DNA of 64,000 bases, from NCBI RefSeq assembly GCF_016757735.1, contig NZ_CP068439.1, positions 620,001 through 684,000 on the forward strand, read 5' to 3'. Numbering within the stretch: the stretch's first letter is position 1; every line of letters begins with the position of its first letter. The notes beneath the pieces were generated by a model. That model was not told the DNA's origin and searched no databases. It saw only the letters and a list, made by a program, of their open reading frames with translations. The position numbers were made by a program, and so were the translations under genes. Positions 1 to 64,000 of this stretch are shown here, piece by piece. The stretch comes from Aequorivita iocasae. GTDB taxonomy: Bacteria > Bacteroidota > Bacteroidia > Flavobacteriales > Flavobacteriaceae.

Positions 1-37
1 TGGCAAGGTGGCGCTCTACCAACTGAGCTATTTTCGC
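1..37 (-). tRNA. tRNA-Gly (GCC), 5' part only
   Basis: Read on the minus strand, the sequence gives a 7-nt acceptor strand GCGAAAA, a D arm with AGCTCAGTTGGTAGAGC, and the start of the anticodon arm. Base 34 falls at position 4, so positions 4-2 read GCC, the glycine anticodon. The 3' half (T arm and acceptor 3' strand) lies outside the window. It is transcribed in the same direction as mutS, which ends about 100 bp away. Confidence 0.9.
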
Positions 38-135
38 AGAATATTTAATGAACGTCGCTTCACATTCAAAGCGGGAGCAAATTTAAAAATTTTACTTCAA
101 AAGCAAAGTCTTTTTTGATAAATTATTGCTGAAAT

Positions 136-2751
136 TTACTTTTTCAATTTAACCGAAGCATTCCGCTGTAACATCCGCCTAATTTCGTTCAATTTCATTA
201 AGGCCTCCACAGGTGTAAGTGTATCTATATCAATCTCTAATATTTCCTCACGAAGTTCTTCCAGCAATGGATCGTCCAGTTTAAAAAAGCTCAATTGCAT
301 TTCTTCTTTGGAAACAGCCTTCATTTCTTCGGTCAGTTCTTCGGAAGCGTGGCTTTTTTCGAGTCTTTTCAAAATTTTATTTGCGCGTTGAAGAACGGCT
401 TGCGGCATTCCCGCCATTTTTGCAACGTGAATTCCAAAACTGTGGTGGCTTCCTCCGGGAACCAATTTCCGAAGAAAAAGAACATTATCCTTCAATTCCT
501 TAACCGAAACATTGTAATTTTTTATCCGCGGAAAAGTTTCCGTCATTTCGTTCAACTCGTGATAATGGGTCGCAAACAACGTTTTTGCTTTGGAAGGGTG
601 CTCGTGAAGATATTCGCTAATTGCCCACGCAATGGAAATTCCATCGTACGTGCTTGTTCCCCGGCCAATTTCATCCAAAAGAATCAAACTCCGCTCCGAA
701 AGATTGTTCAGAATACTCGCCGTCTCGTTCATCTCCACCATAAAAGTAGATTCGCCCATCGAAATATTATCGCTTGCGCCTACTCGGGTAAAAATCTTGT
801 CCACACAACCCATTCGCACTGCCGAAGCCGGAACAAAACTTCCCATCTGCGCCAATAGAACAATCAGGGCCGTTTGCCGAAGAATAGCAGATTTCCCGCT
901 CATATTCGGCCCGGTTATCATAATAACTTGCTGGTTTTCGCGGTCAAGGAAAACATCGTTCGCAATATAAGGTGCGTCTGGCGGAAGTTGTTTCTCAATT
1001 ACCGGATGGCGCCCTTCTTTTATATCCAAATCAAAAGTTTCGTCTAAAAGCGGGCGCGTGTAATTTGCTTCTTTCGCTTGCGTTGCGAAAGAACAAAGAC
1101 AATCCATTTGCGCAATCAATGCCGCATTTTGCTGCACCGAACCTATAAACTGAAGCATCCAATCCACCAATTTTGAAAAAATTTCCTGCTCCAAAGCGAG
1201 AATCTTTTCCTCGGCGCCAAGGATTTTTGTTTCGTACTCTTTTAATTCTTCGGTAATATATCTTTCGGCGCTAACCAATGTTTGTTTACGGATCCATTCC
1301 GGCGGAACTTTGTCCTTGTGGGTGTTTCGAACTTCTATGTAATATCCAAAAACATTGTTAGAAGCTATTTTAAGTGAAGAAATCCCGGTGCGCTTGGTTT
1401 CGCGTTCAAGCATTTCATCAAGATATTCCTTTCCGTTTGCTGAAATATTCCGCAATTCGTCCAGAGTTTCTGAAAAACCCTCGGCGATTGAATTTCCTTT
1501 CAGAATATTTACCGGAGCTTCCTCAAAAAGTGTTTCCTTTATTTTATTACGAAGCAATTCCAAATCGTGCAATTGTTCGCCAATAATTTTCAACGATTCG
1601 TTTTTGGAATTCAGCGCCAAAACTTTTATGGGAACAACTGCTTCCAAAGAATTTTTAAGTTGGATAACCTCTCGCGGATTCACTTTGCCCGTTGCCACTT
1701 TTGAAATCAATCGTTCCAAATCGCCGATGCGTTTGGTGTATTGTTGGATTTTTTCTAGAGTAATCGGGTTGTCGAGCAAAAAGCTTACAACTTCGTGACG
1801 GCGGTTTATTTTTTCGGTATTTATCAAAGGAAGCGCCATCCACCGCTTCAAAAGCCGCCCGCCCATAGGCGAAATGGTTTTATCAATGACATCCAAAAGC
1901 GTAACCGCGTTCTGCTGATTGGAATGGTACAGTTCCAAATTGCGGATGGTAAAACGGTCCATCCACACGTATTCATCTTCCGCAATACGCGCCAATTTCG
2001 AAATATGTTGCAATTTTGTGTGGCGTGTTTCACTTAAATAATGAAGTGCAGCGCCTGCAGCGATTATGCCTTCTTCCAAATGATCTACGCCAAAACCTTT
2101 TAAATTTTTAACGTCGAAATGTTTTGTAAGCGTTTCAAACGAATAATCGCTTTGGAAAATCCAATCTTCGAGATGGAAAACGTGATAATTATTTCCAAAA
2201 GTTTCAGAAAAAAGTTTTCGTTTCTGTTTTGAAAAAAGCACTTCGGAAGGGTTAAAATTCTGAAGCAATTTATCAACATATTCCGCTGAACCTTCCGAAA
2301 CCAAAAACTCGCCCGTGGAAACATCCAAAAAAGAAACACCTAAATTCTTCGACCCAAAGTGTACAGCAGCCAAAAAATTGTTCGATTTTGATTGCAAGAT
2401 ATCATCATTAAAAGCAACCCCAGGTGTAACCAGTTCCGTAACGCCACGCTTTACGATTGTTTTGGTCATTTTTGGATCTTCCAATTGGTCGCAAATAGCA
2501 ACCCGGCAACCCGCCATAACCAGTTTTGGCAAATAGGTATTCAAGGAATGGTGCGGGAAACCGGCAAGCTCAGTCCTATCGCCACCGTTGTTACGATGTG
2601 TGAGCGTAATATTTAAAATTCCCGCCGCACGCACGGCATCTTCTCCAAAAGTTTCGTAAAAATCACCCACACGGAACAGCAGCAAAGCATCGGGATACTT
2701 AGCTTTTATAGTATTGTACTGCTTCATTAACGGGGTTTCCTTCTTCGCCAT
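136..2751 (-). CDS. mutS: DNA mismatch repair protein MutS
   Basis: Recognises base mismatches and small loops and starts methyl-independent or MutL-dependent repair in the cytoplasm. The 871 residues match full-length MutS1. The N-terminal mismatch-reading motif GDFYETF has the Phe-x-Glu pair at F31 and E33. The Walker A motif GPNMSGKS is near residue 611, followed by the Walker B stretch [16 protein letters not shown]. The tail holds QLSFF, which resembles a sliding-clamp binding peptide (QLxLF), and a short helical segment like the MutS oligomerisation domain. The start is the ATG at 2751. A second, membrane-bound MutS-family ATPase lies at 23094-24866, but only this one has the mismatch-binding N-terminus. 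Confidence 0.97.
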
Positions 2752-2869
2752 AAGTCAAAAAAATCTTTAATCGATAAATGTAACTAAAATGCTGTTTTCT
2801 TTAAAATGAAGTGATTAGGATTTATTGGGTTTTATCAACAATTCGCTTCAACTTTTGCCACCGAACGAT

Positions 2870-2877
2870 TAACTTTG
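2870..2877 (+). promoter_or_regulatory. -7 box TAACTTTG of the RNA methyltransferase gene
   Basis: A perfect match to the Bacteroidota -7 consensus TAnnTTTG ends six bases before the ATG at 2884. Transcription would start at or within a few bases of the start codon. No TTG -33 box is visible at the usual 17-23 bp spacing, so this rests on the -7 element alone. Confidence 0.5.
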
Positions 2878-2883
2878 CCGCCT

Positions 2884-3429
2884 ATGAAAAATCGAAAACT
2901 GAAAAACAGCGAATTGGACCGTATAAACCCCGAAGAATACAAAGCTTCGGAAAAAACGCCCCTTATAATCATCCTCGATAATATTCGCAGTTTAAATAAC
3001 ATCGGTTCTGTTTTTCGCACTGCGGATGCTTTTTTGGTAAAGAAAATCTATCTCTGCGGCATTACCGCAAAACCACCGCACAAAGACATCCAAAAAACCG
3101 CTCTTGGCGCAACGGAAAGCGTGGATTGGGAATATGCTGAAAACACACTCGATGTAGTTTCAAAACTAAAGCAGGAAGGTATTTTTGTAGCTTCTATTGA
3201 ACAGGCGGAGCTTTCCGTAAATTTGAATGATTTTTCAGTTCAAAATAATTTAACCTATGCAGTTGTTTTTGGAAACGAAGTGAAGGGAGTTCAACAAAAA
3301 GTAGTCAGTGCAAGCGATGCCGTGATTGAAATTCCACAGTTTGGGACGAAGCATTCACTTAATATTTCGGTAAGCGTGGGGGTGGTGGTTTGGGATCTTT
3401 TCACAAAACTGAAAAATAATAGCCTCTAA
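2884..3429 (+). CDS. SpoU/TrmH-family RNA 2'-O-ribose methyltransferase
   Basis: A predicted S-adenosylmethionine-dependent enzyme that methylates a ribose 2'-OH in tRNA or rRNA. All three SPOUT motifs are visible: NIRSLNNIGSVFRTADAF (motif 1), VVFGNEVKGV (motif 2) and IPQFGTKHSLNISVSVGVV (motif 3). The protein is about 181 residues, little more than the catalytic knot, without the N-terminal substrate-binding domain of RlmB-type enzymes. I chose the ATG at 2884 rather than the in-frame TTG at 2875, because the TTG lies inside the -7 promoter box. It is divergent from mutS and convergent with the UbiA gene, 8 bp away. The target nucleotide cannot be told from sequence. Confidence 0.9.
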   Translation: MKNRKLKNSELDRINPEEYKASEKTPLIIILDNIRSLNNIGSVFRTADAFLVKKIYLCGITAKPPHKDIQKTALGATESVDWEYAENTLDVVSKLKQEGIFVASIEQAELSVNLNDFSVQNNLTYAVVFGNEVKGVQQKVVSASDAVIEIPQFGTKHSLNISVSVGVVVWDLFTKLKNNSL

Positions 3430-3437
3430 TTTCAAAT

Positions 3438-4349
3438 CTAGGAAAAACGGCTTAACAGTAAATCTACATCTATTAACACAATACTAAAAACTCCGATGAC
3501 GATGGCAAACTTCAAAATATTGTGCAACACCATATAATGTATTTTGTTTTTTGAATACCACAAAACCGCGAGAAACACAGCTAGGCCGACGATACTTGCA
3601 TAAAAATAGTAGTCCATATAGCCTATTTCTTCCTTAAATTTTGTGATGAGCAAAATGATGGGCGCAAGCGTTAACATACTCAGCACAGTCAACATTCTTT
3701 TTGAAGTCTTTTCACCATAAACCACGGGAATAGTTTTATAGCCATGTGTTAAATCGCCTTTTAGGTTTTCGAGGTCCTTTACCAATTCGCGCATAGAAAT
3801 AAGCAAAAACAAAAAGGTAGCATGAACGAAAATAACCACGTCAAAATTTGCATAATGCACAAATATTGCAAAGAAGGGAACTACAGCCATAATGGCCGCA
3901 GTAATATTACCAATGAATGGATATTTTTTAAGCTTATGGGAATACAACCAAAGGAAAAATATATAAATTGAGAAGAATAACACTGCTCTAAAGGAAACAT
4001 AACTTGCAAAGATGACCGATAAAAAGTTGAGCACAAAATACGCCGAAAGCTTGGTGCGCTGGCTCACAAGTTTGTCCAGCATGGTTTTACGCGGACGGTT
4101 TATTAAATCCTTTTCGCTGTCATAAAAACTGTTTATAATGTATCCGCCGGCAATTGCTGAAGAAGATGCCAAAACGAGCATCAATAAATTTACATCAAAC
4201 AAAACCTGCCTCACAGGCAAATCAGACGCTAAAATATAAATACTAGTAAGGTATTGTGCAATAACAATAATTAGAATGTTATAGCCGCGAACCACAGAAA
4301 ACAAGCTGAAAAACTTTAGCAGGAAGAGTTTTTGTTTTCGGTTCAGCAT
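3438..4349 (-). CDS. UbiA-family prenyltransferase (GGGP geranylgeranyltransferase-like)
   Basis: An integral membrane prenyltransferase of 303 residues with eight or nine hydrophobic segments. The two Asp-rich motifs that bind Mg-diphosphate are visible: NSFYDSEKDLINRPRKT in the first half and DLENLKGDLTHGYKTIPVV in the second. Flavobacterial members next to mevalonate genes are usually annotated as geranylgeranylglycerol-phosphate geranylgeranyltransferase; that substrate is inferred from context and not shown by the sequence. It lies 49 bp downstream of mevalonate kinase on the same strand, so it is probably co-transcribed. The enzyme would consume the isoprenoid diphosphates that the pathway makes. 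Confidence 0.88.
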   Translation of the reverse strand: MLNRKQKLFLLKFFSLFSVVRGYNILIIVIAQYLTSIYILASDLPVRQVLFDVNLLMLVLASSSAIAGGYIINSFYDSEKDLINRPRKTMLDKLVSQRTKLSAYFVLNFLSVIFASYVSFRAVLFFSIYIFFLWLYSHKLKKYPFIGNITAAIMAVVPFFAIFVHYANFDVVIFVHATFLFLLISMRELVKDLENLKGDLTHGYKTIPVVYGEKTSKRMLTVLSMLTLAPIILLITKFKEEIGYMDYYFYASIVGLAVFLAVLWYSKNKIHYMVLHNILKFAIVIGVFSIVLIDVDLLLSRFS

Positions 4350-4398
4350 AAAATTTTAGGATTGAAGAAATCTAAGAGGAATTTCAGAAAAAGTATTC

Positions 4399-5337
4399 CT
4401 AAAAACTATAAACCACTTCCAGATTATAATCTTTCAATGCTTTGCGCGCTTCGTCAATATTCTCGGTGAAGCCAAGCATATAGCCACCACCGCCTGAACC
4501 GCATAATTTTAGGTAGTATGCATTGCTATCTATTCCCTTCTTCCACAGTTTGTGAAATTGTGCGGGAATCATAGGTTTAAAATTATCGAGCACTACTTTT
4601 GAGAGTTGCTTGATGTTTCCAAAAAGTGACTTTACGTCACCTTTTAAAAAATCATCAACACAGGCATCGGTATGTTTTACAAATTGGTCTTTCAGCATAT
4701 TGCGAAAACCTTCCTGTTTCATATTTTCCATAAAAATCTGGACCATCGGCGCGGTTTCGCCAGTACTGCCGCTGTCCAATAAAAACACGGCACCCTTTCC
4801 ATTTTCAGTTTGTGAAGGTATTCCAGCCGGCTCAATATTATCCTTGGAATTGATCAAAATGGGAAGGCTCAAATAACTATTCAAAGGGTCTAGACCTGAA
4901 GATTTTCCGTGGAAAAAAGATTCCATTTCGGCAAAAATAGCTTTTAAGGAAAGTAACTTTTCCCGTGTTAAGTTTTCAAGCACGGTAATCTTATTATTGG
5001 CATATTTATCATAAATAGCCGCCACCAAAGCGCCACTGCTACCCACTCCGTACCCTTGGGGAATACTACTGTCAAAATACAATCCGGCTTCAACATCCTT
5101 TTTTAAGGATTCCATATCAAAGGTAACCAAGTTTGGGTCTTCCTTTTGAAGCGTTTCCAAATATTCAGCAAAGCGTTTTAAACTCGCATTTGATTTGTGG
5201 GTAGAAACAGTGTGGTGTTTATCAATTTTTAGCGCACCATTGTAAAAATTGTACGGAATTGATAATCCTTTGGAATCTTTAATGATTCCATATTCACCGA
5301 AAAGTAAAATTTTTGAGTAAAAGAGGGGGCCGCGCAT
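4399..5337 (-). CDS. GHMP kinase, probable mevalonate kinase
   Basis: Phosphorylates mevalonate in the isoprenoid pathway (predicted). GHMP features are present: the ATP-binding glycine-rich loop GYGVGSSGALVAA, the substrate/catalytic motif HGKSSGLDPLNSY typical of mevalonate kinases, and the C-terminal motif LCGSGGGGYMLGF. The reading frame is open to 5445, but I start at the ATG at 5337 (MRGPLFYSKILLFGEYG). The protein then begins with the canonical first strand, is 312 residues long, and a -7 box sits upstream at 5391-5398. The extra 36 residues of the longer frame would be read from upstream of that promoter. Neighbours are the UbiA prenyltransferase downstream and, beyond the CHAT gene, diphosphomevalonate decarboxylase. 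Confidence 0.88.
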   Translation of the reverse strand: MRGPLFYSKILLFGEYGIIKDSKGLSIPYNFYNGALKIDKHHTVSTHKSNASLKRFAEYLETLQKEDPNLVTFDMESLKKDVEAGLYFDSSIPQGYGVGSSGALVAAIYDKYANNKITVLENLTREKLLSLKAIFAEMESFFHGKSSGLDPLNSYLSLPILINSKDNIEPAGIPSQTENGKGAVFLLDSGSTGETAPMVQIFMENMKQEGFRNMLKDQFVKHTDACVDDFLKGDVKSLFGNIKQLSKVVLDNFKPMIPAQFHKLWKKGIDSNAYYLKLCGSGGGGYMLGFTENIDEARKALKDYNLEVVYSF

Positions 5338-5658
5338 AAATTGTGTTGTTATAGCTATAAAAATACAGATTTTAATTCTGAAATCCGCGACAAAGATAAC
5401 CATTTTCGCAATTATGTTTTCAGAAATATATGTGAACATATCCATCTATAAACCTTCCCAATTTGCTGTATATAAGTTTTGTAAAATTATATTTAGGTTT
5501 TTTTGAGTACTTTTTTAGACTAATGCGGCTTTTTCCAAATGTGTCTTTTTAGGAATCTGGAAAATTTTTAAAACCCAAAATAATTTGAAGAAAAATTATT
5601 TGTATCTTTCATAACATTATCCCCCGGAATTAATTTAATTATTTGGAAATTCTAAATT
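5338..5658. other. Intergenic region between mevalonate kinase and CHAT gene
   Basis: A divergent intergenic stretch of about 320 bp. It carries the -7 box for mevalonate kinase (5391-5398, minus strand). Near 5603-5610 on the plus strand TATCTTTC, one base off the -7 consensus, is a possible CHAT promoter, but the nearest TTG lies only 15 bp upstream. No RNA gene or repeat is visible. Confidence 0.4.
5391..5398 (-). promoter_or_regulatory. -7 box TATCTTTG upstream of mevalonate kinase
   Basis: A perfect TAnnTTTG match on the minus strand, about 54 bp upstream of the chosen ATG at 5337. It supports that start over the longer open frame reaching 5445. No clear -33 TTG at standard spacing. Confidence 0.4.
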
Positions 5659-8600
5659 ATGATAAATAAAAACCGGAGATTTGCCTTTGCCTTTCCACTA
5701 CTGTTTCTTTTCACATTTTTTCTTGGGTTTACACAGGAAAAAAACACAACAGTAAAAAAAATCCAAACCCTTATTGAACAGGATTCCTTGGCAGCAGCAC
5801 GTACCGAAGTAGCAAAAAGCATTGCTTTCTATAAAGCCGAAAAAAAATACGATAGCCTCTATAGCTACATTCAGTTTGAAGGAAGTTTTAAATTGAACAA
5901 CGGCAACAAAAATCTTGCTGTTAAAAAAGCCGAAAATCTTACAGAAGAAATAAAAAGACACGCCAGTCCACATTATATAGTGGAAGCCATAACCGAACTG
6001 GGCTGGATATACGATGATGCGGGCAAGCACGAAGAGGCATACAAACTACTTAAAACTGCAATTCCCTTTGCCCAAAAAAACACAGAACCCAATAACACCG
6101 ATCGGGCAGGCCTTGAATACCGCCAGGGATTTTACGCATCAAAACTGGGCGATTTTCCATTGGCAAAATCACATTACCTTAAAGCCTTAAAATTATTGAT
6201 AAAAACAGGTCAGCAAGATTATGTGTTTTACAACCAAATCTATAATGCGCTTGGCGGAATGATGTGGCAGGAAGCAAAACTGGACAGCGCCAAATATTAT
6301 TTTCAGGAAGCCGTGAATGTTCTCGAAAAAACAGATGAAACCGATATAATGAATCGGTATTACCGTCCCGCATTAGTAAAGATGAACCTTGCCGTGCTGT
6401 GGAATGCTTTGGGAAAAAATCAAGAAGCCATCGCCATTTCAGAAGAATCAATCGAAGGGTTTCAAGAATATATAAACCGTTCTACCGATGAAGCCCGTAC
6501 TTATAAGGCAAAAAACCATCAATTCATAGTCATTGATAATATGGCCACTTTCTACAATACGCTAGGGGAACATTCGCGCGCCCAGGAATTAATCGAGTAT
6601 TCTTTTGAACAAAAGAAAAAACTTTTTGAGGAAAACGATATTAATATTATCATTTCAAACATCATTCTTGCGGAAGCAAAAACAGCCAGCCGTGATTTTG
6701 AAGGTGCCGCCAAAAATGCCGATACCGCCTTACTACTCTTAAAAAGTAGCGGCAGCGCAGATTTGTATTGGGAAGCAGCAGCCCTTTCTACCCGAGCCAC
6801 TATTTATGAGCACGAGGAAGATGTAGATAACGCCGCCCTTTTTTATGAAAAGGCTAGAATAGTCTATCAAAAAACGATGGGCACTACCTATACCAAAGAT
6901 TTTTTAGACAATATTATGGAATATTCCCTATTTGCCGCTAAAAACGGAAAAAAGGAAAAAGCCCTCGCGTTGGCCAATGAAACTTATAATTTTACCCATA
7001 ACGGAGATTTCAAAAACACACTACAAGAGTTTTACCACACCGTAAACCTCGCACAGGTATATTACCATTTAAAGGAGTATGCAGAAGCAGAAAAATATAG
7101 TGATGAAGCACTCCGCTTCAACGTTTTAGATAAAGGCGGAAAAATAAGCACAACAGATTCCATCCTTACCCAATACAGAAAGCCACAAGCTTTGCTGATA
7201 AATGCAGCATCAAAATACTATTTGGCAGAAAACAAAAATCCTTTTCTCTTAAAAGAACTTTTGCAGCAAATTGAAGAAGGAATTTCCATCCTGGACCAAC
7301 GCAAAAAAATAATTACCAACCACGAAGATGTAACGCTTCTAATAACCGAAAATGAGGAACTTTTAACTTTTGCCGAAAAATTACGGCTGGAACTCTATGA
7401 AACCACTAAAAATCCACTGTATTTAGATAAGCTTATCGCCCTTCACGAATCCAGTATCTACAACCGTATCCGTTCGCGACTAAACCTTCGGGATAACGTT
7501 CGTTTTCAGCACATTCCAACACAGGTATTAGAGCGCGAAAGCACCCTAAAAGACCAAATGAGGTCTTCTTTAAATGATTCGGAAAACGGCAGCCTCTACT
7601 CCTTTTTTGAAGCTTCTGAAAACTGGGAAAGCTTTTTGGATTCGCTCAAGCAACATTTTCCTAAATACTATAAAATGCGCTATGCCACGTTGGAGGAATC
7701 ACTGACCGATCTTCAACAAAAAATTCCAGAGAATACAACCGTTGTGCGGTATATTTTTATTGAAGATCAACTGTATGCTTTTGTTGTTTCTCCCTCAATA
7801 AAAAAAATGGTGCGTTTAAATTATACTTCGGTCAAAAACCACATATCAAAAATAAAAAATGATGAGTTTTCCGTTGAAAAAACCAGACCGTTACTCTATG
7901 AACTATATAGGGCGCTCTGGTTTCCTCTGGAAAAATACGTGTTTAGTCATAAAGTAGTAATCGTGCCTGACAGAGAACTTTTCAACTTAAGTTTTGAAAC
8001 GCTTACGCCCAAACCGATAAAGAATTTTCAAGAAATGGCCACAAACAGTCTTTTGGCAAAATATGATATATCATACAATTTCAGTTTGTTGCTCTATAAG
8101 GACCAAGGCAAGGTAGCGGATTACTCTTCCGATTTTATTGCCTTTGCCCCCGGCTTCAACAAAAAGATGAAAGAGGAATACCAACTGGCTATAAAAGATT
8201 CGGTAAAGCTGGATAAAACCTATCTTACCCTTTTGCCCCAACCCTTTAGCGAGGAATTGGTAAAACAGTATTCCAAAATTTTCAACGGCCGTTATTTTGT
8301 AAATGAAAACGCAAGCAAGGATTTATTCATTAAACAAGCTAAAGAACATAAAATAATCCACATAGGCACCCACGCAGAAAGCAACAATATTAGTCCAGAG
8401 TTGAGCAGACTTATTTTCGCAAAAAAGACCGAAGTCAAAGAAAGTTATGATGAAAACTCATTGTATTCCTATGAAATTTACAACATAAATCTTTCGTCAA
8501 ACCTTGCCATTCTCACTGCCTGTGAGACTGGCAAACCCACCTATCAAGCCGGTGAAGGAATGATATCATTAGCACACGCCTTTAATTATGCCGGAAGCGA

Positions 8601-8907
8601 AAGCATCTTGACCAGTCTTTGGGAAATAGATGAAGAATCCAGCGCAAAAATTGTAAAGTTATTTTATGATAATCTTTCCGAAGGGATACCAAAAGACGAA
8701 GCACTGCGCAAAGCTAAACTACGCTATATTGAAACTGCGGAAGGGCGTACTGCAGCACCACAATATTGGGCAGGACTCGTTCTTATTGGCGATACCGCCT
8801 CCATAGATTTAAAAACTGGTGCTGCTTGGTGGTGGTATTTGTTGGCTGGAATTGTAGCTCTTGGACTTGTAATGCTTATTGGCAATAAAAAGGAAAAGAC
8901 GGTTTAA
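5659..8907 (+). CDS. TPR-CHAT domain protein (caspase-like fold), exported and membrane-anchored
   Basis: 1082 residues. An N-terminal hydrophobic signal (residues 8-24) is followed by about 600 residues of tetratricopeptide-type helices (paired motifs such as ELGWIYDDAGKHEEAYKLL), then a C-terminal CHAT domain (about 680-1040). The His/Cys dyad of CHAT peptidases is intact: IIHIGTHAE and LAILTACETG, followed by the typical AGEGMISLAHAF and SILTSLWEID. A membrane segment lies near 1055-1075 with a short basic tail, so the bulk is predicted to be periplasmic. CHAT proteins include separase-like and Craspase-type proteases, but many TPR-CHAT proteins of Bacteroidota have no known substrate. It is flanked by mevalonate genes on the other strand, and its stop overlaps that of the decarboxylase by 4 bp. 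No obvious partner protease substrate lies next to it. Confidence 0.88.
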   Translation: MINKNRRFAFAFPLLFLFTFFLGFTQEKNTTVKKIQTLIEQDSLAAARTEVAKSIAFYKAEKKYDSLYSYIQFEGSFKLNNGNKNLAVKKAENLTEEIKRHASPHYIVEAITELGWIYDDAGKHEEAYKLLKTAIPFAQKNTEPNNTDRAGLEYRQGFYASKLGDFPLAKSHYLKALKLLIKTGQQDYVFYNQIYNALGGMMWQEAKLDSAKYYFQEAVNVLEKTDETDIMNRYYRPALVKMNLAVLWNALGKNQEAIAISEESIEGFQEYINRSTDEARTYKAKNHQFIVIDNMATFYNTLGEHSRAQELIEYSFEQKKKLFEENDINIIISNIILAEAKTASRDFEGAAKNADTALLLLKSSGSADLYWEAAALSTRATIYEHEEDVDNAALFYEKARIVYQKTMGTTYTKDFLDNIMEYSLFAAKNGKKEKALALANETYNFTHNGDFKNTLQEFYHTVNLAQVYYHLKEYAEAEKYSDEALRFNVLDKGGKISTTDSILTQYRKPQALLINAASKYYLAENKNPFLLKELLQQIEEGISILDQRKKIITNHEDVTLLITENEELLTFAEKLRLELYETTKNPLYLDKLIALHESSIYNRIRSRLNLRDNVRFQHIPTQVLERESTLKDQMRSSLNDSENGSLYSFFEASENWESFLDSLKQHFPKYYKMRYATLEESLTDLQQKIPENTTVVRYIFIEDQLYAFVVSPSIKKMVRLNYTSVKNHISKIKNDEFSVEKTRPLLYELYRALWFPLEKYVFSHKVVIVPDRELFNLSFETLTPKPIKNFQEMATNSLLAKYDISYNFSLLLYKDQGKVADYSSDFIAFAPGFNKKMKEEYQLAIKDSVKLDKTYLTLLPQPFSEELVKQYSKIFNGRYFVNENASKDLFIKQAKEHKIIHIGTHAESNNISPELSRLIFAKKTEVKESYDENSLYSYEIYNINLSSNLAILTACETGKPTYQAGEGMISLAHAFNYAGSESILTSLWEIDEESSAKIVKLFYDNLSEGIPKDEALRKAKLRYIETAEGRTAAPQYWAGLVLIGDTASIDLKTGAAWWWYLLAGIVALGLVMLIGNKKEKTV

Positions 8908-9986
8908 CGCTGGATATTGATAGCCCCCAAACCAACCTCATCTTCAATAAACTCTCCGTTTTTGCAATACTGCGAGAGTTCCTTTTTAATGAATTGCAAG
9001 ACGGTATCTTTTTCAACTTTTGGATAAAGTACGTGCACATTGGCACCGGCATCCAGTGTAAAGCAAAGGTTGCTATTGGTTTCTTTGCGAAATTTCCAAA
9101 TGCAATTTATTATTTCCAGAGTGTTCGGTTTCATCAATATAAAATATGGCATAGAGGTCATCATCATGGCGTGTAGCGACAAAGCCTCGTGTTCCACTAT
9201 TTTAATAAATTCTGTAAGATCGCCACTTGTAAAAACTGGAAGTAATTTGGAAAGATTTTCCTTTGCCTGCCGAAAGCGCTGTTCAGCAAAATGGTGATCC
9301 ACCATCAAATTATGACCCACGGTGCTACTTACCTGTTTTTCGCCTTTATCCACTAAAAGAATAGTATCTTGATAACCGCTAAAATTTTGATGGATCTCAA
9401 AAGGATATTGTGTTCCAAAACAGTTGTTGCTACCCTCAATTTCTGTATGTTCACCCCATACAATCAAAGGCCCCTCTACACTTCGGCAAGCGCTCCCAGA
9501 ACCTAATCGGGCAAGAAAGGAAGCTTTTTCATTAAAATAAGAAGCGGTAATATCTGGCTGCATTTGGCGCTCCATGTCCATCAAGCAAAGTGCCAATGCA
9601 CTCATCCCACTAGCAGAAGAGGCAATCCCGCTACTATGTGGAAAACTGTTTGTGGTTTCAATTTTAAATTTGAAATCATTCAAAAATGGCAAATACACCA
9701 CTACCCTTTCAAAAAACTTTTGAATCTTCGGCTCAAAGGAAGTTTCCCTGTTCCCATCGAGAAAAACCTCAAACTCAAACCCGTCAGTTTGTTTCTTTTC
9801 ATAATTAAGAAGAGTTCGGGTATGGCAGTTTTTCAAGGTAAAACTGATGGATGGGTTCAGTGGCATTTGCTCCCCATATTTACCCCAATATTTCACCAAG
9901 GCAATATTGCTCGGCGATTGCCACCCAACTGTTCCAATAGTCAAACTTTGGGAGTAATTGCAAACTATAAACCTGTGTTGCGGCAT
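8904..9986 (-). CDS. mvaD: Diphosphomevalonate decarboxylase
   Basis: Catalyses the ATP-dependent decarboxylation of diphosphomevalonate to isopentenyl diphosphate. The signature N-terminus SPSNIALVKYWGKYGEQMP, the GHMP ATP loop HSSGIASSASGMSALAL and the C-terminal LDAGANVHVLYP are clear. The frame stays open up to 10127, but the first 47 residues have no family character. The ATG at 9986 gives 360 residues, and a -7 box lies just upstream at 10005-10012. The stop overlaps the CHAT stop in a shared TTAA. With mevalonate kinase and the UbiA enzyme it forms an isoprenoid gene neighbourhood. Confidence 0.92.
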   Translation of the reverse strand: MPQHRFIVCNYSQSLTIGTVGWQSPSNIALVKYWGKYGEQMPLNPSISFTLKNCHTRTLLNYEKKQTDGFEFEVFLDGNRETSFEPKIQKFFERVVVYLPFLNDFKFKIETTNSFPHSSGIASSASGMSALALCLMDMERQMQPDITASYFNEKASFLARLGSGSACRSVEGPLIVWGEHTEIEGSNNCFGTQYPFEIHQNFSGYQDTILLVDKGEKQVSSTVGHNLMVDHHFAEQRFRQAKENLSKLLPVFTSGDLTEFIKIVEHEALSLHAMMMTSMPYFILMKPNTLEIINCIWKFRKETNSNLCFTLDAGANVHVLYPKVEKDTVLQFIKKELSQYCKNGEFIEDEVGLGAINIQR

Positions 9987-10004
9987 AGTGATAGGGATAG
10001 ATAA

Positions 10005-10012
10005 CAAAGGTA
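10005..10012 (-). promoter_or_regulatory. -7 box TACCTTTG of mvaD
   Basis: A TAnnTTTG match on the minus strand, 18 bp upstream of the ATG at 9986. It would give a leader of roughly 12 nt and decides for the shorter protein. Confidence 0.45.
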
Positions 10013-10155
10013 AAACAAAATTACTTGTAATGAAAGTGATGACATAGCAAGAGCTGTTTCGATAAAGATATGTGCATACTAGAGAAGGATCTACCTTTTT
10101 AAGGATTATAAAAGAATAATTCCTCAATAGCTTGTAAGGTTGAACATCAACCGGG

Positions 10156-10184
10156 AATGCCCCTAAATATGGGGCATTTTTTTT
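10156..10184 (+). terminator. Rho-independent terminator, orphan
   Basis: Stem AATGCCCC (10156-10163) pairs with GGGGCATT (10171-10178) across a 7-nt loop and runs into eight T. It terminates plus-strand transcription, yet the nearest upstream plus-strand gene ends 1.2 kb away, beyond mvaD. See the finding on a possible small RNA. Confidence 0.75.
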
Positions 10185-10352
10185 GGCGAGACGAAGGAAT
10201 GCCTACCCCAAAATAGAAATTGAGAAATTGAAAAACGCATCCCCTGCTTGCCCTATCAGTCTTTCCCCTTTTGCCTTTATTCTTTTTCCGATTAGCGATG
10301 ACATTTCTCGAACCTACCGATGATACCCTAGTAATCCTTAACAACCAAAATA

Positions 10353-11942
10353 ATGAAAGCTTCAATTACTTTTCTAGCATACCTCTTCGGTACATTCTGT
10401 TTGTTTTCCCAAGACCCGGCCATCCTTTGGCAAAACACCATCGGCGGTAGCAATACCGATTTCTCAACTGCATTTCAAGCCACTACCGACGGCGGGTACA
10501 TTCTTGGCGGCTATTCAACAAGTAATATTTCTGGCGACAAAACCGAAAACAGCAACGGCCAGATTGATATCTGGATCGTAAAAGTAGACGATACCGGAAA
10601 CATCCAATGGCAAAACACCATCGGCGGAGCGGGAGATGACTATCTTATCTCCATGCACCAAACCACAGATGGCGGTTATATATTAGGCGCCGGTTCAGAT
10701 TCAAACATTTCTGGCGACAAAACCGAAAACTCCCGCGGAGGTTTGGATTATTGGATATTAAAACTAGATGCAGCAGGAAATATTACTTGGCAAAAAACCT
10801 ATGGCGGCAACCAACCCGAATTTGACACCTACATAGTTCAAACCGCAGATGGCGGGTATTTTGTGGGCGGGTACTCCGATAGCGATGTAAATGGAGACAA
10901 AACCGTGCCTACCAATGGACAGCGCGACTTCTGGGCACTGAAACTGGATAGCAGCGGAAGCATATTATGGCAGAACAGCATAGGCGGCAGTTTGGTTGAC
11001 CGTCCACAAGCTGCATTTCAAACTAACGACGGAGGTTTTATAATCGGAGGTTTTTCAAACTCTCCAATTTCAGGTGATAAAACCGAAAACACACGCGGGG
11101 GCAATGATTACTGGATAGTAAAGCTTGACGCAAGTGGAACTGTACAATGGAACCGAACCCTTGGCGGAAATGATAGCGATGTGTTTCGGGATATGGTACA
11201 ATTGGCAGATAGCGGTTATCTGGTGGGCGGCTATTCCAAATCTAATATTTCGGGAGACAAGACCGAAAACTCACAGGGCGATTATGACGCCTGGATTTTA
11301 AAATTGGACGGCAGCGGCAACTTGCTTTGGCAGAACACCATAGGCGGCAACGGCATTGATTACCCGCGCGATGTAATGCAACTCTCCGATGGCACCTTTA
11401 TGGTTGCCTGCTGGAGCAATAGTAACATAAGTGGCGACAAGACCGAAAACAGCAATGGCGGTTATGACTATTGGCTTTTAAGACTTAACTCTGTGGGAGG
11501 TATAATCTCCCAAAACTCCATCGGCGGCGCAGCAGATGAAAGCGGCTCTTACATCCTTCCAACTGCAGATGGCAATTTTGCCATGTTCTGCTCCTCAGAC
11601 TCAAACATCTCTGGCGACAAAAGTGAAAACAGTGAAGGTCTAGACGATTATTGGATATTTAAAACCACCCCGGCAATTCTTGGCCTTTCGCAAAACACCT
11701 TTCCCTCGCCCATCAGCGCCTATCCAAACCCAACAAACGGCAAGTTTACTATAAACCTGGGGCAAACCTATTCAGAGACCAATGTCACTATCACCAATAT
11801 GCTTGGCCAAGTTGTTTCCACCTCGAACAGCAAAAACACACAAACAATAGCTGTGGAAATCAACACTTCGGCAGGTGTATATTTCGCAACCCTTACAACC
11901 AGTACCGGCAATCAAGCCACCCTAAAAATAATCAAACAGTAA
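10353..11942 (+). CDS. Secreted seven-repeat (beta-propeller-like) protein with T9SS type A sorting domain
   Basis: 529 residues. A signal peptide (residues 1-19) is followed by seven consecutive repeats of about 59-60 residues. Each starts with WQNTIGG or a variant, has DGGYILGGYS in the middle, then NISGDKTEN, and ends in DYWILKLD. Seven such four-strand-like units suggest a seven-bladed propeller; this is inference. The C-terminal 75 residues begin AYPNPTNGKFTINL and end in a Lys-containing KIIKQ tail, as in the T9SS type A sorting domain (TIGR04183 family), which directs export across the outer membrane. No catalytic motif is visible. A terminator follows at once, so it is a single-gene unit. 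Confidence 0.88.
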   Translation: MKASITFLAYLFGTFCLFSQDPAILWQNTIGGSNTDFSTAFQATTDGGYILGGYSTSNISGDKTENSNGQIDIWIVKVDDTGNIQWQNTIGGAGDDYLISMHQTTDGGYILGAGSDSNISGDKTENSRGGLDYWILKLDAAGNITWQKTYGGNQPEFDTYIVQTADGGYFVGGYSDSDVNGDKTVPTNGQRDFWALKLDSSGSILWQNSIGGSLVDRPQAAFQTNDGGFIIGGFSNSPISGDKTENTRGGNDYWIVKLDASGTVQWNRTLGGNDSDVFRDMVQLADSGYLVGGYSKSNISGDKTENSQGDYDAWILKLDGSGNLLWQNTIGGNGIDYPRDVMQLSDGTFMVACWSNSNISGDKTENSNGGYDYWLLRLNSVGGIISQNSIGGAADESGSYILPTADGNFAMFCSSDSNISGDKSENSEGLDDYWIFKTTPAILGLSQNTFPSPISAYPNPTNGKFTINLGQTYSETNVTITNMLGQVVSTSNSKNTQTIAVEINTSAGVYFATLTTSTGNQATLKIIKQ

Positions 11943-11970
11943 TTTTTTAACCGGATATTAGCCAAATGGA

Positions 11971-11993
11971 AAAGCCCCTTACAAGGGGCTTTC
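11971..11993 (+). terminator. Rho-independent terminator of the propeller gene
   Basis: AAAGCCCC and GGGGCTTT pair across a 6-nt loop 28 bp after the stop codon, followed by a short TTTC run. Confidence 0.7.
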
Positions 11994-12105
11994 TTCATGC
12001 CTTTTTTCCTTCATATTAATCTACAGATATTCAAAAAAGCATAAAAATTGCTATCTTCACAAAAGTTTAAAAATGCAATAAATCAATTCATTAAAAAATA
12101 TACCT

Positions 12106-12495
12106 ATGAAAAATGCAATCATGCTATTCGTTCTCGCCCTTTTTGCCACTTCAGTACACAGTCAGTCGCTTACCCAGAAAGACCTCACCGGTACTTGGCT
12201 CGTCACAAATATTGAAAATAGCAGCAGCAACCCAAAAATGGCCGCAGCAATGGAGAAAGCCGTTATAAACCTATATGCAGATAACAGTTTTGAAATAAAG
12301 GAAAAACAGGACGACGGCCCTTATTCCTACAAAACTACCACAAGCAAAAATGCCACCTGGACCTTCAACCCAAGCACCCAGACCATAAGCATTACGCAAA
12401 GCAAGATGACATTAAAAGTTTCGCAAAGCGGTGGCAAAACCTATTTTACTGACTCAAATAGTGGACTAAAATTTGAAGTTTCACAACCCATGTAA
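12106..12495 (+). CDS. Small secreted lipocalin-like protein
   Basis: 129 residues with a clear signal peptide (residues 1-19, cleavage after HSQS). The mature part starts with DLTGTWLVTNIE, the GxW-type opening of lipocalin-like (lipocalin_4/5, DUF-type) beta-barrel domains. It then has alternating strands with the pattern LYADNSFEIKEK and ATWTFNPSTQTISI. This fold is common in small periplasmic or surface proteins of Bacteroidota; the ligand is unknown. It has its own terminator and no operon partners. Confidence 0.72.
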   Translation: MKNAIMLFVLALFATSVHSQSLTQKDLTGTWLVTNIENSSSNPKMAAAMEKAVINLYADNSFEIKEKQDDGPYSYKTTTSKNATWTFNPSTQTISITQSKMTLKVSQSGGKTYFTDSNSGLKFEVSQPM

Positions 12496-12523
12496 AAAGC
12501 GTATTCTGTATACTTTTATTTTT

Positions 12524-12567
12524 AAACCATTGCAAAATCCCCCCAGGATCGTGCAATGGTTTTTTTA
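12524..12567 (+). terminator. Rho-independent terminator of the lipocalin-like gene
   Basis: An 11-bp stem AAACCATTGCA / TGCAATGGTTT with a 17-nt loop, then seven T. Confidence 0.8.
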
Positions 12568-12626
12568 TTCCGAAAAACAATTCCTCCCACCCAAAGGGAA
12601 AAAGACTAAACTTTAATAAAAGAAAC

Positions 12627-12657
12627 TTGAAACCAGCACCCAGAAAGCATAAATTTG
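12627..12657 (+). promoter_or_regulatory. Primary sigma promoter TTG-N20-TAAATTTG
   Basis: TTG at 12627-12629 and TAAATTTG at 12650-12657 are separated by 20 bp, within the 17-23 bp of the Bacteroidota consensus. This is the best full promoter match in the window. It predicts a start near 12664, about 27 nt before the ATG at 12691. Confidence 0.6.
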
Positions 12658-12690
12658 CACCCGCTATAAAAAAGTTAGGAGTACCCCTTG

Positions 12691-15021
12691 ATGAAGTCTA
12701 TTGTTTTTCTGTGGTTTGCCCTGTGCTGCATCTGTCTATCCCTAGCACAAAACATTCAGGTAGATGCTACCACCTACACCCCCCAACAACTGGTTGAGGA
12801 TATCCTAATAGACAGCGGCTGCATCAGCAACGTACAAATAACCGGCTCCACAACCGGCAACTTCCCCGATGGTGACAGGAGTTTTGGCTATTTCAATGCC
12901 AACGGCAGCAATTTCCCTTTTGAAAAAGGCATTGTAATGAGCACCGGCAAGTTACAAAACGTCCCCGGTCCCAATACAACCCTCAGCGATGACGATGCCC
13001 CCAATTGGCCCGGCGATCCCGATCTGGAAAACGCCCTCAACATCTCAAACACCACCAATGCTACCATCATCGAGTTCGATTTTGTCCCTAATGCAGATAA
13101 TATACAGTTCCGCTACCTCTTCGCTTCTGAAGAATATCAGCAAGGCGATCCCAACACCTGCATTTATAGCGATGCCTTTGCCTTTTTAATCAAGCCCATT
13201 GGCGGTGCATACACAAACATTGCCCTCGTTCCGGACACAAACACCCCTGTGCTTGTCACCACTGTCCATTCGGGCATCCCCGGCGCCTGTCCTCCCATAA
13301 ACGAAACCTATTTTGAATGCTGGAATGGGCCAAATGTGCCCATAAACTTCAACGGACAGACCAAAATTCTCGTTGCACAAACCCCCGTAACCGTCAATCA
13401 AGCCTACCACATAAAACTTGTAATCGCAGACGAAGCCAATTACCGTTACGACTCCGCCGTTTTTTTGGAAGGTGGCAGTTTCAACATTGCGGCCAACCTC
13501 GGTCCAGACCGAAGCTTCGTTACCAACAACCCCCTTTGCGAAAACGAAACCTACATCCTCGATGCTACCCCGCAGGGCACCGCTCCTCTAGGGTACAAAT
13601 GGTACAAAAACGGCATTATTATCCCCGGTGAAACCTCCGCCCAGCTCGCGGTAACCACTGCTGGTATTTATAAAGTAGATATAGACTATGGCAACAACTG
13701 CATCGCCTCAGATGAAGTATTGATTGAATATGGCGGCCCGGTAGCCGTTCAAAATACTGAGCTATATCAGTGTGAACCCCTCGCAAACGGCCTAGCTACC
13801 TTCAATCTTTTTGATGCCGAAGAAATAATCATCAATGGAGACCCCTTACTTCGCGTATATTCATTCCATAAAAGCCTCACGGAGGCCCAAAACAACATAA
13901 ACCCAATAAGAAACCCCGAAAGATATACCAATACCCAGCCAGATGAAATAGTATATGCCCGCACCGTGTCCGATTATGGCTGCGTAGGCGTGGCAGAAGT
14001 AACCCTAAAAACCACCACAAACACTGTTTCCGATTTCTTTTTGGTGAATTGTTCCACAGCGGGCACACCAGGTTTAGCAAGTTTCAATTTTTCTGAAATC
14101 ACTATAGAATTACAATCCCTCTTCGGAAACAATGCAGCAGTAACCTACCATAGCTCTTACAGTGAAGCCATTTCACAAACCAATACGTTACCCAATCCCT
14201 TCACCAATACCCAAGCAAATTCCCAAACAGTCTATGCTCGAATCAGTGGTGCCCGTGGTTGCCTAGGCACTGCCAGAATCCAACTGAGGGTAGTCAACAC
14301 CCCAGAGTTTGATGGAGATGAAACTTACATCTATTGTCTAAATACCTACCCCAGTACCATAACAATAGACCCAGGTTTCATAGGAACAATTTCAGATGCA
14401 ACCTTTAATTGGTCAAACGGTGAAACCACCCCCTCCATTGAAGTTAATGAACCGGGCACCTATACGCTAACTGTCATCCGTAGCAAAACCATCAACAACG
14501 AGGAGTATTCTTGCAGCAATACCCGCACATTTACTGTGCTTCCTTCCGAAACTGCTCAGCTTACTTATGAACTTACGGGCAATATTGGCAACCCCATCCT
14601 CACAGTAATTGCAGAAGGCACGGGCAGTTATAGCTACTCGCTGGATAATGGCCCTTATCAGCAAAGTCCCGTCTTTGAAAACCTGAGCCCTGGTGAGCAT
14701 CTTCTTACGGTTAAGGATATAAATGGTTGCGGCTCCACAACCATCACGGTATATGTACTTGGTTTCCCCAATTTTTTCACTCCAAATAATGATGGTTACC
14801 ACGATACTTGGCAAATAGCGGGTCAAAACCCCGACAGCCCCCAATTACAAAGAATAGAAATATACGACCGTTTCAGCAAGCTACTCTATGTACTCAATAA
14901 AAACAGCAACGGTTGGAACGGAACCTACAATGGTACCCCAATGCCCTCGTCAGACTATTGGTTTAAGGCTATTTTCAAAAATGGAAGAACCTATCGCGGC
15001 CATTTCACCTTAAAACGGTAG
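12691..15021 (+). CDS. T9SS type B sorted surface protein with choice-of-anchor L domain
   Basis: 776 residues from the ATG at 12691 (a TTG directly in front is less likely; AGGAG lies 13 bp upstream). A signal peptide (1-20) is followed by a choice-of-anchor L domain: the region with MSTGKLQNVPGPN and FEFVP-like IIEFDFVPNADN and YLFASEEYQ. Ig-like and PKD-like segments follow, and the C-terminal gliding-motility-associated domain (CHU_C) begins FPNFFTPNNDGYHDTWQI and ends YRGHFTLKR. Type B tails are exported by T9SS, often with PorP/SprF partners; no such partner lies nearby. The function is probably structural or adhesive. It has a well-formed promoter of its own. Confidence 0.9.
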   Translation: MKSIVFLWFALCCICLSLAQNIQVDATTYTPQQLVEDILIDSGCISNVQITGSTTGNFPDGDRSFGYFNANGSNFPFEKGIVMSTGKLQNVPGPNTTLSDDDAPNWPGDPDLENALNISNTTNATIIEFDFVPNADNIQFRYLFASEEYQQGDPNTCIYSDAFAFLIKPIGGAYTNIALVPDTNTPVLVTTVHSGIPGACPPINETYFECWNGPNVPINFNGQTKILVAQTPVTVNQAYHIKLVIADEANYRYDSAVFLEGGSFNIAANLGPDRSFVTNNPLCENETYILDATPQGTAPLGYKWYKNGIIIPGETSAQLAVTTAGIYKVDIDYGNNCIASDEVLIEYGGPVAVQNTELYQCEPLANGLATFNLFDAEEIIINGDPLLRVYSFHKSLTEAQNNINPIRNPERYTNTQPDEIVYARTVSDYGCVGVAEVTLKTTTNTVSDFFLVNCSTAGTPGLASFNFSEITIELQSLFGNNAAVTYHSSYSEAISQTNTLPNPFTNTQANSQTVYARISGARGCLGTARIQLRVVNTPEFDGDETYIYCLNTYPSTITIDPGFIGTISDATFNWSNGETTPSIEVNEPGTYTLTVIRSKTINNEEYSCSNTRTFTVLPSETAQLTYELTGNIGNPILTVIAEGTGSYSYSLDNGPYQQSPVFENLSPGEHLLTVKDINGCGSTTITVYVLGFPNFFTPNNDGYHDTWQIAGQNPDSPQLQRIEIYDRFSKLLYVLNKNSNGWNGTYNGTPMPSSDYWFKAIFKNGRTYRGHFTLKR

Positions 15022-15102
15022 CACATTTTCACAATTTCTTAGGTCAGCCTGTAACAAACTGATTCAAATTGCGTTATATAAACTCATCAATCTAAAAAAC
15101 CT

Positions 15103-16203
15103 ATGTTACAACGCTTTTTCATCTTCTGCTCCGGCGCAGATACCGCCATCCTTGACGAATGTTCGCCAGGGGAACGCACAAAATACGCCGGCATTGGCGC
15201 CACCGTTTTTTTTACAGCCGTTATGGCCACCATCGCCGCCGCTTATGCCCTCTACACCGTCTTTGACAATTACTACTCCGCCATTTTCTTCGGAACCATT
15301 TGGGGGTTGCTCATCTTCAACCTCGATAGATTCATCGTTTCAACCATCAAAAAAAGAAACAGTTTCTTTGATGAATTGATTCAAGCCTCCCCAAGGATCG
15401 CGTTGGCAATAATCATCGCCATAGTTATATCAAAACCTTTGGAAATGAAGATTTTCGAAAAGGAAATCAATCAGGTTTTGCTCACAGAGAAAAATGAAAT
15501 GACCCTCGCCAACAAAGACCAATTGGCATTGCAATACACACCTTCCGTAAAAGCCCTAGAAACTGAAATTGAAGGACTAAAAAGCGAAATAACTACCAAA
15601 GAAGCCGAAGTAAATGCCCTTTATGATACCTACATTTCAGAAGCTGAAGGCACTGCCGGCACACAAAAATTGGGCAAAGGCCCAGTTTACAAAGAAAAAC
15701 GCGAAAAACACGACGCCGAACTCGCCGCATTGGCTGAACTAAAGAAAACCAACGCAGAAAAGATAACCGCAGCTGAAGCAAAGATAGCAAACCTCGCTAC
15801 CGAATACCAAACCAAGGTCGCCAACACACAACCAATCATCGATGGCTTTGATGGATTGATGGCGCGTATAAATGCGTTAAACAAACTGCCGTGGTTGCCT
15901 TCCCTATTTATCTTTTTACTCTTTCTTGCTATAGAAACATCGCCTATTTTAGCCAAACTCCTTTCCCCAAAAGGCGCTTATGACTTAAAGTTGGAAGAAC
16001 AGGAAAGCGCATTAAAGTCTTGGGTTGTCCAACAGAAAACACAACGCGATGTGCTCGTAACCACAGACCGCGACATAAACAACAAAGTGTACGCAGACAT
16101 AGCCGAAGAAAAAGAACTTTACGATTACAAGCGAAAAAAGGCCCGAGAGCTTATGCAAATGCAGGCAGATGCCTTTTATAAAAAACAGAAAAGCGTTCTA
16201 TAA
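15103..16203 (+). CDS. DUF4407 membrane protein
   Basis: 366 residues with the DUF4407 layout. Three transmembrane helices (about 25-50, 55-75, 88-105) are followed by a long charged coiled coil (about 115-245, Glu/Lys/Ala rich), a fourth helix (about 258-280, LPSLFIFLLFLAIE), and a soluble helical tail. The coiled coil is predicted to sit on one side of the inner membrane. The function of DUF4407 is unknown. It is read in the same direction as the T9SS gene but 81 bp downstream, and is followed by a weak terminator. Confidence 0.85.
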   Translation: MLQRFFIFCSGADTAILDECSPGERTKYAGIGATVFFTAVMATIAAAYALYTVFDNYYSAIFFGTIWGLLIFNLDRFIVSTIKKRNSFFDELIQASPRIALAIIIAIVISKPLEMKIFEKEINQVLLTEKNEMTLANKDQLALQYTPSVKALETEIEGLKSEITTKEAEVNALYDTYISEAEGTAGTQKLGKGPVYKEKREKHDAELAALAELKKTNAEKITAAEAKIANLATEYQTKVANTQPIIDGFDGLMARINALNKLPWLPSLFIFLLFLAIETSPILAKLLSPKGAYDLKLEEQESALKSWVVQQKTQRDVLVTTDRDINNKVYADIAEEKELYDYKRKKARELMQMQADAFYKKQKSVL

Positions 16204-16231
16204 CTTCAAATATATATCAAAGTCCAAAAAA

Positions 16232-16262
16232 CTCCTCCCCTGTTAGTGGGAAGAGATTTTTT
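16232..16262 (+). terminator. Probable terminator of the DUF4407 gene
   Basis: CTCCTCCC pairs with GGGAAGAG with one mismatch, loop of 8 nt, then six T. Moderate quality. Confidence 0.5.
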
Positions 16263-16354
16263 AAATTGAGAATGCAGTTGAAAAAGACGGAGAGGGAAAT
16301 GGTTCAAATGCTGAATTTTCAGTAATATTGTTATAGAATTACCCTCACAACACT

Positions 16355-19300
16355 ATGCATAAAACCACCCCCGACCAAGCATCACAAATAGCTCAAAACC
16401 ATTATAACATTTCAGCCAAGGCTTCAAAACTTGACGGCTATGTTGATGAAAATTTTCTACTGAAAACTGCTTCTGGTGAAAAATTTCTTCTGAAGATTGC
16501 CTCCGAAGAAAATAGCGGACAACTGGATTTTCAAGTTCAAATCCTAAAACACCTTTCAGAAAAAAAACTTGATGTTTCCCTTTCCGAAGTTGTTCCAAGT
16601 AAGGAAGGAAATTCGCTTACTTCCCATCAAAAAAATAAAACCGCAAGAGTATTGACCTGGCTTCCAGGCCGGCTTTGGGCAACGATAAACCCAAAAACCG
16701 AAAATTTAAGAAATAATTTGGGCGAAGCCGCCGGAAGTTTGACAATGGCGCTTCAAGATTTTGAACATCCCGCCGCGCACCGAAATTTGGATTGGGATTT
16801 GGCAAATTCAGCGTGGACTTTAAAATATATAAATCGGTTTTCTGGGAAAGAAGAAGAGATTATAAAATACTTTCACAACCGTTTTGAAGAAATTAAAACC
16901 AATTATAAAACACTTCCAAAAAGCATTGTACACAGCGATGTGAATGATTATAATGTTTTGGTTTCAGATGATCTCCTTGATCCAAAAGTTACGGGATTGA
17001 TTGACTTTGGCGATGCAGTTTTCACACAAACCGTCAACGACCTCGCCATTGTTTTGGCTTATGCCGTCATGGATCTCCCCGATCCGCTCCCTGCAGCGTT
17101 GGAAGTTATAAAGGTCTACAACAAACACTACAAATTTTCAGAAAACGAACTGTATTGTCTGTACACTTTGGTTGGAATGCGCCTCGTTACGACCGTTACG
17201 AACGCTTTGCTTAAAAAGGAGGAATTTCCCAACGAAAATTATTATGTAATCAGCGAAAAACCTGCGTGGGATTTGCTGAAGAAATGGTTTAATGTGAATG
17301 AGGATTTCGCCACTTATGCTTTCCGAAATGCCTGCGGAATGGAAACTCATCCACAAGCAAAAAAATTTGAAACTTGGGCCTCCAAAAATACCTTTCAGCT
17401 TTCAGAATTGTTCCCAACAATTGCCAAAAACGAAATTCATTTGCTAGATTTAAGCCCTGCAAGTACTTGGATTGGCAACAAAAATGATTTCAACAATCTC
17501 GATTTGTTCCAGTTTAAAATTGAACAACTTCAAAAGGAGAATCCATCACAAATAATTGCTGGCGGCTATTGCGAACCACGCCCACTTTACACGGCTTCCT
17601 CCTATGACAAAGAAGGAAATAACGGCCCCGAAAGCAGAACGATCCATTTGGGAATTGATTTTTGGCTGCCAGCAGAAACGCCCGTCCACGCATTGTTTGA
17701 CGGAACAGTAGTAACCGCCGTAAACGATGAAGGCTACAAAGAATACGGCGGATTGATCATTTTAAAACACACTTTTGGTGCTTTGGAATTTTTCACGCTT
17801 TATGGACATCTTTCCCTAAAGAGTATCTCAACTATTTCCGAAGGAACTCATTTAAAAAAAGGAGATTGTATTGGCTATTTGGGAGATGAAAACGAAAACG
17901 GTGTTTGGGCGCCACATCTTCATTTTCAAATTATGCTCTCAATGCTCGATTATAAAATTGATTTTCCGGGCGTAACCTATTTTAACCAATTGTCCGTTTG
18001 GAGCGGCATTTGTCCAGACCCGAATCAGCTTTTCAAAATAGATAACCTTAAAACAAAATACGTTCAATCTTCTGAAAAAATGATCAATTTCAGAAAAGAA
18101 CACCTTGGGAAAGGGTTGAGCCTTTCCTATGAAAAACCGCTGCACATAGTCCGCGGCGAAGGCCTTTATTTGATTGACGCTAACGGTAAAAAATATTTGG
18201 ATACCGTAAACAACGTAAACCATGTGGGCCATCAACACCCAAAAGTTGTTGCCGCTGGACAGAAACAAATGGCGGTTTTAAATACTAACACACGCTATTT
18301 ACACGAAGAAATAATTAGATATGCAGAAGATTTATTGAAAAAATTACCGCCTCATTTATTAGTAATCCACTTTGTGAATTCTGGCAGCGAGGCCAACGAG
18401 CTTGCGTTGCGAATGGCAAAAACCGTTACAGGAAATAAAGATATTTTGGCTATAGAAGTTGGCTACCATGGCAATACAAACGCGGTGATGGATGTAAGTT
18501 CCTATAAATTTGAAGGCAAAGGCGGTTTCCCAAAGCCTGAAACAACACACATTCTTCCGCTTCCGGATTCCTTCCGAGGAAAATATACTTCTGAAAATTG
18601 CGGAATTGATTATGCAAATCACGCAAAGGAAATCATTCAAAATTTAAAAGCTGTAGGAAAAGAAATTGCAGGTTTTATTGGGGAAAGTATGGTGAGTTGT
18701 GGCGGACAGATTGTTCCCCCGAAAAACTATTTCAAAGAAGTTTATAAACACGTTCACGAAGCTGGCGGAATCTGCATTGCCGATGAAGTGCAAACAGGTT
18801 TCGGACGCATGGGCAAAACTTTTTGGGCATTTGAACTTTATGATGTTCAGCCAGATATTGTAACAATGGGCAAGCCAGCCGGCAACGGGCATCCACTTGC
18901 CATTGTTGCATGCACAAAAGAAGTGGCGGAAAAATTCAACACGGGAATGGAATACTTCAACACCTTTGGCGGCAATCCTGTTTCCTGCGCCATTGGCCGA
19001 ACTGTTTTGGAGGTTGTTGAAGAAGAAGGTTTGCAAGAGAATGCGCTAAGAGTTGGAGGTTTTTTAATGGTTGAATTAAAAGCTCTTCAAAAACAATTTC
19101 CAATCATCGGCGACGTGCGCGGCGAAGGTTTGTTTTTGGGTTTTGAATTAAATGATTCAGAAAAAAATCCGTTGCCCGAACACGCTTCCTATTTGGCAAA
19201 CAGAATGAAACAGCTCGGTATTTTGATGAGCATTGACGGTCCGGACCACAACGTTTTAAAAATAAAACCACCTATGGTTTTCAGCCAAGAAAATGCAGAA

Positions 19301-19357
19301 GAACTTATCTACAGATTAAATACTGTTTTTGGAGAAGATTTTATGAAGAGTTTTTAG
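16355..19357 (+). CDS. Kinase (APH-like)-M23 peptidase-class III aminotransferase/phospholyase fusion
   Basis: 1000 residues with three clear domains. (1) Residues 1-340: aminoglycoside-phosphotransferase-like kinase with the catalytic loop [12 protein letters not shown] (near 191) and metal site [10 protein letters not shown]. (2) About 400-570: an M23/LytM-type fold with [18 protein letters not shown] (His-x3-Asp), LYGHLS and HLHFQI, so all zinc ligands are present. (3) About 575-1000: PLP enzyme of aminotransferase class III, with [18 protein letters not shown] and the Schiff-base Lys in [11 protein letters not shown]. That last motif resembles the ethanolamine-phosphate and phosphohydroxylysine phospholyases. 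A kinase joined to a phospholyase fits phosphorylation of an amino alcohol or hydroxylysine followed by ammonia- and phosphate-releasing elimination (inference). No signal peptide, so cytoplasmic. The role of the M23 module there is unclear. It is a single-gene unit. Confidence 0.9.
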
Positions 19358-19387
19358 AAGACAACTATCTGCATACTTCTACAACAA

Positions 19388-20419
19388 TCATTCGTTTTTT
19401 TTAATCAAATACGCATAGGGTTCCATGCCTTTGGTATGTTCAAATATAACTTTCAGAACCCCAATAATTGGCAGAGCAATAATGGCGCCCACCATACCCC
19501 AAAGCATTGAGAAAAGAATTATTCCGAACACGGTAATAAAGGGATTCAAATTGGTTTCATCCCCAATAATCCAGGGGGTCAACACGTAATTTTCAAGAAG
19601 TTGTGCCGCCGAAATCACACCAATCACAATCAAAGCCGGTGTAGTACCTGCATAAAGATATGAGAGAATCACCGCAATGCCCCCACCAATTATATTACCA
19701 ACATAAGGAATAATTGAAAAAAGAGCGGCAAACAGTGCCAAAAACAATGCATACGGAACTGAACCGAGACTAAAGCCCAAGTAATATATTACGAAGAGAA
19801 AAATCATAATTTTACTTTTTCCCAAGAGATATTTACTTATTATTCTTGATGATTCAGTTAAAATTGAAGTCATGCCAGACGTGTTTGAAGCCAGTTTTTT
19901 GAAAAAATTCATAAACATCTTTTTCTGCATCAATAGCAGCACCACATAAACGAAAATGATAAGTGATTGAGATAGTAAATTCATAACGCTCGATAAAAAA
20001 GTAGTAGCAAAGCTTTCCGCTTTTTGCACCAAGCGTTTATTATTTTCTATATAGTTTTGATAATCCCAGTTCAGCCGTTGATTTGCCCATTCTGAAAGAC
20101 TGTTAAGCTTTTCACTTGCCTTTTCTTTAATGGTGGGCCAATCGTTGCCAATATTGCTTATTTGTGAACCAATAAGCCACGAAAGCAGAAAAAATACAAT
20201 AATCATAAGTACTAACGATAAGGTTATAGCCAACCAATTGGGAAGCCCCCACTTTTTGAATGTTGTTGTGGGTTTGTCAAGCAATACAGCTATAATAGCA
20301 GCAACCAATAGTGGCAATATTAGGCTCGTCCCTACATAGCAGAGCGTTAAAATTCCCCCTACAATTAGTAGAGTTTTTATTAAATAACTTCCCGAAATGT
20401 CAATTTTGGAATTTGTCAA
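19388..20419 (-). CDS. AI-2E family transporter-like membrane protein
   Basis: 343 residues with hydrophobic helices at both ends of the chain and an amphipathic middle (about 65-150), as in the AI-2E/PerM/TqsA family. The conserved C-terminal segments IPYVGNIIGGGIAVIL, ENYVLTPWIIGDETNLNPF and MLWGMVGAIIALPIIGVLK are characteristic. Family members export small molecules or act in ion/proton antiport; the substrate cannot be read from sequence. The frame has no early ATG, so the start is likely the TTG at 20419, just before an upstream in-frame stop at 20435-20437. Confidence 0.88.
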   Translation of the reverse strand: MTNSKIDISGSYLIKTLLIVGGILTLCYVGTSLILPLLVAAIIAVLLDKPTTTFKKWGLPNWLAITLSLVLMIIVFFLLSWLIGSQISNIGNDWPTIKEKASEKLNSLSEWANQRLNWDYQNYIENNKRLVQKAESFATTFLSSVMNLLSQSLIIFVYVVLLLMQKKMFMNFFKKLASNTSGMTSILTESSRIISKYLLGKSKIMIFLFVIYYLGFSLGSVPYALFLALFAALFSIIPYVGNIIGGGIAVILSYLYAGTTPALIVIGVISAAQLLENYVLTPWIIGDETNLNPFITVFGIILFSMLWGMVGAIIALPIIGVLKVIFEHTKGMEPYAYLIKKNE

Positions 20420-20569
20420 AAGTGATTTTTTAAATTAGTTGTTTACTGTCTTACATTGTAATGTAAGAAAATTTAAAGGATTTTTTTATACCCGTGAGAA
20501 AGAAATGATGAGTTGAAATCTTTATTTGTAAATTTAAACGGACTTTTAAATGAACCTCAAATAACCATT

Positions 20570-20998
20570 ATGAGAAAACTATTTACTTTTATCTGCTTAA
20601 TTGCAACCCTTAACGCTATTTCCCAAACCGAAGCTGAAGACAAGAAAGCAATTCTAACAGTTTTGAAAATGCAGGAAGACGCATGGAACCAAAATAATCT
20701 TGAGGATTTTATGCAAGGGTACTGGAAAAGCGATTCCTTGAAGTTCTATGGCAGCAATGGACTTACACAGGGCTGGCAAAAAACCTTGGACAATTATAAA
20801 AAAGGATATCCATCAAAAGAGTACACCGGAAATCTTTCTTTTACAATTGACGCCATTACCAAAATTGAGAAAGATTCTTATTACCTAATGGGCCAGTTCC
20901 ATTTGGTTCGTGATGCGGGAAATGCAAATGGAGTCTTCCTTATCATATTCAGAAAAATTGAAGGTGAATGGAAAATTATTGCAGATTTGAGCTGTTAA
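20570..20998 (+). CDS. Small exported NTF2/SnoaL-like (DUF4440-type) protein
   Basis: 142 residues from the ATG at 20570. This start puts a signal peptide MRKLFTFICLIATLNAISQ first; an upstream TTG frame adds 19 residues without signal character. The mature part EDKKAILTVLKMQEDAWNQ and the C-terminal FLIIFRKIEGEWKIIADLS have the helix-then-sheet pattern of NTF2-like DUF4440 proteins. No catalytic residues are recognised, so it may bind a small ligand in the periplasm. Its stop shares TTAA with the convergent hydrolase gene. Confidence 0.75.
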   Translation: MRKLFTFICLIATLNAISQTEAEDKKAILTVLKMQEDAWNQNNLEDFMQGYWKSDSLKFYGSNGLTQGWQKTLDNYKKGYPSKEYTGNLSFTIDAITKIEKDSYYLMGQFHLVRDAGNANGVFLIIFRKIEGEWKIIADLSC

Positions 20999-21990
20999 TT
21001 TCCCTTTATCCGTTTCCAAAGATCGGAAAGTAATTTTCCTGCATCACGGGTGTTTTTTGCTTCTTCCGTGACAGTTACTTCATTGCCTTCCTTTTCAATG
21101 AGAAAGCTAAAGGCAAATTTTTCGGATTGGGGATCAACGCTCATCATTCCAAAACGCAGATCGTTCAAATAGAGTCCATCCGGCCTTTCAGTAATGGTGT
21201 ACCAACCTTTTGTGATTTTTATAAGCCGTTGTACTTTTTCTTCTTCAGCTAATTTTTCAAGCGCCCCATGATTTTTTGGATGAGTAAAAAACTGAATCGG
21301 TTTTGTGTCAAAAAAAGAATAATCACCTATTAAAAAAGCATCTTCGGTTTCCACATTTGCAGTCCATAAAATAGTGTTCATTGGGCTAGGCTTGGTTTCC
21401 AAAGCGGTGTAGGCTATGTTTTGATTCTTGAGCGCAGCTTCAAATTTAGTATATGTTATTCCCTTCAATAGTAAGGTAAGCAACATATACCCACTGCTCA
21501 CAATCAACCCCAGATTATTGAATCTTCGCCTTTTGATGCTTCCTCTTTTTTGAAGCATGGCCATAATCAAAAACACCAAAAACGGTAACGTATAGAGTGG
21601 ATCAATCACGAAAATATTCTTATACGCCAACCGAAGATCGAAGGGCCAAAAAAGTTGCGTGCCCCAAGTTGTGTGCGCGTCTAACAATGGATGTGTTACA
21701 AAGCACAGAAACCAAAACCAAAACCATTGCTTGAGAGTGGCGCGTTTGTCCCAAAGCGAAAGCAGCCAGCCAAAAAGCAATCCGAAAACAACCGCAAAAA
21801 CAATGGAGTGCGTAAACCCGCGATGGATTTCCAAAGCAGAAACGGTATCGGTAAAATAGTTTGCAATAACATCCAAATCTGGAATAGTTCCAGCGATTGC
21901 CCCCAAAACCATTGCTTTGTTCCCAATCTTTTTACCTAAAACCGCTTCGCCCACGGCAGCACCCAAAACAATCTGTGTTACTGAATCCAT
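20995..21990 (-). CDS. Membrane-bound metal-dependent hydrolase (YdjM/YbcI type, DUF457)
   Basis: 331 residues. The N-terminus MDSVTQIVLGAAVGEAVLG and the His/Asp motifs HRGFTHSIVF and THPLLDAHTTWGTQLFWPF are those of the LexA-regulated, membrane-bound metal-dependent hydrolase family. Transmembrane segments lie at about 60-80, 90-105, 130-150 and 165-180, followed by a soluble C-terminal domain of about 140 residues. The substrate is unknown; family members are thought to act on phospholipids or DNA-damage products, without firm proof. The start is the ATG at 21990. Confidence 0.87.
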   Translation of the reverse strand: MDSVTQIVLGAAVGEAVLGKKIGNKAMVLGAIAGTIPDLDVIANYFTDTVSALEIHRGFTHSIVFAVVFGLLFGWLLSLWDKRATLKQWFWFWFLCFVTHPLLDAHTTWGTQLFWPFDLRLAYKNIFVIDPLYTLPFLVFLIMAMLQKRGSIKRRRFNNLGLIVSSGYMLLTLLLKGITYTKFEAALKNQNIAYTALETKPSPMNTILWTANVETEDAFLIGDYSFFDTKPIQFFTHPKNHGALEKLAEEEKVQRLIKITKGWYTITERPDGLYLNDLRFGMMSVDPQSEKFAFSFLIEKEGNEVTVTEEAKNTRDAGKLLSDLWKRIKGN

Positions 21991-22045
21991 TAAAAGCTAA
22001 TTTACAACAGCTAGGCAGCGAAAATACATTCTTATTGGGTATAAA

Positions 22046-22074
22046 AAAAGGATGCTTTTTTAAAACATCCTTTT
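22046..22074 (-). terminator. Rho-independent terminator of the duplicated-domain gene
   Basis: On the minus strand AAAAGGATG pairs with CATCCTTTT, followed by a T run into 22043. It sits 25 bp after the stop at 22099. Confidence 0.75.
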
Positions 22075-22098
22075 CTAAATATTTTAATTCTGAATTTT

Positions 22099-22923
22099 CT
22101 ATTTCGAAAGTTCAGCCACTAAAGTATAGGCAGAATCTCCATGGACGCCTGTAAAATATTTGTTCCATTTCTTACCTCTTTGCTTTCCTGTATCCCCAGG
22201 CCACGCTTGAGAAATAAGAGCCCCGTTTTTGTCAAACATCTTTTCCAAATCGCACATAGAATCTACAAAAAATGCTTCCACAAATTCAGTTTTGTCACTT
22301 CCCCACGCGTGTACATTAGGGTAATAGCCTTTTATGTATTCGTTTTTAGAAATAACCTTCGCCATATTTTCGGCGCGCATTTCATTAAACTCATTTTGGG
22401 AACCATCATCTGGAAAAGTAAAGTAGGTGCGGCGAATGTACAGCACCAAGTCTTTATCATTGTCCTGCGGAATTAATTTGGCGCCGTCCAAAGGAGCATA
22501 TATTTCATCAGAATGTTTTGCTGAAAAATAATCATCACGATTTTTGAAAAACTTTTCTCTGGCTTTTTCATCAGGCCAAGCCTGTTTTGCGAGCTCTTCA
22601 TTTCGCTTTGCTGCTTTTTCCATTGCTTCCCAGGATGGATAAGTCTGTACATACAGTACTTCTGAATTGTCTGGCGAAAAAAGATGCGTATAATATGATG
22701 CTGAAGAAATATACTCATTCTTGGCAACAACTTTCTGTAAATACTCTTTTTCAACTGCTTTCCAAGCATCCATGCTAAAATCTTCTTTATCCATATTCCA
22801 GTGCATGGTGGTAGCGGAAAGATACTTTGGCCGGTTCGTCTCATTTTGCGCGAAAATGCTAAAATTCAAAAGCAGCATAATTGATGCTATTGCAATAAAC
22901 TTAAGGTTGGTGGTTGTTTTCAT
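22099..22923 (-). CDS. Secreted protein with two related domains, unknown function
   Basis: 274 residues with a signal peptide (1-26, ending SIFAQ). The mature part appears to be an internal duplication. Half one has W-x-A-x-E-K-x-Y-x-x-K-V and AKNEYISSASYYTHLFSPDN, then AKQAWPDEKAREKFFKNRDDYFSAKHSD. Half two has MAKVISKNEYIKGYYPNVHAWGSD, then SQAWPGDTGKQRGKKWNKYFTGVHGD. Each half has the length and pattern of a dimeric alpha-beta barrel (ABM/Dabb-like) domain, which is inference. No active-site residues are recognised. It has its own terminator and a 170-bp upstream gap. Confidence 0.7.
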   Translation of the reverse strand: MKTTTNLKFIAIASIMLLLNFSIFAQNETNRPKYLSATTMHWNMDKEDFSMDAWKAVEKEYLQKVVAKNEYISSASYYTHLFSPDNSEVLYVQTYPSWEAMEKAAKRNEELAKQAWPDEKAREKFFKNRDDYFSAKHSDEIYAPLDGAKLIPQDNDKDLVLYIRRTYFTFPDDGSQNEFNEMRAENMAKVISKNEYIKGYYPNVHAWGSDKTEFVEAFFVDSMCDLEKMFDKNGALISQAWPGDTGKQRGKKWNKYFTGVHGDSAYTLVAELSK

Positions 22924-23093
22924 AATCCCATAAAATTAAAATTAGTATAAATATTAAAATTGATTACTATTTAATATTTGGGGCAATCTGAGGAGTATAA
23001 AAAGCTGAAATAAGAGGTTTATAAGGGAATAAACTGTACTAAAAGTACTAAAAAAATAATTACAAACAATTGTTTTTCTGGTAATTATAGAAA

Positions 23094-24866
23094 TCAATCC
23101 ACAATTTGCATTTTCTTCAGCAGAAAGGAGGCGTTCATATTTTCACAGATTCCGGGCTTAAAAGTGTAATCGAAAAGGAGTTCGTCGTTTTCAATTCGGG
23201 CATCGAAGAAATAATTTTTTACTTCGGGCAGTTCTTCCGCAGCTACACAAAGACTCAAATCGTGTGTGGCGATGATTCCAGTGGAATTGCTGGCCACAAG
23301 CTTTTCAACAAATTTTCGGGAACCAATAGCTTTATCGGTACTGTTCGTTCCTTTCAAAATTTCGTCAAGAATAATAAAATAGCGGTCTGTTTTTATTTCG
23401 TCCACAATAAATTTTAAACGTTTCAATTCACTGAAAAAGTAAGATTCATCATCCGTCAAACTATCTGTAGTACGCATACTGGTAATGAGCTTTATGGGAT
23501 TATATTCCGTCTTTTCGGCACAGACCGGCAGGCCCATATTTCCCATTACAATTTGAAGTGAAACGGTTCTTAGAAATGTACTTTTTCCTGCCATATTCGC
23601 TCCAGTAACAATGAAAAATTCTTCCGAATTGATCTGAAAGTCGTTGCGTACCATTGTCGCTTCCCTTAATAAGGGGTGCCCGGCACCTTTCACTTTTAAA
23701 ACGGGAACATCTTTACTGATCTTGGGAAAAACATAACTCGGATGGTTAAAACCAAAATTGCCAAAACTGTTATAGGCATCAAAAAAAGTAATCACATCAA
23801 ACCACACGGGAACACTCTGTTTATGAGCCTCCACCCATTGCTCTATGTTGTAGCTTTGTCGTAAATCGCGCAACATAAAACCATTTGCAATGATGCCGAT
23901 GAGCATATTGCTGCGTTGGTCCAGCGCATCCAAATGTTTGGCAAATTTCTTTAAAACCGAAGAAGCTTTTGAAGTAGTATCTACAATTAAATTTCTCTTT
24001 TCGGAAAGCAATGCTGAAGAAAATTCTTGGGTTTCAATTTCTAAAATGAGCTTGTGAAACTGCTCAAAAGTGCTTTGAATTTTTGAAGTATGCGATGAAA
24101 GATCGTTAACCTTTTTTAAATACCTGCCAGAAATGGCCAAGCCCAAAAAGAACCAGCCCGCCAAAGCGTAGCCGGATATCACATCAAGATAGTTCAGAAC
24201 AATCAATATTACGGAAATGAGCGAAAAAACAAGTGACACAGGTTTTACCCACTTCGGGACAAAAGCTTTGTAGTTTTTAAGCCAATCGGTTACTTCGGTC
24301 GCGGAAACTTCGGTTTTTACCAAAGATGCAATTCCTGAAAAATGCTGTCGCCATTTTGGCATTTCAGACAACTCGTTTATTGCTTGTTGCTTTTTGGGGA
24401 TAGCATCAATTTCGTTTTCCGTAAAAAGTTTTGCCAAAAAATCTGACCCGCTTTCCAAGGCAGTTCTATTCAAATATTGAAAAAAGGAGCCTCTTCCAAA
24501 AAGATCTATATCCTGGCTGTAAAAATGAAGAGGATCTTTGTATTTTTCGCCAGAAGGCAAATGATGGAAGACTCGATTCATTACTTCAAGCTCGGTCTCA
24601 TTTTGGGCAATCAAAGCTTTTATTAGTTCACGCTCGTACTGTAGATTGCTGTGCTTTGAAACCAAATAAACAAATGCTATAACCGCTGAGACAATAATGG
24701 CTATAACTACTTTTACATTTCCGAAGAAAAAATAAACTCCTGCACAAGCAAGCAAAAAAGCCACAAGCCTGATCGTGCTGGAAAGTGCCAATTTACGCTT
24801 TACTTTTTGTAGATCCCCTGCGTGGATATCAATCTGTAATTTGTAAAAATCGGAAGAATTCTTCAT
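23094..24866 (-). CDS. Membrane-anchored MutS-family ATPase
   Basis: 590 residues. It has the MutS ATPase core: Walker A VTGANMAGKSTFL near residue 420 and Walker B YFIILDEILKGTNSTDKA near 500, with the clamp/lever helices in front. It lacks the mismatch-binding and connector domains of MutS1 and the Smr domain of MutS2. Instead it has two hydrophobic helices near the N-terminus (about 28-68) and two more at about 208-248, so it is predicted to sit in the inner membrane. Such proteins are widespread in Bacteroidota, with unknown function. It is the last gene of the ruvC operon, 17 bp after the MmcQ-like gene. Confidence 0.88.
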   Translation of the reverse strand: MKNSSDFYKLQIDIHAGDLQKVKRKLALSSTIRLVAFLLACAGVYFFFGNVKVVIAIIVSAVIAFVYLVSKHSNLQYERELIKALIAQNETELEVMNRVFHHLPSGEKYKDPLHFYSQDIDLFGRGSFFQYLNRTALESGSDFLAKLFTENEIDAIPKKQQAINELSEMPKWRQHFSGIASLVKTEVSATEVTDWLKNYKAFVPKWVKPVSLVFSLISVILIVLNYLDVISGYALAGWFFLGLAISGRYLKKVNDLSSHTSKIQSTFEQFHKLILEIETQEFSSALLSEKRNLIVDTTSKASSVLKKFAKHLDALDQRSNMLIGIIANGFMLRDLRQSYNIEQWVEAHKQSVPVWFDVITFFDAYNSFGNFGFNHPSYVFPKISKDVPVLKVKGAGHPLLREATMVRNDFQINSEEFFIVTGANMAGKSTFLRTVSLQIVMGNMGLPVCAEKTEYNPIKLITSMRTTDSLTDDESYFFSELKRLKFIVDEIKTDRYFIILDEILKGTNSTDKAIGSRKFVEKLVASNSTGIIATHDLSLCVAAEELPEVKNYFFDARIENDELLFDYTFKPGICENMNASFLLKKMQIVD

Positions 24867-24883
24867 TTAGTTATTGCGTTGTT

Positions 24884-25243
24884 TTAAAGCGACAGAAGTT
24901 CGGCCTGAAGTTTTTTGGTCAGACTATTTACCACCAAATGATAGGAGTGATCAATTAATTCTAAAATCAATCCATTAGGAATATTTCTTTCCAGTTCCAC
25001 GGTGTTCCAATGAACCTTGCTCATATGCCAGCCTGGGCGAATGAGCCCGTCATACTCCTCCCGTAGTTCGATAGCGCGCTTGGGGTCGCACTTTAGATTC
25101 ACGGTTGCAGGGTGATTTTCAAGTCCCGCGAGTGCGAACATCTTGCCCATTACCTTAAAAACGAGCACATCCTCACCAAAGGGAAATGATTCAGTAACTC
25201 CTTTTTTGGCAATGCAATATTCACGAAACTGTTCTATATTCAT
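24884..25243 (-). CDS. MmcQ/YjbR family protein
   Basis: 119 residues from the ATG at 25243. The family motifs FREYCIAKKGVTESFPFGED, VFKVMGKMFALAG, NLKCDPKRAIELREEY and GWHMSKVHWNTVEL are all present, with the usual length. This CyaY-like fold is thought to bind DNA, but its role is poorly known. The open frame extends to 25300, but the ATG at 25243 overlaps the stop of the DUF4230 gene as ATGA, which points to translational coupling. Confidence 0.9.
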   Translation of the reverse strand: MNIEQFREYCIAKKGVTESFPFGEDVLVFKVMGKMFALAGLENHPATVNLKCDPKRAIELREEYDGLIRPGWHMSKVHWNTVELERNIPNGLILELIDHSYHLVVNSLTKKLQAELLSL

Positions 25244-25851
25244 TGCTTTAATTTGGGTTTTTCCGCAGCGGCATAAAGCGCAGCATAGTCTAGTTTCCAA
25301 TTGATTGTTTCTACTAATTTTTCCATTAACTGGATAGTTTCCAAAGCTTGTTTTGAGGCTTCGTTGAAAAGTCCACTTTCGGGAATTTTATCTATTATGT
25401 GTTTTTTAGCTTCTTGGTTAATTTCGGTCAAATCTGTTGCGGTAAAAGGATTTGCCCAACCTTCACGCTTGTCGTAATATTTGAAATCTGTTTCAATAGT
25501 TAGCAGTTCGGGCTGGGGAAAATTGGTTAAAATAATAGTTCGGTTTTTTGTATCGGCGTGCATCTTCACTTTTGTGAGATCAAACCCAATGTGTGCCTTT
25601 GCTTCAATCAAAACCAAGGCTTTCTTTTTTCCCAATAGTAAATTCAGCCATTTATCTTTCACATTTTCGTAATGGAAAATTTCAGAAAAATCACCTTCTA
25701 CGGTAATAAACTTACACACACTGCGGACTTTTTCCATCAAAATTACCGACTGTGTGTTTACCCGCTCACGCTTTCGGCCACTGCTGAAACGTGCAAAAAG
25801 AAAGTAAGCTAAAATGGCTCCAACGGCCAAGCCAATAAAAAGATATTCCAT
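25240..25851 (-). CDS. DUF4230 membrane-anchored protein
   Basis: 203 residues from the ATG at 25851. One N-terminal transmembrane helix (MEYLFIGLAVGAILAYFLF) is followed by a soluble domain with the DUF4230 pattern: VEGDFSEIF, then KALVLIEAKAHIGFDLTKV, then NFPQPELLTIETD. The function of the family is unknown. A TTG 15 bp further upstream is in frame but would overlap the preceding gene. Fourth-to-fifth member of a tightly packed operon, overlapping the next gene by four bases. Confidence 0.85.
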   Translation of the reverse strand: MEYLFIGLAVGAILAYFLFARFSSGRKRERVNTQSVILMEKVRSVCKFITVEGDFSEIFHYENVKDKWLNLLLGKKKALVLIEAKAHIGFDLTKVKMHADTKNRTIILTNFPQPELLTIETDFKYYDKREGWANPFTATDLTEINQEAKKHIIDKIPESGLFNEASKQALETIQLMEKLVETINWKLDYAALYAAAEKPKLKQ

Positions 25852-25855
25852 GGTA

Positions 25856-26206
25856 TTATTTTCCAATGCTTCCCAAATGTGTATTTTTAAAACTGTCGGG
25901 GTATTTTAAACCGTAACCAAAAATTCTGTCAAAAGATGCGTGTGAGAACAAAATTACACCTATTAAAATTAACAATGAATTGTTCAGATAAAATCCTGAT
26001 AAACCAATGGCAATGCCAATCGCTTTATGGTGAAAAAGGTTATAAGTAAAAGCGCCAACTTTAGTATTTATCAAATATCCCAACATTCCAATATCTGGTG
26101 TAAGCAGCAATGCCGGAAACCACCACCACGCATAATCCAATTGTGAAAAGAGAAAAATCCCGAAGAGAAATTGCGTCAATTCCTCAATTTTTAAAATCGT
26201 TTTCAT
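25856..26206 (-). CDS. DUF4260 family membrane protein
   Basis: 116 residues, four hydrophobic helices. The family features WWWFPALLLTPDIGMLGYL, NLFHHKAIG and SHASFDRIFGYGLKYPDSFK are intact. Function unknown; such proteins often sit beside unrelated housekeeping genes. It starts one base after the stop of the cyclase-family gene and ends four bases before the DUF4230 start. Confidence 0.88.
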   Translation of the reverse strand: MKTILKIEELTQFLFGIFLFSQLDYAWWWFPALLLTPDIGMLGYLINTKVGAFTYNLFHHKAIGIAIGLSGFYLNNSLLILIGVILFSHASFDRIFGYGLKYPDSFKNTHLGSIGK

Positions 26207-26207
26207 A

Positions 26208-26954
26208 CTAGAAAATTTTATATAAAACTGGCTTACTGGGCGAAGCGTCGTTATGGAACGAGGCTATCTGCAAATTCAACAAGTAGCTGCCATCTTCAAT
26301 TGAAGAAGGTACATAAATTAGTTCCGTAATTGTACAATCCTCCCGTGGGGCATCTGGAAAATTCCAAAACGCCTTGTGCGCCAAAAGTTTGCCTTCGTCC
26401 TTTTCCTTATCTACCGAAGGTAAATCAATCAACAAATGCTTTACACCTATTTTTCGCAAAAAGAGAGCAGCCTTTTCGTGAAGAAATGGCCAATTGGTAT
26501 CGGACCAATGTTTTGATTTTTTATCTGAAGTATTCGGAAGCGTTCTGATTACAATGGCTTCGGGCGTTATTCCGTCTAAGGCTTTTGCAATGCTTTCTTC
26601 AGAAATGGTTTCGTCTTCCCCAACTTTTTCGGGTTGTACCGAAATCACTTCGGCTAAAAAAAAGAAGGTTTTTAATGAATCATTTATGGAATGAAATTCT
26701 TTTGAAATATGACCGAAACACTCGGTATGTGTGCCGTGAGCATGAGGGTTGAAAAACACATTATTGAAATTCACCGAAGCACCTTTAGAAACCTTTCCTG
26801 TCCAATCACCCATTTTTACAGGCTCAATAGTAGGTTCGTTTTGATACCACGCCAATGGGTTTTTTTCGGAAGCCTGTAAGGGTATTGAAATATCCAAAGG
26901 CTTGGAAAGATCAACGAGTATTGTTTTATGTTTAATTTCAAGTGTTGCTTTCAT
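26208..26954 (-). CDS. Cyclase-family metal-dependent hydrolase
   Basis: 248 residues of the cyclase/kynurenine-formamidase-like superfamily. The metal-binding motif reads NPHAHGTHTECFGHI (H-x-G-T-H-x-E), and the second part has VIRTLPNTSD and LLIDLPSVDKEKDEGKLLAHKAFW. Members hydrolyse amides or esters such as N-formylkynurenine; no tryptophan catabolism genes are nearby, so the substrate is open. The ATG at 26954 overlaps the hemW stop by one base (TGATG), so I prefer it to the TTG in front. Confidence 0.85.
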   Translation of the reverse strand: MKATLEIKHKTILVDLSKPLDISIPLQASEKNPLAWYQNEPTIEPVKMGDWTGKVSKGASVNFNNVFFNPHAHGTHTECFGHISKEFHSINDSLKTFFFLAEVISVQPEKVGEDETISEESIAKALDGITPEAIVIRTLPNTSDKKSKHWSDTNWPFLHEKAALFLRKIGVKHLLIDLPSVDKEKDEGKLLAHKAFWNFPDAPREDCTITELIYVPSSIEDGSYLLNLQIASFHNDASPSKPVLYKIF

Positions 26955-28102
26955 CAATCTAAATTTACTAAGAATAAGTCTGCCGCAATGCCATCACTCA
27001 AAAACTTTCCTTTTTTTGAAATTTTTAAAGTATTGCCTTCAAGGATTAAAAGCTCATTTTTTAAAGCGGTTTCGGCTTGTTTTGAAAGATAAGCTGAGTA
27101 TTCCTTTCCAAATTCATTTTCAATTCTTTCAAGGGAAACTCCCTTTTTGGTGCGCAAACCTGTCATAATATACTCGTTATATTTATCTTCTTTTGAAAGT
27201 AATTCCTGTTCAGACGGAAGTTCGCCAGCCTCAATACTTTTTATGTATTTCGTGTTGTTAGCTACATTCCAACTGCGAAATTTTCCATTGTAACTGTGCG
27301 CCGAAGGGCCAATGCCCAAATAAGGTTTGCCTTCCCAATAGGCAGTGTTGTTTCGGGAATGGAAACCGGGCTTTCCAAAATTTGAAAATTCATAGTTCTC
27401 TAATCCAGCTTTTTCGGTTTCCGAAAGTAAAATTTCGTAATGCTCTTTTGCCGCTTCTTCATCCACCGGCGGTACGATGCCCTTTTCAATGAACATCTTT
27501 AAGGCGGTTTTTGGCTCAACGGTCAAAGCATAACACGAAAGATGGGGAACATCGAGGTTTAAGGCAATTTCAAGATTTTTTTTCCAGCGCTCATTGGTCA
27601 ATCCGGGGATGCCATAAATTAAATCGATGGTGATGTTTTCAAAATGTTGTCTCGCCTCTTTTAAACCTTGCAATGCTTCGGAAGCATTATGGGCGCGGTT
27701 CATTAGTTTTAAATCTTCCTCAAAAAAAGATTGGATGCCTATTGAGAGTCTATTTATCCCAATGGCTTTATAGTCGCTAAAAATAGTTCTCGCCTGCGCT
27801 CGAACTGACACAATATCATCTGGGTTTGCTTCCAGGGTTATTTCAGGTTTTTCCGAAACTTTATAATTTCTGTAAACTTCATCAATCAACACTCTTAAAT
27901 CCTCAATCGTTAATAATGAAGGCGTGCCGCCGCCAAAATAAATCGTTTCTACTTTGCCACTCAACTCATTTTTTCGAAGCATCAGTTCTTTACACAATGC
28001 ATTTACCAATTCACTTTTTTTCTTTAAGGAAATGGAAAAGTGAAAGTCGCAATAATGACACGCCTGTTTGCAAAAAGGAATGTGAATGTATATGCCAGCC
28101 AT
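26954..28102 (-). CDS. hemW: Radical SAM family heme chaperone HemW
   Basis: 382 residues. The N-terminus MAGIYIHIPFCKQACHYCDF carries the CxxxCxxC cluster motif (C11, C15, C18) preceded by the HIPFC typical of HemW and HemN. The extra Cys after Asp that marks true coproporphyrinogen dehydrogenase HemN (CxC) is replaced by Phe. The C-terminal part with YNEYIMTGLRTKKGVSLERI matches the HemN C-terminal domain. HemW transfers heme to acceptor proteins and is often misnamed a coproporphyrinogen oxidase. It lies one base after ruvC. Confidence 0.93.
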   Translation of the reverse strand: MAGIYIHIPFCKQACHYCDFHFSISLKKKSELVNALCKELMLRKNELSGKVETIYFGGGTPSLLTIEDLRVLIDEVYRNYKVSEKPEITLEANPDDIVSVRAQARTIFSDYKAIGINRLSIGIQSFFEEDLKLMNRAHNASEALQGLKEARQHFENITIDLIYGIPGLTNERWKKNLEIALNLDVPHLSCYALTVEPKTALKMFIEKGIVPPVDEEAAKEHYEILLSETEKAGLENYEFSNFGKPGFHSRNNTAYWEGKPYLGIGPSAHSYNGKFRSWNVANNTKYIKSIEAGELPSEQELLSKEDKYNEYIMTGLRTKKGVSLERIENEFGKEYSAYLSKQAETALKNELLILEGNTLKISKKGKFLSDGIAADLFLVNLD

Positions 28103-28103
28103 A

Positions 28104-28664
28104 TTATTTATCTATTCGCCCTTCGTTCTGTTTGACAAAAGCGGCCCAGCCTGTATAGCTTTTCCCAACTTCAACTTTCCCCGAGTTGTAAAAGTGGCAA
28201 ACAGCAGCAGCCAACCCATCGGTACTATCTAAATTCTTCGGTAATTCTTTTAAGCTCAAAAGACTTTGGAGCATTTTTGCAACCTGTTCCTTACTCGCGT
28301 TTCCGTTGCCGGTAATGGCCATTTTTATCTTTTTAGGTGAATATTCGGTAATGGGAATTTGTCGCGAAAGTCCCGCCGCCATTGCCACACCCTGTGCCCT
28401 TCCAAGTTTGAGCATGGATTGTACGTTTTTTCCAAAGAAGGGTGCTTCAATGGCAATCTCGTCTGGATTATGTGTGTCTATAAGTTCAACAGTGCGTTCA
28501 AATATCAATTTCAGTTTAAGGTAATGATCGTCATACTTTTTTAATTGCAGCTCGTTCAGTTGTATAAACTGCATCTGCTTTCCCACTACTTTTATGAGTC
28601 CGAAACCCATAATTGTGGTTCCGGGGTCGATTCCTAAAATTATCTTTTCAAATTTATCTTTCAT
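28104..28664 (-). CDS. ruvC: Crossover junction endodeoxyribonuclease RuvC
   Basis: Cuts Holliday junctions during recombination. The catalytic acidic residues are present: D13 in GIDPGTTIMGFG, the Glu in IAIEAPFFGKNVQS, and the Asp in STDGLAAAVCHFY. At 186 residues it has the usual length. It is the first gene of a seven-gene minus-strand operon (ruvC-hemW-cyclase-DUF4260-DUF4230-MmcQ-MutS-like) with spacings from -4 to +17 bp. It is divergent from the flippase-like gene, 46 bp away. Confidence 0.95.
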   Translation of the reverse strand: MKDKFEKIILGIDPGTTIMGFGLIKVVGKQMQFIQLNELQLKKYDDHYLKLKLIFERTVELIDTHNPDEIAIEAPFFGKNVQSMLKLGRAQGVAMAAGLSRQIPITEYSPKKIKMAITGNGNASKEQVAKMLQSLLSLKELPKNLDSTDGLAAAVCHFYNSGKVEVGKSYTGWAAFVKQNEGRIDK

Positions 28665-28698
28665 GGACAGAAGATTCCCGCTTTCGTGTGGAAATTAG

Positions 28699-28706
28699 TA
28701 TTTTAG
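28699..28706 (+). promoter_or_regulatory. -7-like box TATTTTAG before the flippase-like gene
   Basis: One mismatch to TAnnTTTG, ending four bases before the ATG at 28711. If used, the transcript would be leaderless. No -33 element seen. Confidence 0.3.
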
Positions 28707-28710
28707 CATA

Positions 28711-29667
28711 ATGATTGCCGTACCCCACAAAGCTAAACAATATCTGCTTGCCGCCGCCAAAGTTTTGGCGATTGCTATAACGTTTGGGTATATTTTTTTC
28801 AAATTGGAAAGCAATACAACATTAAGTTTTAAGGAGTTTACGGCGACTATTTTTTCCAAAGGGAATATTGCAATATATTCATTATTATTTTTTGGTTTTT
28901 TGGCAACCGCCAATTGGTTTTTTGAAATCTTAAAATGGCAAACTTTGGTTTCAACCTTTGAAAAAATAAATTTCAAAACAGCGCTTAAACAAAGTCTTGC
29001 ATCGCTTACGATTTCTTTGGCAACACCCAACCGCATTGGCGAATATGGTGCAAAAGCACTTTTTTTTGAAAGTAAGAATCGAAAAAAAATACTTTTGCTC
29101 CATTTCTTCTCAAGTGCGGCACAAATGCTTGTTACAAGCTTTTTTGGACTTTTTGGGCTCCTATATTTGTTGCGAAATTTTAATATAGACTTTTCGGTGT
29201 CCACACTTTGTTACTTTGGAATTGGCGTTATCTTACTTTTTGCAATCGCCTATTATTTTAAGGAAAAAGAACTTTTGCTAAAAGGTTTTTCAATAGCCAA
29301 AGTGATTCAGTTTTTCAAAAAAATTCCTTTTCAGATAAAGTTTAAAACTGTACTATTTTCAGTATTTCGATATATTATTTTCAGCAGTATGTTCTACGGT
29401 TTGCTGCTCTTTTTTAGTGCAAATATTACATTTTCAGAAGCTATCCCGCTCATTTTTGCAATGTACTTTTTAGTTTCCATCCTGCCCACCCTTTTCATTT
29501 TTGATGTAGTAATCCGCGGTGGTGTGGCGGTGTGGCTGTTTTCATTTGCCGGAGTGGCAGAGTTGGTTGTGCTGTCAACCGTGCTCGCAATGTGGTTATT
29601 AAATTTTGTGCTGCCATCGCTTTTGGGAAGTTTTTTCGTACTTACCTATCAACCCATCACACGATGA
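28711..29667 (+). CDS. Lysylphosphatidylglycerol synthase TM-domain-like (UPF0104) membrane protein
   Basis: 318 residues, mostly hydrophobic, with about eight predicted helices. It shows the pattern of the LPG synthase/UPF0104 flippase domain: LKQSLASLTISLATPNRIGEYGAK in the first third and STVLAMWLLNFVLPSLLGSF at the end. The catalytic soluble domain of MprF is absent, so it is more likely a lipid or polyprenol-linked substrate transporter. It overlaps the following glycosyltransferase by four bases (ATGA), which supports a joint role in lipid or glycan assembly. Confidence 0.82.
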   Translation: MIAVPHKAKQYLLAAAKVLAIAITFGYIFFKLESNTTLSFKEFTATIFSKGNIAIYSLLFFGFLATANWFFEILKWQTLVSTFEKINFKTALKQSLASLTISLATPNRIGEYGAKALFFESKNRKKILLLHFFSSAAQMLVTSFFGLFGLLYLLRNFNIDFSVSTLCYFGIGVILLFAIAYYFKEKELLLKGFSIAKVIQFFKKIPFQIKFKTVLFSVFRYIIFSSMFYGLLLFFSANITFSEAIPLIFAMYFLVSILPTLFIFDVVIRGGVAVWLFSFAGVAELVVLSTVLAMWLLNFVLPSLLGSFFVLTYQPITR

Positions 29668-30791
29668 TTTGGGCAATTCTGATACTTTTTGCAGCCTATT
29701 TGATTGCTATGGCGATTGTTGTTTACGGCTTCAAAAAAGTTAGTTTATTTAAAGCCGAAGAAATTGCTGCAAAGAGCCATTTCAGTATTGTAATTCCTTT
29801 TAGAAATGAAGCAGAAAACCTGCCAGTGCTTTTAAAAACTGTTGAAAATCTGAATTATCCAAGCAAAATGTTTGAGGTCATTTTTGTGAATGACGCTTCC
29901 GAAGATAATTCCGAAGCAATTATTTCTGAAGCTATAGAAAAAAGCAAGTTTTCAACAAAAATTCTTCAAAACAAACGCTTTTCAAATTCACCCAAAAAAG
30001 ATGCTATTTCTGAAGCGATAAAAAACTCAAACTTTGAATGGATTGTAACAACCGATGCAGATTGCGAGCTTCCAAAAAACTGGCTAAAAACCCTTGACGC
30101 GTTTATTCAAAAAAACAATCCTATGATGGTTTGCGGCCCGGTAATCTACAAATCAAACGGAAATTTTATTGAAAGCTTTCAACAACGCGACGGTTTTAGT
30201 TTGCAGGCTGTAACTATTGGTAGCTTTGGAATGAGGCGCCCTTTGCTATGTAATGGTGCAAACTTAGCTTACAAAAAAGATGTCTTTTTTGAGATAAACG
30301 GTTTTTCGGGAAACGACCACATTGCTAGCGGTGATGATATTTTTCTGTTGGAAAAGATGAAAAAACGCTTTCCAAGGCAAGTTCAGTTTTTAAAATCAAA
30401 AGAAGTCATCGTTTCCACAAAACCACAACAAACCTGGAAAAATGTTTTAAATCAACGGATTCGTTGGGCTTCAAAAACTTCAAAACAGAAAAGTACAACA
30501 TCCTTACTTTTGGGAGGGTTGGTATTTTTGGTAAACATTTCAGTTTTGGCAATTCCACTTTTAATGGTCTTTCATTCTGAAAATGCGCTGCTTTATGCCT
30601 CTTTGCTTTTTATCAAAATAATTACGGATTATATAATTGTGAGGCAAGCTGCAATCTTTTTTGGCAGAAAAATTATGTTTTGGAAATTTCTGTGGCTACC
30701 TTTTGTGTATGCCTCGATTGTTGTGTATGTAGTTTTCGGAAGCTTTGGCGGAAACTATTCCTGGAAGGGGCGAACCTTTGAAAAACAATGA
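29664..30791 (+). CDS. Membrane glycosyltransferase family 2
   Basis: 375 residues from the ATG at 29664, which overlaps the previous stop. An N-terminal membrane helix (1-22) is followed by a GT-A domain: SIVIPFRNEAENLPVLLKTV, FVNDASEDNSE, the DxD-like TTDADCELPKNW, and QRIRWASK (the Q-x-x-R-W motif of processive GT2 enzymes). Three C-terminal helices follow (about 285-370). The Q-x-x-R-W motif suggests a processive or lipid-linked synthase; the sugar and acceptor are unknown. The frame continues upstream to 29532, but that part lies inside the flippase-like gene. Confidence 0.88.
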   Translation: MIWAILILFAAYLIAMAIVVYGFKKVSLFKAEEIAAKSHFSIVIPFRNEAENLPVLLKTVENLNYPSKMFEVIFVNDASEDNSEAIISEAIEKSKFSTKILQNKRFSNSPKKDAISEAIKNSNFEWIVTTDADCELPKNWLKTLDAFIQKNNPMMVCGPVIYKSNGNFIESFQQRDGFSLQAVTIGSFGMRRPLLCNGANLAYKKDVFFEINGFSGNDHIASGDDIFLLEKMKKRFPRQVQFLKSKEVIVSTKPQQTWKNVLNQRIRWASKTSKQKSTTSLLLGGLVFLVNISVLAIPLLMVFHSENALLYASLLFIKIITDYIIVRQAAIFFGRKIMFWKFLWLPFVYASIVVYVVFGSFGGNYSWKGRTFEKQ

Positions 30792-30839
30792 TAAATTGAT
30801 TTAATTTTTTACCTTAGCCATACTTTAAAATCCGCCCTT

Positions 30840-31718
30840 ATGAAATCGCTTTTCCCCATTTTAGCTTTGTTTCTCATTCTTTCGGTAGGAACGCTACAAG
30901 CGCAGCAGCAATATACCGTGGATGGCCAGACTTATACTTTGAATACCGAAGTTGAGGGTACACTCACTTTGCTTTGGAATACAATAGATGGTGAATATCG
31001 CTATTTTTCAAAAAAGGGCAGCGATATTGTGGAGCTTAAAAACACCAAACAAAACGGTGACTATCAAGAAGAGTACAAAAAAACGTTGGAGCAACAAACT
31101 GCCGATGCAGTGGTTTCTACTGAGAAAGTAAACCTCACACTACCCAGTCTTCGCTCCTTTTTTGTGGAATATAACAAAAAGAAAGACCCAAATTTTAGCA
31201 ATGTGGAAGAATCCATTGATTTGCAGTTTCGGCTTGGGGCTTTTGTAGGGATAACAAATAGTGTTTATACCTTAAACCCAACAAACGAATTGCAGCCTAT
31301 TGCTGGTGTAGATTTAGAATTGATTGATAATGTTAAGTTGCGAAGACATTCTATTGTCTTCCGGTTTAAACAAATATTTGAAAGCAGCGAATACAAATAT
31401 TCTGCTTCGCAGCTGTCATTAAATTATCGTTTTAAATTTGTAAAAACACCAAAGTTTGATGCCTTTATAAATACAAAATTTGCATCATTGACTTTTTCAA
31501 GCCGAGAATATACAGTCATCCCCTTGGGAGGATCGGCTATTGTGAATAAAGAATCCGGCAGTGATTTTAACGCTCCAGTAACCTTCGGTCTCGGCGCCGA
31601 TTATAAGGTTGGCAATGGTTATATCACCTTTAATTATAACGATATCGTGGGTTTAAACGTTGAGAGCAACGATGAATTTCCAGTAGATTTTACGCTTGGT
31701 TATAAATTCAACCTCTAA
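30840..31718 (+). CDS. Exported outer-membrane-type protein, unknown
   Basis: 292 residues with a signal peptide (1-22, ending LQAQQ). An N-terminal region of about 100 residues is followed by alternating hydrophobic/polar strands with aromatic ends (LQFRLGAFVGITNSVY, SQLSLNYRFKFVK, DFTLGYKFNL). This fits an 8- to 10-stranded beta-barrel ending in an aromatic-rich final strand. No specific family is recognised. Its stop abuts that of the convergent lipoprotein gene directly. Confidence 0.72.
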   Translation: MKSLFPILALFLILSVGTLQAQQQYTVDGQTYTLNTEVEGTLTLLWNTIDGEYRYFSKKGSDIVELKNTKQNGDYQEEYKKTLEQQTADAVVSTEKVNLTLPSLRSFFVEYNKKKDPNFSNVEESIDLQFRLGAFVGITNSVYTLNPTNELQPIAGVDLELIDNVKLRRHSIVFRFKQIFESSEYKYSASQLSLNYRFKFVKTPKFDAFINTKFASLTFSSREYTVIPLGGSAIVNKESGSDFNAPVTFGLGADYKVGNGYITFNYNDIVGLNVESNDEFPVDFTLGYKFNL

Positions 31719-32198
31719 TCAATTTGTTTGAATGACGACTGGTAAGGTGAATTGGGTTTTCACAGGAATTCCTCGTTTATAGGCGGGAGCTACAGGCTTT
31801 AGCGAATCGATACTTTGTAAAATCCACATTTCCATATCGGGAAATTCCTTTTGAAGTAAGGTGTCCATTTTTATATTGAGGATGGAAAGCTGGCCGGTGC
31901 TACTCACTTCAAAATTCACTTTTATCGTATCGTAAACTTCCCGCACGGCAACCATTTCATCATGGCTTATGGATTGGTACAAATGTGTATTGATTGTGTT
32001 TATAAAACAATCTTTCTGTTGGGGTTTTTCTAAAATGTTTTCGCAGTTGGAAAAAGAAGGATATCTGTCCACGTCTTTCCAATCAATGGTTTTTATTTCT
32101 TCTTTGTAAATTTCTTCGGAAGAAACTTTTTCGGTCTCAAAAAACTGGCAGGAAGTTACCAGCAGTAGTATAAAAACCAAATGGAAGTGCTTTATCAT
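31719..32198 (-). CDS. TonB-C-like lipoprotein
   Basis: 159 residues. A lipoprotein signal (HLVFILLLVTSC, Cys at 17) is followed by a linker and a domain similar in plan to the C-terminal part of the M56 protein upstream. Both have a YPSF/YPGC-type motif with SNCENILEKPQQKDCFIN, then IKVNFEVSSTGQLSILNIKM, and a final TQFTLPVVIQ strand, as in TonB C-terminal domains of Bacteroidota. It is probably a paralogous derivative of the M56 tail. It is separated from that gene by a terminator. Confidence 0.7.
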   Translation of the reverse strand: MIKHFHLVFILLLVTSCQFFETEKVSSEEIYKEEIKTIDWKDVDRYPSFSNCENILEKPQQKDCFINTINTHLYQSISHDEMVAVREVYDTIKVNFEVSSTGQLSILNIKMDTLLQKEFPDMEMWILQSIDSLKPVAPAYKRGIPVKTQFTLPVVIQTN

Positions 32199-32270
32199 TT
32201 CAGAAATAAATTCTACTTTGAAAAGTACAAATTTATTGAAACTTACGGGGTTGAAGCTTACTGTTATTTA

Positions 32271-32304
32271 AAAAATAAAAAAGCCGAAGAAAAACTTCGG
32301 CTTT
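32271..32304 (-). terminator. Rho-independent terminator of the BlaI/M56 operon
   Basis: AAAGCCGAAG and CTTCGGCTTT form a 10-bp stem with a 5-nt loop on the minus strand, followed by a T-rich run. It lies 21 bp after the M56 stop. Confidence 0.85.
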
Positions 32305-32324
32305 AAAATTATGTAGTTAAAATT

Positions 32325-33740
32325 TTATTGAACTTCAAAAACAATGGGTAAAGAATAGAGCACGCCCACTTTTTCACCTTTCTGCTCGCCGGGCTGCATT
32401 TGTGGGAGCTTTTCAATGATTCGAAGGGCCTCTGCCTCAAGTTCTGGTTTTGGAGCTTTTGCTTTTACGTCCACAATATTTCCCGATTTATCAATTTTAA
32501 ATTGAACAACTATGCGTTGTCTGCCCGGGAGGCCCAAATCCTTCCCGAGTTTGGTGTTAAAATTTTCGCCAACAAAGGCACTGATACGTTCCGTGAAACA
32601 TTTCTTCAAGGTTTCATTATCGCCCGAACAACCAGGGTAGGTTGGTACTCTCTCTATTTCGGAAAAAGCCACGGACATATCTCCCTCTCCTTCGGTTTCA
32701 TTCAAATATTCCTGGACAGAAGTATAAACTTTGTCTCCGGGCTGTGCTTCTGTAGTAAGCAATTTTAGCGCTTTTTCTTCCTCAGGTGTCATCTCGCCTT
32801 TTTTCATAATGGCTTCGGCCAGCTCGTTTATTTTATTCATTACTTCAGAGTCCGACTGTTGTACTGTTTGGGTTGCCTCTGTTTTGGGTTCATTGCTGCA
32901 CGCAGTGTAAATTAACATGGCGCAAATTGCTGGTAAAAGCAGTAAATACTTTAATTGCGCTGCTTTTCTTGATTTTGATTTTTGTAACATACTGATTCGT
33001 TTTTTGATTAATGATTGATTGAAAAATGTATTGATGAATGAAATTTTTTCGGTTTGGAATACTTCAGAAAGTAGGTTTTGATAGTATTGTTTTTTATCAT
33101 TTTCGGCAGTAAGCTTTTCATCGGCAATAAACTCGTGCAGGGTAGCCATTCGGTTTTGAAATACATAGATGAGTGGGTTGAACCAAAAAATGATGCGGAG
33201 GATTTCAAAAAAAAGTAAGTCCAACGTATGTTTTTGCTGAATATGTATTTTTTCGTGGGCAACAATACTGCTTCTCTTTTCTTCGGAAATGTTTTCTCCT
33301 AAATATATAGTGTTGAAAAAGGAGAAAGCCGTATCTGTCTTCGGCAGTATCTTCAGTTTTAAACCATCAAAATAAGCTGTATTTCCAGACAGGTATATTT
33401 TTGTGATTCTAAAAATTTTCCAAAAGAAAATTACCGCACTTAGTGCAATTCCCAAAAGCCATAAATCCAACAAGCTTGGAAGCCAAAACGAAGTTGCATT
33501 TGGAATTGCTTCTGAAATAGTATCTCCAACAACAACCGCAGGTAACTGAACCATATATTCCTTCGGAATGCTTTTCTGAATGAAGTCAACACTTATAAAG
33601 GGCAACGCCGTGCCCAAAATTGGCGTAAGCAATAAATAGATCCTGTTTAAATTGAAAAATGTTTCTTTTTTTAAAAAGAACTCGTATACCGCTAAAAACA
33701 ATACTTGAAAAACGAGTATCTGTATGAGTGAATGTATCAT
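32325..33740 (-). CDS. M56 (BlaR1-like) peptidase-TonB fusion
   Basis: 471 residues. Membrane helices lie at about 4-22, 33-52, 92-110 and 268-285, with a cytoplasmic M56 metallopeptidase loop carrying AHEKIHIQQKH (zinc motif HExxH, H162-H166). After the last helix a periplasmic part has a Glu/Thr-rich linker and a TonB-C-like domain (about 380-471, ending LYSLPIVFEVQ). The penicillin-sensor domain of BlaR1 is missing. In the BlaI/BlaR pattern the peptidase would respond to a periplasmic or envelope signal and inactivate the repressor; the signal here is unknown. It overlaps the BlaI stop as ATGA. Confidence 0.88.
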   Translation of the reverse strand: MIHSLIQILVFQVLFLAVYEFFLKKETFFNLNRIYLLLTPILGTALPFISVDFIQKSIPKEYMVQLPAVVVGDTISEAIPNATSFWLPSLLDLWLLGIALSAVIFFWKIFRITKIYLSGNTAYFDGLKLKILPKTDTAFSFFNTIYLGENISEEKRSSIVAHEKIHIQQKHTLDLLFFEILRIIFWFNPLIYVFQNRMATLHEFIADEKLTAENDKKQYYQNLLSEVFQTEKISFINTFFNQSLIKKRISMLQKSKSRKAAQLKYLLLLPAICAMLIYTACSNEPKTEATQTVQQSDSEVMNKINELAEAIMKKGEMTPEEEKALKLLTTEAQPGDKVYTSVQEYLNETEGEGDMSVAFSEIERVPTYPGCSGDNETLKKCFTERISAFVGENFNTKLGKDLGLPGRQRIVVQFKIDKSGNIVDVKAKAPKPELEAEALRIIEKLPQMQPGEQKGEKVGVLYSLPIVFEVQ

Positions 33741-34105
33741 TTTTCGGTCTTTTCAGAATTAATTTCATTCATGATGGCTTCCATTTCCTGAATGCTGATA
33801 TCATTTTTTTTCATAAAAAAAGAAACCATACTTTTAAAGGAACCTTGAAAGTAGCCGTCCATCAATTTATTAAGGGATTGGTTGCTATATTCCGTTTTCT
33901 TCACCTTTGGAAAATAAATATGGCCCCGCCCTTCTTTTCTATAATCCACAAAATCCTTGCTTTCAAGAATTCGGACAATGGTGGAGACCGTATTATAGGC
34001 AGGCTTTGGCTCGGGCAATTGTTCTATAATTGAGGCAACATTGGCTTCTTCCAAATCCCAAAGGATTTGCATAATATCTTCTTCTGCTTTTGTTAATTGT
34101 TTCAT
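33737..34105 (-). CDS. BlaI/MecI/CopY-family transcriptional repressor
   Basis: 122 residues from the ATG at 34105, the usual BlaI length. A winged helix includes LTKAEEDIMQILWDLEEANV and PAYNTVSTIVRILESKDFV, with the conserved wing KEGRGHIYFPKV. The C-terminal helices (about 75-120) serve dimerisation. The open frame reaches 34129, but a -7 box covers 34127-34134, which makes 34105 the start. A 30-bp palindrome at 34145-34174 is the likely autoregulatory operator. Confidence 0.92.
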   Translation of the reverse strand: MKQLTKAEEDIMQILWDLEEANVASIIEQLPEPKPAYNTVSTIVRILESKDFVDYRKEGRGHIYFPKVKKTEYSNQSLNKLMDGYFQGSFKSMVSFFMKKNDISIQEMEAIMNEINSEKTEK

Positions 34106-34126
34106 TGCTTGGGTAATTTTATTTTC

Positions 34127-34134
34127 CAAATATA
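34127..34134 (-). promoter_or_regulatory. -7 box TATATTTG of the BlaI-M56 operon
   Basis: Perfect TAnnTTTG match on the minus strand, 21 bp upstream of the ATG at 34105. The palindromic operator begins 10 bp further upstream, where the -33 element should lie, so a bound repressor would block polymerase. Confidence 0.5.
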
Positions 34135-34144
34135 ACTAAAAAAA

Positions 34145-34174
34145 TAGTTTAAACTAAATATTTAGTTTAAACTA
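34145..34174. promoter_or_regulatory. Palindromic operator for the BlaI-family repressor
   Basis: Two copies of the 12-bp palindrome TAGTTTAAACTA (34145-34156 and 34163-34174) are separated by AATATT, giving a perfect 30-bp palindrome. It sits at the -33 region of the blaI promoter. BlaI-type dimers bind such dyads, although the classical core is TACA-TGTA; the core here differs. Confidence 0.7.
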
Positions 34175-34186
34175 GTATAAAAAAAC

Positions 34187-34212
34187 CTCCCAGTTTATAT
34201 TTACTATGAGGC
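34187..34212 (-). terminator. Possible terminator of the nitroreductase gene
   Basis: On the minus strand GCCTC pairs with GGGAGG across a loop of about 15 nt and runs into seven T. Stem is short, so moderate. Confidence 0.45.
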
Positions 34213-34235
34213 TTTCTTTTTTTTAGAAGTGGCTT

Positions 34236-34790
34236 TTACACCCAAACAGTTTTTTCTTCAATACTGCTATTGCGTACGCCTTCGGGTAAATCTCCATCAT
34301 ATTTTCCCAAGTAGAAAAAACCGAGGCATTGCTCTCCTTCTTCCAATTGAATGAATTTGTCCATATACTTTAAAATGCCAGGAGAAGCCCAATAAGCGCC
34401 AATATGCATGTCGTGTGCCGTAAGCCACATGTTCTGCACCGCCATTGCTGTTGCGGCAATTTCTTCCCATTCTGGAATGCTTTCCTTTGGGTCGCGCTGC
34501 ATACAGATAGCTATTACACAACCTGCCTTAACCGGATTGTCCATAAATTTATTGTATGTGAATTCTGAAAAATTCTCGGTAGTTTGTTTGTAGGTTTCGG
34601 CAAGGAATTTTCCCAAAGCAACTTGAGATACCCCATGAAAAATTTTGAAGCGCCAAGGTTCCGTACGTTTATGTGTAGGCGCCCAATTTGCACTTTCAAG
34701 TATGCTTAAAATTTCTTCTTTGGTAATGGGCTGATTGTTGTATTGTGCAGGAAAAACCGCTCGGCGGTTCTTTATAAGGTCTAAAATCAT
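34236..34790 (-). CDS. Nitroreductase-family FMN oxidoreductase
   Basis: 184 residues, the size of small YdjA-like nitroreductases. FMN-binding features: IKNRRAVFPAQYNNQPI at the N-terminus, SANWAPTHKRTEPWRFKIF, MAVQNMWLTAHDMHIGAYWAS and the C-terminal FFYLGKYDGDLPEGVR. It reduces nitro compounds, quinones or similar substrates with NAD(P)H; the physiological substrate is unknown. Single gene with a weak terminator behind. Confidence 0.9.
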   Translation of the reverse strand: MILDLIKNRRAVFPAQYNNQPITKEEILSILESANWAPTHKRTEPWRFKIFHGVSQVALGKFLAETYKQTTENFSEFTYNKFMDNPVKAGCVIAICMQRDPKESIPEWEEIAATAMAVQNMWLTAHDMHIGAYWASPGILKYMDKFIQLEEGEQCLGFFYLGKYDGDLPEGVRNSSIEEKTVWV

Positions 34791-34844
34791 TTGTTATAAT
34801 TTGGGACGTGAAGATAATAAAAGCCCTCCTGAAAAAAAACAATT

Positions 34845-36911
34845 TTAATTGAATGTGGGAACTTTAAAAATAATTTTTTGCTGTAGTAAAACATCTGCCA
34901 CCAACTTAAGATCTCCGCTCAATGGCATTTCCGAAATCTTATTGGTAAGCAACTTTTCTACCTCCGTTTTCATTTCTGAACTATGGTACTCCAATAACAA
35001 TTCGTTTTCTCCCAATTTAATAAGGCAGTCCTTTTTTCCAAACTCCATTGAAGCTTGGGGGTTTGGGATAAGCCTAGCTTCATAATTGGGGTACGCTTCC
35101 TGCAGGACGTTATAAAGTGCTTCTAGCACCCTATTTTCGGTCACAGAGGTTAAACAGATCCTGTGGCCACAATTTAAAATAACATCATAATTGCATTTTA
35201 GGTTGCACACGCCCTTTTTACCCCATATAAGTTGGTTGTGTTGTGCAAAACTCCCCCAACTTCCGGGACCGGTGGGGCCATAGATTCCCACAGAAGGCAC
35301 ATTAAAAGCTCCTGCCACGTGTGTTATGCCTGCATCGTTGCCAATATGGAACAGTGCACCAGCCATAGTTTCGCCAACCTCAACCATCCCTCCAGTGATA
35401 AGTTCCACATGAGGCAATGGTTTGCTAAAATGTTTTTCAATATCAGGATCATCGGGGCCCATAATAACTTTGCAATCCAAATGTGGAAAGATTTCCGCCA
35501 ACATTTCAATCAACACGGCATACTTTTCAGTGGGCCATATCTTTAACAAAAACCCAGCGCCGTGGTGTATGACAAAATACGGTTTATCCAAATCTTTATT
35601 ATTTTCAAAATAGGGATAGCTTTCCAAATGATTGTCTATATCAATATGAAGTTTTGAAACTGTATCTATATAATGCTGAATGGCGTGCTGCTTTACTTTT
35701 TTATGGGTTGGATATTTTAGTGCGTGCGGCAAATCGTACCCTCGGAAAGCTGGATAATTGCCCAGTTCATAAATATTATCATAATTGGATTCACCATCAC
35801 GCGCGTCGGTTTCACTCAACACTTTAACACCCTTTAAATGTTTGCCGAAAAAATCTACCAGCCTTGGCGCTACCGCAAAATGAAGCTCTTCAGAAACCTT
35901 GGCGAGTTTGTATATTGCCGGGATGGCAAAGAAAATATCGCCTAAACCCCCGTAACTTTTATAGACCAAAACTTTCTTGAGTTTCGGAGCTTGGATGTTT
36001 TCTGAATTGTTCAGTATTTCAGCAACTGCAGCCCAAAAATTTTCGGGTGCCTGCTGCATTTCGGCTTTAGCCTTTTCAAAATTATCAGGATAAAAATCAA
36101 AAGAAAAAGTTCCTATTCTATCGTTTGAAAGAATTTCACAACCTGAAAGAAATGCTTCTGCAGCAAGTCTTCCCGAAGGTTCGGGCCATACGGGCTTGCA
36201 AATAAACTGTTTTGTCTTTCCAAGAATCTCAAGCACTTCGGTATTTGAAATGGGGTCATGGAAAGTCATGTTGTTTGGCATTTCACGACGCAAACGGTTT
36301 TTTCCGAATACTTTAAAATTTATATGAGGATGGTCTTCGGCATAGGTAACATACTCGTGGCCACCTTTTAAAAAGTTGAGATCGCCAAAAAACGGAATGG
36401 TTTCTTCGTTTTTTTCTTCGGAAGGTTTTAGCTGGGAAACATCTACGGTGGGTGGCATGATTAAATGATTTGCGACTGCTTCGCCATAAAAGTCGAAATG
36501 TGACTGATAATGTTTTGGGGATTGAAAAATATTTAAAGCGGCGCCGGAAAACAGCTTTCTGAAAAGGTGAAATTTATCTGGGTTGCAACAGTTTCGGATG
36601 TTGTAATCTACGGTACACAAAATATTTCGGCGTACACAGAAATTATAATCGTATTCCACTTTGATGTACGGAACTTGCTGAGAAAGAAGATGTTTCGCTA
36701 AGTCTAGCTCAAAATGACAGCGGGAGGTACTGTTTAAAACTACTAAATCTGTTTTTGAAATTTTGGATTTAGTTTCTTCAAAATTTTTAAGAAAATCCAC
36801 TGCAACGTAATATTCTTTTCTTTCCCCCAATGCCATCAATTCCTTAATGGTAAGTTCTGCACCGCGGGGTGTTTCCAAAAATGTGTCGTGAAGAAAGAAT
36901 ATTTTTTTCAA
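34845..36911 (-). CDS. Double glycosyltransferase: GT-B domain fused to GT9 (heptosyltransferase-like)
   Basis: 688 residues. Residues 1-300 look like a GT-B glycosyltransferase: GAELTIKELMALGERKEY at the front and PVWPEPSGRLAAEAFLSGCE as the nucleotide-sugar-binding glycine/glutamate region. Residues about 310-600 form a GT9/ADP-heptose transferase-like unit: VYKSYGGLGDIFFAIPAIYKL, FVIHHGAG and the donor motif GNDAGITHVAGAFNVPSVG, followed by GPTGPGSWG and a CNLKCNYDVILNCGHRIC cysteine cluster. The last 85 residues are an unassigned alpha/beta tail. It probably builds a surface glycan or LPS-like core. The start seems to be TTG (36909-36911); no ATG precedes residue 26 and the N-terminal strand IFFLHDTF looks genuine. 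Confidence 0.84.
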   Translation of the reverse strand: MKKIFFLHDTFLETPRGAELTIKELMALGERKEYYVAVDFLKNFEETKSKISKTDLVVLNSTSRCHFELDLAKHLLSQQVPYIKVEYDYNFCVRRNILCTVDYNIRNCCNPDKFHLFRKLFSGAALNIFQSPKHYQSHFDFYGEAVANHLIMPPTVDVSQLKPSEEKNEETIPFFGDLNFLKGGHEYVTYAEDHPHINFKVFGKNRLRREMPNNMTFHDPISNTEVLEILGKTKQFICKPVWPEPSGRLAAEAFLSGCEILSNDRIGTFSFDFYPDNFEKAKAEMQQAPENFWAAVAEILNNSENIQAPKLKKVLVYKSYGGLGDIFFAIPAIYKLAKVSEELHFAVAPRLVDFFGKHLKGVKVLSETDARDGESNYDNIYELGNYPAFRGYDLPHALKYPTHKKVKQHAIQHYIDTVSKLHIDIDNHLESYPYFENNKDLDKPYFVIHHGAGFLLKIWPTEKYAVLIEMLAEIFPHLDCKVIMGPDDPDIEKHFSKPLPHVELITGGMVEVGETMAGALFHIGNDAGITHVAGAFNVPSVGIYGPTGPGSWGSFAQHNQLIWGKKGVCNLKCNYDVILNCGHRICLTSVTENRVLEALYNVLQEAYPNYEARLIPNPQASMEFGKKDCLIKLGENELLLEYHSSEMKTEVEKLLTNKISEMPLSGDLKLVADVLLQQKIIFKVPTFN

Positions 36912-36997
36912 AATGAAAGAAGGGGTTAAATAAAATTGGACATTTCCATAAAAGATTTAGAGAAATGTCCAATCAAACATATAAAACAACAAACAGA

Positions 36998-37633
36998 CTA
37001 TATTTTCTCGAAAATTAAAATATCGGTTCCACTGCCTCCTCCGCTTATATCGCGAAGTTCTATTCTGTTAGGGGTTATACTTATAATGTCCCAATCATCG
37101 TTAAACTCATCAAAAGGAATTCCATTGAAGTTTAAGGTCAATTCATATCCAGAACTGTTAACGGACCAACTTCCATTATTGGTATTGCTTCCATTGGTTG
37201 CGGTGACTTGGTCGTTAATTTTAAAGTCAACCGTATAGCCATTATAATCTGAAGTTTCATCGTCACCACTATCAATATAACTGGCAACTTTCCAGTTGGA
37301 ACCAATTAGGATATCGCGTATTATTTGAGCTTCTCCATAATAGCCATCGTCATAATAACCGTCATCGTAATAACCATCGTCATAATAGCCGTCGTCATAA
37401 TAGCCGTCGTCATAATAGCCATCATCGTAATAGCCATCATCGTAATAGCCATCATCGTAGTAGCCATCATCGTAGTAGCCATCATCATAATAACCATTAT
37501 CATAATAGCCATCATCAAAAAAGTCATCTGAATCGTCGGAGGAGCAAGAAGAGATTATAGCACCCGTTATGGAGATAGTGGATACTGCAAGTAGCGCCTG
37601 TCCCGATTTTTTTATAAAGTTCCTTCGTCTCAT
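36998..37633 (-). CDS. Tat-type lipoprotein with (YYDDG)n repeat
   Basis: 211 residues. The signal MRRRNFIKKSGQALLAVSTI has a twin-arginine-like RRRNF and ends in a lipobox ISSC (Cys near 30), so a Tat-exported lipoprotein is likely. Then comes a stretch of 12 five-residue repeats: one FFDDG, one YYDNG and ten YYDDG. It is very acidic and tyrosine-rich. The C-terminal 110 residues (IIRDILIGSNWKVASYIDSG, then ELTLNFNGIPFDEFNDDWDI) resemble lipocalin-like domains of Bacteroidota lipoproteins. The function is unknown. The Asp/Tyr tract could bind cations or cross-link. Confidence 0.85.
   Translation of the reverse strand: MRRRNFIKKSGQALLAVSTISITGAIISSCSSDDSDDFFDDGYYDNGYYDDGYYDDGYYDDGYYDDGYYDDGYYDDGYYDDGYYDDGYYDDGYYDDGYYGEAQIIRDILIGSNWKVASYIDSGDDETSDYNGYTVDFKINDQVTATNGSNTNNGSWSVNSSGYELTLNFNGIPFDEFNDDWDIISITPNRIELRDISGGGSGTDILIFEKI
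37344..37523. repeat. 15-bp minisatellite, 12 units
   Basis: Twelve tandem 15-bp units of the type CCATCATCGTAATAG (plus strand), differing mainly at third codon positions and encoding YYDDG on the minus strand. The 15-bp period keeps the frame, so gain or loss of units would change only repeat number. All six frames are nearly open across it for the same reason. Confidence 0.95.
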
Positions 37634-37976
37634 ATTATATAATTTTCCTGATTTCTATAAATATAACGAAATATTTATAAGCAGTATATGATTAAAACAA
37701 TTCTATAAGAAAATACCCTACCCTTTATTTCAAAACAAATAATCGGGTTTTTTTATCGATTTGGAATCCACACTGGACATAGCACATCTTAAGTCACTAT
37801 TTTAAAAATAGCAGCAAAATACTATAAGTAAAAATGAATAGACACGAACCGGAGAATTAGTTTGAAAGATTTTCGAAATGTCAGGAGTTGATTAAAATAA
37901 AAATTCTTGAGCCTTTCGCTATTTTACACTTCTAAAATATTTCTTAATCAGTAGTAAAATAAGTCCCATTTTATTG
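37634..37976. other. Intergenic region between pntB and the repeat lipoprotein
   Basis: About 340 bp, very AT-rich, between two minus-strand genes. A weak inverted repeat TAAAAT/ATTTTA near 37949-37967 may end the pnt transcript. I see no -7 box for the lipoprotein, no RNA gene and no coding potential. Confidence 0.4.
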
Positions 37977-39365
37977 TTACAATAACTTCAACTGATTTAC
38001 AATATCTTGAAGCGTTGTTTTTGCATCTCCAAACAATATACTGCAATTATCCATCCCAAATAATTCGTTCTGGACTCCTGCATAGCCTTTATTCATACTT
38101 CTTTTTACCACAATTACTTGTTTCGCTTTATGGGTACGAATAATCGGCATGCCATAAATGGGGCTATTGGGATTGCTTTCGGCGGCGGGGTTTACCACGT
38201 CGTTGGCGCCCAGTACCAACACCGCATCGTATTGTTTCATGTTTTCATTGCTCTCCTCCATTTCCTTTAAACAGGCATAATCCACATTGGCTTCTGCCAA
38301 CAATACGTTCATATGGCCTGGCATTCTTCCTGCAACGGGGTGAATAATGTAATCAATACTAACATTTCTTTTTTCCAATAATTGCTGAAGTTGTGCGCAA
38401 ATATGTTGGGCCTGTGCGACAGCTAGGCCATAACCGGGGACGATGGCCACTTTTTGGACAAAGGATAGTGTTAAGGCTGCTTCCGGTATACTTATTTCCT
38501 TTATTTGCTGATCTTCCTCGATTTGGCCTGTTTTGTTATTTTTAAAAGTTCCGGCCAATACCTTTAAAAGCGAACGGTTCATCGCCCTGCACATCAATAG
38601 CGTAAGAAGAATTCCTGCCGCACCCACAAAAATACCACCCGCAATCATTGCCTTATTTCCATATACAAAACCGGCAAAAGCAGTGGCAATACCTGTAATA
38701 CTATTCAATAAAGAAATAACCACGGGCATATCGGCGCCCCCAATAGGCAGTACGAAAAGCACCCCATACACCATGGCGATGATAGCCAAAATATACATAA
38801 ACGCCATAAAGTCCAAAGGGATAAATCCAAGGAAATATAACGTTGGCAACAGTAAAAGCAACGCCAAAAGTATCCGCGCCGAAAAGATTACGGCCCTACC
38901 GCGTTTATCCTTCACTGTTCCTGCCAATTTCCGCTCGGCAATAATACTACCGGTTAGGGCAATAGCGCCTGTTGTCAATCCGGCGATCAGTAATACCTGA
39001 TTTCCAAAATGTGTAATTTCAGTTTTTATCTGGTTGGCTTCCATCAGTCCTAACAGCATGGCACAACCACCTCCCGTAGCGTTGAAGAGGGAAACCAATT
39101 GGGGCATTCCAGTCATTTGTACCTTATCGGAAAGTCGCTTCCCCAACAATGTTCCCACCGTAATTGCCAATACCATTATAATCAAATTTGTATAAGGAAC
39201 TGTTTCAGTAGTGCCGGCAAAAAAAGTGAGTATCACGGCCAAAACCATACCCAAAGCGGCTATAAGGTTTCCCGTCTTTGCTCGTTTTGGGGAACTCATA
39301 AATTTTAACCCCCCCAAAAAGGAGAGCGTGGCAATTAAATACCCTATTTCAATAATTGCATGCAT
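37977..39365 (-). CDS. pntB: NAD(P) transhydrogenase, beta subunit
   Basis: 462 residues. The first half is a membrane domain (about nine helices, with IGGADMPVVISLLNSITG as the conserved proton-channel segment). The C-terminal dIII domain binds NADP(H): VPGYGLAVAQAQH, HPVAGRMPGHMNVLLAEA and VLGANDVVNPAAESNPNSP. Together with the two alpha subunits it couples hydride transfer from NADH to NADP+ to proton entry at the inner membrane, supplying NADPH. It is 119 bp downstream of the small alpha subunit, with a hairpin-rich gap, and is the last gene of the cluster. Confidence 0.95.
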   Translation of the reverse strand: MHAIIEIGYLIATLSFLGGLKFMSSPKRAKTGNLIAALGMVLAVILTFFAGTTETVPYTNLIIMVLAITVGTLLGKRLSDKVQMTGMPQLVSLFNATGGGCAMLLGLMEANQIKTEITHFGNQVLLIAGLTTGAIALTGSIIAERKLAGTVKDKRGRAVIFSARILLALLLLLPTLYFLGFIPLDFMAFMYILAIIAMVYGVLFVLPIGGADMPVVISLLNSITGIATAFAGFVYGNKAMIAGGIFVGAAGILLTLLMCRAMNRSLLKVLAGTFKNNKTGQIEEDQQIKEISIPEAALTLSFVQKVAIVPGYGLAVAQAQHICAQLQQLLEKRNVSIDYIIHPVAGRMPGHMNVLLAEANVDYACLKEMEESNENMKQYDAVLVLGANDVVNPAAESNPNSPIYGMPIIRTHKAKQVIVVKRSMNKGYAGVQNELFGMDNCSILFGDAKTTLQDIVNQLKLL

Positions 39366-39429
39366 TTTCTACAAAATTTATTTTGAAGTAATATTTTTAA
39401 AAAAATAATAATAAAAAGGAAATTAAGAC

Positions 39430-39478
39430 CTACGACCTTTTTTATAGAGCTTTTTCAAAGGCTTGAAACCCTTTGGTC
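39430..39478. other. Nested inverted repeat in the pntAB-pntB gap
   Basis: CGACC (about 39432-39436) pairs with GGTCG (about 39475-39479), enclosing TTTCAA / TTGAAA. No T run follows on the minus strand. In the middle of an apparent operon it could modulate read-through or protect mRNA ends; this is inference. Confidence 0.4.
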
Positions 39479-39484
39479 GCAAAC

Positions 39485-39781
39485 CTATTTTTTCGGCTTA
39501 AACATTTTTAGCATCCGTCCGGTAACAAAGAAGCCTCCCGAAATATTAAGGGTACCGAGAAAAACCGCAATACCCCCTAACGTAAGGTTGAGGTAATCAT
39601 CCTGTGGCACCCGGAGCATTAAGAGAATTGCTCCAACCAAAATAACGCCGCTAATGGCGTTTGCACCACTCATAAGCGGAGTATGGAGAATGGCCGGCAC
39701 ATTCGCAATTACTTCAATACCGATAAATACACAAAATAAAACAAAGTAAATTTCCTGAAGATGATGGGTTATAAAATCCAT
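39485..39781 (-). CDS. pntAB: NAD(P) transhydrogenase, alpha-2 (membrane) subunit
   Basis: 98 residues, three hydrophobic helices. It matches the small membrane subunit of three-subunit transhydrogenases: IGIEVIANVPAILHTPLMSG and GANAISGVILVGAI. It contributes to the proton channel with PntB. In enterobacteria this part is fused to the soluble alpha domain; the split form here is common in other bacteria. It starts two bases after the alpha-1 stop. Confidence 0.93.
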   Translation of the reverse strand: MDFITHHLQEIYFVLFCVFIGIEVIANVPAILHTPLMSGANAISGVILVGAILLMLRVPQDDYLNLTLGGIAVFLGTLNISGGFFVTGRMLKMFKPKK

Positions 39782-39783
39782 GT

Positions 39784-40917
39784 TTAGGCAGTTTGTAAGT
39801 TTTTGATAAAATGAGGATGCGTCCAGTTGCCCCTTTGCATTAACTTGCAGGCCGAAAGCAATGGATCTTTTGTAGGGTCTTCTGAATTCGCCATATACTT
39901 TAAAAACGCATAGTAATTATTGGAAAGCAGTAGTGAGGCTGCTGTTGGAATTTCTGAAGAAAGATTTGAATGCCCCAGAATGGCAACTCCATTATGGTGC
40001 ACCAATTCCTTATTTTTTGAAAGTTCGCAATTGCCTCCTTGCTCGGCTGCCATATCTATTATAATACTGCCGGGGCGCATGGCTTCCACAGAACGGGTTT
40101 CTATTAATAAGGGAGCCTTTTTACCAGGAATATTTGCAGTGCTGATTACAATATTTGAGGAAAGAATGTGGGTGTGGATCAATTCTTTTTGTTGGTGTTG
40201 ATATTCCTCACTTTGTTCCACGGCATATCCTCCTGCGGTAGCAGATTCGGTGTATCCATCCACTTCAATAAAGGTTGCGCCAAGACTCCGCACTTCTTCC
40301 CCAGCGGACTTCCGCACATCAAAAGCTTCCACTACGGCCCCCAACCTTCGGGCGGTAGCTATGGCCTGTAATCCGGCAACTCCCGCACCCAGAACCAAGA
40401 TTTTTACGGGGGTCAAAGTGCCTGCCGCTGTGGTGAACATTGGGAAAACACCCTTAAACATTTCGGCAGCCTTTAATACGGCTTTATAGCCCGCGAGGGA
40501 AGCCATAGATGAAAGCACATCCATAGACTGCGCCAAAGAGGTTCTTGGCAAGAGGTCGAGACTGTAAACGGTAGCTGCCCGGGCTTGGTAAAGAGCAAGT
40601 GCCGATTTATGAAAGAGGGGGTTAAAAATACCAATGAAACAAACCCCCTCTCTGCTATCCACTTCGCTAAAAGTATGGTTAATGGATATAATAATATCCG
40701 CATTTTTTAAAATAGTTTCCCGGCACTGGCAAATGGCCCCTGCCAGCACATATTCGGCATCCTCAATTTGAAGGGAACTGCCCAGCCCTTGCTCAATAAG
40801 AATATCGAGTTTTAACTCAGAGGTAAGCCGCATTATTTCCTTGGGCAACAAACAAACCCGTGGATCGTCTGGCGTTTTAATGACACCTAATGTTTTGGGC
40901 TGGAGCCGTTCTATCAT
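39784..40917 (-). CDS. pntAA: NAD(P) transhydrogenase, alpha-1 (NAD-binding) subunit
   Basis: 377 residues from the ATG at 40917, which has AAGGAA in good Shine-Dalgarno position; a GTG at 40935 would add six residues and sits two bases after the upstream stop. The dI domain has LGVIKTPDDPRVCLLPKE at the N-terminus and the dinucleotide-binding LVLGAGVAGLQAIATARRLG, followed by IIDMAAEQGGNCE. It binds NAD(H) in the cytoplasm and docks on the membrane subunits. It resembles alanine dehydrogenase but belongs here by context. Confidence 0.93.
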   Translation of the reverse strand: MIERLQPKTLGVIKTPDDPRVCLLPKEIMRLTSELKLDILIEQGLGSSLQIEDAEYVLAGAICQCRETILKNADIIISINHTFSEVDSREGVCFIGIFNPLFHKSALALYQARAATVYSLDLLPRTSLAQSMDVLSSMASLAGYKAVLKAAEMFKGVFPMFTTAAGTLTPVKILVLGAGVAGLQAIATARRLGAVVEAFDVRKSAGEEVRSLGATFIEVDGYTESATAGGYAVEQSEEYQHQQKELIHTHILSSNIVISTANIPGKKAPLLIETRSVEAMRPGSIIIDMAAEQGGNCELSKNKELVHHNGVAILGHSNLSSEIPTAASLLLSNNYYAFLKYMANSEDPTKDPLLSACKLMQRGNWTHPHFIKNLQTA

Positions 40918-40937
40918 ATCGTTTTCCTTGATCACTT

Positions 40938-41318
40938 CTATCTTCTTAAAAGATTGAAATATTCTTCCTTGATCTTGCGGTATTTTTCTACATGCGCCAT
41001 ATAGATTTTTCTGAATTTTTCATGTTCATTTACATAAAACATATCACAATCCATATCATCGCACTCCATTGCCTTGGGAAGACCGTCTTTGTATTTCCTG
41101 AAATTCTTTAGGATAATATTGTTTTCTTCCCGCTTAATAGAAAGCTTGGCCACTACCGGTTGTTGCTCCAATTTATTAGAAAGCTCGACTTGTCTTAGAT
41201 TCAGCAGGTTGTCTATTTCGCTAAAAATATAGCCAAGATGAGTGATCCAGTTGTTCAGTTCAATAAGGTTGTTTTTCAAAACTATTGATTCCTGACTGTC
41301 ATGATTGTAAATTTGCAT
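40938..41318 (-). CDS. Conserved-looking 126-residue helical protein, unknown
   Basis: 126 residues, no signal or membrane segment. It is predicted to be helical throughout, with heptad-like stretches (IVLKNNLIELNNWITHLGYI and EKFRKIYMAHVEKYRKIKEE) and an acidic/Cys motif MECDDMDCDMF in the middle. I do not recognise a family. It lies two bases before the GTG of the transhydrogenase alpha-1 subunit and 37 bp behind the Rnk/GreA-like gene. The tight spacing suggests a function linked to the transhydrogenase or glutamate dehydrogenase. Confidence 0.75.
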   Translation of the reverse strand: MQIYNHDSQESIVLKNNLIELNNWITHLGYIFSEIDNLLNLRQVELSNKLEQQPVVAKLSIKREENNIILKNFRKYKDGLPKAMECDDMDCDMFYVNEHEKFRKIYMAHVEKYRKIKEEYFNLLRR

Positions 41319-41355
41319 ATCTATTTAATTTCTCTATTCTCTATCCTCCCTTCTT

Positions 41356-41772
41356 CTATAGCACCACATCAATATCTATGAGTCTTTCCGTTTGTGTCAC
41401 TTTCACAATGATAAGTTCCTTTTTGCCATTTGGAAAATTCCAGATTACTGAATCTCCTTCGGCATAGCCCATAACAGCGGAGCCCATAGGAGCCAAAATG
41501 GATATTTTATTTGCAGAAATATCTCGGGCCGTAGGAACAACCAATTGGAATTTTGACTGCCATGTTCCCGATGTAACCGAAACCATACTGTTAAATCGAA
41601 TTACATCAGCAGGCATTTGTTCATTATCGTATATAATTGCGCTAGTTAGCTCACCGCTTAATTTTTTTAAGGATGTTTTTGTATTTTCATCTTTGTAATA
41701 GCCGCTTACGTTTAACAGCCGCTTTAAGAAAACATATTCCTTTTTTTCCAATATCAAATTTCCGTATTTCAT
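41356..41772 (-). CDS. GreA/GreB-C-terminal (Rnk-like) protein
   Basis: 138 residues. The C-terminal 80 residues have the GreA/B C-terminal fold seen in Rnk and short Gre-like proteins: VRFNSMVSVTSGTWQSKFQL, ISILAPMGSAVMGYAEGDSV and WNFPNGKKELIIVKV. The N-terminal 55 residues are a short helical region, not the acidic-tip coiled coil of GreA, so cleavage stimulation is unlikely. Rnk-type proteins bind RNA polymerase near the secondary channel. It is 86 bp downstream of gdhA, and that gap holds an inverted repeat (CATCCG/CGGATG). Confidence 0.8.
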   Translation of the reverse strand: MKYGNLILEKKEYVFLKRLLNVSGYYKDENTKTSLKKLSGELTSAIIYDNEQMPADVIRFNSMVSVTSGTWQSKFQLVVPTARDISANKISILAPMGSAVMGYAEGDSVIWNFPNGKKELIIVKVTQTERLIDIDVVL

Positions 41773-41858
41773 GATTGTAAATTTTTAAGATAAAGGAACA
41801 TCCGGGTTAGCGCATAACAGTGATACCAAACATTCGGATGCTCCATTTATCAAAATGT

Positions 41859-43154
41859 TTATGGGAAAATTCCCCTTAAAATATATGCTTTCTCTATACG
41901 TTCAATAGCGATACAGTATGCCGCCGTACGCATATCCATTTCATTCTCTTCAGAATAAGCAATTACCTTCTTGAAAGTGTTTCGAAGTTTTTTCTCAAGT
42001 TTTTCCAGTATCTCGTCCATTTGCCACAACTCCCCGTTACGGTTTTGAAGCCACTCAAAATAACTGCCAATCACCCCGCCGGAATTGCACATTATATCTG
42101 GAATAATAGTGATGCCGCGCTGTAGCAATATTTTTTCGCCTTCCACATCAGTGGGGCCATTGGCTCCTTCGGCTATTAACTTTGCTTTTATTGATTTTGC
42201 ATTGTGAAGGGTAATCTGGTTACCCAATGCTGCGGGAATACAGATGTCGCAGTCCAGTGCAAAGAAGTCTTTTCCTTCTAAAGCAAAAGCCTCGGGGAAA
42301 CCTACAATGCTGCCATTGTTTGCTTTTCCATAGTTGAAAAGATCCTCCACCTTTATCCCCTCTTTGTTTTGAAGACTTCCAAAGGCATCCTGTACGCCTA
42401 CCAATATAGCTCCTTCTTGCTCAAGAAAATGGGCAGTCCAGTACCCCACGTTTCCAAAGCCTTGCACAATATATTTTTTTCCTTCTAGACTTTCGTTGTT
42501 TTTCTCGGCCCAAAATTTAATGGTCAAAAACACCCCATATCCTGTAGCGCGGTCGCGACCTTCCAGTCCACCACTGCCAACGGGTTTGCCCGTAACAACA
42601 TGTTGATTCTTACTACGCTCACTGGTGTTTTTCGTACTCATATACGTATCTGCAATCCACGCCATGGTCTGGTCGTTCGTATTTACATCCGGTGCTGGAA
42701 TATCGTGCTCCGGCCCAATATTCTCACCTAATGCATACGTGAACCGTCGGGTAATACGTTCCAATTCGTTTTTGGAATATTTGGAGGGATCTATCTGGAT
42801 TCCACCTTTTGCACCCCCATAAGGCAAGCCTGCCAATGAGGTTTTCCAAGTCATCCACATGGCCAAGGCGCGTGCGGCGTCTATATCAACCGTAGGGTGG
42901 TAACGAAGTCCGCCTTTATAAGGCCCGAGTGCATTGTTATGCTGTACTCTATAGCCCGTAAATACTTCCACCTCGCCATTATCCATGCGTACGGGAAAAT
43001 TGATTATAATTTCAGTATTGGTAATGCCGAGGATTTTGCGAACGTTGGGGTTCAATTGAATCTGGTCGGCGGCAGTATTGAATTGTTCCAACACATTGTC
43101 CAACATTCCTTTTTTTACAGTTTTGGGTTTTTCCACTGTTTGACCGTTTATCAT
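41859..43154 (-). CDS. Glu/Leu/Phe/Val dehydrogenase, probable glutamate dehydrogenase
   Basis: 431 residues. The active-site region PYGGAKGGIQIDPSKYS contains the catalytic Lys, PAPDVNTNDQTMAWIADTY binds the substrate amino acid, and VQGFGNVGYWTAHFLEQEGA is the dinucleotide-binding loop. It interconverts glutamate and 2-oxoglutarate plus ammonia with NAD(P)(H). It follows the 57-residue Cys-rich gene by 11 bp and would be controlled by the sigma-54 promoter at 43369-43382. With the transhydrogenase downstream, the cluster ties nitrogen assimilation to NADPH supply. Confidence 0.93.
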   Translation of the reverse strand: MINGQTVEKPKTVKKGMLDNVLEQFNTAADQIQLNPNVRKILGITNTEIIINFPVRMDNGEVEVFTGYRVQHNNALGPYKGGLRYHPTVDIDAARALAMWMTWKTSLAGLPYGGAKGGIQIDPSKYSKNELERITRRFTYALGENIGPEHDIPAPDVNTNDQTMAWIADTYMSTKNTSERSKNQHVVTGKPVGSGGLEGRDRATGYGVFLTIKFWAEKNNESLEGKKYIVQGFGNVGYWTAHFLEQEGAILVGVQDAFGSLQNKEGIKVEDLFNYGKANNGSIVGFPEAFALEGKDFFALDCDICIPAALGNQITLHNAKSIKAKLIAEGANGPTDVEGEKILLQRGITIIPDIMCNSGGVIGSYFEWLQNRNGELWQMDEILEKLEKKLRNTFKKVIAYSEENEMDMRTAAYCIAIERIEKAYILRGIFP

Positions 43155-43165
43155 TTTATTTTCTT

Positions 43166-43339
43166 TTAAATTGTTTCGAGCGTTAGCGCTCTTTCCGTGT
43201 TAATGTCTATTGGTTTTGGCTCCTGAAGCGCCATCTCATCAAATTCGCTACAGGAAAACACACTGTTGTGATGATGCGTCAAAATACATGTGGGCAAGTG
43301 CACACAATTTTGGCAGAGGTTTAAGGGATTTGCATTCAT
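43166..43339 (-). CDS. 57-residue Cys-rich protein, unknown
   Basis: 57 residues from the ATG at 43339. The N-terminal half has LCQNCVHLPTCILTHHHNSV followed by FSCSEFDE: four cysteines in the order CxxCx5C...C plus a His cluster, a layout that could hold zinc or an iron-sulfur cluster. The C-terminal half is plain and acidic. Small flavobacterial proteins with this Cys pattern exist, but I know no function. A frame open to 43408 runs through the sigma-54 promoter, so the short form is preferred. First gene of the gdh-pnt cluster. Confidence 0.7.
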   Translation of the reverse strand: MNANPLNLCQNCVHLPTCILTHHHNSVFSCSEFDEMALQEPKPIDINTERALTLETI

Positions 43340-43368
43340 TGATACTTTTTTATTTCCTATTGCAAAAG

Positions 43369-43382
43369 GCAAGCTGTGTGCC
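43369..43382 (-). promoter_or_regulatory. Sigma-54 promoter (-24/-12)
   Basis: The minus strand reads TTGGCACACAGCTTGCC (43384-43368), with GG (-24) and GC (-12) separated by exactly 10 bp, close to the consensus TGGCACG-N4-TTGC. Transcription would start near 43357, some 18 nt before the ATG at 43339. An NtrC-type activator gene lies directly upstream. Confidence 0.72.
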
Positions 43383-43473
43383 AATAGCATAAAAATATCA
43401 ATAACCACAACTCAAATCTTTGATTTATAGTGTTTTAAAAAATGTAAATGAAAAATTTTATTAGAAATCGGTT

Positions 43474-43506
43474 GGGGAATATTTCCCCCATGGGGAGTAA
43501 TTACCC
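43474..43506. promoter_or_regulatory. Tandem dyads, candidate enhancer (UAS)
   Basis: Two related 15-bp dyads, GGGGAATATTTCCCC (43474-43488) and GGGGAGTAATTACCC (43492-43506), fit GGGGAnTAnTTnCCC. Their starts are 18 bp apart. They lie roughly 117-149 bp upstream of the predicted sigma-54 start, the usual distance for NtrC-type activator sites. Confidence 0.6.
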
Positions 43507-43573
43507 TAAATAAAATCGAAATTGAAAGCAAAAACGATGTTCGAGTTTTGAAATACTATTTCCTAATCCCCAT

Positions 43574-44890
43574 CTATTCTTTAATCTTTCCCCGAAGCGT
43601 TTTGCGGTCTATCTGAAGAATTTCCGCAGCTTTTGTTTGGTTATTATTGGTGGCGGCAAGTACTTTTTGGATGTATTTTTTTTCCATTTCCTTCAAGGAA
43701 AGAAGCCCTTCCTCCGGAAAATTGATTTGATATTTTAATACTTCGGGCAAGTCGTTTACCCCAATGGACCGGTCGCACATAATTACCGCCCGCTGGATCA
43801 CGTTTTCAAGTTCCCGAATATTTCCAGGCCATTCGTACCGCAATAATAACGTTTTGGCCTCGGTATCTATCGTGATATATCGGTCTTTATATTCATTACC
43901 ATATTTCAACAGAAATTTATCCGCCAAAAGTGGAATGTCCTCTTTTCGTTCCCGCAGTGGCGGCACGTTTATTTCTACCACCGTCAATCGGTAATAGAGA
44001 TCTTCCCTAAAAGTTTCCTTGGCAATCATTTCGCGGAGATTGCCATTAGTTGCTGCAATGATGCGAACATCTATTTTTTCACCCTTCCGGGCGCCTACCT
44101 TTACCACCTCTTTTTCCTGCAATACGCGCAAAAGCCGAGCCTGTACCGCCAAGGAGGCATTGCCAATTTCATCGAGAAAAACAGTGCCGCCATTTGCCGC
44201 CTGAAAAAATCCCTCCCTGGTGTCATTGGCCCCAGTAAATGCTCCTTTTACATAGCCAAAAAGTTCCGATTCCAAAAGGTTTTCGGGTATACCTCCGCAG
44301 TTTACCGCGATAAAAGGCGCGCTGGAAAACTTACCATTGTAATGGATGGAGCGAGCCACCAGTTCCTTTCCCGTTCCGCTTTCACCACTTATAAAGATTG
44401 TAGCTTTATTGTCCTTTACCCGTTCAATTATTTGGGTCACATTTTTAATGGCTTCGCTGTCACCAATTATTTCGTTGTATTTGCCTTGATGCGATTTTTC
44501 GGGGATAGATTTCCGTTTCCTTTTTGTGGAAAGTGATTTTATAACGGCATTTTTTAATTCATCTTTTGTAAAGGGTTTTACCAAATAATCTACTGCTCCC
44601 GACTTGATTGCCGATAGGGCGTCCTGCACCGATGGATAACCTGTAACCACAAGTTTGGGTATATTTGGATAATGCTCGGAAACAAACTTGATGAGCTGGA
44701 AACCATCAACTTCAGGCATTTTAAGATCGGTTATCAATAAATCTATATCGGTATCGCGAAGGATAGCCACTGCCTCCTTGACCGAAACGGCCTTATAGGT
44801 ATGGTAATCGAGCGCCTGAAGATGCCGCTGGATAAGCTCAAGGATATTAATATCGTCATCAACTATCAGAATGTTTTCCTTTTGCAGCAT
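43574..44890 (-). CDS. Sigma-54-dependent response regulator (NtrC/AtoC type)
   Basis: 438 residues. Receiver domain (1-120) with the phospho-acceptor D55 in LLITDLKMPEVDG. AAA+ domain (about 140-375) with Walker A GESGTGKE, the sigma-54 contact loop ELFGYVKGAFTGAND and Walker B GGTVFLDEIGNASL. The C-terminal Fis-type helix-turn-helix is NNNQTKAAEILQIDRKTLRG. It opens promoters held by sigma-54 RNA polymerase. It overlaps the kinase gene by 32 bp and faces the sigma-54 promoter of the gdh-pnt cluster, its most likely target. Confidence 0.95.
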   Translation of the reverse strand: MLQKENILIVDDDINILELIQRHLQALDYHTYKAVSVKEAVAILRDTDIDLLITDLKMPEVDGFQLIKFVSEHYPNIPKLVVTGYPSVQDALSAIKSGAVDYLVKPFTKDELKNAVIKSLSTKRKRKSIPEKSHQGKYNEIIGDSEAIKNVTQIIERVKDNKATIFISGESGTGKELVARSIHYNGKFSSAPFIAVNCGGIPENLLESELFGYVKGAFTGANDTREGFFQAANGGTVFLDEIGNASLAVQARLLRVLQEKEVVKVGARKGEKIDVRIIAATNGNLREMIAKETFREDLYYRLTVVEINVPPLRERKEDIPLLADKFLLKYGNEYKDRYITIDTEAKTLLLRYEWPGNIRELENVIQRAVIMCDRSIGVNDLPEVLKYQINFPEEGLLSLKEMEKKYIQKVLAATNNNQTKAAEILQIDRKTLRGKIKE

Positions 44891-45986
44891 GGTTTAGTGT
44901 TTTTTTAGGAAAAGTAATAATAAAAACAGCCCCTGTAGGTTGGTTGGCCTTATAATCTATAGTGCCGCCATGGCCTTTTATGATGCCATGGACCACGCTG
45001 AGCCCAAGTCCAGAACCATCCCCTACCGGTTTTGTTGTGAAAAATGGTTGGAATATTTTATTCAAATTTTCAGGGGAGATACCGGGACCCTCGTCTGCTA
45101 TTTTTAAAACAATTTCTTGTCGGTTTTCTTTTAAACTTATGCCAATGGTACCTTCGGCAGGAGAAAAGTATATTGCATTCAACACCAAATTGAATATTAC
45201 CTGCGTAAGCTGAATGGTATCTGCCCGCAGCAGCACCTCGTTTTGGGGAAGGCTGATTTTGTAATGAATATTGTTCTTTTTGAAAGTGGGATCCAATAAG
45301 TTTATGGCATCCCGAATTATAGGCACTATGTTTGCTTCGCTCATATTCTGTGGCATTTCACAAGCAAAAAACATTAGCTTTTTAACCACTTCCCGAGAGA
45401 AGATGGCACTGTTGATAATCTTATCCAGATCCTGAGTGATTTGGGAATTTTCTGGCTGTTTGCTCTTTACCAGTTCGGCAAAACCCAGAATATTGGCAAG
45501 GGGGGTATTGAGCTCGTGGGCAATTCCCGCAGTTATTTCTCCCAATATTCCCAAACGGTCCGCACGTTCCATTTTTCGCTTCATAAAGGCCTCCTTTTCA
45601 CGGATTGCCACCCGTTCCAAAAGATCGCCCACATTGATCGCCACGTTCTTTAACAATTTTTTTTCTTCCTGCAGGAAATCCTGTTTTGTGTATTTATTGG
45701 CCGGGTAATGTATTTTTATAATTCCCTTGGGTTCGTTAAAGATATGAATGTCACTTTTAATGAAAACAGATTTTATGGGTAGCGGGGAAGAAATTAAATG
45801 AAACGGGGACGCACTGATTTCTACACTGGCATATTTGCTAAACTGCAAAGATTTGCGGATGCTCAGGGCAATGGAGAACAGCGTCTTGTCCAGTTCCTTA
45901 TAATCGTTGTTGACGATTATAGACGACACTTCGTAAAGGCAGGTAAGTTCCTTTATGCGTTCCTTAAGATTTTTTTCCAAGGTCAT
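44859..45986 (-). CDS. Cytosolic sensor histidine kinase (NtrB-like)
   Basis: 375 residues from the ATG at 45986. No membrane segment. An N-terminal GAF-like sensor region (about 10-125) is followed by HisKA with H157 in TAGIAHELNTPLANILGF and a complete HATPase domain: NLVLNAIYFSPAEG, DEGPGISPENLNKIFQPFF and GSGLGLSVVHGIIKGHGG. It should phosphorylate the overlapping sigma-54 activator in response to an internal signal. The frame is open to 46064, but a -7 box at 45994-46001 fixes the shorter start. Confidence 0.92.
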   Translation of the reverse strand: MTLEKNLKERIKELTCLYEVSSIIVNNDYKELDKTLFSIALSIRKSLQFSKYASVEISASPFHLISSPLPIKSVFIKSDIHIFNEPKGIIKIHYPANKYTKQDFLQEEKKLLKNVAINVGDLLERVAIREKEAFMKRKMERADRLGILGEITAGIAHELNTPLANILGFAELVKSKQPENSQITQDLDKIINSAIFSREVVKKLMFFACEMPQNMSEANIVPIIRDAINLLDPTFKKNNIHYKISLPQNEVLLRADTIQLTQVIFNLVLNAIYFSPAEGTIGISLKENRQEIVLKIADEGPGISPENLNKIFQPFFTTKPVGDGSGLGLSVVHGIIKGHGGTIDYKANQPTGAVFIITFPKKTLNHAAKGKHSDS

Positions 45987-45993
45987 AACCGCA

Positions 45994-46001
45994 CAAAGGT
46001 A
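45994..46001 (-). promoter_or_regulatory. -7 box TACCTTTG of the kinase-regulator operon
   Basis: Perfect TAnnTTTG on the minus strand, seven bases upstream of the ATG at 45986; a transcript from it would be almost leaderless. Confidence 0.5.
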
Positions 46002-46461
46002 TTGATTAAAAGAAGAATTATAGATGCGGAAAATATAAATTGATGAGCCCCCAAAACTTGCCAAGTTTTCAAAATAGCTCCCTAAAGCAAAAATGAAGCC
46101 TGTACTAAAATAAGCATACAGTTAAAAGAATAAATTCTGATTTTTGACATCCAAAATTGGATTGCAAATTTAAATGCAGCCTAAAAATTAGAAAAGCAGA
46201 AACACTCCAAAACAAAAAAAGCCTCTCCACTTCGGCCTAGTTTATCTTGAGTCTATCGAAGGACTCAGGCAGGCTTCAGGAAAAGCTTCTCATTGGTAAT
46301 CCCAATTTGGAATTTAACCACATCCCGAAAATAAATCCGGGACAACACAACGGGGCAAATTTAGATAAATAATTTAACACTACAATACCCGATGGGAATT
46401 TTGATATTATTTTAAAAAACGTAAATGTAATTACTAAAACTACTAATTGCGAGGACCTGCT

Positions 46462-46494
46462 AAAAAAAACCGTTAGGATATGGGATTCCTAACG
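46462..46494 (-). terminator. Rho-independent terminator-like hairpin, orphan
   Basis: CGTTAGGA (46471-46478) pairs with TCCTAACG (46487-46494). On the minus strand the stem runs into eight T, on the plus strand into only four. No annotated gene ends here on either strand; both neighbours start away from it. Confidence 0.65.
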
Positions 46495-46593
46495 ATTTTG
46501 ACTTGTAAAATGGTGCAATTAAGTGAGACTTATGCTTTTCGGTTTTTACATAGTATTTCTTACATTAAAAAATCGATAAGTATTCAAAATTAT

Positions 46594-46601
46594 TATATTT
46601 G
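46594..46601 (+). promoter_or_regulatory. -7 box TATATTTG of the PAS/GAF gene
   Basis: Perfect TAnnTTTG, 27 bp before the ATG at 46629. A minus-strand TAATTTTG (46585-46592) lies next to it, back to back. Confidence 0.45.
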
Positions 46602-46628
46602 CTACCGCCCTAACTATTACCCACTATA

Positions 46629-49600
46629 ATGTCTACTCTTTATGATAATACTAAGGAAAACGAATTTTCCGATGTTGTCTTTGATCTAGCTCCTTTCCCT
46701 ATGTGGATATATGATTTGGATTCCTTGAAGTTTCTTGCGGTAAATAAAGAAGCAATAAAACACTATGGATATTCAAGGAAGGAATTCTTGGCAATGACTA
46801 TAAAAGACATCCGTCCGGCAGCCGATATTCCAAAATTATTAAAATCGATAGCCGAAGCAAAGAGCAGGACCGAACTGTATAAGGAAAGTCTCTTTAAGCA
46901 TCGGTTAAAAGATGGAAATATAATCCGGGTTCAGATAAAAAGCAACCTAATAACGTACCGAGGGAGAAAGGCAGAAATAGTAACGGCAGTAGACTTAACC
47001 GCCAGTTATCTCAAAAAAAAACAGAGGGAAGAGCAAGGCGAATATTTAGCTACCCTTAGCCAATTAAATGAAATTCTTTTAAAATCTGAAAATTGGAAGG
47101 AAGGACTACAGCAATGTCTTCCCATTTTGGGATCCTTCTTGGGTGCAGATCGTATCTCTTTCTTCCAACCCAGATGCCCCAGTTCCTTTATCGAGCCAGA
47201 ATTAAGCTGGTACAAACGGAATGCTGAAATCAAAAAACAGATAATACCTCTGCAACCCACCGCAGGTGAAATTGACACTTTTATACACCTCTTATCTAAA
47301 AAAAAGGTAATCCACGCCAAGGTAAGTGAAATGGACGAGGGCATCTTAAAAAAAACACTATCAAAGGAGAAGGTATACTCTTTGCTTTCAATAGCAGTTA
47401 AGGCAAACAAGCGCGTATTGGGCTATATTCGGGTTGACACCTGCAATAAAAATAGGTCGTGGCATAAAAATGATGTTCACTTATTAAAAAATTTGGTTCA
47501 TAATTTGGAACCTGTAATCAATGAGTCATTTGCCCACCAACAGCTAGTGGATAGCGAAGCAAAGTTTAGATCACTTGTTCAAAATGGAAAAGATTTAATT
47601 GCCATAATAGATGCAGAGGGCAATTATAAATACGTTGCGCCTACTTCTTTAAATGTATTAGGAATACCCCCTGAAAAATTTTTGGGAAGAAATGCATTTG
47701 AATTTATAAATGGTGAAGATTTGCAACGCTTACAAGCCTCTCTGAAAGATCTGGCTCAAAACCAACACATCTCCATTGAACCCTATCGTTTTTTGGATAA
47801 CAGTAATACGTGGCGATGGATACAAACTGATTTATTCAATCATTTAGAGGACCCTACCATTGAAGGAATTATAGCAAATAGTCGTGACGTTACTAGTGAA
47901 ATGGAAAAACGTCTAGGTGATCAATTGTTGGTACGGATGACCAAGATGATCTGTCAACCTGGATCACTTTCCGATTGCTTTGAACAAGCCTTGCAACAAT
48001 TGATTGGGCCTACAAAAATAAATATAGGTGAGGCCTGGATGTTATCTACAGATAAATCACAACTCTTCCTCCTTGCCAAAAGTTGTCAAAACAGCATATA
48101 TAAACAATTTTATGAAAAAAAAGACCAGGTTGATACCTTATCGTTAGGGCAAGGCCTTGCTGGCCAAGTATGGAAAGAACAAAAATTTATAATATGGGAG
48201 GATATACATCAGTGTTCCATGTTCTCGCATACAAGGCAGGCGAAAAACACAGGGCTGCAATCAGCATTAGGAGTACCTATTATTTACAACGAGGAGTTTT
48301 TGGGATGTATAATATGTTTTACCAAATATGAAAAACGTGCATTTTCCGATCAGGAAAAATTTATTTCAAATATTGGTGGCCAGATTGGATCGGTGGTAAA
48401 GCAGAAAATGGTAGAGGAAGAATATAGAAATTTTTTCAACATCGCGCCTGACCCACTTTGTATCTTAGGAACTGATCTATCGCTACAAAAATACAACCAA
48501 GCTTTTTACAAATTATTGGGATACGAGGAACAAGAATTGCTGAATCAATCCATGGAAAATTTTATTGCTGCCGATGATAAAAAGAAGTTTGATAAAATAT
48601 TAGAGCTAAAGACTGCCCAAGCCCAAACGGTAACATTTGAAGGGAGACTATTAACCAAGCAAGGAGATTTAAAATGGCTCATATGGAAAGGATCCCATCT
48701 GCCTGCAGAAAAAAGTTTTATTCTAGCCGCCAAAGATATTACTGAACAAAAACATGCAGAACAGAAATTAACAAAAGCATATGACCGATTAAAAAATGCG
48801 CAAAAGATTGCAAAATTGGGGTATTGGTTCCGAAATTTAGATTCAAACCTGAGCCATTGGAGCGAAGAGGTATATGCCATATATGGAGTTAAGCCCACAA
48901 GTTTTGTGCCCACCCTTGAAAATATTGCACAAACCTTTCATCCAGAAGATCGCTATTTACTTATTCAAGACCCGAGGGAATTTTTAGTCCCTGAAAAAAT
49001 AACTCGTTTCGAAAACCGTATTGTAACTTCTTCCAAAAAAGAAAAATGGGTACATCAAGAACTTAGACTCTTGATGAATGAAAAACAGCAACCTTATAGA
49101 ATAGAAGGTATTATTCAAGACATCACCGAAAAAAAGGAATACGAATTACAGTTAACCCAAAGCAATGAAAGATTTCGACTTGCAATGAAAGCAAGTAATG
49201 AAATGATTTATGAAATTGACCTAATCAAGAATAGAGTTACCCGTAGTAAGGGATATTCAGAAACCTTTTGCTATGAAACAGACGAGACATTTACCAAACA
49301 TAATTCCTGGTTTTCAAGTATCCACCCAGAAGACACGGCTGGCGTATGGCAATCCCTGTGCGACTCCTTGGAAAATCAAGATACTACCTTCTGGAAAAGA
49401 GATTACCGAGTCATCAATGAGGATGGCAAAACAAACTATTTAATTGACCGATGTTTTATTGTACGAAATGCACAAGGTAACCCCATACGCTGTGTGGGAT
49501 CGGCACTCGATATAACCGCTTCAAAGCAACAGCTTGAAAGAATAAAGAAACAAAATAAAAAATTACGGGATATTGCCTGGGCGCAATCTCATGTAATTCG

Positions 49601-49787
49601 AGCTCCATTAAGTAGAATCATGGGGTTGATATATTTAACCAAGGAACACGAAGCAGGAGGAAAGACACTACAAGAAATTTTTGAATTGATTTCAGATTCC
49701 GCAGAAGAACTTGATAGTGAAATTAAAAAAATTATTACTAAAACGGAAACACTCAAAGAAGATGACCATTCAAATCCTACTTATTGA
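46629..49787 (+). CDS. Multi-PAS/GAF sensor with His-box but no ATPase domain
   Basis: 1052 residues, cytosolic, no membrane helix. Order of domains: PAS (about 15-130, APFPMWIYDLDSLKFLAVNK), GAF (140-310), PAS (318-425, DLIAIIDAEGNYKYVAPTSL), GAF (430-585), PAS (592-710, DPLCILGTDLSLQKYNQAF), PAS_3-like (725-835) and PAS_3-like (845-960). The end (960-1045) is a HisKA-like helix pair with AQSHVIRAPLSRIMGLIYL, which carries a candidate phospho-His. The protein then stops; N, G1 and G2 boxes are all missing. It overlaps the lone receiver gene by 26 bp, so the two likely work together, perhaps with a kinase in trans. Confidence 0.88.
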   Translation: MSTLYDNTKENEFSDVVFDLAPFPMWIYDLDSLKFLAVNKEAIKHYGYSRKEFLAMTIKDIRPAADIPKLLKSIAEAKSRTELYKESLFKHRLKDGNIIRVQIKSNLITYRGRKAEIVTAVDLTASYLKKKQREEQGEYLATLSQLNEILLKSENWKEGLQQCLPILGSFLGADRISFFQPRCPSSFIEPELSWYKRNAEIKKQIIPLQPTAGEIDTFIHLLSKKKVIHAKVSEMDEGILKKTLSKEKVYSLLSIAVKANKRVLGYIRVDTCNKNRSWHKNDVHLLKNLVHNLEPVINESFAHQQLVDSEAKFRSLVQNGKDLIAIIDAEGNYKYVAPTSLNVLGIPPEKFLGRNAFEFINGEDLQRLQASLKDLAQNQHISIEPYRFLDNSNTWRWIQTDLFNHLEDPTIEGIIANSRDVTSEMEKRLGDQLLVRMTKMICQPGSLSDCFEQALQQLIGPTKINIGEAWMLSTDKSQLFLLAKSCQNSIYKQFYEKKDQVDTLSLGQGLAGQVWKEQKFIIWEDIHQCSMFSHTRQAKNTGLQSALGVPIIYNEEFLGCIICFTKYEKRAFSDQEKFISNIGGQIGSVVKQKMVEEEYRNFFNIAPDPLCILGTDLSLQKYNQAFYKLLGYEEQELLNQSMENFIAADDKKKFDKILELKTAQAQTVTFEGRLLTKQGDLKWLIWKGSHLPAEKSFILAAKDITEQKHAEQKLTKAYDRLKNAQKIAKLGYWFRNLDSNLSHWSEEVYAIYGVKPTSFVPTLENIAQTFHPEDRYLLIQDPREFLVPEKITRFENRIVTSSKKEKWVHQELRLLMNEKQQPYRIEGIIQDITEKKEYELQLTQSNERFRLAMKASNEMIYEIDLIKNRVTRSKGYSETFCYETDETFTKHNSWFSSIHPEDTAGVWQSLCDSLENQDTTFWKRDYRVINEDGKTNYLIDRCFIVRNAQGNPIRCVGSALDITASKQQLERIKKQNKKLRDIAWAQSHVIRAPLSRIMGLIYLTKEHEAGGKTLQEIFELISDSAEELDSEIKKIITKTETLKEDDHSNPTY

Positions 49788-50136
49788 TGATGACCCGGTA
49801 GTGAATTTTATACACTCTCGAATCATTCAGGACAAATTTCCAGACCACCCCATATTTACATTTCAGAATGGGCTGACCGCCATAGAATATATTAAACAAA
49901 ACTCCCATTATTCCTACTTGATTTTTCTCGACATCAATATGCCCATTATGGACGGATGGGAATTTCTAGAAACAATTGCGGAAGACGAAACCAATTATGA
50001 CCTACAAATACACGTGCTTACCTCATCCCTAGACCAAGAAGATAAATCTAGAGCCTCAAACAATAAGCAAATACTTTCCTATATAAATAAACCTTTAAAA
50101 TCGAATAATTTAAAAGATTTATTAAAGTACAAATAG
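49762..50136 (+). CDS. Single-domain response regulator (CheY-like)
   Basis: 124 residues from the ATG at 49762. Acidic pocket IDDDP (residues 8-12), phospho-acceptor D57 in LIFLDINMPIMDGWEF, the conserved Thr/Ser region HVLTSS and Lys in YINKPLK. There is no output domain. This type (YxxDDD-P, N-x-I) is common in Bacteroidota next to hybrid or truncated kinases. The upstream part of the open frame lies inside the PAS gene and is not used. Confidence 0.92.
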   Translation: MTIQILLIDDDPVVNFIHSRIIQDKFPDHPIFTFQNGLTAIEYIKQNSHYSYLIFLDINMPIMDGWEFLETIAEDETNYDLQIHVLTSSLDQEDKSRASNNKQILSYINKPLKSNNLKDLLKYK

Positions 50137-50258
50137 CTGGGGAGCTTCAACACATCCCAAAATAAGCTTGAAGCATTCCCATTATTGCACTGCACTCCGT
50201 CCCGCTTTTAGTTACCGTATAGAATTTTTATATTCAATACTTTCTTATTTCTAATAAT

Positions 50259-50291
50259 AAAAAAAATCGCCCGAGGAATGTTCCCGGGCGA
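50259..50291 (-). terminator. Rho-independent terminator of the adhesin gene
   Basis: TCGCCCG pairs with CGGGCGA over an 11-nt loop on the minus strand and runs into eight T, 32 bp after the stop at 50323. Confidence 0.8.
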
Positions 50292-50322
50292 CTTACATTT
50301 AAACAACTAACACATATAAAAA

Positions 50323-53300
50323 CTATTCTTTTAAAAGACGTTTTGTTATCTCTCCATTTGCTCCCAGGAGCTTCACATAATATGATGCTGCAGCAAGTAA
50401 ATGCACATTTATGGGCTTGTTGCTGCCCATTCCACGAAGGTCTGCGGTCTGAACCAATCTGCCCCTTAGATCGTAGATCTCCAATCTTTCCAGATCTAGG
50501 CCTTGAGGATTGCTGATGTTTAGGATACCCTTAGCAGGATTTGGATATATCACAACACTTTCAAGGTTTTGATTGTCGCCTCCAGTTCCAAGTACGGTAT
50601 CTACCGTCAATTCAAAATCACAGGTACCAATATTTCCATACTCGTCCGTTGCCGTTAGCGTAATGGTATAAGTACCATCAGGAAGTGGAGTTCCCGCCAC
50701 GGGATCTTGGCTAGTAAGAACAACAGGATCGGTACAGTTGTCTGCAACTGTAGCTTCTCCAGTGGCAAAATAGTCTGGCAATATATAGAACAGGTTACCT
50801 GCCCCCGGATCTACAGTCTGGTCCATGGGACAGCTTATAACAGGAGCAAGATTATCCACCACAGTTACTACGGCCGTGCAGGTTGCGAGATTACCATTAT
50901 TGTCTTGACTGAATACCTGAACGGTCACGGGAGTTCCTATATCTGCACAGCTGAACTCGGTTATGTCTACTGCTGTGGTTAAAATACCACATGCATCTTC
51001 GTTAGACGCTATCACATCAGTGGGCAAAAGTGTTGCGGCACCATCAATACCCAGTTCTATGGTAAAGTCTTGGCAAACAAGCGCTGGGGCGGTAATATCC
51101 TCAACGGTTACCGTGGCGGCACAGCTCTCACTGTTGCCGTTCACATCGGCCACTGTCAGTATTACCAAATTGTCGCCTATGTTTGAGCAGTCAAAGGTGT
51201 CAATGTCCAGTTCATAATTTGCGATACCACAGGCATCAGTACTTCCATTATCAATATCACTTCCATTTATGGTTATCGTACCTGTTACGGGATCAAGTTG
51301 CACGGTTATGTTCTGGCAGGCAACCACGGGAGCGATCACGTCCTCCACCGTTACGATGGCTGTACAGCTACTACTATTGCCATTTACATCGGTAACGGTA
51401 AGTATTACAACGTTATCTCCTACGTTGCTACAGTCAAAGGTATCCACATCAATGCTGGTTGAAGCCAGGCCACAGTTATCAGAACTACCGCCATCAACAT
51501 CGGCAGGTGTGATAGTTGCGTTGCCGTTGGCATCGAGCTGAATGGTTATATTTTGACAAACCGCCATAGGCGATTCGTTATCAGTAACCGTTATCGCAAA
51601 GCTACAAGTACTTACATTTCCGTTCACATCCGTAGCCGTGAATTCTATGGTACTAATTCCAACTGGGAATTGACTCCCACTTGGTAATCCCGCAGTTTGT
51701 ACAACCGTATCAATTCCGCAATTGTCTAGGGTCAAGGGTTGTGGAAAATAAACTACCGCAAAACAATCACCCAAATGCGTTTCCGAATAAAGGTCAGCTG
51801 GACAAACTATAATTGGAGCCACAGTGTCCTCAACGGTCACAACCGCTGTACAGGTGGAAACATTGCCGTTGTTATCAGTAACTGTCAATATCACATTGTT
51901 GGCTCCAACATTCGAGCAATCAAAAGTAGAAACATCAATGGTAGTAGAAGCGATCCCGCAGGCATCCGTTGAACCACCGTCCACATCTGCAGGGGTGATG
52001 GTCGCGTTGCCGTTGGCGTCAAGTTGAACCGTGATGTTTTGGCAAACCGCCGTTGGGGCTACGTTGTCCTCAACGGTCACAACCGCTGTACAGGTGGAAA
52101 CATTGCCGTTGTTGTCGGTCACTGTCAATATTAAATTGTTGGCTCCAACATTCGAGCAATCAAAAGTAGAAACATCAATATTAGTGGAAGCAATTCCACA
52201 GGCATCCGCTGAACCTCCGTCCACATCTGCAGGGGTGATGCTCGCATTGCCGTTGGCATCAAGTTGAATTGTTATATTCTGGCAAACTGCTGTTGGGGCT
52301 ACGTTGTCCTCAACCGTCACCACAGCGGTACAGGTGGAAACATTGCCGTTGTTATCAGTCACTGTCAATATCACATTGTTGGCTCCAACATTCGAGCAAT
52401 CAAAAGTAGAAACATCAATAGTAGTGGAAGCAATTCCGCAGGCATCCGAAGAACCTCCATCAACATCTGCCGGGGTGATGGTCGCGTTGCCGTTGGCATC
52501 AAGCTGAACAGTAATGTTCTGGCAAACCGCTGTTGGGGCTACGTTGTCCTCAACGGTCACAACCGCTGTACAGGTGGAAACATTGCCGTTGTTGTCAGTC
52601 ACTGTCAACATTACATTGTTGACACCCACATTTGAACAATCAAAAGAAGTAACATCAATAGTAGTGGAAGCAATTCCACAGGCATCCGTTGAACCTCCAT
52701 CAACATCTGCTGGAGTGATGGTTGCATTCCCGTTGGCATCAAGTTGAATTGTTATATTCTGGCAAACTGCTGTTGGGACTACATTGTCCTCAACCGTTAC
52801 CACTGCGGTACAGGTGGAAACATTGCCGTTGTTATCAGTCACTGTCAATATCACATTGTTGGCTCCAACATTCGAGCAATCAAAAGTAGAAACATCAATG
52901 GTAGTGGAAGCGATCCCGCAGACATCCGATGAGCCACCATCCACATCTGCCGGGGTGATGGTCGCATTGCCGTTGGCATCAAGCTGAACAGTAATATTCT
53001 GGCAAACCGCCGTCGGGGCCACAGTGTCCTCAATCATAATAGTAGAGATACAGCTCGCGCTATTGCCATTTACATCTGTTACGGTAAGGGTTACTGTATT
53101 TGGTCCTATGTTTGCACAAGTGAAATTCTCTGGGCTAACCGAAATATTGGCGATTCCGCAATTATCGGTACTTCCACCATCCACATCGGCAGCATTTAAG
53201 ATAGCCTGTCCGTTAGCATCCAGTTGCAATATCAATGGAGTGGCTGAAGTCCATACATAATTGATTTTTGTATTATCTACGTGATCCTGTACATAGGCAG

Positions 53301-56199
53301 AAATGGCAGAGCCAAATCCTCCTGGATCATTATAGCCTGGAGCGCCGGCATCATAGCTATAATCTTCGGCATAAATTGCAAAACTATCGCCCCAACTATC
53401 TGTCCACGCTGTATGGGTAATGGTATTAGGATCTGTGGTATTGGAATTAGTAGAGATTGAATAATCTGCTGCATTACCACCGAAAATTAGGGCAGCTGCT
53501 TCTTGGGCATTATATACTGGCGGATTAGAGCCCCAGTTTGGACCATCGCTTACTAGGTAGGACCCTATGTACACTGGCATTCCTCCTTGGCAAACTACAA
53601 TAGGAGCCTCGTTGTCTTGCGCAGTGAAGGTAAAATCTGCAGAAGTGGAAAGTCCACCCGTATCAGTAGCTGTTACGGTAATGACGGTGCTTCCTTGTAC
53701 ACCCATTTCTGGCGTCCCTGATACTACAAAGTTGGTGCCATTATAGCTCACAGACAGATTTGCATTTTGCACTACGGCCTGGTTAGCGGAAGTGGCAGTT
53801 ACAGTAAGATCTGTAGCAGCATCTTCCACATCAGAAATAAGTACATTCTGGTTGAAAGGACTTCCGGGGCAAGCTACTTGGTTTGAAATAGGATCTATTA
53901 CTGGAGCTTGATTCAACAGTATTATTTTATCATTGGAAAATGAGAAACATGTTTGGTCTCCTGCAAGGCCACCATATTCTACAATATAACCCATACTTTG
54001 AGCATTCCCCAAATCGTTCCAGCGACCATTATTGGCAAAATATACCTGTAGGTAATCTTCAGACCCGCCTGAATTATTGGGCTCAGAAGCATTCCAATTG
54101 GCATATTGACCCGGCGAAGGAGTGCTGCCTACAGAAAACTGGGTGCCTGCCTCGGGACCCGTAATCCAGTACCAATTGCCTTCGGCAGCGGACTGGTTAG
54201 CGAATACTGTTGTTCCCGCAGCCAGATTTATTTGGGCAAAGTTATCAGAACCCCCTAACCAACCGTCATCGGTAAGTTTGTTTTTAATAAAGTTGTTTTC
54301 TTCCACAGAAGTAGAAGTTGCCAAATACCCCTGAAGGCCATATAGCGTTCTGGTGGCTGCAGCAGCCTTAGCCTGTACCCAAGTCAGACTTTGGTTCACA
54401 TATTCGTAATAGTGGCTGTTGTCTGGATTGGAAACACTGCTACCTATAATAAAGGTGATAGTGCGCTGGGCAGTATTACTACTGGTGGTACGGAACTGAA
54501 CATTTTGGAAAAGGGTTTCCAGATCACTATCGGTAAGGGTGCCGCTAACGGTAAGCACACCCGTGGATCCGTTGTAGCTGGAAGCAACACCCCCGGGAAG
54601 TGTATATCCGGCATCTAATGCTAATTCATCGCCGGCAACAAAATTGTTAGAGATAGAAACCAAAGCTCCATTAGCATTGCCGCTATAGGTAAGAGCGATG
54701 GAGGCATCTACGGTAGTAAAGGTACTAATATTGACCATTTGAGTATCACCGGGGGAGGTAACAACATAAGGCTCGGGCGCCAGTATGGTAATATCAGCAT
54801 TTGCATTGCTTATATTGCCACTGCTGTCGGTAACTGTAAGCACTACGGACTGTGTACCAATATCACTACAGTCAAAAGCGGTTTTGCTCAAAGAAAGCGT
54901 AAAGGTACAGTTGTCCCTAGATCCATTATCCACCATGGCCGGGGTAATGGTAATACCTGTAGGGTCAGTTAATTGAAGGCTAAGGTTCTGTGTTAGTACC
55001 GTGGGGTTGATTACATCCAACACATTTACATTTATGGGGGTGACAGTAGTATTACCACTAGTGTCGGTAACTGTAAAGTTGATTGTGTTATTGCCAATCT
55101 GTGAGCAATCAAAAGTAGACTGGCTCAAGGTCTTGGATGCAATTCCACAGTTATCGGAACTGCTTATTTCCACATCTGAAATTGAAATACCGCCGGTTCC
55201 GCCAGAATCAAGGTTAACCGTAAGGTTCGTATTGGCACTTACAGTTGGGCTTTCCGTATCAGGAGTGGTTTCAATGGTAACATTTTGGTTTGCTACGCAA
55301 CCTTCTTGTGACGTAACGGTAACAGTATAGGAACCGGGAGCCAGATTGGTAATGGTTTCTGTGGTAGCTCCGGTACTCCAAAGATAATCGTATGGTGGTG
55401 TAGCAAAGTCAGAAACTACGGCAGTAGCGGTGCCATCATTTGCTCCAGTACAACTTACATCAGTTTTGTTGATTACTGCGGAAAAAGGAAGCGAAAAATT
55501 TTGGTATAGTACCGCTTCTTGCGAATAATTGTAAAAACCAAAACGACCCGAAGGATAAGTACCGTCCACATCAAATATTTGGGTACCATTTACCCAAACA
55601 CTGATGTTACTGGCGCCATATTGCACCTGAAAGGTATAAAGCGTATTATCTGCCCATCCCCCCATACTGGCATTAGTAGCCAACACTTGATTAATAGGGC
55701 TGTTTTGGCACCAAAAGGCAGCTGCAAAGTCAGAGGATGATCCTTGAAAACGCGTAAGACGCATTGCAGCGGGAGCAGTACATCCGCCAGATGCCTGAGG
55801 TGCCTGCTTCCAATCAAACATGATAAAATTATAGTTATTGTTTGGAGTAGTGGAATTTGGGGATTGATATCCAATCACAAATCCGATAAAATCGTCATCA
55901 CTAGTGGTTTCTACCCGAAACTCCCCTTGGATAGTAGTATTAAAATACTCAGCATTGCTTACATAAAAAGAAGGATTGCTATTTATGGTTTGGCGCACAC
56001 TGTTGCCGTCAACAGCAGGTATCCAATTACCATTCGCAGGATCGCCCTCCACGCTCCAGGAGTTTAATCCCAAATTGATAAAACACTGGGCAGTTACGTT
56101 TTGGGAGAAAAACATCATAACCAGCAAAATACTGGCTATCAAGAAATTTCCCCGAGATACAACACTACGGTAATTTTTTTGTTTGTAATAGTTCTTCAT
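50323..56199 (-). CDS. Giant secreted adhesin: lectin-like domains, HYR-type repeats, T9SS sorting
   Basis: 1958 residues. Signal peptide (about 15-38). Residues 40-240: beta-sandwich like the thrombospondin C-terminal/LamG lectin fold (WSVEGDPANGNWIPAVDGNS, then FDWKQAP). 245-310: SprB-like repeat. 310-480: HYR-type repeats. About 595-760: C-type lectin domain with YLATSTSVEENNFIK, the EPN motif in NASEPNNSGGSEDYLQ, and GRWNDL. 1059-1459: five near-identical 80-residue repeats (ACGIASTTIDVSTFDCSNVG, then ITVQLDANGNATITPADVDG). Further repeats follow to about 1860, then the type A T9SS tail YPNPAKGILNIS to KRLLKE. Probably a surface carbohydrate-binding adhesin. The EPN/WND pair is that of Ca-dependent mannose-type lectins; the specificity is inference. 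Confidence 0.92.
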   Translation of the reverse strand: MKNYYKQKNYRSVVSRGNFLIASILLVMMFFSQNVTAQCFINLGLNSWSVEGDPANGNWIPAVDGNSVRQTINSNPSFYVSNAEYFNTTIQGEFRVETTSDDDFIGFVIGYQSPNSTTPNNNYNFIMFDWKQAPQASGGCTAPAAMRLTRFQGSSSDFAAAFWCQNSPINQVLATNASMGGWADNTLYTFQVQYGASNISVWVNGTQIFDVDGTYPSGRFGFYNYSQEAVLYQNFSLPFSAVINKTDVSCTGANDGTATAVVSDFATPPYDYLWSTGATTETITNLAPGSYTVTVTSQEGCVANQNVTIETTPDTESPTVSANTNLTVNLDSGGTGGISISDVEISSSDNCGIASKTLSQSTFDCSQIGNNTINFTVTDTSGNTTVTPINVNVLDVINPTVLTQNLSLQLTDPTGITITPAMVDNGSRDNCTFTLSLSKTAFDCSDIGTQSVVLTVTDSSGNISNANADITILAPEPYVVTSPGDTQMVNISTFTTVDASIALTYSGNANGALVSISNNFVAGDELALDAGYTLPGGVASSYNGSTGVLTVSGTLTDSDLETLFQNVQFRTTSSNTAQRTITFIIGSSVSNPDNSHYYEYVNQSLTWVQAKAAAATRTLYGLQGYLATSTSVEENNFIKNKLTDDGWLGGSDNFAQINLAAGTTVFANQSAAEGNWYWITGPEAGTQFSVGSTPSPGQYANWNASEPNNSGGSEDYLQVYFANNGRWNDLGNAQSMGYIVEYGGLAGDQTCFSFSNDKIILLNQAPVIDPISNQVACPGSPFNQNVLISDVEDAATDLTVTATSANQAVVQNANLSVSYNGTNFVVSGTPEMGVQGSTVITVTATDTGGLSTSADFTFTAQDNEAPIVVCQGGMPVYIGSYLVSDGPNWGSNPPVYNAQEAAALIFGGNAADYSISTNSNTTDPNTITHTAWTDSWGDSFAIYAEDYSYDAGAPGYNDPGGFGSAISAYVQDHVDNTKINYVWTSATPLILQLDANGQAILNAADVDGGSTDNCGIANISVSPENFTCANIGPNTVTLTVTDVNGNSASCISTIMIEDTVAPTAVCQNITVQLDANGNATITPADVDGGSSDVCGIASTTIDVSTFDCSNVGANNVILTVTDNNGNVSTCTAVVTVEDNVVPTAVCQNITIQLDANGNATITPADVDGGSTDACGIASTTIDVTSFDCSNVGVNNVMLTVTDNNGNVSTCTAVVTVEDNVAPTAVCQNITVQLDANGNATITPADVDGGSSDACGIASTTIDVSTFDCSNVGANNVILTVTDNNGNVSTCTAVVTVEDNVAPTAVCQNITIQLDANGNASITPADVDGGSADACGIASTNIDVSTFDCSNVGANNLILTVTDNNGNVSTCTAVVTVEDNVAPTAVCQNITVQLDANGNATITPADVDGGSTDACGIASTTIDVSTFDCSNVGANNVILTVTDNNGNVSTCTAVVTVEDTVAPIIVCPADLYSETHLGDCFAVVYFPQPLTLDNCGIDTVVQTAGLPSGSQFPVGISTIEFTATDVNGNVSTCSFAITVTDNESPMAVCQNITIQLDANGNATITPADVDGGSSDNCGLASTSIDVDTFDCSNVGDNVVILTVTDVNGNSSSCTAIVTVEDVIAPVVACQNITVQLDPVTGTITINGSDIDNGSTDACGIANYELDIDTFDCSNIGDNLVILTVADVNGNSESCAATVTVEDITAPALVCQDFTIELGIDGAATLLPTDVIASNEDACGILTTAVDITEFSCADIGTPVTVQVFSQDNNGNLATCTAVVTVVDNLAPVISCPMDQTVDPGAGNLFYILPDYFATGEATVADNCTDPVVLTSQDPVAGTPLPDGTYTITLTATDEYGNIGTCDFELTVDTVLGTGGDNQNLESVVIYPNPAKGILNISNPQGLDLERLEIYDLRGRLVQTADLRGMGSNKPINVHLLAAASYYVKLLGANGEITKRLLKE
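51822..53021. repeat. 240-bp tandem repeat, five units
   Basis: Five head-to-tail units of exactly 240 bp, starting at 51822, 52062, 52302, 52542 and 52782. They differ at a small number of mostly synonymous sites and each encodes one 80-residue repeat of the adhesin. Neighbouring repeats outside this block are much more diverged, which indicates recent expansion or gene conversion. Confidence 0.93.
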
Positions 56200-56711
56200 A
56201 AAGGGTATTCATTTGAGTTAATAATTGAATGTATTGTCCATTTCGGAGGTAAGAAACAATATTAATTTAGGGATCAAAAAATCATTTATTTTAGTCATTT
56301 ATAAGGTCCTAACAGCAGCGTTCGTATTCCATAAAAATTGCGATAGGATGCCTCGCATATTTACAGATAAACTCCATTGCCAACAATTATGATATTTAAC
56401 TAAAAGGGAAAACTTCCTGGCGTATGAAGAAAAAATAGGTAATAGCACGGCACAAATTCTATGTTAAGATTTGGTTACGACAATTGTTAAAAAGTTTAAC
56501 ATTTGCCGGCGCAAATAACATTTATTCCGTCGAGAAAAACATATTAAACATATCGATAAAACATAGACGATGAGATAGACAAAATATAGATATGTTTTTC
56601 GATAAAAACGTAAACATTTAATAATAAGACACTTGGATTTTGATCCAGATGATGGATTACTATTTTGAAGTGATACTTTAAAAAATAGGCTGAGATTAGC
56701 AGTAATATGGA
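56200..56711. other. Long upstream region of the adhesin gene
   Basis: 512 bp between two minus-strand genes, AT-rich. It contains a dyad ATTTGC-CGGC-GCAAAT (56501-56516), a neighbouring inverted repeat GTTAAA/TTTAAC (56486-56500), and an AAACATAT/ATATGTTT pair around 56555-56620. There is no perfect -7 box. Probably regulatory for the adhesin. Confidence 0.45.
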
Positions 56712-58547
56712 TTATAATTCACGCATCAATTGGTCAAAGCTCTCGTCATTGTCCTGCAATTGCATTTTTTTCTTTACCCTATACTTTTTGGAAATAACGC
56801 TTTGGTGGCTAATGCCTAGTAGGGAGGCAATTTCCTTATTGGTAAGTTGTAATTTTAAAAGGGAGCAAAAAGCGATGTCGTTATCGGTAAGTTCAGGGAA
56901 CATCTCTCCAAGGTTATAACTGAATTTTGGATGCACCTCTACAAATTTTGTTTTAAAGTGATTCCAGTAATTGCGTTGGCCAATAATATTCTCAATAAGA
57001 CTACATATTTCGGATGTGCTTTCATCTCTTTTAGCTTCGAGCACGTCGCGTATTTGATTTTGAGTATCTGCGGCTTCCAACGATATGGCCACCAACTCCC
57101 GTTCCTTATCTCCTAAACGTTTTTCTTTTTCTGCTAGAAGTTCATTTTCCAACTCTTGTTTTTCCTTTAGAACGATATTTGCTTTTTCTAATTGCCACAC
57201 GGCTTCCTTTTGTAGTCGCAACTTTTTACGGTGGTTTTGGTAAAAAGCGATACTCAGCCCAAATATTAGCACGGTAAGTATACAGCTCAGTATGGTTATA
57301 TTTAGCTGCTTTCTGGCAGATTCCTTCAACAAATTATTGGTGCGTGCTAATGTTCTATTTTTTTCCCCCTGTATCTCATTTTGGTACGATTCCTCTAACT
57401 CTGCAATTTTTATTCTATCTTCAGCACTGCGAATGGAGTCTTTTAAAAAATCAATTCTGTCATAAACTTTTAGGGATAATTCAAACTGTTTACGTTTTCT
57501 ATAAGTGTTTTCTGCGGCGATTAAAAAACGTAATTCGTCCTGCCCATTCATCTTAAAACTGTAATCGTTCGTAACCTCCTCCACTTCTTCTACTATACGA
57601 TAGGCGGCATCAAATTGCCCCTGATCATTGAGGAATTCCAAATAATCGGCGGCAATCTGCAAAAAGCGCGTTGAATGGTGGTCGCGTAAATACTCATAGG
57701 AATCTTCAAATGCCTTTGCCGCAAGAGCTGATCTATTGGTATGGAAGTATAGTTTTGCAAGTTTGGCTTGGGCCACGTGCATATATTCTAGGTTATTTAC
57801 CTCTCTTAACCCATTCTTTGCTTCAATTAAACGGGCCTCCCCCGCTGCTTCCTTTCCTATTTCAATCAAACTTTCAGCGTATGCCAACAGGGTAAGATAA
57901 TAGGGAGCTCCTTTTTGCTTTTGAAATTCTGGCAATACCTGTTCAAATATTTCTACCGCAAATTCATAATTGCCATTGTTGTAATAAGCATTGGCCAATT
58001 TTTGCTGCAATATATACAGTCGTGGGTCCTCCGTCTCACGAAATATGGAAATGGCCTTTTTTAGATAAGAAATGGCCTTTTCTTTTTGGGACATATAATT
58101 ATAGTTAGATGCCATTTCGCCATACACCAAACCCTTCCCGTTAAGATCATCCAAAGTTTTATAAATCGATAGCGCAGTTTGCAAGGTTTTCATTGATTTT
58201 GAATACGCTGCATTCGTTCTATAATTTATTGCGAGGTTGCATAGCAGTTGGGCCTTAATAAGTGGATGATCTTTAACTAAGTCAATACCTTTCTTAAAAA
58301 AGTATGTTGCAGAATCATAAATAGCCAATTGATTATAAGTAATCCCCAGGTTGCTATAGGTTTTGGCTACGGCGGTATCGGGACGTAAGCTGGAGTACTT
58401 TAAAAGCTTAAATAAATAGGCTTTGGCCGAATCGGGCTTCTTGAATAAATTGGTTTTTATCTCATCTTGCAGCTCCTCAATTTCTATATTCTGGGAGTTT
58501 AGGGTTATACAACATAGGAAAAGTACGAGGAGAAGATTTAGTTTCAT
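56712..58547 (-). CDS. TPR-containing transmembrane regulator with LuxR-type HTH
   Basis: 611 residues. Signal peptide (1-19), then about 350 residues of TPR helices (for example SNLGITYNQLAIYDSATYFF and ANAYYNNGNYEFAVEIFEQV). A transmembrane helix lies near 418-438 and a coiled coil (440-500, LQKEAVWQLEKANIVLKEK) on the cytoplasmic side. The C-terminal helix-turn-helix is LKLQLTNKEIASLLGISHQS followed by VISKKYRVKKKM. The plan fits a one-component membrane regulator that senses a periplasmic signal through its TPRs. It lies directly upstream of the adhesin on the same strand. Confidence 0.88.
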   Translation of the reverse strand: MKLNLLLVLFLCCITLNSQNIEIEELQDEIKTNLFKKPDSAKAYLFKLLKYSSLRPDTAVAKTYSNLGITYNQLAIYDSATYFFKKGIDLVKDHPLIKAQLLCNLAINYRTNAAYSKSMKTLQTALSIYKTLDDLNGKGLVYGEMASNYNYMSQKEKAISYLKKAISIFRETEDPRLYILQQKLANAYYNNGNYEFAVEIFEQVLPEFQKQKGAPYYLTLLAYAESLIEIGKEAAGEARLIEAKNGLREVNNLEYMHVAQAKLAKLYFHTNRSALAAKAFEDSYEYLRDHHSTRFLQIAADYLEFLNDQGQFDAAYRIVEEVEEVTNDYSFKMNGQDELRFLIAAENTYRKRKQFELSLKVYDRIDFLKDSIRSAEDRIKIAELEESYQNEIQGEKNRTLARTNNLLKESARKQLNITILSCILTVLIFGLSIAFYQNHRKKLRLQKEAVWQLEKANIVLKEKQELENELLAEKEKRLGDKERELVAISLEAADTQNQIRDVLEAKRDESTSEICSLIENIIGQRNYWNHFKTKFVEVHPKFSYNLGEMFPELTDNDIAFCSLLKLQLTNKEIASLLGISHQSVISKKYRVKKKMQLQDNDESFDQLMREL

Positions 58548-58627
58548 AATTTAAATTGGCAACCAAATTTAAAAAATTATATTTTTTTTAAGGTGCTTAT
58601 AACTGGGGTAATTTGACACTTTTAAAT

Positions 58628-58654
58628 TAAAAAAACCCTCCATAATTGGAGGGT
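58628..58654 (-). terminator. Rho-independent terminator-like hairpin, orphan
   Basis: ACCCTCC (58635-58641) pairs with GGAGGGT (58648-58654); on the minus strand it ends in a run of seven T. The nearest minus-strand gene upstream of it is tRNA-Asp, 1 kb away, which has its own terminator. Confidence 0.65.
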
Positions 58655-58808
58655 GGGGAGTAATTAACCAAATAATCATCAGTAGATAAGGTAATTATGC
58701 ATTTTCTTCAAATTAACAATTAATTCATCTTAAAGCCAATTAATTGCTATAGATAAAGTATAGATATGAGAGCCTTTAGAAACCAGAAGCATCAATTTAA
58801 GCTTTCAG

Positions 58809-59505
58809 ATGGCCCTTCCGTCAATTACGCAGATTGATGACCTCCTCCTCTTTAATGCAACAAAAGCTCCAGTGAATAAGGACAAGACCGAACCGAACAA
58901 TACATTTTCACTAGAACAGGTGTTGATAGGATGTATAGACCCCAATGATATACCGAGGTACTGTAAGGCGAAAGTATTTCGCTCGATGAGGTGGATGATT
59001 ATCTACATTACATCATTCGTTTTCAAAACACCGGAACTGCTTCTGCAATGAATGTGAGCGTAAGCAATAAACTGGATTCAAATCTGGACTGGAATACCTT
59101 GCAGATTGAAAATATACGCCATACTAACAGAGTCGAAATTACCGAGGCAATCAAGTGGAATTTATCTTCAACGACATCAACCTGCCTGATTCCACAAGTA
59201 ATGAAGCTGGATCCCACGGCTATATCCAATATAAAATTAAACCCAAAAGCAATATAGAAGTAGGAGATTTTATTCGAAACAATGCCGCTATTTATTTCGA
59301 CTTTAATCCTCCCGTAATTACCAATATTGTTATTAATACGGTAATTGACCATCTGGAGGTAGAGGAAACCACTGTAAATTCCATTGCGCTTTATCCCGTT
59401 CCATCGCGTGATATTTTAAATATAAAGAGCACCACTACCATTGTTAACACAAAAGTGTTTAATAATTTGAGGCAACTGCTTTTTGGGAATGTATTTTTTG
59501 AAGGT
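58809..59505 (+). pseudogene. Decayed T9SS protein fragment (DUF7619-like), two frameshifts
   Basis: Three overlapping frames continue one protein. Frame one ends NNTFSLEQVLIGCIDPNDI; frame two resumes at about 58960 with GESISLDEVDDYLHYIIRFQ and NTGTASAMNVSVSNKLDS; frame three resumes at about 59144 with VEFIFNDINLPDSTSNEAG and IYFDFNPPVITNIVINTVI. This is the DUF7619/DUF11-like domain found before T9SS tails. A degenerate sorting tail (ALYPVPSRDILNIKST) follows and loses similarity after about 59490. The second break is consistent with loss of one G from GAGGGC. The N-terminal part of the original protein is gone. Confidence 0.85.
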
Positions 59506-59620
59506 CACAGATATGGAACAGAAAAATTGCATTTTGAAATTTATCAAAGAGTAATTTTTTTGAATACTTCAATTTACCATAAAAGATATTTAAAAAGGCT
59601 GAGAATAAACATCTCACTCG

Positions 59621-59650
59621 TCAAAAAAAAGTCTCACTTTCGTGAGACTT
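59621..59650 (-). terminator. Terminator of tRNA-Asp
   Basis: AAGTCTCAC pairs with GTGAGACTT over a 4-nt loop on the minus strand, followed by eight T, right behind the tRNA 3' end. Confidence 0.85.
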
Positions 59651-59656
59651 TTCTTG

Positions 59657-59730
59657 CGGTCTGGACGAGACTCGAACTCGCGACCCCCTGCGTGACAGGC
59701 AGGTATTCTAACCAACTGAACTACCAGACC
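59657..59730 (-). tRNA. tRNA-Asp (GTC)
   Basis: On the minus strand the gene starts GGTCTGGTAGTTCAGTTGG and ends with the matching acceptor CCAGACC plus discriminator G. The T arm reads CGCGAGTTCGAGTCTCG, and the anticodon GTC is at 59696-59694. The 7-bp acceptor stem is perfect. CCA is not encoded. It has its own terminator. Confidence 0.96.
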
Positions 59731-59889
59731 AAATTTTCAATCCAGATAAATCGGGACCCCAACAACAGTTGGGCAAAGTGAAAAATTGTAACCATACTTT
59801 TGGGGAATACTCCCTTGCTGTATTAAGCGGTGGCAAATATACCACTCCATTTCATTTTCGCAAACTATTTTTTTAAAAAATAATGATTT

Positions 59890-60819
59890 TTATCCAAACT
59901 TCTGACGCTCTACTAGATAGGTTGTCAAAATTTTGTTGAAACTTTCGTTTATATCGGTCAGAACATACTTTATTCTGTACTGGGCACAGCGCAATTGCAG
60001 TTCGGTAAAGTAATTTTGAACTGCTTCTTCGTATTGTTCCTTAATATTATCTGCATAAAGATTTATATGTTCTCCGGTTTCAACATCTACAAAACGCTTT
60101 GGACGGTTGCTAAAATCAAAGTTTACCTCACGCTTTTTATCAAAGGTGTGAAATAAAATCACTTCGTGCTTATTGTATTTTAAATGTTGAAGGGCTTCAA
60201 AAAGCTTTTCCGCTTCGGCATCACTTTGAAACATATCTGTAAAGAGAAAAACCAACGAACGCCGTTTCAGTTTTTCAGCAATTAAATGAAGATATTCGTA
60301 CGTTTTGGTTTGTGATTTTTCTTTTGGAGAAAGTAAGGCCTCGTTCAACTTTTGAAGCAGCATCTGGTGGTGTCGCTCACTTCCCTTTTCGGAAGCATAA
60401 AATTCATAATCGTCACTGTATATACTCAACCCCACGGCATCGCGCTGCCGTTTCATCAAGTTCATAATGGCTGCGGAAGCCAGTACTGAAAACCCAATTT
60501 TGTTCAAGGAATTTATGTTGAATTGCTTCAGCTTTGGGTAGTGCATAGAGCTGCTATTGTCCACAATTAAATGGCAACGCAAGTTGGTTTCTTCCTCGTA
60601 ACGCTTGGTGTAAAGCTTATCGGTTTTGGCAAAAAGCTTCCAGTCTATATGCTTGGTGCTTTCACCGTTGTTGTAAATTTTATGCTCGGCAAATTCTGCG
60701 GAAAATCCATGGAACGGACTCTTATGAAGCCCAGAAATAAAACCCTCTACTACTTGTTTTGCAAGTAGCTCGAGGTTTTTGAAACCTATAATTTCATTTA
60801 TTTCATTTTCTATATTCAT
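59890..60819 (-). CDS. DUF58 domain protein (vWA-like)
   Basis: 309 residues. The N-terminal part has the DUF58 signature GFISGLHKSPFHGFSAEFAE, GESTKHIDWKLFAKTDKLY and RYEEETNLRCHLIVDNSSSM; the last is the metal-site DxSxS of a vWA fold. DUF58 proteins usually work with a MoxR AAA+ ATPase and membrane vWA proteins in envelope or aerotolerance (Bat) operons. No MoxR gene is seen in the window. It lies 53 bp downstream of clpP. Confidence 0.88.
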   Translation of the reverse strand: MNIENEINEIIGFKNLELLAKQVVEGFISGLHKSPFHGFSAEFAEHKIYNNGESTKHIDWKLFAKTDKLYTKRYEEETNLRCHLIVDNSSSMHYPKLKQFNINSLNKIGFSVLASAAIMNLMKRQRDAVGLSIYSDDYEFYASEKGSERHHQMLLQKLNEALLSPKEKSQTKTYEYLHLIAEKLKRRSLVFLFTDMFQSDAEAEKLFEALQHLKYNKHEVILFHTFDKKREVNFDFSNRPKRFVDVETGEHINLYADNIKEQYEEAVQNYFTELQLRCAQYRIKYVLTDINESFNKILTTYLVERQKFG

Positions 60820-60872
60820 ATATCCTCACCTCCTGCCCCTTTCCTTCAATGGTGAGGGGAGAAAGCTTAATA

Positions 60873-61418
60873 TTATTTTAAAATATCATCAACAATTCCG
60901 TAATCTACAGATTCTTCGGCATTCATCCAGTGGTCACGGTTAAAGTCTTTCATAACCTTTTCAAACGTTTGCCCACAGTTTTCAGCTAAAATACGTGCAC
61001 TTATCTCCTTTGTTTTTAAAATTTCCTGGGCAGTAATTTCAATATCGCTGGCAACGCCCCTTGCACCGCCACTTGGCTGATGGATCATTACACGGGCGTG
61101 CGGCTGTATAAAACGTTTTCCCTTTTCTCCTGCTGAAAGCAAAATACTGCCCATAGATGCCGCCAAACCGGTACAAATTGTAGAGACCGGGCTTTTTAAC
61201 TCCTTAATAGTATCATATATTGAAAATCCCGAAGTAACATAACCGCCGGGGCTGTTTATGTAGAATTTAATTTCATCATGGTTCAGCGCGTCCAGATACA
61301 TCAGCCTGTCCACAACGTGGCGGGCACTCTTATCATCTACCATTCCCCAGAGAAACACTTTGCGTTCCTCCAGTAACTTGCCGTCTATTTTATCTTGTAC
61401 TTTATTTGTTTTTTCCAT
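60873..61418 (-). CDS. clpP: ClpP-family serine protease
   Basis: 181 residues. The catalytic triad is complete: S88 in GLAASMGSILLSAG, H113 in MIHQPSGGARG and D162 in RDHWMNAEES. The N-terminal axial loop region is shorter than in E. coli ClpP. It may form the 14-mer chamber with a Clp ATPase; no clpX or clpA is adjacent, so it could be a second ClpP paralogue. It lies 173 bp downstream of trxA, past a terminator. Confidence 0.9.
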   Translation of the reverse strand: MEKTNKVQDKIDGKLLEERKVFLWGMVDDKSARHVVDRLMYLDALNHDEIKFYINSPGGYVTSGFSIYDTIKELKSPVSTICTGLAASMGSILLSAGEKGKRFIQPHARVMIHQPSGGARGVASDIEITAQEILKTKEISARILAENCGQTFEKVMKDFNRDHWMNAEESVDYGIVDDILK

Positions 61419-61448
61419 TTACAAATGTTCTTTTTAGTTAAAATAAAT

Positions 61449-61477
61449 TCCCCCATTAAAGGGGGGCTGGGGGATGT
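61449..61477. repeat. C/G-run inverted repeat
   Basis: CCCCC and GGGGG pair around ATTAAA, followed by CTGGGGGATG. Similar GC-rich intergenic hairpins are frequent in flavobacterial genomes. A related-looking CCTCACC/GGTGAGG hairpin lies at about 60824-60860. Confidence 0.45.
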
Positions 61478-61534
61478 TCCCATTTATAAAAGCATACCCC
61501 TAATTTACCCGTAAGGGACAAATATAAAAATAAC

Positions 61535-61563
61535 AAAAGGCCCAGCAATAAGCCAAGCCTTTT
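61535..61563 (-). terminator. Terminator of trxA
   Basis: AAAAGGC pairs with GCCTTTT on the minus strand over a 15-nt loop; T-rich run follows. Confidence 0.6.
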
Positions 61564-61591
61564 AGGGTTTAATTTTTCTTTTCTAGATATT

Positions 61592-61909
61592 TTACAAAAG
61601 CGAATCAATCGCTTCAGCATATACGTTTTTAGGAGCAACGCCTACTTGACGGCCCACTACTTCGCCATTTTGGAATACCAAAACAGTTGGAATATTTCTC
61701 ACTCCATATTTAGCTGCAAACTCTTGGTTTGCATCCACATCTACTTTTCCTACCACGGCTTTACCGTCGTATTCCTTACTTATCTCTTCTATTATAGGTC
61801 CTACCATTCGGCAAGGCCCGCACCAGGCTGCCCAAAAGTCAACCAATACCGGCTTGTCACTTTTTAATACGGTTTCTTCAAATGTTGCGTCTGTTATTTC
61901 TAATGCCAT
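61592..61909 (-). CDS. trxA: Thioredoxin
   Basis: 105 residues, the normal thioredoxin size. The active site is FWAAWCGPCRM (C30 and C33), followed by the cis-Pro region YGVRNIPTVLVFQNGEVV. It is a cytoplasmic dithiol reductant. A -7 box lies just upstream (61932-61939) and a terminator behind, so it is a single-gene unit. Confidence 0.96.
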   Translation of the reverse strand: MALEITDATFEETVLKSDKPVLVDFWAAWCGPCRMVGPIIEEISKEYDGKAVVGKVDVDANQEFAAKYGVRNIPTVLVFQNGEVVGRQVGVAPKNVYAEAIDSLL

Positions 61910-61931
61910 AATCTTTGTTTTTAATGAATTT

Positions 61932-61939
61932 CAAAAATA
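61932..61939 (-). promoter_or_regulatory. -7 box TATTTTTG of trxA
   Basis: TAnnTTTG match on the minus strand, 22 bp before the ATG at 61909. Confidence 0.45.
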
Positions 61940-62064
61940 GTTAATTTTTATGCTAAATCCCGTTGCGTTAATATATGTTTAGGAAATGATTGTATTGTTT
62001 ATTTTTATTGTTGGCTGTGCGCTTTTGGCTATTAGCTCTTCGTTTTGACTCTAGTTACTAGCTT

Positions 62065-64000
62065 TCAATTTAATTTATAGTGAAACTGTTCTCTTTCCAA
62101 TTCATCCAGCAACTCCTTTGAAATATTGATCTTATGCTTTCTGCTGGGCATAGTTAAGTGAATCTTTTCATCATTTTCATAAACCACAAAATACAATTGC
62201 TTTTCGCCTTTATGGGTTTTTACCAAATCCTTAAGCGAATCTATTTTTCCTTCCTTTAAATCTTGTAAAGGCATGGTAATGGTCAATTTTTTTCCGTGGG
62301 TTTCCATGACATCGTGAAGCAATTGGATGCTGTTATATTGAAGTCGCGGTTCACCTTTTTTTCCTGTTTCGCGGTTGGTCCATCCTTCCTTCACAAAAAC
62401 ACGCCCGTAAATGAAGCTATTCGGAACCAGGAAATGGCGCCATTTTAAATATTCTTCCCCAAATATTTTGAAGTCATAACTATCGTCATAATCCTCAACC
62501 GTAAAAATAGCCCACCCTTTGCCGGCCTTCGATTCCCGGTGCTGCACATCGCTCACAACCCCTCCGAAACACATTTCCTTGTTCAGAAAATCTTCCAAAT
62601 GGTTAAAATTCGAAACTTTGCAGTTGGTAAAGGTTTCCATTTCAATTTTGAAATCGTCCAGCGGATGGCCCGATATATAAACCCCAACAACTTCCTTTTC
62701 CTGTTTCAGTTTTTTCATGGTGCCCCATTCCTCACAAGGCGGAACTTCGGGTTCGGGGATTTGTACTTCACTGGCATCGCCAAAAAGACTTACCTGTGAA
62801 GAATTCTGCGTTTCCTGATATTTTGCCGCATAACGAAGCACTTTTTCAAGAAACATCACCCCGTCACCATCGTCGTGCAGATATTGCGCGCGGTGAGTGT
62901 CAAAACTGTCAAAACCGCCCGCCAATGCTAAGTTCTCAAAGGCTTTTTTATTTGCCGAGCGCAAATCTATTCGCTTGGCCAAATCAAAAACCGATTTGTA
63001 TTTTCCATCTTTTCTGTGCTCAACAATCGTTGCTACGGCACTGCTGCCCACGCCTTTAACGGCCCCCATTCCAAAACGGATGGCGCCTTGGTCATTAACG
63101 GTAAATTTGTGAAAGGATTCGTTTACGTCGGGTCCCAAAACGGTCAAGCCCATCCGTTTGCATTCGTCCATAAAAAAGGTAACCTGCTTTATGTCGCTCA
63201 TATTATTGCTGAGGACTGCCGCCATATATTCCGCGGGATAGTGCGCTTTTAGATAAGCCGTTTGGTAAGCGATCCAAGCATAGCAAGTAGAGTGCGATTT
63301 GTTGAAGGCATAACTCGCAAAGGCTTCCCAATCTTTCCAGATTTTTTCAAGCTTTTCGGGGTCGTGTCCTTTTTCGGCAGCTTGGGCAACAAATTGCGGC
63401 TTCATTTTATCAAGTACCGCTTTCTGCTTTTTCCCCATCGCCTTTCTTAGAACATCGGCTTCCCCTTTCGTAAAACCAGCCAATTTTTGCGACAAAAGCA
63501 TCACCTGCTCCTGATAGACCGTAATTCCGTAGGTTTCTTTTAAATATTCCTCCATCGCGGGAAGATCGTATTCAATCTCTTCCTCGCCGTGTTTTCTTCT
63601 TACGAAACTTGGAATGTATTCCATCGGCCCCGGACGATAAAGCGCGTTCATAGCAATAAGATCTGCAAATACCGTTGGCTTCAATTCCTTCATATATTTC
63701 TGCATTCCGGCAGATTCATACTGAAAAATACCAACCGTATCCCCTCTTTGGAAAAGCTCGTAGGTTTTTTCATCATCGAGCGGAAAGTTATCCGGATCGA
63801 GGTCAATGTTATGTTTGTGCTTTACGAGTTTTACCGTGTCCTTTATTAACGTTAGGGTTTTCAACCCCAAGAAGTCCATCTTTAGCAAACCTGCACTTTC
63901 CACAACCGAGTTGTCGAACTGGGTGACATACAGATCGGAATCTTTTGCCGTAGCGACAGGAACAAAATCGGTAATATCGCTGGGCGTAATAATTACCCCA
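62065..64000 (-). CDS. dnaE: DNA polymerase III subunit alpha, C-terminal part
   Basis: The frame runs to the window edge without a start, so only the last 645 or so residues are present (the family has about 1400-1500 in Bacteroidota). Upstream of 63903 it continues VATAKDSDLYVTQFDNSVV. Visible parts are the fingers/palm region (LLKMDFLGLKTLTLI, AMNALYRPGPMEYIPSFV, YGITVYQEQVMLLSQKLAGF), helix-hairpin-helix GVGSSAVATIVEHR, and an OB fold near VSDVQHRESKAGKGWAIFTV. It is the replicative polymerase core that binds the sliding clamp. Confidence 0.96.
   Translation of the reverse strand, partial: GVIITPSDITDFVPVATAKDSDLYVTQFDNSVVESAGLLKMDFLGLKTLTLIKDTVKLVKHKHNIDLDPDNFPLDDEKTYELFQRGDTVGIFQYESAGMQKYMKELKPTVFADLIAMNALYRPGPMEYIPSFVRRKHGEEEIEYDLPAMEEYLKETYGITVYQEQVMLLSQKLAGFTKGEADVLRKAMGKKQKAVLDKMKPQFVAQAAEKGHDPEKLEKIWKDWEAFASYAFNKSHSTCYAWIAYQTAYLKAHYPAEYMAAVLSNNMSDIKQVTFFMDECKRMGLTVLGPDVNESFHKFTVNDQGAIRFGMGAVKGVGSSAVATIVEHRKDGKYKSVFDLAKRIDLRSANKKAFENLALAGGFDSFDTHRAQYLHDDGDGVMFLEKVLRYAAKYQETQNSSQVSLFGDASEVQIPEPEVPPCEEWGTMKKLKQEKEVVGVYISGHPLDDFKIEMETFTNCKVSNFNHLEDFLNKEMCFGGVVSDVQHRESKAGKGWAIFTVEDYDDSYDFKIFGEEYLKWRHFLVPNSFIYGRVFVKEGWTNRETGKKGEPRLQYNSIQLLHDVMETHGKKLTITMPLQDLKEGKIDSLKDLVKTHKGEKQLYFVVYENDEKIHLTMPSRKHKINISKELLDELEREQFHYKLN

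Follow-up and report, generated by a model that had tools for sequence, protein, structure and literature searches.

A conserved candidate sigma-54 promoter with a paired upstream element beside a kinase/activator pair in Flavobacteriaceae

What controls the genes that lie just behind a two-component pair in Aequorivita iocasae? The pair is found in the window (the whole stretch of 64,000 nucleotides that was analysed, positions 620,001 to 684,000 of contig NZ_CP068439.1). On the minus strand, the kinase gene is followed by the activator gene, a gap of 234 bp, and then genes for a four-cysteine protein, a glutamate dehydrogenase, a GreA/Rnk-like factor, a 126-amino-acid protein, and a transhydrogenase (pntAA, pntAB, and pntB). 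The original prediction was that the gap holds an enhancer-dependent sigma-54 promoter, and that through it the pair co-regulates glutamate dehydrogenase and the transhydrogenase, linking nitrogen assimilation to NADPH supply. The genes are listed below with the source of each assignment.

44859 to 45986, minus strand: histidine kinase, cytosolic, with HisKA and HATPase_c domains (Pfam)
43574 to 44890, minus strand: sigma-54 activating response regulator with a receiver domain, an AAA+ domain with GAFTGA, and a Fis-type HTH (Pfam)
43166 to 43339, minus strand: first operon gene, a 57-amino-acid protein with CxxC-x5-C-x11-C (ORF clustering)
41859 to 43154, minus strand: glutamate dehydrogenase, archaeal-type (Pfam, NCBIfam)
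41356 to 41772, minus strand: GreA/Rnk-like transcription factor (GreA_GreB match)
40938 to 41318, minus strand: 126-amino-acid protein, predicted to form three helices, with an ECxD..CD motif (model of an orthologue, from locus L031)
39784 to 40935, minus strand: transhydrogenase alpha subunit, pntAA, likely starting at the ATG at 40917 (Pfam)
39485 to 39781, minus strand: transhydrogenase pntAB, PNTB_4TM (Pfam)
37977 to 39365, minus strand: transhydrogenase beta subunit, pntB (Pfam)

The regulators and the DNA elements are as originally described. The GAFTGA loop of the activator is intact, and the kinase, whose reading frame overlaps that of the activator by 32 bp, has no strongly hydrophobic stretch of 19 residues (the maximum Kyte-Doolittle mean is 1.33). 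The genome (3.35 Mb in a single contig) contains a single match to the DNA-binding family of sigma-54, or in other words one rpoN. The box and both dyads sit in the 234-bp gap behind the activator:

43470 to 43509, minus strand: putative upstream enhancer element (UAS), two tandem inverted repeats (40-bp motif, conserved spacing)
43506 to 43492: UAS dyad 1, GGGTAATTACTCCCC, in the predicted -149 to -117 region
43488 to 43474: UAS dyad 2, GGGGAAATATTCCCC, in the predicted -149 to -117 region
43369 to 43383, minus strand: predicted sigma-54 promoter (-24/-12), exact match, TGGCACACAGCTTGC

Read on the minus strand from 43383 to 43369, the box has the claimed GG-N10-GC and matches TGGCAC-N5-TTGC exactly. 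If its -12 element is set on 43369, then transcription is predicted to start near 43357, and the two dyads span -149 to -117 relative to this start with a pitch of 18 bp, again as claimed.

The strict pattern TGGYAYN5TTGC has a single match in the window, which is the promoter box. The exact form TGGCACN5TTGC occurs four times in the genome, this box included, and the remaining three matches are inside open reading frames of 340, 321, and 211 amino acids. If up to two mismatches are allowed, however, the window has 59 matches versus 56.9 expected, which is the chance level, so the box alone is little proof. (A general scan of 37800-46100 for promoters and terminators gave counts below the shuffle means for both.) The dyad consensus, GGGNAANTANTCCCC, has just two matches without mismatch in the genome, and these are the two UAS dyads; there are 13 additional sites with one mismatch, as compared to 7 sites for a reversed-pattern control (with at most one mismatch). 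A blind search for the tandem-dyad pattern (at most one mismatch) across 299 genomes of the family returned three matches: the window and two other genomes, G094 and G120. The match in G094 is about 70 bp behind that genome's orthologue of the activator.

Comparison with relatives, which had been proposed as a check, is more telling. We considered the orthologous loci of the best 80 of 310 relatives of the activator, which are 69-97% identical to it (97% in L030, from Aequorivita). In all 80 of these loci, the kinase is upstream of the activator and the activator has GAFTGA. The aspartate motif that we searched for is present in 75 of the 80 activators, and the H-box is present in 80 of the 82 ORFs in the kinase cluster. 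A strict box lies behind the activator and before the next conserved gene in 65 of these best 80 loci, and in 60 of the 80 it is at most 420 bp behind the activator, versus 0.12 expected. Elsewhere in the 1.34 Mb of locus DNA, on both strands, there are only six additional strict matches. The strict box is missing from 15 loci, but 14 of these have a variant that differs by one or two bases and sits 125-128 bp from the UAS. The exception is L092, which has no convincing box (there is a weak candidate 116 bp from the UAS).

To describe the UAS, we tried a palindrome profile with the box as its only anchor, but small differences in spacing smeared it, so we used an iterative search for a 40-bp motif instead. 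The search made no use of symmetry and was seeded with a consensus that was set by hand after loci of the same set had been inspected. The motif was present in all 81 sequences (the 80 loci and the window), with scores of 11.7 to 49.7, as compared to at most 5.0 in shuffled gaps. The distance from the start of the UAS to the box was 124-129 bp in 77 of the 81 sequences, including the window, and 137-138 bp in L059, L064, and L101. Because these 81 sequences had also served to train the motif, we applied it to 30 loci from another search (the best 30 of 72 activator matches), of which 12, the window itself among them, repeat training elements. In the 18 loci whose UAS sequences had not been seen before, the element was always present (scores of 17.8-46.4). 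Its spacing was 125-128 bp in 17 of them and 138 bp in L138; 13 of the 18 had a strict box, and the other 5 had a box with a single changed base. Overall, many related bacteria have kept this layout of promoter and putative enhancer with nearly base-level precision.

Two kinds of exception bear on how the UAS might act. First, the longer spacing in L059, L064, L101, and L138 exceeds the usual one by 10-11 bp, or roughly one helical turn; that this class recurs would fit the prediction of looping. Second, the promoter is 452-1509 bp behind the activator in seven loci (L047, L050, L052, L054, L059, L064, and L075), and yet the UAS is still 126-137 bp from the promoter. As the UAS stays near the promoter even where the activator is far off, its position indicates that it belongs to the promoter and not to the activator gene. 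Also, 34 of the 61 loci that are not from Aequorivita have a terminator-like hairpin between the UAS and the promoter (versus 6 of 61 when each sequence was shuffled once), which would separate the activator's transcript from the operon. Such hairpins are present in 3 of the 20 Aequorivita-type sequences, and the window, which is one of the 20, has none.

Outside of Aequorivita, the consensus of the UAS is near TGGTACATTTTTACYCA-AC-TGGGTAATTTTGTACCA, or two inverted repeats with four half-sites in total. The half-sites of Aequorivita resemble TGGGTAA/TCCCCA, and the pitch of the dyads is 18 bp in the window versus 19 bp in L030, the closest relative. Taken alone, neither dyad showed more covariation within it than shuffles did. 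The outer half-sites do covary about the center of the whole element: among the 61 non-Aequorivita sequences, 691 of 1,098 cells were complementary, while the shuffles had a mean of 614 and a maximum of 648, and three column pairs of the outer half-sites were at a level that 0 of 500 shuffles reached. Since the shuffles ignore relatedness, we view this covariation as supportive rather than as proof.

Both elements are also behind the activator orthologues of L165 and L166. In three more distant loci (L167-L169, with activators of 57-61% identity), a box like AGGCAY-N5-TTTGC is about 109 bp behind the activator, with a weak and partial UAS match (scores of 6.4-13.6) at 103 bp, and the 1.5 kb downstream contains different ORFs.

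The conservation of the box, the UAS, and their spacing strongly supports the geometry of the original prediction, with the adjacent pair in control: the site is very probably a dedicated sigma-54 promoter of the enhancer-dependent type, served by the neighboring kinase and activator.

What would this promoter express? From the four-cysteine gene to pntB, the intergenic gaps are 11, 86, 37, at most 20, 2, and 119 bp. Among the best 80 of 310 loci, glutamate dehydrogenase is present in 75, the GreA/Rnk-like factor (which matches PRK05753 below the cut-off) in 77, and the 126-amino-acid protein in 76. The four-cysteine protein was identified by ORF clustering in 64 of these 80 loci, with the cysteine motif in all 64. 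It has no match in Pfam or NCBIfam and is possibly a metal- or redox-sensing protein. The 126-amino-acid protein also lacks matches in Pfam and NCBIfam, and in relatives it often has a related second copy (110 ORFs across 76 loci). The three-helix model of its orthologue from L031 has a mean pLDDT of 85, and a fold search with this model gave no match at E of 0.001 or better and nothing informative. Across the order, a scan for the protein found it in 12 of 246 genomes and 12 of 74 genera; among the genomes listed, no match came from genus g127.

The 19 Aequorivita-type loci all contain the glutamate dehydrogenase, the GreA/Rnk-like factor, the 126-amino-acid protein, and pntAA-AB-B, and 15 have the four-cysteine protein. 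In the 61 other loci, the corresponding counts are 56 for glutamate dehydrogenase, 58 for the GreA/Rnk-like factor, 57 for the 126-amino-acid protein, and 49 for the four-cysteine protein, and 28 have UspA. The transhydrogenase genes are downstream in 19 of 19 Aequorivita-type loci versus 0 of 61 others within 6.5 kb (four of the 61 loci span less than this, 2.5-5.8 kb). In Pfam, the transhydrogenase exceeds the cut-offs for the N and C domains of PNT, for the 4TM region, and for PNTB; in NCBIfam, it reaches the cut-off for neither PntA nor PntB. By gene content, the core of the operon across the family would be the four-cysteine protein, the archaeal-type glutamate dehydrogenase, the GreA/Rnk-like factor, and the 126-amino-acid helical protein, often with UspA. 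Because of the contrast in pnt, the transhydrogenase is most plausibly something that a single genus, Aequorivita, has added.

Some loci depart from this arrangement. In L048, the pnt genes are upstream. L086, L165, and L166 have different content behind the promoter, with a protein of about 120 amino acids downstream that, by eye, has a signal-peptide-like start. In the window, 36998-37633 (minus strand) encodes a protein that is putatively exported and contains a long DDGYY repeat.

These results bear on the other half of the original prediction. Given these gaps and the presence of pnt in every Aequorivita-type locus, glutamate dehydrogenase and the transhydrogenase are likely co-transcribed in Aequorivita, so that part of the claimed co-regulation probably holds there. 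It does not extend to the other loci over the 6.5 kb examined, which makes the link to NADPH a local supplement rather than the core function. The proposed tie to nitrogen assimilation is weak. An NtrBC-like nitrogen switch that couples ammonium assimilation by glutamate dehydrogenase to NADPH from the transhydrogenase would account for an NtrC-like activator, for glutamate dehydrogenase in 75 of the best 80 loci, and for pnt within the Aequorivita operons, but we consider it unlikely. The activator reaches the cut-off of neither NtrC (TIGR01818, 410 versus 558.6 bits) nor NtrX (314 versus 600). The operon's glutamate dehydrogenase is below every NCBIfam cut-off: its best match is to archaeal GdhA (434 versus 750 bits), and it scores 262 bits for PRK09414 (cut-off 536) and 188 for PRK14031 (cut-off 822). 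In contrast, the canonical NADP-dependent enzyme is encoded elsewhere, near 0.90 Mb (780 bits for PRK09414), and its 3.4-kb locus lacks a strict sigma-54 box. Furthermore, five loci without glutamate dehydrogenase (L067, L086, L092, L107, and L109) all retain the UAS motif, and L067, L086, and L107 retain the strict box as well. The absence of pnt from the 61 other loci also argues against such a switch. Instead, the conserved partners (the GreA/Rnk-like factor, the four-cysteine protein, the helical protein, and UspA) suggest, from gene content alone, a module for energy, redox, or stress rather than for nitrogen supply.

Might some other regulator bind the dyads, or might the box serve another sigma-54 activator? 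The genome does encode three additional activators with PF00158 scores of over 220 bits (two have GSFTGA loops and one has GAFTSA), but none of their examined loci contains a strict box. The UAS and promoter, on the other hand, are behind the orthologue of this activator in all 81 sequences (the promoter in L092 is unclear), in the 18 loci with previously unseen elements, and also in L165 and L166, if not clearly in L167-L169. We therefore think that another regulator is quite improbable. Finally, we give almost no credence to the idea that the resemblance is due to chance and that an ordinary Bacteroidota sigma-A promoter (consensus TAnnTTTG) drives the operon. The loose box search was at chance level, and 23 of 80 relatives have TAnnTTTG somewhere from the activator's stop to 80 bp beyond the promoter. 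But TAnnTTTG, which the original prediction had named in a refuting case, is absent from the 235 bases of the window's gap that were examined, and the box, element, and spacing are all conserved.

An orthologue of the activator (at least 59% identity) was found in 68 of 299 genomes of the family and in 57 of 236 genera. The next-best match was 43% identical, and a 42% match in G143 was left out of this tally. Across 296 genomes of the phylum, seven matched at E of 1e-140, all from the same family, and a genome from the same genus (G254, 99% complete) had no match at E of 1e-100. Scanning the 68 genomes that have the activator with the UAS consensus gave five sites, all of which lie directly behind the activator, and no others. 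Since 68 sites are known and the scan recovers just 5, its sensitivity is low, and it says little about the size of the regulon. The pair seems to be dedicated to a single promoter, but with no match in 63 of the 68 genomes, we rate this as likely only.

The explanation that we prefer begins with the sensor kinase, which would phosphorylate the neighboring activator in the cytosol. Dimers of the activator would then bind the pair of inverted repeats, which spans about -149 to -117, assemble, and, across a loop of DNA, remodel the sigma-54 RNA polymerase that waits at TGGCAC-N5-TTGC. This would start one operon, encoding the four-cysteine protein, the archaeal-type glutamate dehydrogenase, the GreA/Rnk-like factor, and the helical protein, along with the transhydrogenase in Aequorivita. 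The operon's role would be a redox/energy or stress adjustment (of the glutamate/2-oxoglutarate and NAD(P)H balance, with tuning of RNA polymerase) and not general nitrogen control. We put the probability of this account as a whole at roughly 0.88. A broader claim is that Flavobacteriaceae share a single-target, two-component sigma-54 switch for an unrecognised redox/energy-stress operon to which Aequorivita added a transhydrogenase; this is tentative, and we would give it somewhat less than an even chance. If it is true, then the oxidation or reduction of glutamate, the supply of NADPH, and the activity of RNA polymerase are set together, by an operon that comprises a four-cysteine sensor-like protein, a second glutamate dehydrogenase, a Gre/Rnk-like factor that binds RNA polymerase, a helical protein, and UspA.

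The promoter, enhancer, activator, kinase, and target all sit together at one locus, and the activator is present in 57 of the 236 sampled genera, so the system could be tested in one cultivable strain. The set of loci is a trustworthy anchor for the sigma-54 motif of Bacteroidota. The class with longer spacing and the displaced promoters that keep their UAS are natural experiments on the geometry of enhancers, and the operon points to two small, conserved proteins for which no family is known.

In the literature that we surveyed, we found little experimental work on sigma-54 promoters of Bacteroidota. The surveyed titles and openings of abstracts (few of them from subscription papers) did not describe the control of this operon, and an earlier mention is possible. 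PMC12316311 uses position-specific matrices to predict sigma-54 targets in Flavobacteriia. It describes grpE as sigma-54-dependent in Flavobacterium psychrophilum and Bacteroides, cites grpE and groES, and refers to the genome paper of Dokdonia MED134 for a sigma-54 regulon. Its main text mentions glutamate dehydrogenase once, for Bacillota, and transhydrogenase never.

How does this locus compare to known systems? Enhancer-dependent activation at sigma-54 promoters is classical from NtrC-glnA. As in the enterobacterial system, there is a sigma-54 box, a pair of upstream sites for the activator at a distance of about 100-150 bp, and an AAA+ activator, presumably phosphorylated, with GAFTGA and a Fis-type HTH. 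Unlike in that system, the activator is below the NtrC cut-off, the target operon is beside the activator, and the half-sites differ (TGGGKAA/TGGTAC type). The activator also has high full-length similarity to AtoC (416 bits) and ZraR (379 bits) in NCBIfam, and AtoS is the best NCBIfam match for the kinase, but all of these are below the cut-offs. AtoSC and ZraSR have acetoacetate or zinc targets, which were not found beside this pair. Overall, the mechanism is already known, and this locus is a real and well-conserved instance of it that, by the curated cut-off, is not NtrC proper.
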